Below are positions 1 through 44,474 of a stretch of 44,474 bases of DNA, one piece after another; the first letter of the stretch is position 1, and each line of letters starts with the position of its first letter. This DNA comes from Bacteroidales bacterium (lineage in GTDB: Bacteria; Bacteroidota; Bacteroidia; Bacteroidales; UBA7960), in NCBI GenBank assembly GCA_019429055.1, contig JAHYJP010000010.1, forward strand, positions 1-44,474, written 5' to 3'. A program made the translations under genes and the position numbers. The notes under the pieces are model-generated. The model was not told the origin of the DNA. It ran no database searches and saw nothing but the letters and a program-made list of their open reading frames with translations.

Positions 1-123
1 CAGAATTACAACCGACCGGAGGGAGCTCAGCGAAGCTAAATTCTGCTATGTTCAGAGCGGAAATGCAATTTCCGCTCAGCGGGGGTTTAGTTCCTGAATT
101 GTCCTATGCCCGTCTGATCACAA

Positions 124-1734
124 TTATTTTTTGATGATTTTCAGGGTTTGGTTGATGTTATTTCCCCTTTGCTGAAACAAATAAACCCCTGGCGACCAGC
201 CCGACATATCAACAATTGTTTCTTCTGAATGAATGAGCAAGGTTTTTAACAACCTGCCCTGCAGATCATAAACATAAACAGAACTGCCTACAGCCGTAGC
301 CGGACTTTTAATAAAAGCCTTTTGAGTAACAGGGTTTGGATATACGTTAAGTTTTGATTCCTGAAGCATTTCGATTGAGCTGGCCGTACTTTCCTGATAA
401 ATCCGCACATAATCAATTTCCATGGCGCTTTCGGTGAAGTTGGGATCTATGTTGGGTATTATGGCTATGTTTAAAAGTAAGTACTGGTCTTCATCAAACG
501 GCCATGTGTCTGGGTTCTGTTCATGGGGTTGATAAGTATAATGCACCACATCATCCACACTGAAAACCATTCTGTCGGGATACCAGTCCAGGGCATACAC
601 ATGAAATTCGGTGGAAGCAGTTGGAATGACTTGTCCGCCATGATTTACTGTTCCGCCATAGCTTGAAGGAGTATGCATTGCACTTTGTACATAATTCTGG
701 TTGCTTCCCCAGTGTTCCATGATATCGATCTCACCGCAAGCCGGCCAGTCGGTAGTGCCATAACCTTCAATATACCAGTAGGCTCCCACTTCATTTATAT
801 TTTTTCCCAGCATCCAGATGGCCGGCCAGGTGCCGACACCTGTGGGAAGTTTTGCTTTTACCTCTACACGCCCGTAAGTAAAAGCAAACTTTGAGTTTAA
901 CCGGGCTGAAGTATATTGTTTGGTAACTCCCTGATCGGTAAAGGTTTCCTTTTTTGCCACCAGGTACATGATGCCATTTTCAACAAATGTATTTTCAATT
1001 CTATCTGTGTAATGCTGAATTTCCCCGTTAAACCAGCTATCGCCATTGGGCAACTGAGTTTGATGAAACCATTTTGAAGCATCAAGTGCGCCATCCTCAT
1101 CAAATTCATCATACCACACCAATTCATCGTATACAGGATCATCCGTTTCTTCCTGCTCTGCCCCTTCAAAATAAAAATCATCAATATATGCCAGGACATG
1201 ATCCGTATTATTTTCACCATTCACCTGGAGCACAACCCGGTTAAAATCGTTTCTTTGAATGGGTGGTGGTGAATTGGGGTCTAAATTGATATAAGTATCA
1301 TTTACAAAGTCGAAAGTAACTTCCTGCCATTCATCCAGAATTATGGGCTTAATAATTTCACTTTGTGTAGACCATGGCGCTCCCAGGTTGGCATTCTGAA
1401 GCTTCAATGAAATCTGGTTGGGCTGGTTACCGGTAATTCCGTCTGAAGGCACGTATATTTTTAAACTAAAGGGTGTATCATCAGAAATATTGATCATTAC
1501 CGGAGAATCAAATCCGATATTGGCATAAAGCCCGCCCGTATCATGATATTTCAGAACTTTTGAAGAAGGGTTGAAGGAATCGACGAAGGGATTATCATAG
1601 GATATATCCATAAAACAATCGTCGGGATACCATGTGTTGATAGTTGAGTTGCCTTCAAAATCGTCTTGCAGTAATTGAGCAAAACCTGAAAAAAATAAGA
1701 TAAGCAATAGCTGAGTGGTAAAAATTTTGTACAT
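124..1734 (-). CDS. Secreted glycoside hydrolase family 16 (laminarinase/beta-glucanase-like) with N-terminal CBM-like region and T9SS C-terminal sorting domain
   Basis: GH16 catalytic motif GEIDIMEHWG, WPAIWMLG and ALDWYPDRMVF segments; signal peptide; C-terminal LNVYPNPVTQKAFIKSP...GVYLFQQRGN...KIIKK typical of T9SS type A tails. Confidence 0.93.
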   Translation of the reverse strand: MYKIFTTQLLLILFFSGFAQLLQDDFEGNSTINTWYPDDCFMDISYDNPFVDSFNPSSKVLKYHDTGGLYANIGFDSPVMINISDDTPFSLKIYVPSDGITGNQPNQISLKLQNANLGAPWSTQSEIIKPIILDEWQEVTFDFVNDTYINLDPNSPPPIQRNDFNRVVLQVNGENNTDHVLAYIDDFYFEGAEQEETDDPVYDELVWYDEFDEDGALDASKWFHQTQLPNGDSWFNGEIQHYTDRIENTFVENGIMYLVAKKETFTDQGVTKQYTSARLNSKFAFTYGRVEVKAKLPTGVGTWPAIWMLGKNINEVGAYWYIEGYGTTDWPACGEIDIMEHWGSNQNYVQSAMHTPSSYGGTVNHGGQVIPTASTEFHVYALDWYPDRMVFSVDDVVHYTYQPHEQNPDTWPFDEDQYLLLNIAIIPNIDPNFTESAMEIDYVRIYQESTASSIEMLQESKLNVYPNPVTQKAFIKSPATAVGSSVYVYDLQGRLLKTLLIHSEETIVDMSGWSPGVYLFQQRGNNINQTLKIIKK

Positions 1735-1904
1735 ATTCTTTATTTATATAATGAATAAATTAGATTTTTCAACCGGAATTTGTTCTTTAAGAGATCAGTT
1801 AAAATGTTGTTTTACAAAGCCGGCAGCAGTGAGTTCCTAAAACCAGAATTCTGCTCACCGGATCTAAAAATATTAACCTTTTTGGGTCCTTTAATTAACT
1901 GAAT

Positions 1905-2486
1905 TCATATCAGATCACATGCATCCGGTGGCATCCATTTGGGGTCTTTACCTTCCCATTTAACGTTGCAGCCGATGGGATTGGTTACGGGAACACTAAC
2001 CGGGTTACCTTCAAGATGTTCGTCTAAAGCTTTTTCCAAATCAAAAACGGTTGATTTTTCAGCCTGGCGGGGATTATCAATTGCCCTGCCGGTATAAATT
2101 AACTTACGGTTATTGTCGAAAACAAAAAAGTGGGGTGTTTTCAGAGCTCCGTAAGAGAGAGCGACCTCCTGGCTTTCATCATAAAGGTAAAGCCATGGAA
2201 ATTTATACTGCTCAATGCGTTTTACCATATTGGGAAAATTATCTTCAGGGTAGGTATTTTTGCTATTGGAATTGATCGCTACAAACTTCACTCCTTTTTC
2301 CTGGTATTTCAAAACAGTTTGCCTGGTTGATTCATCGCTGCCAATAACATAAGGGCAGTGGTTGCAGGTAAAAAATATCACCAGTACAGGTGCATCTTTA
2401 AAATCACTTAAATTATAGGTATTTCCATCGGTAGCAGGTAAGTGGAATTCCGGTGCTTTTTCTCCAATATTCAATGTATATGCCAT
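1905..2486 (-). CDS. Thioredoxin/peroxiredoxin-like family protein (AhpC/TSA-type fold)
   Basis: [23 protein letters not shown]...[28 protein letters not shown]. Confidence 0.88.
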
Positions 2487-2773
2487 AGTAAATCTTTTTT
2501 TTTTAAAGATAGGGATTTTTCATTATTTCTGTAGGGTTTATTGTCTTTTTATCCTGTTGGTCATGTATTGAACATGGCCGGCATAACTCATAATTCTACT
2601 TTTTATAAAATCCAGCATATTTTCATCGCTTTGTCCGGAGAGAGTATTAGTAATTGTATGGTATATCCGACAGCTGACAGGATAATAATAATCACTCATA
2701 AATATCATTAAATCGTTTCAGATTTCATAAAAACACAGAAAACAGATCAATTTATATTTATATATTTGCATAT

Positions 2774-3040
2774 ATGAATACAAGACAGGAAATTAAATTC
2801 AAAAAACTTGAGATAGCCCCTGAAAACAAGGGAATAAATAAGCTTATAAAATCGCAGCATCTGAGAAAATCCTTGATTTATATTTTGTTTGGCGCATTGG
2901 CCGGTTTCGGATTTTTTTATTTTACCGAAGCCCGACAACTTCAATCATGGGTATTCAGTGATTCGATAAGCAGTGTATTTATGGGAGCATTTTTGGGCTT
3001 CTTTATCACCAATAGTCCCTGCGCCCGTAATCGTTGCTGA
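2774..3040 (+). CDS. Small two-TM membrane protein, DUF6132-like
   Basis: LIYILFGALAGFGFFYFTE ... SSVFMGAFLGFFITNSPCARNRC; two hydrophobic segments, Cys-containing tail. Confidence 0.55.
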   Translation: MNTRQEIKFKKLEIAPENKGINKLIKSQHLRKSLIYILFGALAGFGFFYFTEARQLQSWVFSDSISSVFMGAFLGFFITNSPCARNRC

Positions 3041-3177
3041 TGATTACACAACTAAAGATTAGTATGCTTTATTCTCTGAGAAATTAACGTTTACCGTTCT
3101 CCGTTCTCCCCCCCTTCTGCCCTTATCAGGTTTTATTTATATCTTTGAATTAACCCTGACCAAATTTCAACAGCTTT

Positions 3178-3663
3178 ATGAATTCAGCGCGTTTCATTCT
3201 GGATGTTCACCTTGGTAAACTGGCAAGACTACTTCGCATGACCGGCTTTGACACTTTGTACCGCAATGACCTGGATGACCCTGAGATTATTCAGATTGCA
3301 GAGGATGAAGACCGGATTATACTCACCCGCGACAGGGGTATCCTTAAAAACAAAAGGGTTAAACGCGGACATTTCGTTGAATCAACCTACGCCAAAGAGC
3401 AACTAAGGGAAATAATTGATACTTTCAACCTGAAAAATCATATTCGCTTTCTGAGTCGTTGTATTGCCTGCAACGGAACCATTGAAGAAGTAAATAAGGA
3501 AGAAATCCAGGATGAACTCAAACCCTTCACCAATCAGTATTTCAATGAATTTTTCCGCTGCCGGGATTGCGGTAAAGTATACTGGGAAGGTTCTCACTTT
3601 GACCGTATGATGGATTTTTATGAGGAGATGAAAGATGAGCTGGGAATAAATCCAAAACAATAA
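3178..3663 (+). CDS. Mut7-C RNase (PIN-like) domain protein with C-terminal zinc ribbon
   Basis: FILDVHLGKLARLLRMTGFDTLYRND...RIILTRDRGILK; CIACNG...CRDCGKVYWEGSH cysteine pairs. Confidence 0.85.
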   Translation: MNSARFILDVHLGKLARLLRMTGFDTLYRNDLDDPEIIQIAEDEDRIILTRDRGILKNKRVKRGHFVESTYAKEQLREIIDTFNLKNHIRFLSRCIACNGTIEEVNKEEIQDELKPFTNQYFNEFFRCRDCGKVYWEGSHFDRMMDFYEEMKDELGINPKQ

Positions 3664-3757
3664 TGTTGAAATCAAGGCATATATAAAATTCTTGATTTAC
3701 ATTTTGCCTGGTGCCCTTGCCGGTTTCAGCTATTTCTATTTCGGTAAAACCGCCTGA
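3662..3757 (+). pseudogene. Truncated remnant of a second DUF6132-like gene (paralog of 2774-3040)
   Basis: Frame from 3662 reads NVEIKAYIKFLIYILPGALAGFSYFYFGKTA*; matches LIYILFGALAGFGFFYFTEA of the gene at 2774; no start codon and no second TM segment. Confidence 0.6.
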
Positions 3758-3765
3758 TGTATCTC

Positions 3766-5046
3766 TTAATTCCGGATGATTTTTCTGATAATATATTCCG
3801 GCTGCTCAACGATGAATAGATATGTCCCGGGTTTAAAATCTCCAATATCAATTGTTACCGATCCCGGATCCAGTTTCCCTGAGAGAATTTTCCTTCCCGA
3901 AAGATCAAATATTGCATAGGATGCTCCTGTAAGATGATCTTCGTATTCGATATTTAAAATCTGTGTGGCAGGATTAGGATATATGACCAGGGTATCATAT
4001 TCATATTGCTCATTATCAGTGATGTTAACAGTTGTATCGGTTAAATAATGGCCTAAGAATGCTGTTAAGTCTATCAGATGTAATTTCTGCGGAACTGTAA
4101 TCACTGAGTAGGAAAAATATTCATTGGAAATGAAATAGCTTAACCCATCTTCAGTAGCAATGCCTTCAACCTGGTGAAATGGAAGATTAACTGTGATTTT
4201 CCTCTTGTTTCCCGAAAAGAAATCCAAAGGCTGAAAATCATATAGCAAAAATAAAAAGGGTTGCAAAAGTGCCGAGTATCCTGATAATACGATAAGATCA
4301 TTATCCTCAAGAAAAGTTGAACCTGTAACAAGTCCTGCTAAATCGTAAGAATCCCTGAATTGTGCAACGTAGGTTCCGGGCTCTTTGGGCAGACTATAAA
4401 TGCTGGTTTTCTGGCTGATCCATTCTTTGGTAAACAGGTAAATGCTGTCGGTAGTTACTATAAATGCTTCACAGTCAAAATCGGTATTATTGGGTCCGGC
4501 GGGTGAAAAATCAGTTTGCAGGGAATATGAAAAATGAAGGGTATCTATAAGAGGAGAGCTCGTGAGAAGTGAATTCTTTTCAATTCTGAGGATTTTAAGA
4601 TCTGTTCTGTTTCCATTGGCATTATTGCCAAAGTCACCGATATAAACATAATCATTATCCTGCGAAATTTCTTCCCAGTCATTGTTTACTGTCCCGGTTA
4701 ACGGAAAAGCCTCATAATTCTGAACATCAGTGGTATCAAATGCATACAGATTGATATCCGTATCATCGTTGTGTGTCCAGATCCTTTCATCCCATATGAT
4801 CAATCCTGATGTTTCTATCATTGTTTCAGGCAAATCCCAGCTGGTTTCCACCGAAATTATTGCAGAAGAATACAGACAACTACCGTCATTTTGTGTTGCC
4901 AGTGAGTCATAATTAGTTGCAAGCGGATCTGTACAGCCAGAATTCTGAGCTGTTATATGCCCCATTATCACCATGGATAAGCAGCAGCTAAAAAAAAGTT
5001 TTGCGGCATATGGGGTAGCTGTCCGGGAGTTTGTTTGGTCTCTCAT
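3766..5046 (-). CDS. Secreted T9SS cargo protein, uncharacterised
   Basis: Signal peptide; SGCTDPLATNYDSLATQNDGSC motif; C-terminal LVIYPNPATQILNIEY...GTYLFIVEQ...RKIIRN sorting tail. Confidence 0.75.
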   Translation of the reverse strand: MRDQTNSRTATPYAAKLFFSCCLSMVIMGHITAQNSGCTDPLATNYDSLATQNDGSCLYSSAIISVETSWDLPETMIETSGLIIWDERIWTHNDDTDINLYAFDTTDVQNYEAFPLTGTVNNDWEEISQDNDYVYIGDFGNNANGNRTDLKILRIEKNSLLTSSPLIDTLHFSYSLQTDFSPAGPNNTDFDCEAFIVTTDSIYLFTKEWISQKTSIYSLPKEPGTYVAQFRDSYDLAGLVTGSTFLEDNDLIVLSGYSALLQPFLFLLYDFQPLDFFSGNKRKITVNLPFHQVEGIATEDGLSYFISNEYFSYSVITVPQKLHLIDLTAFLGHYLTDTTVNITDNEQYEYDTLVIYPNPATQILNIEYEDHLTGASYAIFDLSGRKILSGKLDPGSVTIDIGDFKPGTYLFIVEQPEYIIRKIIRN

Positions 5047-5515
5047 TGTTTCAATTATATTAATCTGCTAATTCTACTTTGACACATTAAGACTTTTGGG
5101 TGTAACCGCTACGCGGTAAGGGGCCGTTGGTGTCAATGTCATTTTCTTGAACCGTTATGCGGTAATAATTGGAGCAGATATTTTTGCCTGCAGGGCATTA
5201 ATTATTGTAGAACTAAATATCTGGCATGATTTCTTAAAACCCTTTAGGGGTTTAACTTTACAACAGAATTTAAATGTAATAAAATAGAACTAAAGGCATA
5301 TTAAAATTAATAAATTTTCTTCTACCCTAATAAATATAAAGGTGACTTACCAAAATATTCAAATGTTACGGATTATTGAATACTTTTTATTTTTAAGCAC
5401 TTTTGTACGGTTAATTGTAAGCTGTTATAAAATCTTTTTGTTTCGCTGCGCTGCATCGTAAGATTTTTGTTTCCAATCAATTGGCAATAAAAGTTTTGGC
5501 TGATCTGCAGCTTTT

Positions 5516-7123
5516 TCAAATGCAGGTGATTATTCTTTCTTCACCCATACCCTGATACAGATAGCCATCGCGGTATGGTGTAAGAGAAATGACAGTGAAA
5601 GGCCTTTTGGATTGCAATTGCTCAGTATCAAGACAGAAATCCAAATGTGTATTCGGGAAAGTGAGATAGCCTTCTTCACCGCCAGGCAATCTGAGTAAAA
5701 CTTTATTGTTGTAAAATGCAGCAAGACTTACGAACTTTCTTTGGTAGGGCAAATTGTAAATTTCCGGTTCTCCCCTTCCTGAAACAACGATTTTACAGTT
5801 CTCATCCTGTTCTCCGGCAAGACTGATATTTATTTGACCATCTGCAGTTTCAGCAATGATAATGCTATCACCCATTACTTCAAATAATGGAGAGGTTGCT
5901 CTCGGGTTATTCTTTTTGAAATCTTCAGGATCCTGTATACGCTCAGATTTTTCGGTATTCATATCATGGTATAAATATGGATAGCTCAAATAACTGTAAT
6001 ACACTACTATTCTTTCATCCGTAACAAAAACATTTTCTATCCATGTACCTCCCTGAAATATAGGTGAATGCATCTGAAATGTTGTACCATAATTGTCGTC
6101 TGAAACAAATCTGTACCAACCCAATACCGGCTGAACTCCTTCTGTTAAGCCTATAAACTCTCCTTTAAAAACAGATAAGAATGTTTCCATGTGAAATACC
6201 ATTACCAGCGAATCATTTTCAGTATGCATGGTCAGAAATCCCTGAGAAGGCCTGGAAATATTTTCTTCCGTATAAGGCAATTCGAAAGAGCCTGAAAACA
6301 AGAGCCTGTCATGATGATAAATGTTTCCTCCGCATTTTATACCTGTTTCATAAAGTACCCCCTGATGTGGATCAATCAGAAAAATGATGTTGGTGGAATC
6401 CCTGAACACAAAAAGATCTTCTGAAACTGAAAACCGATTGATGAATATATCAATAAGCAACTTTTCAGCTCCCGTTTCAAGATCACGGGCAAAAAAACCT
6501 CCCAATGCTGATGAAAAATACAACCGCCCGTCGAGAATGGCAATTTGTGAAGGTCTGCGATTAACCGGGACAACCAGTGTGGTATCCCCGCTCTCAGGGT
6601 CGAAACTTATAACTGAACCTGCGGCTCTGAAATATAGCTTCCCCTCCCAAAGGTTCAATTGTTCTGCCTGTTTTTCAACAGGAATTTTATGAATTGTCTC
6701 TTCCCGGGTAAACTGATTCACCCTACGGACTATATTATTAAAATCCAGCGCATAGTAATAAATGTTATCGAATACAACGAGCCCTCCTGCAGCAAAATTT
6801 ACAGGTAAATGACCCAGTCTGCCGGAGTCATTCCATGAATGCTGTACCAGATAATCACTCATTTCATGATCAAATTCAGAAAAACGAATATCTCCCAGCC
6901 TCAGTGAATCAAATACTTCCAGTGCAATTACCGGGGCAGGATCCTTCTCAGGAATTGTGAATGTATTTTCGGATTTCACGTTCTGTTCATGTTCAGGACC
7001 AAATTGCTGCGGAATAGATCGCAAAACCACAACATCCTTTTCAGTAGTGCTTTCCTGCGGATTCTTGCAGGAGTGAAATGAAATTATCATTCCGATTACC
7101 AGAGGAAAAACTATGCTTCTCAT
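5516..7123 (-). CDS. Hypothetical lipoprotein, possibly beta-propeller-like
   Basis: Lipobox-like IISFHSC near N-terminus; repetitive strand-rich sequence; no recognisable catalytic motif. Confidence 0.55.
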   Translation of the reverse strand: MRSIVFPLVIGMIISFHSCKNPQESTTEKDVVVLRSIPQQFGPEHEQNVKSENTFTIPEKDPAPVIALEVFDSLRLGDIRFSEFDHEMSDYLVQHSWNDSGRLGHLPVNFAAGGLVVFDNIYYYALDFNNIVRRVNQFTREETIHKIPVEKQAEQLNLWEGKLYFRAAGSVISFDPESGDTTLVVPVNRRPSQIAILDGRLYFSSALGGFFARDLETGAEKLLIDIFINRFSVSEDLFVFRDSTNIIFLIDPHQGVLYETGIKCGGNIYHHDRLLFSGSFELPYTEENISRPSQGFLTMHTENDSLVMVFHMETFLSVFKGEFIGLTEGVQPVLGWYRFVSDDNYGTTFQMHSPIFQGGTWIENVFVTDERIVVYYSYLSYPYLYHDMNTEKSERIQDPEDFKKNNPRATSPLFEVMGDSIIIAETADGQINISLAGEQDENCKIVVSGRGEPEIYNLPYQRKFVSLAAFYNNKVLLRLPGGEEGYLTFPNTHLDFCLDTEQLQSKRPFTVISLTPYRDGYLYQGMGEERIITCI

Positions 7124-7467
7124 GTTGGAATTTATTTATCGAACTAATAAACTAACAAAAAGCATCAATGCATGATGATTGTTTGCATAATATGTCGCTC
7201 ATATGGTGTTAAAATTAAATTTTTCATGAAAAATACTTTGCTAAAGTGTCCATATTCTTAGGGAGTTGCTTTCTGTATTCATATTATTTTATTAAGTTTG
7301 TTGAAGAAATTACGCTTCTTATTACAATAAGATTTGATTTTATCTACATAGACCTATCCGACAGATTGAATCAGAAAAAAGAAATTACCATTTGTACTTA
7401 AATCATCTACTGATGGACATTTTAAAACCATAATTTCTGTCATTTATATCATTTTAAAAGAGTAATT

Positions 7468-8241
7468 ATGAAAAGAATCGTGTTTTTGATTGGATTTTTC
7501 GCTTTCCTTCAGTTGACCTTCAGTCCGGAAGTTTTTTCCCAGGGAAGGTTTATCCGCAGGTTGCAGGAGGAGGCCGAAAAGAAAGCGGCAGAAGAACTGC
7601 TTCGCGGAATAGGTATTGAAAAGACGGAAGAGGAAAAACGTGAGGAAAGCCGCAGGATGGGTACTCATAACCGTGAGGGTGGTTTATCTGTTGAAGCTCC
7701 TGATGTGGCTGCTTCCATTGGAGTAGCTGAGAGTGCATACTCCGGAAAAGATTTCAGGGGAACAAAAATGGCCCTGCGCGATGCCATCTGGGGTGTTGAA
7801 CTGGAAATAGGTCAAAATGTACTGGCATCGTTGCCTGAATCTGTTTCGGGACTGCGATCAGTTAGCGGGGCCGATAACGTTACAAGCACAGGAATGGGCT
7901 TTGTGGGTTTGCTTATTGAAAGGCTGTATGAAAGTGACGATTTGCAACTGCAGGTTTCCATCGGGAATGATGCAGCCATACTGGGTGTTGCAAGCCTGAT
8001 GCTTGCAGGCGAATATGCCCGCCAGCAATCTGATGACACCAATTACAAACACATCCGTTTCCAGGAGCATCAGGCACATATTGAATATGATGATTACAGC
8101 GGTTATAGCCTGGCGGTGCCCTTCGGACAGTCATCCATCTTTGTACTAAAGGGGGTGAATTTTGGCTCGGAGCAAGAATTCATGTCGGCTGCTGAACAGT
8201 TTAACATCAATACCATCAAACAAAAACTCGGAGAAAAATGA
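7468..8241 (+). CDS. Uncharacterised exported protein A of a tandem paralog pair
   Basis: Signal peptide MKRIVFLIGFFAFLQLTFSPEVFSQ; shares SAY..G(D/K).(R/E)G...AL..A...(E/D)L.IG...L..LP...GFVGL architecture with the next ORF. Confidence 0.7.
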   Translation: MKRIVFLIGFFAFLQLTFSPEVFSQGRFIRRLQEEAEKKAAEELLRGIGIEKTEEEKREESRRMGTHNREGGLSVEAPDVAASIGVAESAYSGKDFRGTKMALRDAIWGVELEIGQNVLASLPESVSGLRSVSGADNVTSTGMGFVGLLIERLYESDDLQLQVSIGNDAAILGVASLMLAGEYARQQSDDTNYKHIRFQEHQAHIEYDDYSGYSLAVPFGQSSIFVLKGVNFGSEQEFMSAAEQFNINTIKQKLGEK

Positions 8242-8837
8242 AAACTATTCTGACCATTATATTCTGCAGCTTTTTTTTCATACACGCTTTAACAGCGGAG
8301 GAAGTAGAAAAAAATCTTAGTGATGCCCGGTCTGCCTATAACAGCGGCGACCTTGAAGGCGCGCGCTTTGCCCTGCAGCAGGCCATGTATGAACTTGACC
8401 TGGCCATAGGCCGCGAAATACTTAAGCTTTTACCCGACCGGATGGGTGCTTTGTTGTTTAATGAATCAGACGACGAGGTGGGAAGCGCTAACTTGGGTTT
8501 TGTGGGCCTTCACCTGAGCCGCAATTACAGCAATGACCAGGATCAGAGAGCCGAGTTGCAGATCATAGCCGACTCTCCTCTTCTGGCCGGTATCAATGCC
8601 ATACTTGCCATGCCGGTTATTGGCCGCGATCCCAACCAGAAACGTATTCGGGTCGATGGCTACAGGGGGCTGCTGCAAAGATCTGAGTCATCAGATGGAA
8701 ATATCTCGTGGGATATGCAGATTCCATTTGGCAGTTCGTTGCTTTCTGTAAGCTTCAAAGATATTGCGGAAGAGAATACCATAATGGACATGGCCAATAC
8801 CATTCCCATACAACAAATTGCTCGACTGATTCAGTAG
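8238..8837 (+). CDS. Uncharacterised exported protein B of a tandem paralog pair
   Basis: Signal peptide MKTILTIIFCSFFFIHALTA; alignable with upstream ORF; ATGA overlap with its stop (8238-8241). Confidence 0.7.
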   Translation: MKTILTIIFCSFFFIHALTAEEVEKNLSDARSAYNSGDLEGARFALQQAMYELDLAIGREILKLLPDRMGALLFNESDDEVGSANLGFVGLHLSRNYSNDQDQRAELQIIADSPLLAGINAILAMPVIGRDPNQKRIRVDGYRGLLQRSESSDGNISWDMQIPFGSSLLSVSFKDIAEENTIMDMANTIPIQQIARLIQ

Positions 8838-8925
8838 AAATCAGAAAATCTGACTTTGCAGACAAAATAACCTTTTCTAATACGCTGCGGATTACCCATA
8901 TACATATATATCTGACTATCATAAA

Positions 8926-8956
8926 GATAAGCCCCAAAAACGGGCTTATCTTTTTT
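8926..8956 (+). terminator. Rho-independent terminator after the paralog pair
   Basis: GATAAGCCC-caaaaac-GGGCTTATC followed by TTTTTT. Confidence 0.85.
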
Positions 8957-9087
8957 ATGTCCTACGGGTTTTCCCGAATATAAAAACAGGTAATAACAAT
9001 TGGTATCTCCTATTAAATAATTAGACTAAATTTGCTTTCATAATGACAAACAAATATTTTTATACTTTAAACTCAAAAACCACTATT

Positions 9088-9894
9088 ATGAAAAAGACAA
9101 CTTTTATTATTGCAATGTTCCTCGCTTTGGGAATTATGTTTAATGCCTGCGAGAAGGATGAAGTTCTAACCATGTCATCAGAAGAGACTTATGAATTAAA
9201 AAAGGAAAATGCCATGAATGCTAATTCATTTGAATTCGACCCAAATGCCTGTGTTGACGAACCACATACATTTACAATAAATGCCCCTGTGGGAACAAAC
9301 CTCCAGGTACAGTATGAAGAAACTCCAGGAAACTGGATTCAGATTTTCCAGATATCGCAGTCTACTCTAAATCCTACTGAATTTGAATATACTTTTGTAT
9401 ATGTTGGAGAGTTTAACTTGAGAATTAAGTATGGCAATGGAGGTTTTAACGATGCTGGTTCAATAATAGTTGAGGACTGCAACGGTTGCGAAACCCAAAT
9501 GAGAGGAGAAACATTTTGTGAAGATATTTACGAAGAAGATGAACTAATTTACAATCGCAAGGCAGTATTTACATTTACACCTGAAGAAGCAGGTAATTTC
9601 AAAATCCAGGGTGGACTTACCAACTTCACCAGTGAATTATTTGAAGTTACCACCACTATCGGTGAATCATCTAGCCGTATTCCCGGAGGTAGCAGTAATA
9701 GGATCATCACAGTAATTGGTGAAATAGAATCTTGCGACCCTGTAGTGATCACTGTTAAGTGGTTTTCTGATAATGATTCAGGATTTATTACCGGGAAGTG
9801 GACTGCTGAACTCAATGGTGAAGAAGTAATGATCATCGACTCGATGGAATGTGATGATGATAAAGATGGTTATGCACCTGAAGATAATGAATAA
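9088..9894 (+). CDS. Hypothetical lipoprotein (track start 9043; ATG at 9088 fits the signal peptide better)
   Basis: MKKTTFIIAMFLALGIMFNACEKDE lipoprotein signal; acidic tail CDDDKDGYAPEDNE. Confidence 0.65.
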   Translation: MKKTTFIIAMFLALGIMFNACEKDEVLTMSSEETYELKKENAMNANSFEFDPNACVDEPHTFTINAPVGTNLQVQYEETPGNWIQIFQISQSTLNPTEFEYTFVYVGEFNLRIKYGNGGFNDAGSIIVEDCNGCETQMRGETFCEDIYEEDELIYNRKAVFTFTPEEAGNFKIQGGLTNFTSELFEVTTTIGESSSRIPGGSSNRIITVIGEIESCDPVVITVKWFSDNDSGFITGKWTAELNGEEVMIIDSMECDDDKDGYAPEDNE

Positions 9895-9917
9895 TCAAAT
9901 TTAAGATTGCATAGTAT

Positions 9918-9947
9918 AAGCTGCCCTCATCCGGCAGCTTTTTTTTT
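9918..9947 (+). terminator. Rho-independent terminator
   Basis: AAGCTGCC-ctcatcc-GGCAGCTT followed by a T run. Confidence 0.9.
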
Positions 9948-10011
9948 CACATTTAACGATAAACTGATTTGGGGTAAATATTTTTACCGGCCTTTTTAAA
10001 TATCTGGATTT

Positions 10012-10851
10012 TCACTTCCGGCCGGAATCAAGCCCCTCCAGAAACCCATTTATCTCCTCCCACATCTGCTTGCTTTCAAAAATATCATTGTGCCCATATC
10101 CCTGCAACTCCACAAGCCGGGATGGACCTTTCCAGAATGCTGCCAGTTTTTGGGTGTGCGAAGGCGGAATGATCTGGTCGGCCGTTCCATAAAAAGCAAT
10201 CATGGGGCTATTGATTTCCGATGCAAACTTTTTTGACAGGAACTTGTGCCTGAGTATCAGATTTACAGGCAAAAAAGGCATGGATGAGCGGGCCACTGCC
10301 CTTATGCTTTCGAAAGGAGAGATCAGAACCACAGCTTTTACATCTCTTTCATGTGCAAGAAAAACGGCACTGCCCGAACCAATGCTCCGGCCCATTACCA
10401 CAATATTTTCTGCATACACGTCATCCCTGGCAACAGCATAATCATAAATTTCCAGGGCAGCCTTGTAGAAGCTTTTCTGGCCGGGTCTGCCTTCACTTTT
10501 ACCGTAACCCGGATAATTGATCAGCAAAAATGCCCAATCTTCAAACATTGATGCTGCGGGGATCATATGAGAAACTTCCTCTGCATTGCCACCGAAATAT
10601 ATGATCAGTTTCTGCGGGCCGTCTGTTTTGCTTTTACACAGCCAGCCATGCAGCACCTTATCATCATCTGTTGTGATCCTGACTTCTTCAGTAAACTCAC
10701 CGGTATGAACAGTGCCGGTTAACGGTTGGGGGAAAAAAATAAAATTACTTTGAAACAGGTAAAAGAAAGCAACTATAATGATATAGATAATGCCCAGGAT
10801 GATGATTACTGTTAGCATTCTTTTCATAAATTTTACACGAGGTTTGTGCAA
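10012..10851 (-). CDS. Alpha/beta hydrolase, BEM46/DUF-type membrane-anchored
   Basis: N-terminal TM; LIIYFGGNAEEVSHM, NYPGYGKSEGRPG, VMGRSIGSGSAVFLA nucleophile elbow, GTADQIIPPSHT, GYGHNDIF. Confidence 0.85.
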   Translation of the reverse strand: MHKPRVKFMKRMLTVIIILGIIYIIIVAFFYLFQSNFIFFPQPLTGTVHTGEFTEEVRITTDDDKVLHGWLCKSKTDGPQKLIIYFGGNAEEVSHMIPAASMFEDWAFLLINYPGYGKSEGRPGQKSFYKAALEIYDYAVARDDVYAENIVVMGRSIGSGSAVFLAHERDVKAVVLISPFESIRAVARSSMPFLPVNLILRHKFLSKKFASEINSPMIAFYGTADQIIPPSHTQKLAAFWKGPSRLVELQGYGHNDIFESKQMWEEINGFLEGLDSGRK

Positions 10852-10853
10852 TC

Positions 10854-11615
10854 CTATTTTTTTGTTCTTATGTATACGTGTTTAATTGATGCTCTGTCTG
10901 TTACCCGTTCATCAATATCAAAATTATCTTTCAGTGATTTGATAAAAGGGGTAAGTTTTTCAAAACCATAATTTCTTGGGTCAAAATCAGGTCTTTTCTT
11001 AATCAACAGATTCCCGACATCTCCTAAAAAAGCCCATCCATCTTCATCGGCAATATCATCTACTGTAGCAGAGATCAGAGCTACAATTCTGGCATTGACT
11101 TTCTGCACTGTTTCACGTTTAGAAACCCGGGTGGCTCTGGGTGTTTGATCTTCAGTTGATTCGGGCTCCGGGGTACTCTTTAAAATCTCAAGATAAATAA
11201 ATTTATCGCATGCAGCAATAAATGGCTTCGGGGTCTTTTTTTCTCCGAACCCAAATACCTTCATCCCTGATTCTCTTAGTCTGATGGCAAGTTTTGTAAA
11301 ATCGCTATCGCTTGATACAATGCAAAAGCCATCTACCCTGCCGGTATACAAGATGTCCATTGCGTCTATTATCATGGCAGAATCGGTTGAATTTTTACCG
11401 GTTGTATAGCCATACTGCTGAATGGGTGTTATTGCATTTTCCAGCAACACGCTCTTCCAGTTATGTAAGTTTGGTTTTGTCCAGTCACCATAAATCCTTT
11501 TAAATGTGGGAATACCATACTTTGCAATTTCTTCCATCATGCCTTTAACATTTGCGGATGGCACGTTGTCAGCATCAATGATCACTGCAAGTTTTAAGTC
11601 CTTTTTCGTTTCCAT
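10854..11615 (-). CDS. NYN (LabA-like PIN) domain protein with C-terminal OST-HTH/LOTUS domain
   Basis: LAVIIDADNVPSANVKGMMEE, STDSAMIIDAMDILY, FCIVSSDSDFTKLAIRLRESGMKVFGFGEKKTP; C-terminal GWAFLGDVGNLLIKKRPDFDPRNYGFEKLTPFIKS. Confidence 0.85.
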   Translation of the reverse strand: METKKDLKLAVIIDADNVPSANVKGMMEEIAKYGIPTFKRIYGDWTKPNLHNWKSVLLENAITPIQQYGYTTGKNSTDSAMIIDAMDILYTGRVDGFCIVSSDSDFTKLAIRLRESGMKVFGFGEKKTPKPFIAACDKFIYLEILKSTPEPESTEDQTPRATRVSKRETVQKVNARIVALISATVDDIADEDGWAFLGDVGNLLIKKRPDFDPRNYGFEKLTPFIKSLKDNFDIDERVTDRASIKHVYIRTKK

Positions 11616-11648
11616 ATATTATATCTTACTGGATGATTTTTGTCTTTT

Positions 11649-12770
11649 TTAAGGCAAATTTTTCAACTGGTTGATTGTATTTTCAATAGCTGCAATGGTA
11701 CTTACTATGTCGGATAAATTTACCGATCCCATATGCCCTACTCTGAAGTATTTGCTTTTTAATTCGGGAAGCAGGCCGGGGGCAACGATCACATCTGATT
11801 TTGCCATACCCCCCATAAATTCACTTGCGTTTATGCTTTCAGGAAAATATATGGCAGATAATGTATTGGCTGAAATATCTTCATTTACCGGCATCATCCG
11901 GAATTCCATTTCTCTGATTTTTTCACGAAACTCTTTTGCCAGAGCTTTATGCCGCGCAACCCTATTTTCCATACCTTCAGCGAGAATCATTTTCAAACTT
12001 ACTTCCAGTGCTGCAACAAGATTAACCGACGGGGTTCCGAAATAGGAAGGCCGTCCTTCCTCATAAGCCTGCATGATGGGTAACCAGTGGGTCCAGTCGC
12101 AGTAATAATTACCCACCGGGGTTTTTCTGTTTTTCCATGCATCCATTGCCTTTGGGGACGCAACAAGCAAAGCAAGTCCGGGTGGCACACCAATGGCTTT
12201 TTGTGAAGCAGTAAGTGCCATATCAATACCCCACTGCTGCTGCCGCATTTCTTCCCCGGCAACAGAACATACGCCATCAAGAACGGTCAGAACATCATAT
12301 TTTCTGCCTAGTTCTCCGATGGGCTTCGGGTTTACCATTACACCTGTTGATGTATCCACATGCGTAAAAGTCATCAATTTGAATTTATCTTTTTTAAGTG
12401 CGTTTTCAATCACTGAGAGAGAAACTGTTTCGCCGGGTTCAGATCGCAAAATGCTGACATTTGCACCATAACGTTTGAGCAACTCTGCATATCTTTCACC
12501 AAAGTAACCGGTAGAAATGACCAATGCCTTATCCCCGGGCTCAATGAGGTTTGCCCCGGCCATATCCATGGCCAGCGTGCCCGATCCTGCCATAATGAAA
12601 GACTGTCCGTCGGGGCATTCCCAAACCTTCTTCATCATGCGCAGGCTATTACCGAAGGATGCAATAAAATCAGGTGCTGTATGACTTGTTGTGGGTGCAC
12701 CCAATGCCTGTAAAACTTCGGGTTCGAATTCAATGGGGCCGGGGATCATTAATAATTTTCTGCCTTTCAT
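11649..12770 (-). CDS. PLP-dependent class V aminotransferase, alanine/serine-glyoxylate aminotransferase-like
   Basis: MIPGPIEFEPEVLQALGAPTTSHTAPDF, AGSGTLAMDMAGANLIEPGD, THVDTSTGVM, VLDGVCSVAGEEM, PLP-lysine context TASQKAIGVPPGLALL, FRVGHMG. Confidence 0.85.
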   Translation of the reverse strand: MKGRKLLMIPGPIEFEPEVLQALGAPTTSHTAPDFIASFGNSLRMMKKVWECPDGQSFIMAGSGTLAMDMAGANLIEPGDKALVISTGYFGERYAELLKRYGANVSILRSEPGETVSLSVIENALKKDKFKLMTFTHVDTSTGVMVNPKPIGELGRKYDVLTVLDGVCSVAGEEMRQQQWGIDMALTASQKAIGVPPGLALLVASPKAMDAWKNRKTPVGNYYCDWTHWLPIMQAYEEGRPSYFGTPSVNLVAALEVSLKMILAEGMENRVARHKALAKEFREKIREMEFRMMPVNEDISANTLSAIYFPESINASEFMGGMAKSDVIVAPGLLPELKSKYFRVGHMGSVNLSDIVSTIAAIENTINQLKNLP

Positions 12771-12789
12771 AATCGCTTTAAAATATTTT

Positions 12790-13659
12790 TTAAAGTAGTT
12801 GTAATAGTTTTTTCTTTACCTCTTCTGAAATGGGTTGCAATGGCCTACGACAAGGACCGCCATACATACCTAAATGATCCATTGCCGCTTTCAGAGCAGG
12901 CACACCCCAGTTGCGGGTTACAGCTGCGTTGAGAGAAACGATCTCCTGCTGAAGTTTTTGTGCCCGGTCCATTTTACCTTCAACAAAACTGTGATAAATA
13001 TCCAGGCAATTCTGTGGTGCAATATTGGCCAGTGCCAGAATACCCCCAACGGCACCAATAGTCAGTGCCGGCAGCAAAAATCCTGCTGAGCCGGCCAGAA
13101 CCTGGAATCCTTTTTTCGTATTGTGAATAATTCCGGCCATCTTAGCTAAGTTTCCACCTGAGTCTTTCAGACCGATAATATTGGGATGATCTGCAATGGC
13201 TGATATATCGGCAGCTGTCATGTCTAACCCGGTATTTGCCGGCATATTGTAAATGATAACCGGTACAGCTGATGCATCAGCTACGGTGTGATAATGAGAC
13301 ACAAGTGCAGCCTGCGACATCTGCCCTTTGTAATAGAAAGGATTAAGAACCATTACCGCATCGGCACCTGCCCGGGCAGCTTCTCTGGATAACAGAATGG
13401 TTTCACGGGTAGATTCGCAGCCGGTACCGGCCAGCATGAGCTTTTCCCTGGGAATAGCTTCCCGTGCAGCCTCCATCACCCTTATTTTTTCTTCATGGGA
13501 AAGCATTACCAGCTCACCATTCGACCCAAGGATCAGGTAACCAGATAAGCCATAGCGGTTTAAAGTTTCAATATTTTTACGTATATGCTCTGTTGATAAT
13601 GACTCATCTTTATTGAAAGATGTGGGCAGCGGCGGGAAAATCCCATGAAGATCAATCAT
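12790..13659 (-). CDS. DHDPS/NAL superfamily aldolase, 4-hydroxy-2-oxoglutarate aldolase (HOGA1)-like
   Basis: GIFPPLPTSF, LGSNGELVMLS, LAGTGCEST, YYKGQMSQAALVSHYHTVAD, IIYNMPANTGLD, Schiff-base lysine context GLKDSGGN, FQVLAGSAGFLLPA, GGPCRRPLQPIS; closest remembered match is animal HOGA1 rather than DapA. Confidence 0.8.
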   Translation of the reverse strand: MIDLHGIFPPLPTSFNKDESLSTEHIRKNIETLNRYGLSGYLILGSNGELVMLSHEEKIRVMEAAREAIPREKLMLAGTGCESTRETILLSREAARAGADAVMVLNPFYYKGQMSQAALVSHYHTVADASAVPVIIYNMPANTGLDMTAADISAIADHPNIIGLKDSGGNLAKMAGIIHNTKKGFQVLAGSAGFLLPALTIGAVGGILALANIAPQNCLDIYHSFVEGKMDRAQKLQQEIVSLNAAVTRNWGVPALKAAMDHLGMYGGPCRRPLQPISEEVKKKLLQLL

Positions 13660-13730
13660 GTAATATGCTTTTAGTGGTAAAAGAATTCCGGGTATACTTA
13701 TCCAATCAGGATATCAAAGTTAAGAAAACT

Positions 13731-14681
13731 TCAGTACCCCTGTTCTCTGTTTACAAGATTCAGCAATGATTGATTATTTATTGCCCTGCGGTAATTTTCA
13801 ATGATCTGCGGGGCTACTGATGCCGGTGTGGTAAGACTTGCCACATGGGGTGTGATCTGAATTGCCGGATGCGCCCAGAAAGCATGATCTGCCGGCAGTG
13901 GTTCATGCTCAAAAACATCGAGACTTGCACCGGAAAGATGTCCGCTGTCAAGCATTTCGATCAAATCCTTATCAACTATATGGAGGCCACGTCCCAGATT
14001 AATCAAATAAGCTCCCTGCGGGAGTTTTCCCAGTGTTTTTCTATTCAGAATTCCTTTGGTTTCCGGAGTGAGCGGAAGCAGACAAATGAGAATATTTATA
14101 TTGCCCAAAAATCCATCCAGTTGTTCATAACCATGATATCTTTTGTAATTGGTTTGCTTGCCGGGATTTTTTCCCCATCCCGATACTGAAAAACCACAGG
14201 ATTGCAAAAATAAGGCTACGTGGTTTCCAATGGCACCGGTGCCCATTATGCCAATTTTTATATCGGAAATTCTTTTGTACATGCTTTTTTTCCATGTTTT
14301 CCTGCTCTGGAGATAGAAATATTTACCCAGACCCCGCAAATGATTCATGGTCAATGCCAGGGCAAATTCTGCCAGATCCTGCGATAACAGAGGATCGATG
14401 ATCCTTACTATTTTGATTTGCTCAGGAATATCAGGGTCATTCATAATATGATCGACACCTGCACCCATCGAGGAAATGCATTTCAGGTTGGGATATTCTT
14501 TAAAAATTCCTTTGGGATGATCCCAGGAAAGAGCAAACTTAACTTTGTTCTTATCCTTGATCTCTTCATGAGAAATAACTTCTATATCTGGACCTGCATT
14601 TTTGAGTGCATAGATCCAGGGTTGGATTTTGTGCACATTACTGAAAATGACCAATGACATATTTTTCTGTTTTGGTTTCAA
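13731..14681 (-). CDS. D-isomer 2-hydroxyacid dehydrogenase, glyoxylate/hydroxypyruvate reductase A (GhrA)-like
   Basis: CISSMGAGVDHI, KIGIMGTGAIGNHVA, LICLLPLTPETKGILNRKTLGKLPQGAYLINLGRGLHIVDKDLIE, SLDVFEHEPLPADHAFWAHPAIQITPHVAS, C-terminal VNREQGY. Confidence 0.87.
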   Translation of the reverse strand: MKPKQKNMSLVIFSNVHKIQPWIYALKNAGPDIEVISHEEIKDKNKVKFALSWDHPKGIFKEYPNLKCISSMGAGVDHIMNDPDIPEQIKIVRIIDPLLSQDLAEFALALTMNHLRGLGKYFYLQSRKTWKKSMYKRISDIKIGIMGTGAIGNHVALFLQSCGFSVSGWGKNPGKQTNYKRYHGYEQLDGFLGNINILICLLPLTPETKGILNRKTLGKLPQGAYLINLGRGLHIVDKDLIEMLDSGHLSGASLDVFEHEPLPADHAFWAHPAIQITPHVASLTTPASVAPQIIENYRRAINNQSLLNLVNREQGY

Positions 14682-14920
14682 ATATAGGCAATTTGCTCTT
14701 ATCTCAATGGGTCTTCAAACTAGAGAATTACTATGGGTCACTGAATGTGAGCCGAAACAAATTTCAGCCTTTCTTTGTATCTTTGCAACCGATTTTGTTT
14801 ACTTCCGGTGCAATGCAATAGAAATACTTACGTTTTTGTAATGGTTCCAAAGAACGTGACAAACAGTTCAAATTGATTAACTAATGTTTAAGGACGCCGG
14901 AAACATTAAAAGCATATTTT

Positions 14921-16081
14921 ATGAACAGGTTAATTTTTCTCATTTTCACAATAATTTTTTCAGGATGTTCATCCCTTACACCTTTGCAAAGAGGCAAATT
15001 CATTGCTGTATTTCACCTTATTGAGACTTCAGAGTTCGAGGAAGCCAAAAATATAATTGAAGAAATGATTGAAGATGAGCAGTCAGCAGAATGGGCCAGA
15101 ACCTGGTATGCAAGAGGTCTACTGGCCCAGACAGCCTGGACTGAAGGGAAAAAGAATAACGATAAGAAAAAATTTGAACTGTATCCCGACCAGTTATTTG
15201 TTGCAATTGAATCCTACGAGAAAGCACGTGAACTGGATACCAAAGGTCGTTTTGACAGACAGCTGGCACCACGTTATGTGCTGCTGGCCAATGAGTTTCA
15301 AAAAATGGGTGAACAACATTTTAAGGAACAAAAATATGACAAGGCCTTTCGCGCATTTGAGCAGGCACTGCTCATTACAGAAAGTCCTATTCTGGCTGTA
15401 AAAACTGAAAAAGATCTGATCTATAACACAGCACTGGCAGCTTATGAGAGCAATAAGATGGAAAAAGCTATCAAATACTTAAGCAAGCTGAATGAAAAAA
15501 GTTATTCAACTAATGTTTCTCATCTGTTATTTACAGCATATCTCGAAAAAGGAGATACTTTATCCGCAGAAAAAACTTTAGCGGAAGGTATCGAAAAGTA
15601 TGATGACAACAAGGATCTTACGCTTTTGCTTACCGATCTTTTGTATGATATGGGCGATACGGAAAAAGCGCATGAAACCCTTAATAAAGCTTCCGAAGCA
15701 AATCCTGAAGAATACATATATCCGTTTACCAAAGGTTTGATCTATCAGAAAGAAAAGCAATACAGCAAGGCTATTGAGTATTATAAGAAAGCTGTAGAAC
15801 TGGCACCTGAGGAGCTAATGACATATGTAAATATTGCAACCAGTTACTATAATATGGGTGTGGAAATAGAAGAAAACACCCGGTTGATCAACAGTAGCCG
15901 CAGGGTTTACGAAGAAAGAGAACGGTCAGAAGCGGCGTTTGAATCGGCGGCTTCCTGGTTAAATAAAGCCTGGGAAAAAAAGCCCGATGATCAAACAGTG
16001 ATCATCAGGCTTTATGAACTATACAAATCCCTTGGAATCAATGATAAAGTCATCATTATGCAAGGTCATATCAATCAGTGA
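14921..16081 (+). CDS. TPR-repeat lipoprotein
   Basis: Lipobox IIFSGCSSL; TPR units such as YIYPFTKGLIYQKEKQYSKAIEYYKKAVELAPEE. Confidence 0.8.
   Translation: MNRLIFLIFTIIFSGCSSLTPLQRGKFIAVFHLIETSEFEEAKNIIEEMIEDEQSAEWARTWYARGLLAQTAWTEGKKNNDKKKFELYPDQLFVAIESYEKARELDTKGRFDRQLAPRYVLLANEFQKMGEQHFKEQKYDKAFRAFEQALLITESPILAVKTEKDLIYNTALAAYESNKMEKAIKYLSKLNEKSYSTNVSHLLFTAYLEKGDTLSAEKTLAEGIEKYDDNKDLTLLLTDLLYDMGDTEKAHETLNKASEANPEEYIYPFTKGLIYQKEKQYSKAIEYYKKAVELAPEELMTYVNIATSYYNMGVEIEENTRLINSSRRVYEERERSEAAFESAASWLNKAWEKKPDDQTVIIRLYELYKSLGINDKVIIMQGHINQ
15975..16014 (-). terminator. Minus-strand rho-independent terminator lying inside the opposing TPR coding sequence
   Basis: On the minus strand AGCCtGATGATCA-CTGTT-TGATCATCgGGCT then TTTTTT; downstream of the convergent gene ending at 16090. 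Confidence 0.7.
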
Positions 16082-16089
16082 TCGTACTG

Positions 16090-17997
16090 CTAAATCCTGA
16101 AGGCAAGAGTTAATCCCAGAAATTGTTTCAACTGGGTTCTGGGTGCCTTTTTTTCGCTGCCATCAGGCAGGAGTACCGGGTTACCAGCACTGTCAAGTAC
16201 AGGAAAGCGAATGTCATCATCATAAATTATATGCAGATTCAGCCGAATCATTGAGTACCAGTTAATTTGTTTATCAAGACTCATTTCCCAATCTACATCT
16301 ATGTTTTTGGGCTTGTCAAGATACCCGGAGAACAAACGGATCACATTATTTATGTTCAAACCATCAAGAATTGTAATACTGTTGCGCACCACAAGCTGTC
16401 CACCCATCTCCTGCCTGGCTCGCATATCATTATCGATACCAAAGGCCGACTGATTAATATTGGCTGTATCCAGCACAAAAGTATTCCGGTATGACAAGGG
16501 TGAGAAGTTAAGACTTGTTTTAGGGATAGGCTTCCATTCAACCCCTAAACCAATGGTGAATGTACCGGGATTAAGAAATTTGGATACAACTACCGAATCA
16601 TTGGGGTAGTTATAACCCTTAGCAACCTGGGTTTTACCATACAAAACTGAGCTGAAATCAATTTTATCACGTAATACCATGTTATACTGAGAGTTGACTT
16701 CAACTTCATCGGTATTTGACCTGAAGCCTTGTGCTTCTGTAATTATGGCACCATACCTTAACCGGCCGCTACTTGTCCATTTACTTTTTAGTTCCTTATT
16801 AGTGTATTCTGCAGTGCCCCTGATATCCAGCAAACCGGCAATGGAACTTTCACCTCCTCTTGACCAGTTGGAAAAATAAGTCTGATTCATGGTAAAAGAA
16901 CTGCCCAGTCCGTAGCTCCAGTAAACCGGAATTTCTTTGAGGGGTTTTAAAGCTGTCAGCGATCTTGTGGGCCTGATGGTTGTAATGGGTATATCATCCA
17001 CAGGTTTTTTCTCCCTGCGCTCAACACTCACATCATCTTCCAGAACCAGGGATAAATCAAATTTGGTGGGATTTCCTACCCATAGAGTAATAGAGTCATT
17101 CGCCTGGTTTCTCACCCAAAACCTGTATTGGTCACTTTCTCCGGTGCTCAGCCAAAATGGAATTCTTTGCCCATCAATGTCATTCAGATATAAAAGAATG
17201 GAATCACGAACTTCTGTATGAACAAATAGCGACTGAACCGCATATTTAAGGGAGTCGGGCATTTTTTCATCGGGAACAATGAAAAACGGCGAATCAGTAT
17301 CTGCCACCAGCATCCTGAAGTGCTCGGAAATAACAATTCCGGTTGAATCGGGTAAAAACCTTACGGACTTCCTTCTGCCAGGTGCCAATAAGGGTGGAAC
17401 AACACTGTCGGTATACACCCTGTGCATCTTTACGTTCCTCGATTCAAGATAAAGTGAATCTATGAAAACTTCTCTAATGGTATCGCGAGACGCCAGCAGC
17501 GAGTCAATAAGGCTGTCAAGTGAAGGAATTTTGTCTTTATATTTGAAGGAAATAATCAATGAATCAACCTGATTCATTACGATGGTCTCTTTGGTACTGA
17601 TGGGATCCTTGTCAAGCGCTGTGGTATCCACAATAAAAGTGGCCTTATTAAGCCATCTCAGTGGTAAAGTGTCACTTCGGCTCAAAAAGGTGGGCTTAAT
17701 CACAATGGAGTCATAATCAAAACTCATCAACCGCTTCTTTACACTATCCATAGGTTCATGATAGTGATCAACCAGCCTGGTGAGAGAATGTCTCATGCTG
17801 GCCCCTTCAGTTCGCCAGAGACTATCAATACCCAGAAGATTACTGATATAATCGGAGGCTTGTGATGGTGTAAAAATGATGGTTTCAACTATAATTGTAT
17901 CATTTTCGGCATGGGCTGATTCATTAATATTTTGTGCAGAAACTTTATAAAAAGCGAAAAGCGCAATCAATAATGTAAGAAAAACAATACGACGCAT
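16090..17997 (-). CDS. DUF3078 family protein (predicted outer-membrane-associated)
   Basis: YWSYGLGSSFTMNQTYFSNWSRGGESSIAGLLDIRGTAEYTNKELKSKWTSSGRLRYG... typical DUF3078 segment; signal peptide. Confidence 0.75.
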   Translation of the reverse strand: MRRIVFLTLLIALFAFYKVSAQNINESAHAENDTIIVETIIFTPSQASDYISNLLGIDSLWRTEGASMRHSLTRLVDHYHEPMDSVKKRLMSFDYDSIVIKPTFLSRSDTLPLRWLNKATFIVDTTALDKDPISTKETIVMNQVDSLIISFKYKDKIPSLDSLIDSLLASRDTIREVFIDSLYLESRNVKMHRVYTDSVVPPLLAPGRRKSVRFLPDSTGIVISEHFRMLVADTDSPFFIVPDEKMPDSLKYAVQSLFVHTEVRDSILLYLNDIDGQRIPFWLSTGESDQYRFWVRNQANDSITLWVGNPTKFDLSLVLEDDVSVERREKKPVDDIPITTIRPTRSLTALKPLKEIPVYWSYGLGSSFTMNQTYFSNWSRGGESSIAGLLDIRGTAEYTNKELKSKWTSSGRLRYGAIITEAQGFRSNTDEVEVNSQYNMVLRDKIDFSSVLYGKTQVAKGYNYPNDSVVVSKFLNPGTFTIGLGVEWKPIPKTSLNFSPLSYRNTFVLDTANINQSAFGIDNDMRARQEMGGQLVVRNSITILDGLNINNVIRLFSGYLDKPKNIDVDWEMSLDKQINWYSMIRLNLHIIYDDDIRFPVLDSAGNPVLLPDGSEKKAPRTQLKQFLGLTLAFRI

Positions 17998-18426
17998 ATC
18001 AAAGAGTTTGGTTAATTGTAAGCGTATGATAAAAGGTTAAGTGACGACACTTTACAGGTTCTTTCAAATTTTTTGCAAATATACCGGTTTGAAATCATAC
18101 TCTGTATAATTGCCTGTTCCAATTGTTTTCATTTCTGTTTCCCGGTTTTGAAATGCTGATTGCAGGTTTTTTTTTATACGAAATATGAATCCGATTAATT
18201 TTCGACTCAAATTATACCCCTAAAGCTTACTAAATAAGGTAAGCCGTAAATCCCCGAAAGGGGATCAGATACAAAAACGAAAATTTCATAAACTTATTTC
18301 AACCATCCGTTTTCAAAATAAGGCATTAACCTGGCCAATATGGGACAGACCGGTATTACTGTTTTTTTAACATTTTTTTTGGTTACTGCTTACGGACCAG
18401 AGAATTTATGTTTATTGCGCCCGGCA

Positions 18427-19527
18427 TTAATAAATCCAGAAGTCAGGAGGTTCAGAAGTAACACACCCGGCAGGTGAATAGGGTTCAAAGTAATCTATAA
18501 ACTGAATTTCATAACTGGCTAGGAAATTTGGTTGATGGATTTTATAAACAAACAATCCCAAATCGTATGAAGCTTCAAAAAAACCCAGCACCAGAACTGA
18601 AGGATCGCTGATACATTTAATATTACCATTAATCTGGGTTACAACCGGATCAAATAACCCACCCTGGCCTCTTATCTGTTCATTTTTCTTCACGTGAAAG
18701 TCATAGGCATCGTCATTGAGTGAGAGAAACCTGTTGAATACAACACGAACATCAGTATAAATACCCTCAGGAAAGTTCAGAAATCTCATGGGATGAACTC
18801 CACGGGGGACCATTGCCACCCGATGGCTTCTGGCTTCATAGGGAATGGTAAATTCTCCTATATCAGTTCCTACAAAATCAATATTATTTCTTTTTAGCCA
18901 ACAATAAAATGTTACCTGATCTATGATCTCTCCGGTATTTGATAACTCAGTAGAAGTCTGTGTGTATTGAAGGTAGGCCTCCGAAGTAAATCTAAACTTT
19001 GGAAAATCATAACTGGGTTCAGATACAGATGCAAATACATTTAATACATCCATATCTACTTTTGTTAATCTTCCTGTATGTTCCGATACATAATAGAAAG
19101 GTTCGATCCCTAATAATGCATACAATGAATCAAGAACCACAGGTTGAGGGAGTATCTGTGGGTCAGATTGAAAATGGGCACCATCATCGGTTATAATATC
19201 CAGTATATATTCAACTCCCACCTCGCCCTTGAAATCAGACGGTGTTTCATAAATGCCTTTATTGATTTCCAAAAGACGAACGACATTACCCTGATTATCC
19301 AGAATATCCACGGTAGCGTCAGTTACCATGTTATAAGCATCAATATCTGTCAGGGGCTTTGTATAAAATAAACGAATATAATGCGGGCCATAATCATTGG
19401 TTATCATTCCATCGACAACCATATACTGCCTGTCAACATTAAGCTGGGGCTCAAAAATTTCCTGGCATGAAAATATGCCGGTTAAAATCATCATTAATAT
19501 TATGATTTTCGACTTTGATCTGTTCAT
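18427..19527 (-). CDS. DUF4249 family lipoprotein (track start 19593; Met at 19527 precedes lipoprotein signal)
   Basis: MNRSKSKIIILMMILTGIFSCQEIFEPQLNVDRQYMVVDGMITNDYGPHYIRLFYT. Confidence 0.8.
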   Translation of the reverse strand: MNRSKSKIIILMMILTGIFSCQEIFEPQLNVDRQYMVVDGMITNDYGPHYIRLFYTKPLTDIDAYNMVTDATVDILDNQGNVVRLLEINKGIYETPSDFKGEVGVEYILDIITDDGAHFQSDPQILPQPVVLDSLYALLGIEPFYYVSEHTGRLTKVDMDVLNVFASVSEPSYDFPKFRFTSEAYLQYTQTSTELSNTGEIIDQVTFYCWLKRNNIDFVGTDIGEFTIPYEARSHRVAMVPRGVHPMRFLNFPEGIYTDVRVVFNRFLSLNDDAYDFHVKKNEQIRGQGGLFDPVVTQINGNIKCISDPSVLVLGFFEASYDLGLFVYKIHQPNFLASYEIQFIDYFEPYSPAGCVTSEPPDFWIY

Positions 19528-19558
19528 TTCAGGTATATTTTTAAAATTCTCAATAGAG

Positions 19559-20299
19559 TTACTCATCAACCTTGTCAGATAATATGTTTTCAAGCAAAGG
19601 CATGGCCCTTACAAAGGTATTTTCATCAAAAAGCTGAATCCTGTTGCTTCTGAGTGCTTGTCTTATCTCTCTTCGATGGTCAGGAAAGGCAAGCATTAAT
19701 TCCCTTCTGTTCAATTTGCGAAAAGATAACATTTCACTGCCGGGCATTTGAAGATAATAAACCGGTGTTGGATTTACCCTGGTACGTCTGACATTTTTTT
19801 TATTTTGAACAATATTGTCCGAGCCTACCCTGCTCACCTTTCTGTGAGCATAAAGTTTGAAATTGCCTTTATACAGAATCTGTGCATAAAAATTGAAGTC
19901 TTTCAAATCTTCTTCTTCCATTAAACCAAGATTTGTAAACCGGTAACTGGCATTTTTATCTTCCAGGGTAAATTCTTTTACATTGTACCTGTCAATAATA
20001 ATATGTTGGAAAAACTCGGGGTGCACCCAAATTAGTTCATCAACATAACCATTGTAATTCAGGTTATTACAATATATTTTTTCATCAGACGCAAGTATTA
20101 TCTCACCAATCACCCAATTGTTCAGGAAGTACTGATTTCCAACTGTTGATTCGATATGATAGATCAACTCGCCTGAAACCCTGGGTTCGTGATCAGCTGC
20201 TTGTGAAGTTTCTTCCAGAATCTGAGCAGCACCTATATTGCAATAAAACAAGGCAAAAATCAGCACTAAAAGCTTTATAAATGGTTTAAGCATGTCCAC
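19559..20299 (-). CDS. Uncharacterised exported protein in TonB receptor operon
   Basis: Signal peptide ending GAAQ; 2 bp from the upstream gene. Confidence 0.6.
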   Translation of the reverse strand: MDMLKPFIKLLVLIFALFYCNIGAAQILEETSQAADHEPRVSGELIYHIESTVGNQYFLNNWVIGEIILASDEKIYCNNLNYNGYVDELIWVHPEFFQHIIIDRYNVKEFTLEDKNASYRFTNLGLMEEEDLKDFNFYAQILYKGNFKLYAHRKVSRVGSDNIVQNKKNVRRTRVNPTPVYYLQMPGSEMLSFRKLNRRELMLAFPDHRREIRQALRSNRIQLFDENTFVRAMPLLENILSDKVDE

Positions 20300-20300
20300 T

Positions 20301-22100
20301 TTAATGTATTGTTATTAATTGTTTTTCTCTAAAGAATTCGCCATCCTGGTCCAGACCACTTACACTTATTAAATAATTCCCCGGGAGATCACCTGTATAA
20401 AACTTTACTTCAGCCTTCCCGCCGTAATCTAGCTGAACATCATTGTTCCAATAAATTAAAAGCCTCACGTCGGGGCTGTTTTGATCTTTCTGAGGACCGC
20501 TTTCATAAACCGGCGGTGTAAAAACCGGATGAGTTTTGTAAGAATCAAAATAATAATGAGCCTTGTTTCTGTTTAACCCTATGCTGCGATACTCTTCGCT
20601 ATAAGTGAAAATTCCTACTATACCCGGAAACAGCATATTCCCGAAAACCCATGACATATTATGAACCTGCACTTCCCTGATATGCTCAGATCCAAGTGTA
20701 ATCAATGGGTTTAAATCCCAGGTTATAATACCATCAACAAAGAACACAGGACTTCCTTGTAAAAAAGCTGAGGAACGGGTACAAAACATCCGGGCAGAAT
20801 AATTGCCCTGTGATCTCCTGACAGACAAGGGTGAGATCAACTCACGGGCAATTTCCCGGAAATCGTCTAGTTCAACATATAATGATGGCAATACCGAAAA
20901 TTTTGGTTTGCTGTAAAGTAGAGGCCTAACACCTTTATCAACATATTGATCCTTTCCGGGTTTGAAATTATCTAACTGATAAATTTTCTGAACCCTGATG
21001 ATATCCTGGTATCTTTTGATCTCCTCAGGAGAAATCCTTAGTTTTACTTTTTCCGGTGCCCTGAACTTTTGGCTCAATTCAAACCGGTCATTTATTATGA
21101 TATTAAAATCGCCTGACCAGGAACTGGGGTCAACCGAAAGATAAATATCACGATTGTAATAATAGGGTAGTAAGAAAAAACTAAATTCACCATTTTCTTT
21201 GGTAATTGAATATGCTAACGTAATAACCGTATCAGGAGTGTTCATTAACACCCTTGCGCCTGGAACCGGCTTACCGGATTGCTTATCGGCCAGTTTACCG
21301 GTAAGCAAAACCTGCTGATCCTCCATGGGAAATTTCCCGGTGTATTGCAATGGTTTCTCTAATCTTTGAGTATAAGTATGATTTTGGTGTTGATTAAACC
21401 TTACTGGAAAAACCGATACATTAAGATCAAGAGTCTTTAAATTCTTTTCATTTGTATCGTTGTTTTCTATTGATACACTTACTTTTTGTCTCCTGCCTGC
21501 AATTTCAGGGGATGTTATTCTTACCGGGTTTATTGCAGAAATCTCATTATCCCATAAACTCTCCTGAATTACAACTCCATTTGAATCGGTTACCTGGCTG
21601 AACTCTTCAGGTTCAAATTCAAAAACTTCCAGTTTATTGTCGAACCTGTTGGCGACCAGCAGCTCTTTTGTAAAGAAAATATCCTCCCCCCAGTTTCTCA
21701 TATAATTGGTGAAAGCAATGATTTCATAAGCGCCTGACGAAAGTGTATCGGGAACATAAATAACACCGGAAGCTTGCTTTTTTTCATTCACTTTAAGTGT
21801 AAATCTTTCAATGCTACCATAGGAAGAACGGAACATAAGATAAACAAACCTGCTGGTTCTTTCGGGTGATTCGTCGGCCGGGAACAAATATACGTTAAAC
21901 AGTATACTCTCTCCGGAAATGTAGAAATCTCTGTCGGTAGTTACATATACTCTCTCGGGTGATAAATCCGTTGCAATGTCCAGATCTGTTGCTCCTGTAA
22001 ATGATGTTGTTGAAATAAGTATAATAAAACCCAGTAACCAAACCTTTAAAGTTTGCAATGTAATCTCTGCTGAACACCATATTGAGTATATCATTTTCAT
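20301..22100 (-). CDS. Exported protein with macroglobulin (MG2)-like N-terminus and degenerate TonB-plug-like C-terminal region, no beta-barrel
   Basis: PERVYVTTDRDFYISGESILFNVYLFPADE; SGAYEIIAFTNYMRNWGEDIFFTKELLV; SPVFFVDGIITWDLNPLITLGSEHIREVQVHNMSWVFGNMLFPGIVGIFTYSEEY resembles plug domain. Confidence 0.65.
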   Translation of the reverse strand: MKMIYSIWCSAEITLQTLKVWLLGFIILISTTSFTGATDLDIATDLSPERVYVTTDRDFYISGESILFNVYLFPADESPERTSRFVYLMFRSSYGSIERFTLKVNEKKQASGVIYVPDTLSSGAYEIIAFTNYMRNWGEDIFFTKELLVANRFDNKLEVFEFEPEEFSQVTDSNGVVIQESLWDNEISAINPVRITSPEIAGRRQKVSVSIENNDTNEKNLKTLDLNVSVFPVRFNQHQNHTYTQRLEKPLQYTGKFPMEDQQVLLTGKLADKQSGKPVPGARVLMNTPDTVITLAYSITKENGEFSFFLLPYYYNRDIYLSVDPSSWSGDFNIIINDRFELSQKFRAPEKVKLRISPEEIKRYQDIIRVQKIYQLDNFKPGKDQYVDKGVRPLLYSKPKFSVLPSLYVELDDFREIARELISPLSVRRSQGNYSARMFCTRSSAFLQGSPVFFVDGIITWDLNPLITLGSEHIREVQVHNMSWVFGNMLFPGIVGIFTYSEEYRSIGLNRNKAHYYFDSYKTHPVFTPPVYESGPQKDQNSPDVRLLIYWNNDVQLDYGGKAEVKFYTGDLPGNYLISVSGLDQDGEFFREKQLITIH

Positions 22101-22115
22101 TGTTTATCAGCCGGT

Positions 22116-24818
22116 TTAAAATGAAAAAGTATAAGTAAGTGTTGGGAAAGGCCTGCCAATAATATATAGCTGGTACAAGTTAAAGGTGCCGGGTTGTTCA
22201 AAACGTGGCTTTTCCTTTTTGTAAAAAACCGTATAGGGGTTTTTCCTGCCATAAAGATTCATTACTGAGAAAGTCCAGCTGCCTTTGCCCCGTTCCTGCA
22301 ACTTAAGGTTTTCATCCATAGTAATGGAAATGTCAAGTCTGTGATAGTCGGGTAAACGATATTTGTTTCTGTCGCCATAAAAAACAAGTTGGTCACCCTG
22401 AAAATTATAAACCAGTTCGGGAAGTGTAACAGGCCGGCCTGTATTGTACGTAAATGTCATCCCAAATCTCCATCTTCGTGAAATATGGTAGGTTGAATTC
22501 ATAATAAAATTATGAGGTCTGTCGAAATCAGATGGAAAATACTCATTCCTGTTTATGGCGGCATCTTCATCCATTGCCTGCGTGCGCCGTTGAGAAACGG
22601 AGTATGTATAACTTGACCAACCTGTAAGCCTTCCCGACACCTTTTTAATGTACAATTCGGCACCATAATTAAAGCCCTTTGCGTTAACAATGTCACTAAC
22701 CAGATACCGGTTCATCATGATATCTGCTCCACTTTTGTATTCTACAACATTATTAAGCTTTTTGTAATAAACTTCTAAAGATGTTTCAATTGAATTTTCC
22801 AGAAAATTCCGGAAATAACCTAAAGCAAACTGGTCGCTTTGCAGTGGCTTTATATACCTGTCGCTAACCTTCCACACATCAGCGGGGGCAATAACTGCAC
22901 TATTGGAAACAAGATTTACAAATTGATTGATCCTGTTGTAACTGAACTTAATTGAACTTTCCGGATCAAGAATATATCGAAGTCCTATTCTGGGTTCGAG
23001 TGCCGGATAAGATGCTATGATCTCATTTTTGTTGAAAAATACGGAATCGATAATACCTGAATAGGATCTTGCATCCTCATTTACAAATTGATATTCAAGA
23101 CCCGGACCTAACTGATAATAAAGATTGAAACGCAATCCTAACTCTACATTTAACCTGTCATTTATCTCAAATTCATCGCTCAGAAAAATGGCTGCTTCAA
23201 CAGCTCTCTCGGTATGAAGATCAATTTCGGGCTTCATTGAATCTTCACCCAAAGGTTTCTGGAAACCGGGGTCGATATCGTATCTGGCCAGATTGATTCC
23301 AAAATCAATATTATGATTCTGCCACAAAGTAGAGTGGAGCACCCAGTTAATCTTTCTGTAATCAACTCCTGAATTCATGCTTGAATGAATATTGGGATTA
23401 AGATAGGGTATTTCGTCAATCTGAAGCCTGTAATTGCTCAAACCCAACACAAGTGTAGATGAAAAAAAAGGGTTAATGATAGAGTTCCACCGCAATGAGA
23501 AAAGATCATTGGTGTAATTGTAAGAATTTTCCTGTTCAATACCAAACCTGTCGAAACTATGATATCCGAATACGCTTAAAAAATTTGCGGGGCTAAGGGT
23601 GATATTTGCCATCCCTGTGAAATCTCTGAAACCCGAAGAACTGTTTACCAGATCATCGTTGGGCATTCTGCGTAGAAACCAATCCGTATGAGATCCCCTG
23701 GCTCCAAATGAAACGGTTGCTTTTTCTTTAACAACAGGTGTACTGACCAGCATTCTGCTGTTTAAAAGTCCCAGGCTGCCGGCTACTCTGGTTTCATCAA
23801 GGTTGGCCTTTCCATTTAGCTTAATATCCAGGATGCTGGATGCACGCTCACCATATTTTGCCGGAATTCCTGCCTTCATGAGGGTAACATTTTCAACAAG
23901 ATCGGGGTTTACTATCGAAATAAGCCCAAACAGGTGCGATGAATTGAAAACCGGCACATTCTCAACGAGTATAAGATTCTGATCAGAACTGCCTCCCCTG
24001 ACATTGAAACCTGTTCCGAACTCACCCACCGTTTGAACGCCGGGAAGCAGTGTGATGCTCCTTACAATGTCTCTTTCGCCAAAAGTACCCGGAAGTTCTT
24101 TAATGGCCTGGGAGTTAAGTGTAACAGTACTCATTTGGGTGCGCAACACATTATGTTGAGCCCTTCTTGCTTCAACAATAACGGCATTAAGAAAAGTAGT
24201 GGAAGCAAAAAGATCAAAATCGTGATTTCCTTCAGAAAATAATCTGATGTTTTTATATGAATCTTCGTAACCCATATAGGAAATACGGATGGAGAAATCT
24301 CCTGTGGGCCAGATAACACTGAAGAATCCTTCGAGATTTGTTGAAACCCCCTGGCCGGTTTTTTCATTGTAAATTGCAGCTCCGATCAGGGGTTCACCGG
24401 TTGCACCATCATTAATGTAACCCGAAAATCGCGCACTGGAATATCTTCCGAAAATATTCTGATCCCCCACCAGGATGAGATTCGGATCATCAGTAGTTTG
24501 TCTTTGACGTTCATTTTCAAGTGGGATAAAAACAACCAGGTCATCAAACTGTAAAATATTTAAACCTGCAATCTGTTTAAGAGCATTCAGTGCATTATCT
24601 AATGTATATTGCAGGATGGCTGCATCAGGATATATCCCGTCAAACCACTGCTGCTGGTAATAGACTGATATATTATGCTTTTGCTCCAGTCTTTTAATAA
24701 AATCATCTATTAAAATTGTATCACCCCTTGCACTACCGGTTATTTGCCCGAATGCATCATGATCTGGAATGGTAAGAAAAGAAATGAAAAGTAAAAAAGC
24801 GAATAGCTTGTAGTGCAT
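22116..24818 (-). CDS. TonB-dependent receptor with N-terminal STN and carboxypeptidase-like regulatory domains
   Basis: FIKRLEQKHNISVYYQQQWF (STN), FSGYINDGATGEPLIGAAIYNEKTGQGVSTNLEGFFSVIWPTG, plug FNVRGGSSDQNLILVENVPVFNSSHLFGLISIVNPD, terminal LTYTFSF. Confidence 0.92.
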   Translation of the reverse strand: MHYKLFAFLLFISFLTIPDHDAFGQITGSARGDTILIDDFIKRLEQKHNISVYYQQQWFDGIYPDAAILQYTLDNALNALKQIAGLNILQFDDLVVFIPLENERQRQTTDDPNLILVGDQNIFGRYSSARFSGYINDGATGEPLIGAAIYNEKTGQGVSTNLEGFFSVIWPTGDFSIRISYMGYEDSYKNIRLFSEGNHDFDLFASTTFLNAVIVEARRAQHNVLRTQMSTVTLNSQAIKELPGTFGERDIVRSITLLPGVQTVGEFGTGFNVRGGSSDQNLILVENVPVFNSSHLFGLISIVNPDLVENVTLMKAGIPAKYGERASSILDIKLNGKANLDETRVAGSLGLLNSRMLVSTPVVKEKATVSFGARGSHTDWFLRRMPNDDLVNSSSGFRDFTGMANITLSPANFLSVFGYHSFDRFGIEQENSYNYTNDLFSLRWNSIINPFFSSTLVLGLSNYRLQIDEIPYLNPNIHSSMNSGVDYRKINWVLHSTLWQNHNIDFGINLARYDIDPGFQKPLGEDSMKPEIDLHTERAVEAAIFLSDEFEINDRLNVELGLRFNLYYQLGPGLEYQFVNEDARSYSGIIDSVFFNKNEIIASYPALEPRIGLRYILDPESSIKFSYNRINQFVNLVSNSAVIAPADVWKVSDRYIKPLQSDQFALGYFRNFLENSIETSLEVYYKKLNNVVEYKSGADIMMNRYLVSDIVNAKGFNYGAELYIKKVSGRLTGWSSYTYSVSQRRTQAMDEDAAINRNEYFPSDFDRPHNFIMNSTYHISRRWRFGMTFTYNTGRPVTLPELVYNFQGDQLVFYGDRNKYRLPDYHRLDISITMDENLKLQERGKGSWTFSVMNLYGRKNPYTVFYKKEKPRFEQPGTFNLYQLYIIGRPFPTLTYTFSF

Positions 24819-24937
24819 CTGCTAATGTTTGTCGGAAGCTGTAAATGTATCTGTTTTTTGGTTTTTTAAGATGTTAAAAAAACGCAAAATGTATACAAAA
24901 AAAGCCAATATGATGAGATTTTTAACCTTAACTGATC

Positions 24938-25771
24938 CTAAAGAAAGATATCAATAAAATCAGCCGCTTTAACCTGGTTTCTGTTTTTAATGGTTCTTTT
25001 GTCCTCAGCATAATTTGTAACCGCACATTGCTTGAAAACGGTGCAATTACCATTTTCATCGGGAGTATATCCTTTACATACACGCAATACGTCGGGCGAA
25101 ATCTCATCGATGATCACAATTTTGCCATCGCCGTATTTCAATCTGCCCAGTTCAAATTTCCCGTCGATCACATGAAGATCTTTGGATGAGAATTCCTGCG
25201 AAACGATATCTGCAATGCTTTTCACAAGCTCAACACTCTGAGTGATCTCCTCTCTGGTCATTGCACCTGTTTCTTCGAGTGCTTCAAGTGTAATGAGTAC
25301 ATCAACATCACCTTTGGTCCAGGCTTCAACAACCCGGTGCACGTTTTTACATGGTTGAACAAAGGGGTATCTTCTCCAGAAACTGCCGGTGGCATTGTTT
25401 CTCCAGGTAAATTCAAGATTAAGCAGGGGCGCCGAACCAGGAAATTCAGGCGATTCAACAGCCATGCTTAGCGGAGTTGCAGGCTCTACAATCATCTCAT
25501 TATCACTGATGGTATCAATATAGTGCGAGGGTATGCCTTTTTCTTTCAAGAGCCTGAAAAAACAGGTGGCAAACCTGCAGGCAATGGCGCCTTTCCCGGG
25601 TATTTCACCCACTACAGTATCATAACCCGGATCAAAAACCGGTTTACCGTTTTCCATATATCCGGTTGCTCCGTCTTTAAATAAAAGCAGGTACTTACCG
25701 GCATAAGGGCCGCCAGTTATGTCAAAAACATCTTTCGACTTTCCGCTATAGATTAGTTTTTTGTTTTCCAT
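24938..25771 (-). CDS. purC: Phosphoribosylaminoimidazolesuccinocarboxamide synthase
   Basis: LIYSGKSKDVF...LLLFKDGATGYMENGKPVFDPGYDTVVGEIPGKGAIA; HVIDGKFELGRLKYGDGKIVIIDEISPD. Confidence 0.92.
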   Translation of the reverse strand: MENKKLIYSGKSKDVFDITGGPYAGKYLLLFKDGATGYMENGKPVFDPGYDTVVGEIPGKGAIACRFATCFFRLLKEKGIPSHYIDTISDNEMIVEPATPLSMAVESPEFPGSAPLLNLEFTWRNNATGSFWRRYPFVQPCKNVHRVVEAWTKGDVDVLITLEALEETGAMTREEITQSVELVKSIADIVSQEFSSKDLHVIDGKFELGRLKYGDGKIVIIDEISPDVLRVCKGYTPDENGNCTVFKQCAVTNYAEDKRTIKNRNQVKAADFIDIFL

Positions 25772-25810
25772 GGATGATTGATAGAATTAATGTTATGCTT
25801 ATGTTACGGT

Positions 25811-26059
25811 TTATTTTTCAGACCTGTTTTTCTGAAACTCAGCTACAATCGCCCTGGCCTTTTCGTAATCATTGCTTGAAACAACAAGTTTTACAGATCC
25901 CAGCCCGGGTGTGGTATAAAACGGTGCAATGGTTCCGATGATATCATCTTTAATAAAAGCTTCAATACCTTCATTCTCCAGAAGGTTCTTTACCAATTCG
26001 GCTTCCCAGGGCATTCCCATAAAAATATCCACGGGCACAATGTCTTTTTTATCTGTCAT
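25811..26059 (-). CDS. DUF2007 domain protein
   Basis: VDIFMGMPWEAELVKNLLENEGIEAFIKDD...GSVKLVVSSNDYEKARAIVAEF. Confidence 0.75.
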   Translation of the reverse strand: MTDKKDIVPVDIFMGMPWEAELVKNLLENEGIEAFIKDDIIGTIAPFYTTPGLGSVKLVVSSNDYEKARAIVAEFQKNRSEK

Positions 26060-26317
26060 ATTAATTTCTCCTGTATTTTGGTTTATTACTGATTTACTTC
26101 AGTAAGCAGATAATTTTTGTGACCAAATATAGCACAAATATTTTTCAGATTGATTTTTTGCATGTGTTTTATAAAAATGGTAAATTTTTACCAAAATCCG
26201 GACATTCACCGAGAAAAGAGCAGTTGAATTATTGTGATTGGTTTAATTATTTTCCGCAAATTTGCAAAGGAAAACAGAGTAAACACTTCACTGAAAACAA
26301 CAAAACTATTTTCATTT

Positions 26318-29300
26318 ATGAAATTCATTTCTTCATTTGTTCTTTCCCTGATTCTTTCTTTTTTTGCATTAAACCTTAAGGCCCAGCTTTTTGAAAATTT
26401 TGAAGAAGGATCAAAAACTTCTTATGCGCCTTTTGCCATTGAACTTTCCACCGGAGATTGGATGTTTGATGATGCACTTGTAGGAACTTTGGCAAGCGAT
26501 AAAAAAAACGGACTCAAATCGGCCCGCATCCGTGACGGATTCATTGAAATGGAATTTGATTACCCCCTGGGCCTCAGTGAAGTATCATTTTATGCAGCCA
26601 ATTTCAGCAGCGATACCGGAGGAGCAGTACAAGTGAGTTATTCTGATGATAGCGGAGAAAACTGGCAACCCTTGGGTAGCTCTATAGCTTTAAGTTCGGA
26701 GCTTAGTCAATACAGCATTCCCGGAAGTGTGGAAGGAAATGTAAGATTAAGATTTTCAAAATCAGCAGGTAACCGGATCAATATTGATGATGTGCTTATC
26801 AGCAGCTATATTGAAACATCCGAAGAACCTTCCCTTCTGCTGAGAATCAATGAGATCCCCTACCCCAGCGGCAGTACCTTCGATTTCGGGCTTAACACCG
26901 GATATGCTTCAGCCATGCTGCAATTGCGTAATATGGGCGAGCAGGATTTGATTATCTCTTCCTTTCAGATTGACGGAGAAGAGTTTACTGTAGAAGGAGA
27001 CTTGAATATTACCCTGGAATATCTTGAAACAGCAGGTTTTGTTATGGAATATCAGTCCGCAACACCGGGTATTAAGACCGGAAGCCTTAGCCTGACTACC
27101 AATGACCCCGATAATCAGCAATTTATCATTAATCTCTCCGCCGAAACGCTCGATACAAGTCAGCCTGTGCCCATTGCCGATGCCCGCCTCTTACCCCAGG
27201 GCACAGAAGTTACAATTACAGGTTGGGTAACAGTGGCAAGCCAGTTTGCCGGTCCGGTTTACCTGCAGGACGAAACCGCAGGTATCGCCTGGTTCAACTT
27301 TGCCCTGATGCGCGAAGAATGGCTTGTGGGCGCTGTAATCGGCGATTCTATTGTTCTTACAGGCGAGATAGGTAATTACAATAATCTGCTGCAGATTGTA
27401 AATGATACACACTTCGAGATTTTTCCTGAATCCAACCGGGAAATTGAACCCATTGAAATTACCATAGAGCAAATGAACACCGGAAACTATGAAGGTTTAC
27501 TGGCAAAAATCTCAGAACTGGAATTTGATGCTACGGGCACATTTGCCGGACATACCAACTATGTAATTACTGATGCAACAGCCGAAGGTGAGCTAAGGAT
27601 TGATCAAAATACCAACATTTCAGGTACGCTTATACCCAATGGTCCTGTTGAAGTTACCGGAGCAGTGGGTCGCTTTTACAGCACCAATCAGATTCTTCCA
27701 CGTTTTACTCAAGATATTGAAATTCTCAGTGGCCCTATCATCTTATCAGCACCGCCCTACGAAGTGTCTGCCACATCAAATTCCATCAGTTTTGCGTGGG
27801 AAACAAAACATGCCGGTCATTCTGAAATACGCTACGGCACCACAACGGCACTGGAACTGGGTAATGTAATGGATGAGACTCACAAAACCTATCACAACCT
27901 TACCATTTCAAACCTTGATCCGGCAACAATTTACAAAGTACAACTGCGATCAGCTTTCGATGCGGACACAAGTGCCACCAATCTCTATATTACATCAACG
28001 GGTTCACCTGCCGGAACAACCGGTGAAATCCTGACTTTCTTCAATAAGGATGTAGTACATGACCTGGCCACTTTCCGTGAGGCCGACCAAAATATCGATC
28101 TGAGTGAAAAACTGATTGAATATATTCAGATGGCAGAGCAAACGGCTGAATTTGCCTTTTACAATATCAGCGGCGATGTGGGAGCAAACATTGCATCAGA
28201 GATCATGGAAGCTCATAATCGCGGTGTGGATATCAGAGTAATTGTTTCAGGACATACCGGAACTACCAATGAAATAGTTACCCAACTAACCGCTGCAGGG
28301 GTTAAAGCAGTTCAAAGTCTGGGTGATGCCCAGATGCATAATAAGTTTGCGGTTTTTGATGCTCACCACAGCAATCCGTCACGTCCATTTGCCATTACCA
28401 GCTCGTGGAATGCTACCGATCTGGGTACTTATAACCAGTTTCAAAATATGGTTGTGATTCAGGATGTTGCCCTGGCAAGGGCTTATCTTCGTGAGTTTAA
28501 CCAGATGTGGGGTGGTGATTCAGGGATGTTTAACCCCAATCAGGCGCTTTTCAGTTATGAAAAAAATGTTGTAAATCCAACGGTTTTCTGGATTGGTGAA
28601 GATGAAACTAAAGTGGAGGTGTATTTCAGTCCACAGGCTAATGTGGAGGCCCAGATCAACCGCACATTAACAAGTGCTGAAGCCACTATTGACCTTGCCC
28701 TGAATCTGATTACAAGACGCAATATCAGCAACACCATGCGCTCAAGATTTAACGAAGGAATCAGTGTTCGCGGGGTAATCGGCTCTGTTGCAGAATCGGG
28801 AAGTGAGTTTGCCTACCTCAGCACATGGGCCGATGTGCATCATTTCTCACAGGCAGACTTTGGATTGCTGCATCATAAATATGCCATCATTGACGGGCTG
28901 GATGGCAGTCTGGATTCAAAGGTCATAACCGGTTCGCATAACTGGTCGGCAAACGCCAACTTCACCAACGATGAAAACATAGTAATTATTCATAACCCGC
29001 GGGTTGCCAATGAGTATTTCCAGGAATTTGCTGCCAGGTACTGGCAGGCAGGCGGAGAAGCCGATTTTGATGTTACCACTTCCGTGGAAGAGACCATCTA
29101 TGATCAATCGGTTCAACCCGAACTGCAGAACTTCCCAAACCCATTCAGTAATCTGACTCATTTCAGTTTTAACCTGAGTTCTACCCAAAAGGTCAGCCTG
29201 AAAATTTTTGATGTTTCAGGTCGAGAAGTTGCATCGCCGGCAAACCATAAACTCATGGAAGCCGGCCGGAATACCTTACAATGGGATGCATCGCAATTCG

Positions 29301-29377
29301 ATAGTGGCATTTATTTTTACCGCATCCACCTTGAAGAAGGACAGGTTTTTTCGGGCAAAATGATTTTACTGAGATAG
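26318..29377 (+). CDS. Secreted PLD-superfamily protein (two HKD motifs) with choice-of-anchor/HYDIN-like, OB-fold-like and Fn3 domains and T9SS tail (track start 26234)
   Basis: MHNKFAVFDAHHSNPSRPFAITSSWNAT and HHKYAIIDGLDGSLDSKVITGSHNWSANANFTNDENIVI (HxK motifs); C-terminal QNFPNPFSNLTHFSF...GIYFYRIHLEEGQVFSGKMILLR; signal peptide from Met at 26318. Confidence 0.88.
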   Translation: MKFISSFVLSLILSFFALNLKAQLFENFEEGSKTSYAPFAIELSTGDWMFDDALVGTLASDKKNGLKSARIRDGFIEMEFDYPLGLSEVSFYAANFSSDTGGAVQVSYSDDSGENWQPLGSSIALSSELSQYSIPGSVEGNVRLRFSKSAGNRINIDDVLISSYIETSEEPSLLLRINEIPYPSGSTFDFGLNTGYASAMLQLRNMGEQDLIISSFQIDGEEFTVEGDLNITLEYLETAGFVMEYQSATPGIKTGSLSLTTNDPDNQQFIINLSAETLDTSQPVPIADARLLPQGTEVTITGWVTVASQFAGPVYLQDETAGIAWFNFALMREEWLVGAVIGDSIVLTGEIGNYNNLLQIVNDTHFEIFPESNREIEPIEITIEQMNTGNYEGLLAKISELEFDATGTFAGHTNYVITDATAEGELRIDQNTNISGTLIPNGPVEVTGAVGRFYSTNQILPRFTQDIEILSGPIILSAPPYEVSATSNSISFAWETKHAGHSEIRYGTTTALELGNVMDETHKTYHNLTISNLDPATIYKVQLRSAFDADTSATNLYITSTGSPAGTTGEILTFFNKDVVHDLATFREADQNIDLSEKLIEYIQMAEQTAEFAFYNISGDVGANIASEIMEAHNRGVDIRVIVSGHTGTTNEIVTQLTAAGVKAVQSLGDAQMHNKFAVFDAHHSNPSRPFAITSSWNATDLGTYNQFQNMVVIQDVALARAYLREFNQMWGGDSGMFNPNQALFSYEKNVVNPTVFWIGEDETKVEVYFSPQANVEAQINRTLTSAEATIDLALNLITRRNISNTMRSRFNEGISVRGVIGSVAESGSEFAYLSTWADVHHFSQADFGLLHHKYAIIDGLDGSLDSKVITGSHNWSANANFTNDENIVIIHNPRVANEYFQEFAARYWQAGGEADFDVTTSVEETIYDQSVQPELQNFPNPFSNLTHFSFNLSSTQKVSLKIFDVSGREVASPANHKLMEAGRNTLQWDASQFDSGIYFYRIHLEEGQVFSGKMILLR

Positions 29378-29392
29378 TGATATGGAGATTTC

Positions 29393-30235
29393 TCAGCCAA
29401 GGACCCTTTCATCTCTCCTGAAGAAATCGCGGGCCATAACAAAACCCTTAATGATAAGAAACTGAAGGGTAAGGAAAAAGATAATGGCTGCACCGGAAGG
29501 TATATTAAAGAAGTAGGAAAAGAACAAACCTGCCAGAGAACCAAGTGTACCCCATAATGCTGCCAGTGGAATAATTTTGGCAAAATCGCGGGTAAACAGC
29601 ATTGCCGTGATCTGAGGAATAGTAAATAAACTCAGAACCAGGATGATCCCTACTGTTCGTATACTTATCACAATAGACAGTGCAATGATCACCGACATGG
29701 TATAACGGAAAAACGCTACCGGAATTCCCATGATCCTAGCAAATTCCGGATCAAAAGCTGTATACACGATGGGACGGATAAAAATGATGAAAAATGCCAG
29801 GGTTAAAACAAAAAAGGCAAGTAAAAAATACAATTCGGCTTTTCCCACAGAAAGGATACTTCCAAAGAGAAAACTCATCAGATTGGGCGTATAACCAGGA
29901 GTCATGAAAACAAAAATAATTCCCAGCGCCATCCCTAAAGACCATAGAATAGCTATTGCGCTATCTTCACGTACTTTTCCCTTTTGCGAAATCCATTCGA
30001 TACCGGTTGCCGATAAAACAGCAAATACTGCAGCACCAAGTAAAGGATTCAAACCCAGAAAATAAGCCATGCCAATTCCACCGAAAGAAGCATGGGTAAT
30101 ACCTCCGGTTATGAAAACTATTTTACGTGACACTATGTAAGTACCCACCATTGCGGCAAGTAAACTGGTTAGCAAGGCGGCAGCCAGTGCATTACGAAAA
30201 AATGCATACTCCAGGATAGAAAAGACTTCGCTCAT
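29393..30235 (-). CDS. znuB: Metal (zinc/manganese) ABC transporter permease, ZnuB-like (track start 30298; Met at 30235 avoids overlap)
   Basis: ABC-3 family: GTYIVSRKIVFITGGITHASFGGIGMAYFLG, IRTVGIILVLSLFTIPQITAMLFTRDF. Confidence 0.88.
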   Translation of the reverse strand: MSEVFSILEYAFFRNALAAALLTSLLAAMVGTYIVSRKIVFITGGITHASFGGIGMAYFLGLNPLLGAAVFAVLSATGIEWISQKGKVREDSAIAILWSLGMALGIIFVFMTPGYTPNLMSFLFGSILSVGKAELYFLLAFFVLTLAFFIIFIRPIVYTAFDPEFARIMGIPVAFFRYTMSVIIALSIVISIRTVGIILVLSLFTIPQITAMLFTRDFAKIIPLAALWGTLGSLAGLFFSYFFNIPSGAAIIFFLTLQFLIIKGFVMARDFFRRDERVLG

Positions 30236-30237
30236 AC

Positions 30238-30975
30238 TCAATGATCTTTTAACACCCTGTGTGGCACGGGTCCATGGGCGATTATATCTACGGGACAATT
30301 ATAAACTTTCAACAGATCTTCGGTAAGCTGGTTGGATGGGTGATAGTGCAGCGTACCATTTACACAGGCTATGGTTTTGACCATTGGTGATATGGTACCG
30401 ATATCGTGCGATACAAGTAAAATGGCCATTTTTTTGTTCAACTCTTTCAGCCAGCGGTAAAGCTCTTGCTCAAAACCTTTATCGACAAAGGTATTAGGCT
30501 CATCAAGTATAAGTAACTGGGGTTGATTGATCAATGCACGGCACAGGAAGGCTTTCTGGGTTTGCCCGCCCGACAATTCACCTATGGGTTTTGAAGCCAG
30601 GCGTATCAATCCTGCTTCATCAAGCATTTGATTAACCTGATTCTTTTGTCTGCCACTTAAATGCGGAAACCAGCTTTGTTCTGTCTTGAGACCTGATCCC
30701 ACCAGGTCTCTTACAGTGATGGGGAAACTCTTATCAATCTGTGAGATCTGGGGCAAATAACCCATATTGGGTTTACCCTGCGGAAAAGTTACTTTCCCTT
30801 TGAAAAGAGGCAAAATACCCAGCAATACTTTGATCATGGTAGTTTTGCCGCCACCATTGGGTCCAATGACACCAATAAAGTCGTTGGGAAAAATTTCCAG
30901 GTTTACGTTCTTCAGCACAACTTCTGAAAAATAACCTGTAGCAACATTTTCCAGTATGGCCAGGGGTTTGCTCAT
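30238..30975 (-). CDS. znuC: Metal ABC transporter ATP-binding protein, ZnuC-like
   Basis: Walker A GPNGGGKTTMIK, signature LSGGQTQKAFLCRAL, Walker B LLILDEPNTFVD. Confidence 0.92.
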   Translation of the reverse strand: MSKPLAILENVATGYFSEVVLKNVNLEIFPNDFIGVIGPNGGGKTTMIKVLLGILPLFKGKVTFPQGKPNMGYLPQISQIDKSFPITVRDLVGSGLKTEQSWFPHLSGRQKNQVNQMLDEAGLIRLASKPIGELSGGQTQKAFLCRALINQPQLLILDEPNTFVDKGFEQELYRWLKELNKKMAILLVSHDIGTISPMVKTIACVNGTLHYHPSNQLTEDLLKVYNCPVDIIAHGPVPHRVLKDH

Positions 30976-31853
30976 CGCAAATAAATATTTAAATTTTGGG
31001 AAAGTTTTTCCATTTCCAGAACCCAGTCGTAGGCCAGCGGATTGATCTGCACGATTTCAGCACCGGTTTCTTCCGCCACAAGCCTGGCATTGCGAATATC
31101 ATATTCCTCCTGGATAAAGATCACCGGAACATTTTCAGCCCTTGCATGCCTGATAAGATGGCTTAGCTGAGCAGGAGAAGGCTCTTTGCCTTCGTGTTCT
31201 ATGGAAACCTGCTCAAGATCATAATCGCGCGCCAGGTAAGTAAGCGCAGGGTGAAAAATCATAAAACGTCGCTGGCTTAAGCTTTGTGCTATTTCCTGCA
31301 TTTCAAAGTGGATTCTCTCCACATCAGCCAGCACATAGGGATAGTTCTCATTTATTGCTTCATCCAGTTCCGGATAAATTTCCAAAATTACATCGCGCAA
31401 AACAGGCAACAGTTCCAGCATTACTTTGGGCGATATCCAGATGTGAGGATCAATGCCACCCTCATGAAAATGATCTCCATGTTCGATAGGTTCACCTCGA
31501 ATCAGTTCAACAAAGTTTCCCAGATCCACATGTTTAATATCGGGGTTCATTTCATCGAGCCTGCGGATAAATGCCTGCTCATAGCCCAGCGAAGGTACCT
31601 GGAAATAAATACCTGAATCAGACAGCTTCTGCATCTGACGCGCAGTGGGAGAATAGGTACCGTGGCCCGACCCCTGGGGTACCATCACATTTACTTCAAG
31701 CGCTTCACCCGTAAGGCGATCCACAAAATAATGCAGGGGAGCAATGCTTACTGAAACAATTGGCTCCCGGGTTTCTCTTTCTGCGCAACCTGCCAGAGTA
31801 AACACCAGCAGTGCGGATATACTAACTATCTTAAGTAATTGCATTTTTTTCAT
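30972..31853 (-). CDS. znuA: Metal ABC transporter substrate-binding lipoprotein, ZnuA-like
   Basis: Lipobox LVFTLAGCAE; VSIAPLHYFVDRLTGEALEVNVMVPQGSGHGTYSPTARQMQKLSDSGIYF; GIDPHIWISPKVM; FHPALTYLARDYDLEQVSIEHEGKEPSPAQL. Confidence 0.92.
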   Translation of the reverse strand: MKKMQLLKIVSISALLVFTLAGCAERETREPIVSVSIAPLHYFVDRLTGEALEVNVMVPQGSGHGTYSPTARQMQKLSDSGIYFQVPSLGYEQAFIRRLDEMNPDIKHVDLGNFVELIRGEPIEHGDHFHEGGIDPHIWISPKVMLELLPVLRDVILEIYPELDEAINENYPYVLADVERIHFEMQEIAQSLSQRRFMIFHPALTYLARDYDLEQVSIEHEGKEPSPAQLSHLIRHARAENVPVIFIQEEYDIRNARLVAEETGAEIVQINPLAYDWVLEMEKLSQNLNIYLR

Positions 31854-31959
31854 TTTTCTGTGGTTATATGGCGGGTATATTTCAAGATTTCTTAATACTC
31901 AACGTTAAAAGGATGATCTGTAAAGAAGGAATTTAAACTGTTATGTAGCTTCCCTAATT

Positions 31960-31978
31960 TTTGCAACTATGTTGCAAA
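31960..31978. promoter_or_regulatory. Predicted Zur operator upstream of znuA, overlapping a TAnnTTTG -7-like element on the minus strand
   Basis: Perfect 8-3-8 inverted repeat TTTGCAAC-TAT-GTTGCAAA; minus strand reads TAAATTTGCAAC. Confidence 0.75.
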
Positions 31979-32159
31979 TTTAGAAAAAATAATTGATTAA
32001 ATGGTATTATATTTGGGTCAGATTTAAGAAAAACTATGAATCAGTAGAAAAAGAGTAAACCATAAAATCCCGCCAGATTCAATAATAAATAACACAGCAA
32101 AAAAGCAAAGGCAGGATTTTGGTTGTTTATGCACCCCAATCTCAGACTTAATCTTCACT

Positions 32160-32630
32160 TCACCTTATAACCCTCACCAGCTCCGCATCCTCCAGTATAT
32201 AGATCAAATGATCGAGATTGTCCTGATTAAGTTTCAGACGACCCTTTACTTCGATGAAATCATCAGTGCTCAAACGCCTGAAGCGAATATTATGGGTAAC
32301 TATACTGTGGATTTCCACAACCGACTCAATACCGGCCCCGGCACAAAAGAAGCACATTTGCATGGGTACATGTGAGAGAACAAATGCTTCACCCGTTACA
32401 TCGGCCGGAAGGAAAAATCCCCGAAGGGTTATTTCCTGGCCATCCATTTGTTTTACAGTATTTCCAAAACGGGGCACTTGCAGAAAGGTATTGTACTCAA
32501 TGCTATATCGGTATCGCATACGAACATCGTTAAGCAGGATATTCCATTCCTTATTGTTGTAATGGCTTTCCAGGTCAGGGCCCTGGTTCATTAGAAATAA
32601 AACGAGTGTGAGACTGAGTATTTTAAGCAT
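32160..32630 (-). CDS. Small exported DUF3299-like protein
   Basis: QVPRFGNTVKQMDGQEITLRGFFLPADVTGEAFVLSHVPMQMCFFCAGAGIESVVEIHS; overlaps the upstream permease ORF by 8 bp. Confidence 0.6.
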   Translation of the reverse strand: MLKILSLTLVLFLMNQGPDLESHYNNKEWNILLNDVRMRYRYSIEYNTFLQVPRFGNTVKQMDGQEITLRGFFLPADVTGEAFVLSHVPMQMCFFCAGAGIESVVEIHSIVTHNIRFRRLSTDDFIEVKGRLKLNQDNLDHLIYILEDAELVRVIR

Positions 32631-34053
32631 TTTCGGGACGTGTTAAGGTAAAATGAATATCTGTTTTGTAAGCCAGCCATGCGGGTATAATTGATGCCAG
32701 AATGCCCGTTGCCAGCGCATAAACCAACAAAAGCAATTCTCCGGGTTGCAGCATTATAAAGGCCACATCAGGCATAAAATGAAACGATGGCAAAAACATC
32801 CATATTGCCCTTGCCAGTATAACCCCTGTAATCCATCCTCCAAAGGCCAGTATCATTCCCTGCAAAAGCAGCATAATAAAAACCTTATGACGGGAAGCTC
32901 CCATAACACGCATCAGGGCAATTTCATGTATTCCTCTTCTGAGTGTATTCCACAAATGCACAAAAATATTGATTCCCGAAATGATAATGATCGCCCATGC
33001 AATTATATTCAATGCATCAAAACCAAATGCCAGCAATGAAAACAAACGGTTTAGCTCCAATGCGGGCGATGCAGCCTGCATATTGGTACTTTCATTGATC
33101 ATTCGGGGAAGTTGAATATTGGCTGCCGGACTGCGATATATCAGAAGCATGGCCGTAATCTCTCTGTGGTCATCTGTGCCGGGGACATGTGCTTGTTGCT
33201 GAGTTGCCAGAAACAGTTCCATTTCTTCGCGGCTGATATCCTCCCCTGCTTCAATTCTTGCTCTTATTTCATTGAGTTGCGGATTTTCCTGGTGGTCATC
33301 AAAGTGATGATTATGACTATCGTGCTCATGGTGGGCGCTGTCATCATGATCATGTTCGTGATGCTGGTCACAGTCCGCATGCTCATCATGTTCATGGTCG
33401 CAGTTTTCATGGTCATGTTCATCATGAGTATGATCCTGACCATCATGCACTGCCCACACTGTTTCTACCGGAGTAAGAATAAGGTTGTCAAGAACAGTAC
33501 CGGTTGGTGCCATAATTCCTGACACAGAATAATGGAAGTAATCGTGTGCATGACCCACATCGCGAAAACCATGTACACCGTAGAAGTGGTCTCCGACTTC
33601 AAGTCCGGTCATTTGTGCTACGCGATACCCTACAGTAGCTTCAAACACACTTTCAAACCATTGCCCTCGGTAAAGTTCTGCATTGTATAACCCTGAATAT
33701 TCAATGGTTGTACCCACAATCCTGAATCCGCGATAGTTGTCGCCCAGGGCGAGCGGGATATATTGTTTAACCAGGGGATTTCGGGCAATATTTTCTGCTT
33801 CGCGCAGGTTTATATTTCCTGTGGGATAATCAGCATGCAGAACGGATGACAAAATGAGCTGAACCGGACTGCCTTTGGCACCCATTACCAGGTCAACACC
33901 TGCCAGGTTGCGTTGCACACTATCTTTCATCTGCCGGTCGGCAAGGAGAATGAGTGAAATAATACTGATGCCAATGGCAAAAAGCAACAGGCTCAGCAGT
34001 GAGTTGGCGGGACGCGAGATGAGTCTTTTAAAAGCCAGATTGAAAATATACAT
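32623..34053 (-). CDS. FtsX/MacB-type ABC transporter permease with His-rich periplasmic insertion
   Basis: N-terminal FKRLISRPANSLLSLLLFAIGISIISLILL; C-terminal RGIHEIALMRVMGASRHKVFIMLLLQGMILAFGGWITG; DHTHDEHDHENCDHEHDEHADCDQHHEHDHDD insertion. Confidence 0.88.
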   Translation of the reverse strand: MYIFNLAFKRLISRPANSLLSLLLFAIGISIISLILLADRQMKDSVQRNLAGVDLVMGAKGSPVQLILSSVLHADYPTGNINLREAENIARNPLVKQYIPLALGDNYRGFRIVGTTIEYSGLYNAELYRGQWFESVFEATVGYRVAQMTGLEVGDHFYGVHGFRDVGHAHDYFHYSVSGIMAPTGTVLDNLILTPVETVWAVHDGQDHTHDEHDHENCDHEHDEHADCDQHHEHDHDDSAHHEHDSHNHHFDDHQENPQLNEIRARIEAGEDISREEMELFLATQQQAHVPGTDDHREITAMLLIYRSPAANIQLPRMINESTNMQAASPALELNRLFSLLAFGFDALNIIAWAIIIISGINIFVHLWNTLRRGIHEIALMRVMGASRHKVFIMLLLQGMILAFGGWITGVILARAIWMFLPSFHFMPDVAFIMLQPGELLLLVYALATGILASIIPAWLAYKTDIHFTLTRPENA

Positions 34054-34065
34054 AGCCTGTTTCTG

Positions 34066-34692
34066 TTAAAGTTCGCAAATATTGGAGAAGTATTTTTTTA
34101 AGCGCTGATCATGGGTTGCTATGATCCAGCATACAGGCTTTCTGGTAAGTGGTAACCGGATCAATTCAACGAATTTTTCACAGTTGCGGTCATCCAGACT
34201 CGATGTGGGCTCATCGGCCAGTACATAAGAGGGTTTATTGGCCAGCGCACGTGCAATGCTGAAACGCTGCTGCTCGCCCTGGCTCAGTTTGTAAGGTTTC
34301 TTGTGTGAAAGATGCGAAATCCCCAGTTTCTCCATTAATTGTTCCAGATGAGAATTATCTGCAGCACTGCCCGAAAGCTTCCGGGCAGCCTTCAGATTTT
34401 CAAAAACACTTAACCCCTCCATGAAAAAATGTTTCTGAAAGATCATACCCATTTGCTTTCCGCGAAAAGCATCCCGTTTCGTATCTTTCAATTGATTCAA
34501 TTTTATTCCATCAACATCCAGATCACCGGATTGTGGGGTAAGAATCCCTGACAAAAGGTGCAGCAAAGTTGTTTTTCCGCATCCCGATTCACCTAAGATC
34601 AGTAAATTATCACCGGGCTTGCATTGAAGATCAGGGAAAGTGAAAGGTGGGCCGGATGGATATTGAAATTTTAAAGAATGAGTAAATAACAT
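34066..34692 (-). CDS. LolD/MacB-type ABC transporter ATP-binding protein
   Basis: Walker A GESGCGKTTLLHLL, GMIFQKHFF, signature LSQGEQQRFSIARAL, LADEPTSSLD. Confidence 0.92.
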   Translation of the reverse strand: MLFTHSLKFQYPSGPPFTFPDLQCKPGDNLLILGESGCGKTTLLHLLSGILTPQSGDLDVDGIKLNQLKDTKRDAFRGKQMGMIFQKHFFMEGLSVFENLKAARKLSGSAADNSHLEQLMEKLGISHLSHKKPYKLSQGEQQRFSIARALANKPSYVLADEPTSSLDDRNCEKFVELIRLPLTRKPVCWIIATHDQRLKKYFSNICEL

Positions 34693-34740
34693 TTTCGGAT
34701 ATGGGTTTTAAAGTGCCGGGATTATTTCATGAAAAAGTAA

Positions 34741-35151
34741 TTAAACTGAACAATTTTTGCACTTACCGTGCACCAGCAGATCAAAGTTTTCAGGTGAAAA
34801 GCCTGACGGAAGCCGGGGGGTATTAAAAGGTTTATGCGAAATACAATATACTCCGCTGCAGTTATTACAATAAAAATGAACGTGATGTGTGCCGTGCGGC
34901 TTATCTCTTGAAGGGGTCATTGCATAACGAACCTCCCCTCCTTCCAGCGAAATACTATGTATTACATTCTGATTGAGAAAGTTACGAAGTGTACGATACA
35001 CAGTGGTGCGATCGTAATTGTATCCCAGTTTATCACGGATCTCCGATTCAGAAAGAGCCGATCCGGCTTGCGATAAAGTTTTTAATATTTCAACACGGCA
35101 TGGCGTGCGCGAAAGATTATTCTCTTCAAGTAAGGCATAAATGTCGTTCAT
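34741..35151 (-). CDS. zur: Fur-family transcriptional regulator, predicted Zur (track start 35178 lies inside the palindrome; Met at 35151 more plausible)
   Basis: LSRTPCRVEILKTLSQAGSALSESEIRDKLGYNYDRTTVYRTLRNF; HGTHHVHFYCNNCSGVYCI; C-terminal GKCKNCSV. Confidence 0.85.
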   Translation of the reverse strand: MNDIYALLEENNLSRTPCRVEILKTLSQAGSALSESEIRDKLGYNYDRTTVYRTLRNFLNQNVIHSISLEGGEVRYAMTPSRDKPHGTHHVHFYCNNCSGVYCISHKPFNTPRLPSGFSPENFDLLVHGKCKNCSV

Positions 35152-35170
35152 AAGTAATTTCGGAATATTG

Positions 35171-35191
35171 ATTTGCAACGCTGTTGCAAAT
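35171..35191. promoter_or_regulatory. Predicted Zur operator upstream of zur, overlapping a TAnnTTTG -7-like element on the minus strand
   Basis: Perfect 9-3-9 inverted repeat ATTTGCAAC-GCT-GTTGCAAAT; minus strand reads TATATTTGCAAC. Confidence 0.8.
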
Positions 35192-35227
35192 ATAATATTT
35201 TTCTTCTTGTTTTGCTCTATTCTTCTT

Positions 35228-35260
35228 TTTGTCAGAGTTGAGAATAATCGCTAATTTTGC
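35228..35260 (+). promoter_or_regulatory. Candidate Bacteroidota-type promoter for the desaturase/ketolase-like gene
   Basis: TTTTG, about 20 nt spacer, then TAATTTTG (TAnnTTTG form) about 90 nt before the ATG at 35350. Confidence 0.4.
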
Positions 35261-35349
35261 TTCATGTGTGAAGCATTGAAGTTATTATTGGAAATGGGGA
35301 TCCGCTTTGCCTTTTCAGGAATTTATTCTTCCATGTAAAAATCTAAACT

Positions 35350-36036
35350 ATGGGAATATTCATTGCAATAAGTGTGATCCTGGTATGGGCACTGCATCTG
35401 GCCTGGATGCTTTTATATCTGGACTTTTCGGCAAGTAATCCCTGGATGTATTTCCATATTTTTCTGCAGGGATGGTTGTATACCGGATTATTCATAACCG
35501 GACATGATGCCATGCACGGAACCATTTCCAAAAACAAAAATGTAAACAAAGTGCTGGGCACCATTGCCACATTTCTTTTTGCGGGTATGTCTTACAAGAT
35601 GTTACGGAAAAATCATGGTTTACATCATAAGGATCCTGCTACCGGAAATGACCCTGATTTTTATGTGAAATCGCAGAATTTCTTTATATGGTGGAGTATA
35701 TTTATGTGGAGGTATGTTACCATTATTCAACTGGTTATCATGGCAATTGTCTACAATATCTTTATCCATGTTTTCGGGCTGGGAGAGTTAAAAGTGATCA
35801 TTTACTGGGCATTGCCTGCCATACTTGGTACTTACCAGCTTTTTTACTTTGGTGTTTACTGGCCCCACAAGGAACCGCATCTTGATCTAATGATGCCACA
35901 CAGGGCCCGTACACTGAAAAAAAATCACATTTGGGCTATGATAAGCTGTTATTTCTTCGGCTACCACTGGGAACATCATGAAGATCAGTTTGTCCCCTGG
36001 TGGAAACTTTATTCAACAAAAACCAGAAAATCCTGA
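35350..36036 (+). CDS. Fatty-acid desaturase superfamily membrane protein, beta-carotene ketolase (CrtW)-like
   Basis: GHDAMHGTI, HGLHHKDPATGNDPDFY, LFYFGVYWPHKEP, FFGYHWEHHEDQFVPWW histidine boxes. Confidence 0.78.
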   Translation: MGIFIAISVILVWALHLAWMLLYLDFSASNPWMYFHIFLQGWLYTGLFITGHDAMHGTISKNKNVNKVLGTIATFLFAGMSYKMLRKNHGLHHKDPATGNDPDFYVKSQNFFIWWSIFMWRYVTIIQLVIMAIVYNIFIHVFGLGELKVIIYWALPAILGTYQLFYFGVYWPHKEPHLDLMMPHRARTLKKNHIWAMISCYFFGYHWEHHEDQFVPWWKLYSTKTRKS

Positions 36037-36045
36037 TCATCTATA

Positions 36046-36861
36046 ATGGAACAACTTAAAATTCATATTGAACAAGCGTGGGAGAATCGTGAGCTCCTGA
36101 AGGAGAAAAAATATCTTGATAGCATTGAAAGTGTCATTGATTATCTTGATCGTGGCGAACTCAGAGTAGCAGAACAAAATAATGGAAACTGGGTAGTGAA
36201 TGAATGGATCAAAAAGGCTGTGGTGCTTTACTTTCCCATCCGTAAAATGGAAACTATCAAAGTGGGTCCCTTTGAATTTCATGACAAAATTCCATTGAAA
36301 AAAAATTATGCAAACCTGGGAGTGCGGGTGGTACCCCATGCAGTTGCAAGGCATGGATCATACATTGCCCCCGATGTAATTATGATGCCTTCCTATATAA
36401 ATATCGGGGCATACGTGGATAGCGGTACTATGGTTGACACCTGGGCAACCGTGGGTAGTTGTGCCCAGATCGGCAAGAATGTTCACCTGAGTGGTGGTGT
36501 AGGAATCGGAGGCGTTCTGGAACCTTTGCAGGCTGCACCGGTTATCATCGAAGACAATTGTTTTATCGGATCACGCTGTATTGTAGTGGAAGGAGTAAGA
36601 ATTGAAAAGGAAGCTGTATTAGGTGCCAACGTTGTAATTACGGGTTCCACAAAAATTATAGATGTCAGTGCATCTGAACCGGTAGAATATACCGGGGTAG
36701 TGCCCGAAAGATCGGTTGTTATCCCTGGCACAATCCCTAAAAAATTTGCTGCCGGTACATATCAGGTTCCCTGTGCACTGATCATTGGTAAGCGCAAAGA
36801 AAGTACCGATCGCAAAACAAGTCTGAATGATGCCCTCAGACAATATAACGTAGCAGTTTAA
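36046..36861 (+). CDS. dapD: 2,3,4,5-tetrahydropyridine-2,6-dicarboxylate N-succinyltransferase
   Basis: Left-handed beta-helix repeats; NIGAYVDSGTMVDTWATVGSCAQIGKNVHLSGGVGIGGVLEPLQAAPVIIEDNCFIGSR. Confidence 0.93.
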   Translation: MEQLKIHIEQAWENRELLKEKKYLDSIESVIDYLDRGELRVAEQNNGNWVVNEWIKKAVVLYFPIRKMETIKVGPFEFHDKIPLKKNYANLGVRVVPHAVARHGSYIAPDVIMMPSYINIGAYVDSGTMVDTWATVGSCAQIGKNVHLSGGVGIGGVLEPLQAAPVIIEDNCFIGSRCIVVEGVRIEKEAVLGANVVITGSTKIIDVSASEPVEYTGVVPERSVVIPGTIPKKFAAGTYQVPCALIIGKRKESTDRKTSLNDALRQYNVAV

Positions 36862-36920
36862 CAAATTCAATCATATTAGCGTATAATTTGTTATAGATTA
36901 AAACTTATCTATCTGTATTT

Positions 36921-37484
36921 ATGCAAGACGATTTAAAAAAAGCACTTGAAGTGCTGCAAAATGGCGGAACCATATTATATGCCACTGATACCATATGGGG
37001 AGTCGGTTGTGATGCAACTAATGCGAAAGCCATTGAAAAGGTTTACAGAATAAAATTTCGGACTGCAGAAAAATCACTTATTATTCTGGCCGACAGCATG
37101 AATATGATTGAGAAATATGTGGCAGATGTTCCGGAATTAGCCAGGGAACTAGTGGAAAGCTATAAAGACCCTCTTACCATCATCTACAATAAAGCACGAA
37201 AATTGCCGAAAAATCTTATACCCAATGATGGGACCATAGCCATAAGAATCCCAAAAGACGAATTTTGTCTGAAGCTTATCGGAATGCTTGGCAAACCCAT
37301 TACATCAACGTCAGCTAACCTGAGTGGGGAACCTAATCCTCTTACATTCAGCAAAGTTAGTCCGAAGATTAAGGAAGCTGTCGATTATATATGTAAAACC
37401 AATCAGTCACGTGTAAATACCATTAAACCTTCAACCATTTTAAAGGTAAACGATGACGGACAAATCCAAATATTAAGGAATTAA
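36921..37484 (+). CDS. L-threonylcarbamoyladenylate synthase (Sua5/YciO/YrdC, TsaC-type)
   Basis: GGTILYATDTIWGVGCDATNAKAIEKVYRIKFRTAEKSLIILA; GTIAIRIPKDEF; PITSTSANLSGEPNP. Confidence 0.9.
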   Translation: MQDDLKKALEVLQNGGTILYATDTIWGVGCDATNAKAIEKVYRIKFRTAEKSLIILADSMNMIEKYVADVPELARELVESYKDPLTIIYNKARKLPKNLIPNDGTIAIRIPKDEFCLKLIGMLGKPITSTSANLSGEPNPLTFSKVSPKIKEAVDYICKTNQSRVNTIKPSTILKVNDDGQIQILRN

Positions 37485-37500
37485 AAAACTGAAGAGGAAA

Positions 37501-38922
37501 TTGTTTGCACAAAAATTAACGCATCCCGTCTTCGCACTGGTAGCTGATGCTGCTTCGCAGTTGAATGCAAATGCCTATGTTGTGGGTGGCTGGGTTCGCG
37601 ACTTACTTCTTGAAAGAAAATCAAAAGATATCGACATTGTGATTGTCGGAAGTGGAATTGAACTGGCTGAGATCATTGCCAAAAAACTCCCCGGTAAACA
37701 GGAACTGAAGATTTTTAAAAATTTTGGTACTGCCATGCTGCGTATCGACGACTGGGAAATAGAGTTTGTAGGTGCCCGGAAAGAATCTTACCGGGCCAAC
37801 TCGAGAAAACCCATCGTTGAGGATGGTTCACTTGAAGATGATATCAGCCGACGCGATTTTAACATAAATGCAATGGCCATCAGTTTAAATTCATCAGATT
37901 TTGGAGAACTTATAGATTTGTTTGATGGCCGCAAAGATCTGAATGAAAAAATCATACGTACGCCTCTGGATCCTGATATAACCTATTCTGACGATCCTTT
38001 GCGTATGATGAGGGCCATAAGATTTGCTTCACAACTCGATTTTAATATTGAATATAAATCTTTTGAATCCATCAAAAAAAATGCACATCGTCTCAATATC
38101 GTCTCAATAGAGCGGATTATGGACGAGTTCAATAAAATAATGATGACTTCTGAACCATCCAAAGGTTTAAAAATGCTCAGGGCTACAGGGCTGCTAAAAG
38201 AATTTTTTCCAGAACTTGATGCATTGCACGGGGTTGACGTTATTGATGGTAAAGCCCATAAGGATAACTTTTTTCATACCGTTCAGGTTCTTGATAACCT
38301 GTGCCGCACCTCAGATGATCTTTGGCTTCGCTGGGCAGCACTGATGCATGATATTGCCAAGCCTCGAACCAGAGAATTTGATCCCGAAGCAGGCTGGACC
38401 TTTCACGGACATGAATTTGTAGGAGCTAAAATGATTCCGGGAATATTCAAAAAACTCAGGCTTCCCCTTACAGATAAAATGAAGTATGTGCAAAAACTGG
38501 TATTGCTGCATCTTCGCCCAATTGTGCTTAGTCAGAGTATAGTATCAGATTCAGCTGTAAGAAGACTCCTGTTTGAAGCCGGCGACGATATTGACGATCT
38601 GATGACCCTTTGCGAAGCCGATATAACCAGTGCCAATGAATACAAGGTACAGCGCTACCTGAAGAATTTTGAGCTGGTACGACAAAAGCTCAGGGAAATA
38701 GAAGAAAAGGACAAATTAAGAAACTGGCAGCCCCCTGTTACGGGTAATGATATCATGGAAACCTTTGAACTAAAACCCTGCAAGGAAGTAGGAATCATAA
38801 AAACAGCCATTCGTGAAGCCATACTTGACGGAGTAATTCCCAATGAAAGAGATGCCGCTTACGATTTTATGCTTAAACAGGGTAAAAAACTTGGGCTTAC
38901 TCCTAAAAATGTCGTAAATTAA
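37501..38922 (+). CDS. CCA tRNA nucleotidyltransferase / poly(A) polymerase family with HD domain (TTG start proposed by the track)
   Basis: YVVGGWVRDLLLERKSKDIDIVIVG; RRDFNINAMAISL; DPLRMMRAIRFASQL; LMHDIAKPRT HD motif. Confidence 0.9.
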   Translation: MFAQKLTHPVFALVADAASQLNANAYVVGGWVRDLLLERKSKDIDIVIVGSGIELAEIIAKKLPGKQELKIFKNFGTAMLRIDDWEIEFVGARKESYRANSRKPIVEDGSLEDDISRRDFNINAMAISLNSSDFGELIDLFDGRKDLNEKIIRTPLDPDITYSDDPLRMMRAIRFASQLDFNIEYKSFESIKKNAHRLNIVSIERIMDEFNKIMMTSEPSKGLKMLRATGLLKEFFPELDALHGVDVIDGKAHKDNFFHTVQVLDNLCRTSDDLWLRWAALMHDIAKPRTREFDPEAGWTFHGHEFVGAKMIPGIFKKLRLPLTDKMKYVQKLVLLHLRPIVLSQSIVSDSAVRRLLFEAGDDIDDLMTLCEADITSANEYKVQRYLKNFELVRQKLREIEEKDKLRNWQPPVTGNDIMETFELKPCKEVGIIKTAIREAILDGVIPNERDAAYDFMLKQGKKLGLTPKNVVN

Positions 38923-38985
38923 TCATTATTTTTGCTTAGGAAAACAAAAAACAAAAAGCAAATCTTCAGCAATAAAAAGTCTTTT

Positions 38986-39642
38986 ATGTTTGCATACAGG
39001 TTTAAAATGAATTTTGAAGAGCAGGACGGATTCTCAAGGGATATAGAACTTGGCGTGGATCAGACCTTCCTGGACTTTTACAACATAATTACAGATAATC
39101 TGTCTCTGGACAAAACTGCTCCATCATCCTTTTATCTCAGCGACCATCGTTTCAGAAAAAAGAAAGAGATCATCCAACCGGGACAGGAAGATGATACGAA
39201 CGTGCCGGCAGCAGAAAATTTCGATGAAGAAACTACCATGAAGGAACGTAAACTTCAGATGGACAAATGCCCGCTGAATGAGTTTATCGATGATCCGCAC
39301 CAGCGATTCCTTTTTATCTATGACCTGAGCAAAGGATGGACCTTCTACATTGAATTATCAAAAATTGTTTCTAAAGATAAAGGCGCTGACTACCCCAGAG
39401 TGGTTAACTCCGAAGGCGGAGTGCCGGTTGAAATAAGCCGGAAACCCCGTCCGCTGCCCGGAATTGACGATGAAGATGAACTTGATTTTGATGAAGAAAC
39501 CGAAATGACATCAGATGATCAGGAAATCACACTCGATTCTGAAGAAACTTATGGTGAAGAAGATATGGAAGAATTTGACGATAGCAGTTTCTACAATGAA
39601 GCTATTGACGAGTCCCAGGATTTTGATGAGGATAAATTATAA
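38986..39642 (+). CDS. Acidic uncharacterised protein, plasmid pRiA4b ORF-3 / IS1096 TnpR-like family (track start 38932)
   Basis: MFAYRFKMNFEEQDGFSRDIELGVDQTFLDFYNIITDNLSLDKTAPSSFYLSD...RFLFIYDLSKGWTFYIELSKI; strongly acidic C-terminus. Confidence 0.65.
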   Translation: MFAYRFKMNFEEQDGFSRDIELGVDQTFLDFYNIITDNLSLDKTAPSSFYLSDHRFRKKKEIIQPGQEDDTNVPAAENFDEETTMKERKLQMDKCPLNEFIDDPHQRFLFIYDLSKGWTFYIELSKIVSKDKGADYPRVVNSEGGVPVEISRKPRPLPGIDDEDELDFDEETEMTSDDQEITLDSEETYGEEDMEEFDDSSFYNEAIDESQDFDEDKL

Positions 39643-40543
39643 AGATAAACTGCTGGTTGTTATTACCGGACCTACCGCCGTCGGGAAAACTGAAACCAGT
39701 ATAAAAATTGCCGAAAAACTGAATACCGGCATTGTTTCAGCCGATGCCCGGCAGTTTTACAAAGAACTGAAAATTGGAACAGCAGCTCCGACTTCCACTG
39801 AACTGGCCAGGGCAAAACACTATCTCACAGGACATTTATCCATCTTCGATTATTACAACGTAAGCCTTTTTGAACAACAGGCTCTTGCTGCTTTGGATGA
39901 AATTTTTGCGGAATCCGACTTTGCCATACTCACCGGCGGATCAGGACTTTATATTGACACCTTGTGCCGTGGAATTGATGCCATGCCCGATGCCGGGCCC
40001 GATGTGAGAAACAAAGTTAAAAACATTTACAGAGATGAAGGACTTGAGGGGTTGCAGACTCTTCTTCAGCAGGCAGATCCGGAGTATTTCAAAGAAGTGG
40101 ATAAATCCAATCCCAACCGTATGATGCGCGGGCTCGAAGTATTTCTCTCAACAGGTGAGAAGTTTTCTGACCTGAGAAAAAAAACCAGTATTCAAAGACC
40201 TTTCCGTATCAAAAAGATCATCCTTAATCGTCCACGGCCCGAACTCAATGAAAGAATTCAAACGCGCACCCGGCTTATGGTTCAGGAAGGATTGATTGAA
40301 GAAGCCATTAGGTTTTTCCCGGTACGCCATCTGAACGCCATGAATACTGTGGGTTATAAAGAGCTTTTTGCATGGATGCAGAACCAGTACTCACTGATCA
40401 CTGCCATTGAAAAAATCAGCACAAATACCCGGCGTTATGCCAAAAGACAACTTACCTGGTTTAAAAAATACGACGATGCCATGTGGTTTTTACCGGATGA
40501 GCAGAATCGGATATTGAGCTACATTCAAAAAGAAAGGGACTGA
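39626..40543 (+). CDS. miaA: tRNA dimethylallyltransferase (track start 39515; Met at 39626 more likely)
   Basis: LLVVITGPTAVGKTETSIKIAEKLNTGIVSADARQFYKELKIGTAAPT; HYLTGHLSIFDYYNVSLFEQQAL; ILTGGSGLYIDTLCRGID; NTRRYAKRQLTWFKK. Confidence 0.93.
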   Translation: MRINYKDKLLVVITGPTAVGKTETSIKIAEKLNTGIVSADARQFYKELKIGTAAPTSTELARAKHYLTGHLSIFDYYNVSLFEQQALAALDEIFAESDFAILTGGSGLYIDTLCRGIDAMPDAGPDVRNKVKNIYRDEGLEGLQTLLQQADPEYFKEVDKSNPNRMMRGLEVFLSTGEKFSDLRKKTSIQRPFRIKKIILNRPRPELNERIQTRTRLMVQEGLIEEAIRFFPVRHLNAMNTVGYKELFAWMQNQYSLITAIEKISTNTRRYAKRQLTWFKKYDDAMWFLPDEQNRILSYIQKERD

Positions 40544-40555
40544 AAAATCAGTCCC
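40526..40555 (-). terminator. Minus-strand rho-independent terminator overlapping the last codons and stop of miaA
   Basis: Minus strand GGGACTGA-TTTT-TCAGTCCC then TTTCTTTTTG; downstream of the gene ending at 40583. Confidence 0.65.
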
Positions 40556-40582
40556 CTGCTGCACTAATCTTAAATCCTGACC

Positions 40583-41425
40583 TTACTTAGTTAGATGAAA
40601 TTCAACCAGGCCCTCCATGGGTAAAACCAGCGTACGACCCATTGTAATGCCATGTCTGTCGGCGGCTTTTTTCAGTTGCTCATGAAAATTATGTGCAACT
40701 GATCCTACACATGAGAAAGGAACCTCTTTGTAACCGGTATAATTGCTCACCTGCTCACGGAAATAATCATCGAAAGAGTTTACAACGATATTTTCAATGA
40801 ATGGATGATGGATTTGCTGCTTGAGAAATTTGGCAAATTTAGCCAGAAAAGTATTGGGGTTGGGTTTTTTATAAACATGGGTAAGAATATCTTCCGGGGT
40901 ATAAGTGTAAGACTTCTGAAATGCTTCTGCAATTTCTGCAGGCACCTTGTTTTTAAGATATAACGAAAGGAATATCCTTCCCAGGGTTGCTCCGCTGCCT
41001 TCATCTCCGAACATATAGCCTACGGAGAAAATTGTTTCAACCACATCTTTACCGTCGTACAGGCAAGCATTGGAACCTGTGCCCAGTATCCCTGCAATGC
41101 CTCTTTTGCGACCGTGCAAAGCACGTGCTGCACCCAGCAGGTCATGATCAACAGTGGTTTCAGCCTTCGGAAACAATTGCTTCAGGGCATTATTAATTAC
41201 TGCCTGCTTGGAATCTGAACTGCAGCCGGCACCGTAAAAATGAACCTCTTTTACCAGAGAAAGGTCAAATTTTTCGGTAAACTCCTTTATCAGGGTATCA
41301 TATACCAGGCTGGTATCAACAAAATAAGGATTAAAGCCCATGGTCTGAAATCTGAGATGTTCTTTCCCATCCTTGAGCAACAACCAGTCGGTTTTTGTAC
41401 TTCCACTATCTGCTAATAAAATCAT
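40583..41425 (-). CDS. BadF/BadG/BcrA/BcrD ATPase family, N-acetylglucosamine kinase-like
   Basis: LLADSGSTKTDWLLLKDG; GILGTGSNACLYDG; SVGYMFGDEGSGATLGRIFL. Confidence 0.85.
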   Translation of the reverse strand: MILLADSGSTKTDWLLLKDGKEHLRFQTMGFNPYFVDTSLVYDTLIKEFTEKFDLSLVKEVHFYGAGCSSDSKQAVINNALKQLFPKAETTVDHDLLGAARALHGRKRGIAGILGTGSNACLYDGKDVVETIFSVGYMFGDEGSGATLGRIFLSLYLKNKVPAEIAEAFQKSYTYTPEDILTHVYKKPNPNTFLAKFAKFLKQQIHHPFIENIVVNSFDDYFREQVSNYTGYKEVPFSCVGSVAHNFHEQLKKAADRHGITMGRTLVLPMEGLVEFHLTK

Positions 41426-41459
41426 TTTAGTTTAAATTTAAGGATTCGTAATACTACTT

Positions 41460-41487
41460 ATTCTTCATTCTTCATTCTTCATTCTTC
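41460..41487 (+). repeat. Heptanucleotide tandem repeat ATTCTTC x4 spanning the 3' end of the diadenylate cyclase gene
   Basis: Four perfect ATTCTTC units read directly. Confidence 0.95.
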
Positions 41488-42290
41488 TTCTCATAATCGC
41501 TTGAAAATTCTCTGGCAAGCATTTCCTTGAGTTCAACAGGTTTGATATTTCGTTTGAGTATAGCATCTTTTACTATTGAAATGCGCCCCGTTTGTTCACT
41601 CACCACTATGGCTAAGGCATCTGATTGCTCGCTTATACCAAGGGCTGCACGGTGTCTTAAACCCAGATACGATGGAAACATATTACTGTCAGACACAGGT
41701 AACACACACCTGGCAGCACGTATCCGGTTTTTGGTAATTATTATTGCGCCATCATGCAAGGGGCTGTTCTTGTAAAAAATACTTTCCAGCATGGGTCGTG
41801 AAATAACCGCATCCAATAACTGGCCGGTTTCTACAAAAAAATCAAGATTATTTTCTTTGGTAATGACTATTAAAGCACCGGTTCTGGTGCCGGCCAGGTG
41901 TTCGCAGGCAGTAACAATTTCATTGATATTCAGTCGGTTTTCCTCACTGGTTTGCCAGAAACGACCAAAGAAATTGCGGGTTCTTTGGCCCAGAAAGCTC
42001 CGCATACCCAGAATTAACAGAAACTTCCTGATTTCGGGCTGAAAAACCACAATCAGTGCCAATACACCCACACTGATAAACTGCCCCAGGATCTCGGTAA
42101 GCAACTCCATCTCAAAAAAGCGGACAAACCACCATATGATATAAATGGAAATGATTCCCAGGAAAATATTCACAGCACCCGTTCCCCTGATAATTTTATA
42201 AAGGTAATAGATGAGCACAGCTACCAGGAAGATGTCAATAACATCCAGCAGGCGTATTTGTAAAAAAGCCGGTAAACCGGGAAATATCAT
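41472..42290 (-). CDS. cdaA: Diadenylate cyclase (CdaA/DisA_N family)
   Basis: Three N-terminal TM segments; LHDGAIIITKNRIRAARCVLPVS; LGLRHRAALGISEQSDALAIVVSEQTGRIS. Confidence 0.93.
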   Translation of the reverse strand: MIFPGLPAFLQIRLLDVIDIFLVAVLIYYLYKIIRGTGAVNIFLGIISIYIIWWFVRFFEMELLTEILGQFISVGVLALIVVFQPEIRKFLLILGMRSFLGQRTRNFFGRFWQTSEENRLNINEIVTACEHLAGTRTGALIVITKENNLDFFVETGQLLDAVISRPMLESIFYKNSPLHDGAIIITKNRIRAARCVLPVSDSNMFPSYLGLRHRAALGISEQSDALAIVVSEQTGRISIVKDAILKRNIKPVELKEMLAREFSSDYEKKNEE

Positions 42291-42364
42291 TGTATGATAA
42301 ATTTTGTCAGATTAACAATTGAATCAGCAAAGATAAAAATATAAAATGCTGTTTGTAAAGAAAA

Positions 42365-43249
42365 TCAACTATTGGAGCATTCTCTGAGTTTTTCAACCAG
42401 CTTTATGGCCTCTACAGCCTCCCGCGCATCATGTACCCTTAGAATCTTTACTCCTTTTTGCAGGGCAATCGTATTGAGTACGGTTGTTCCGTTCAGTGCA
42501 TCATCGGGGGTGGTACCGAGCACTTTGTTGATCATGGATTTTCGCGAAAAACCCACCAGCAGGGGCAAATCAAAGATCCTGAAATAATCGAGCCCGTTTA
42601 AAAGGCGGTAATTATCCTCCAGGCTTTTCCCAAATCCAAAGCCCGGGTCAAGAATGATATCATGCACACCCAGTTGCCTGAGTTTATCGGTCTTTTGGGC
42701 AAAATAAAAAACAATTTCCTTAACCGGATCCTGGTAAACCGGGTTATCCTGCATATTTTCAGGCGTTCCTTTCATATGCATCATTACATATGGAACCTGC
42801 AGGCGGGCAACAGTTTCAAACATCTTTTCGTCAATACTTCCGGCAGAAATATCATTAATGATATGGGCACCGGCTTCTATGGCTTCCTGTGCAACTGATG
42901 CATTATAGGTATCAATGGAAATAATTGCATCGGGAAATTTCTTCAGAATGGTTTCAAGGGCAGGCAACAAACGTCGTTTTTCCAGCTTAGGATCAATGAT
43001 TGATGCACCCGGCCGGCTGCTGGCAGCGCCAAGATCAAGGATAGCAGCACCCTGGTTGAGCAACTCATCTGCACGATCTATATAATCCAGTTTATTGCGG
43101 TATTTCCCACCGTCATAAAAAGAATCTGGACCAATATTGATCACTCCCATTACGATGGGTGTGGATAAATTTATAATTTTGCCCTTGCAATTGAGGGTAG
43201 ATTTTGTTTTAAAAAATGTATCTTTCAACATTGTAAATTTTACCTGCAA
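42365..43249 (-). CDS. folP: Dihydropteroate synthase (Met at 43231 is a possible alternative start)
   Basis: VMGVINIGPDSFYDGGKY; ILDLGAASSRPGA; IISIDTYNASVAQEAIEAGAHIINDIS; DIILDPGFGFGKSLEDNYRLL; LLVGFSRKSMI. Confidence 0.93.
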   Translation of the reverse strand: MQVKFTMLKDTFFKTKSTLNCKGKIINLSTPIVMGVINIGPDSFYDGGKYRNKLDYIDRADELLNQGAAILDLGAASSRPGASIIDPKLEKRRLLPALETILKKFPDAIISIDTYNASVAQEAIEAGAHIINDISAGSIDEKMFETVARLQVPYVMMHMKGTPENMQDNPVYQDPVKEIVFYFAQKTDKLRQLGVHDIILDPGFGFGKSLEDNYRLLNGLDYFRIFDLPLLVGFSRKSMINKVLGTTPDDALNGTTVLNTIALQKGVKILRVHDAREAVEAIKLVEKLRECSNS

Positions 43250-43279
43250 TAATTTATTTCAGAAACCCTTTAAAGAATA

Positions 43280-43828
43280 ATGGAAGCGAAGACCAACGAA
43301 CAGTTTGAACAGATCAAAAAGATCTGCATGGATATCTTTACCAAAAAAATGCACGATTATGGCAGCGCCTGGCGTATTTTGCGAAGTTCTTCGCTTACCG
43401 ATCAGATTTTCATCAAAGCCCAGCGTATTCGCTCCATACAGGGCAAAGGTAAACAAAAAATCGATGAAGGAATTAAACCCGAGTTCATCGGTATTGTAAA
43501 TTACTCCGTAATGGGTCTGGTGCAACTGGAACTGGGTCATGCCGATCAGCCCGATATGGATATTGATACTGCCATCGGGAAATATAACTACTATTACGAC
43601 AAGGCTAAAGCACTGATGCTTGACAAAAACCACGACTATGGCGAAGCCTGGCGCGAAATGCGCATCTCAAGCCTTGCTGATATTATTCTGATGAAACTCC
43701 TGCGCATCAAACAGATCGAGGACAATAAAGGGCAAACCAGGATATCAGAAGGCATTGATGCCAATTATTATGATATTATCAATTATGCCGTTTTTGCCTT
43801 GATAAAGCTTGAACTGGAAAATCAATAA
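43280..43828 (+). CDS. DUF1599 domain protein with internal duplication
   Basis: Two repeats: KKMHDYGSAWRILRSSSLTDQIFIKAQRIRSIQ...IVNYSVMGLVQLEL and KNHDYGEAWREMRISSLADIILMKLLRIKQIE...IINYAVFALIKLEL. Confidence 0.82.
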   Translation: MEAKTNEQFEQIKKICMDIFTKKMHDYGSAWRILRSSSLTDQIFIKAQRIRSIQGKGKQKIDEGIKPEFIGIVNYSVMGLVQLELGHADQPDMDIDTAIGKYNYYYDKAKALMLDKNHDYGEAWREMRISSLADIILMKLLRIKQIEDNKGQTRISEGIDANYYDIINYAVFALIKLELENQ

Positions 43829-43855
43829 ATATTTAAGAACCAATCTGGAATCGCT

Positions 43856-44474
43856 GTGTTAAAGTTTCTGGGAAAAAGAACAGGTTACGGAATGCTGGTA
43901 ATGCTTGGCGTTATCGTGGTGGTTTTTTTCCTTTTTAATATCCTGCCCGGCGACCCTGCCCGGATGATGCTGGGGCAAAGGGCTGATATTTCTTCTGTTG
44001 AAGCTATTCGCAGTGAGCTTGGTCTGGACCGGTCAGTGCATATTCGTTTTCTCAATTACGTAAATGACCTTTCTCCTGTATCGTTTCACAAGCATGCTGA
44101 TGAAAAAAGTTTTTTTTATCTTGATGATAATAAATACAATTATGCAACCCTGATTCGTGGCGGGGGTATAAGTCTGGTAGCCAAAACACCTTACATGGGT
44201 CGCTCCTACCAGAGTAACCGACCGGTTACCGAGATCCTGGCGGTTGCATTTCCCAATACACTTCTGCTTGCGTTTGTTTCCATAAGTTTTGCCATGTTAC
44301 TGGGAGTTGTACTTGGAATTTTTTCGGCCATAAAAAACAATTCCTTTGTCAGTAAATTCATACTGGTTTTTTCAGTATCAGGCATGTCTCTTCCCTCCTT
44401 TTTTGCTGCCATCATTATTGCATGGTTGTTTGCCTTTGTTCTGGCCGATTATACAGGACTCAACATGACAGGCA
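43856..44474 (+). CDS. Dipeptide/oligopeptide-type ABC transporter permease (DppB-like), 3' truncated by window; absent from the supplied ORF track
   Basis: GTG start reads VLKFLGKRTGYGMLVMLGVIVVVFFLFNILPGDPARMMLGQRADISSVEAIRSELGLDRSVHIRFLNYV...PVTEILAVAFPNTLLLAFVSISFAMLLGVVLGIFSAIKNN, open to the window end. Confidence 0.9.
   Translation, partial: MLKFLGKRTGYGMLVMLGVIVVVFFLFNILPGDPARMMLGQRADISSVEAIRSELGLDRSVHIRFLNYVNDLSPVSFHKHADEKSFFYLDDNKYNYATLIRGGGISLVAKTPYMGRSYQSNRPVTEILAVAFPNTLLLAFVSISFAMLLGVVLGIFSAIKNNSFVSKFILVFSVSGMSLPSFFAAIIIAWLFAFVLADYTGLNMTG

Follow-up and report, generated by a model that had tools for sequence, protein, structure and literature searches.

We found that two perfect palindromes in the window, by which we mean the whole stretch of 44,474 nucleotides of Bacteroidales DNA that was analysed, are very probably operators of a zinc uptake regulator (Zur), whose zinc-loaded dimer would lie over the -7 promoter element and repress three units, namely zur with its ZrgCBE/PA4064-66-like ABC operon, znuACB, and a TonB-dependent receptor gene on another contig. 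The regulator would be the Fur-family protein encoded at 34741-35151. When zinc is sufficient, its metal-loaded dimer is predicted to bind the core TGCAAC-N3-GTTGCA, and in the promoter-side arm the outer bases TTTG would at the same time form the second half of TAnnTTTG, the consensus published for the -7 element of the primary sigma factor in Bacteroidota (PMC7366714). The bound dimer would cover the -7 region and the start site and keep the genes off; when zinc falls, the repressor would leave and all three units would be induced. What we infer is that this protein binds the sites, that zinc is its ligand and that RNA polymerase is excluded sterically; zinc is named as the ligand because the target genes are zinc-regulon genes.

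Palindromes and downstream genes in the window

The sites, the genes, their conservation and their register were seen directly. Both palindromes were present as the original prediction had described them, with identical arms and spacer length; only the 3-bp loop differs, and the core given above is common to both. In operator 2 the symmetry remains perfect for one extra base pair per side, out to 35171-35191. Read on the coding (minus) strand, the znuA operator lies in TAAATTTGCAAC and the zur operator in TATATTTGCAAC, in each of which an arm overlaps TAnnTTTG, again as predicted. The operator is about 107 bp upstream of the gene for znuA and about 21 bp upstream for the Fur-family gene, and at neither window promoter was a TTG recognisable 19-20 bp ahead of the -7 box. 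With up to 3 mismatches allowed, the window held two matches, both with 0 mismatches, whereas shuffles of the window averaged 0.69.

Table 1. Features of the window (all listed genes are on the minus strand)
Feature	Position	Strand	Remarks
Zur-type operator 1 (predicted)	31960..31978	-	before znuACB; TTTGCAAC-ATA-GTTGCAAA on coding strand, TTTGCAAC-TAT-GTTGCAAA on forward strand
Zur-type operator 2 (predicted)	35172..35190	-	before zur; TTTGCAAC-AGC-GTTGCAAA on coding strand, TTTGCAAC-GCT-GTTGCAAA on forward strand
Candidate -7 element, znuA promoter	31975..31982	-	TAAATTTG; the operator arm supplies its TTTG with its outer part
Candidate -7 element, zur promoter	35187..35194	-	TATATTTG; overlaps the operator arm
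znuA, zinc-binding lipoprotein	30972..31853	-	PF01297, 167 bits
znuC, ATPase	30238..30975	-	PF00005; closest NCBIfam is AztA
znuB, permease	29393..30298	-	PF00950, 231 bits
zur, Fur-family regulator, 136 aa	34741..35151	-	PF01475, 43.8 bits; conserved ATG at 35151
ABC ATPase, LolD/MacB-type	34066..34692	-	ZrgC/PA4064-like by position
FtsX/MacB-type permease	32623..34053	-	PF02687 and PF12704; ZrgB/PA4065-like by position
Small secreted protein	32160..32630	-	possible distant DUF3299; ZrgE/PA4066-like by position

The second operator precedes an operon in which zur comes first, followed by the genes for the ABC ATPase, the permease and the small secreted protein. The match of the last to DUF3299 is sub-threshold (12.3 bits, E 0.33, cut-off 22) and shares the top rank in this genome with a second weak match, and the gene stands in the expected position. 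The permease has a long periplasmic loop that is very rich in His and Asp (window 33270-33460, HDHEHDEHADCDQHHEHDHDDSAHHEHDSHNHH). No gene for a ZrgA-like His-rich protein was seen within the zur-ABC operon, and the permease loop is possibly a zinc-binding segment in its place. Divergent from zur lies a fatty-acid desaturase-like gene (window 35350-36036), a position that is kept in loci L017-L019.

Copies of the box in the genome

Pattern searches of the 4.18-Mb genome (382 contigs) returned only two perfect copies of TTTGCAAC-N3-GTTGCAAA, both within the window, as against an expectation of about 0.001 (an arithmetic estimate for a motif with 16 fixed positions in 4.2 Mb of uniform base composition). 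Both perfect copies precede zinc genes. Among imperfect copies there were one with 1 mismatch and three with 2 mismatches. The 1-mismatch box, TTTGCAATAGTGTTGCAAA, occupies contig 207:1736-1754 (L003/L145), 59 bp before a gene for a TonB-dependent receptor, and TATATTTG is present there in the same -7 register as at the window sites. This receptor is likely to be a third regulon member, so the predicted regulon in this genome would comprise zur and the ABC genes of its operon, the importer of the inner membrane and a receptor of the outer membrane. The three 2-mismatch copies (L004-L006) fall within or next to genes without an obvious part in zinc handling and were set aside, and the genome-wide 3-mismatch set looked like background (46 matches versus 22 for the control).

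The genome contains five Fur-family genes, and regulators of the same family can share sites, so the box might be bound by another of the five. We regard this as quite unlikely, since the box precedes this particular gene as well as orthologues that were found without using the motif, and no perfect copy exists elsewhere in the genome.

The regulator and its metal

Membership of the regulator in the Fur superfamily is indicated by its PF01475 score, which exceeds the cut-off of 23.1 bits, and the protein carries the motifs CxxC...CxxC and HxxHHxHFxC. The structural CxxC...CxxC zinc site occurs in most members of the superfamily; in our alignment its residues C95, C98, C131 and C134 are invariant, as are H65 and C103. 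Every NCBIfam Zur/Fur model left the regulator below its cut-off, including the curated Zur model NF008646 (28.6 bits, cut-off 167), which is a narrow equivalog named for the E. coli-type protein, and a miss of which says little on function. The regulator profile matched E. coli Zur 4mtd at 4.6e-8 and 3eyy, which we take to be Nur, at 8e-5. In E. coli Zur the regulatory zinc site is formed by H77, C88, H96 and E111; H65 of the regulator aligns with H77, whereas no Cys counterpart of Cys88 was found in the regulator alignment. Candidate residues for a regulatory metal site are those of the HHxH cluster and C103, which is invariant. The AlphaFold model of the protein has a mean pLDDT of 69.5, and most of its metal-binding half stays under 55.

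A regulator of the Nur type, or a broader divalent-metal sensor, with the znu-like ABC system importing nickel or several metals, is an alternative that we consider improbable. The window boxes can be read as TTGCAA-N5-TTGCAA, which fits the Nur-box consensus of Streptomyces coelicolor, tTGCaa-N5-ttGCAA, exactly (PMC3919588), and since that box is the same in arms and spacing, the box cannot name the metal. Such arms may, however, simply be common to divergent Fur-family proteins, and the targets here and in relatives are of zinc-regulon types (the ZnuA match in Table 1, COG0523 proteins, the ZrgBC-like ABC system). No nickel genes were recognised at the sites in this genome, that is, at zur-ABC, znuACB and the TonB receptor, and the profile is closer to E. 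coli Zur than to 3eyy. Zur stays our preferred reading of the regulator.

Conservation in relatives

A protein search yielded four close zur orthologues (86-94% identical), all of which have perfect 16-base arms around varying loops (AGC, CTT, AAA and AAA) and TAnnTTTG at the operator overlap in each case. The alignment of related zur promoters, proposed originally as a check, therefore came out in favour of the operator. In two distant relatives of the regulator (40-42% identity) the boxes are imperfect.

In a motif-blind test, a regulator profile search of 198 genomes of the same order gave 30 loci. The core was found with 0-1 mismatch within 200 bp upstream in 19 of the 19 best loci (>105 bits), while only 0.5% of shuffled upstream regions reached 2 mismatches or fewer. 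Weaker regulator matches (below about 103 bits) had an upstream box in only 2 of 11 cases, and at several of these the box was instead downstream, ahead of the next gene; part of the wider regulator family would accordingly have its box elsewhere or rely on something different. An operator common to zur and znuACB, as had been proposed, is supported by the orthologues, the motif-blind loci and the TonB-receptor site together.

Wider surveys gave 63 sites with at most 1 mismatch across the order, compared with 10 for a reversed control, and about 56 versus 5 sites with the exact core in the same-class genomes of a phylum sample (both hand counts), figures that overstate certainty because the relatives are phylogenetically linked, the sites are not fully independent, and many surveyed loci were chosen via the motif itself. 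Intergenic boxes in Bacteroidia precede genes for Zur, ZnuA, TonB receptors, COG0523 GTPases, MerC-like proteins, ABC ATPases, FAD oxidoreductases, DUF6769 proteins and P1B ATPases, the COG0523, MerC and FAD-oxidoreductase labels having been read from translations and not from a family search; boxes within genes look background-like. In loci L118, L123, L131, L161 and L163 the box stands between a MerC-like gene and a divergent gene for Zur or a ZrgC-like ATPase, and MerC-like membrane proteins look like recurring regulon members. That the palindromes are chance or repetitive sequence, for which nothing speaks beyond their AT-rich arms, is hardly credible: conservation already refutes it, and the shuffles, the genome scan, the order-wide control and the motif-blind test all oppose it.

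Registers of the box relative to the promoter

The overlap between operator and -7 element was assessed in 395 genomes of the class, with about 133 oriented arms TGCAAC-N3-GTTGCAAA (hand count). A TA exactly two bases past the full arm, which makes TAnnTTTG on the other strand, followed 62 of these arms (47%), compared with 9% on average at other offsets; the gap-0 peak is inflated, as the arm itself supplies CA, and was normalised to the full-arm count. At the -7-register sites (n=61), TTG peaked 19 bp upstream of TAnnTTTG (11 versus about 2 elsewhere), and this excess at the expected -33 position indicates that many of them are real promoters. The overlap seen originally at two sites thus recurs across the class in a fixed register. 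An asymmetry of the outer TT towards the promoter side (42 versus 18 of 61) was not taken by itself as proof of the overlap, because the third register described below shows it too, and the TA-offset test was used instead.

With the -7 overlap, transcription would start inside the palindrome and only one arm would enter the transcript. This bears on the idea that the palindromes work in RNA, as a hairpin or attenuator: perfect inverted repeats could fold as hairpins if transcribed, but the loop changes between orthologues and the arms do not, and it is sequence that is conserved and not mere complementarity. We consider a role in RNA very improbable and retain the protein operator as the preferred explanation.

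In a second register TAnnTTTG lies downstream of the core, with gaps of 17 and 18 bp accounting for 25 and 11 of 118 cases, where a flat distribution would give about 4 per gap. Here the downstream arm supplies the -33 element through its TTG, which stands 19-20 bp away from TAnnTTTG. Judged from these sequence counts, the -7 and -33 registers both appear well supported. The original prediction had not anticipated this register or the third one.

A third register has a core-to-TAnnTTTG gap of 12-13 bp, 5 bp closer than the -33 register, or about half a helical turn from it. It is mostly confined to genes for CPC-type P1B ATPases, DUF6769 and similar small proteins, which usually come directly after a zur-like gene, and the canonical -33 element was absent at these promoters in the surveyed relatives. 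The box was observed 12 bp before TAnnTTTG of CPC-type P1B ATPases in L033, L053, L059, L126, L135 and L150, and in the 12-13 bp register before small His-rich DUF6769-type proteins in L052, L054, L099, L104, L105, L106 (placed by eye) and L154, in most of which the DUF6769-type gene comes directly after a zur-like Fur paralogue. The box in this register may not be repressive in the relatives. It is possible, although we hold it with considerable doubt, that distinct registers encode the response, the -7 and -33 registers being repressive and the third allowing zinc-loaded Zur or a paralogue to activate zinc export; activation in the third register is a guess. Tandem boxes about 36-39 bp apart were also observed (L107, L115, L248, L251 and L086), and at some of these promoters (e.g., L248 and L251) one box lies over the -33 and the other over the -7 element.

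Significance and comparison with known systems

A Zur regulon as such is of a known kind. In the open-access literature we found no Zur box for Bacteroidota or Bacteroidia, an absence that is no proof, with RegPrecise and subscription journals outside the search; the motif string combined with zinc returned only unrelated papers there. With the box and its registers, zinc regulons of gut and environmental Bacteroidia can be predicted from a concrete motif, and the predictions extend to orphan genes such as those for DUF6769 proteins, MerC-like proteins and FAD oxidoreductases. The box and its registers are also a clean example of bases common to an operator and to the -7 and -33 elements of Bacteroidota, which are themselves unusual, and the register makes a testable prediction as to where repression, and where perhaps activation, takes place.

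The Vibrio zrgC-zrgB-zrgE genes and Pseudomonas PA4064-PA4066 are both under Zur (PMC9817125, PMC11481552). The operon of the window resembles Vibrio ZrgABCDE and Pseudomonas PA4063-PA4066 in its order of ATPase, MacB/FtsX-type permease and small secreted protein, and differs in that the regulator gene comes first, the permease has a His-rich loop, and the DUF3299 match is not significant. The word "exporter", originally applied to this ABC operon, is defensible, because arguments have been made that the Pseudomonas ABC pair exports pyochelin as a MacB-type system.

The third register recalls zitB of S. coelicolor, a zinc exporter gene for which Zur acts as an activator from a box just ahead of the promoter (PMC5472717), in having the box by the promoter of a zinc exporter. 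The zitB box, however, lies 8 nt upstream of the -35 element, whereas the box in the P1B register of relatives covers the -33 region and keeps its core a constant 12 bp from the -7 element. The S. coelicolor Nur box, for all its likeness in TTGCAA-N5-TTGCAA arms and spacing (PMC3919588), belongs to a system with another metal, phylum and set of target genes, and the box described here is marked by a conserved C...G within the N5.

Zur regulons of Proteobacteria, Firmicutes and Actinobacteria share with the system proposed here a Fur-family repressor, a short palindrome, operators at or over promoters, and targets such as znuABC, TonB receptor, COG0523 and ABC genes. The E. coli Zur motif, TRWNAYRWTATAWYRTNWCA (PMC6103462), differs from the present box, and what sets the latter apart from the known Zur regulons is that its arms contain the Bacteroidota -7 or -33 element.
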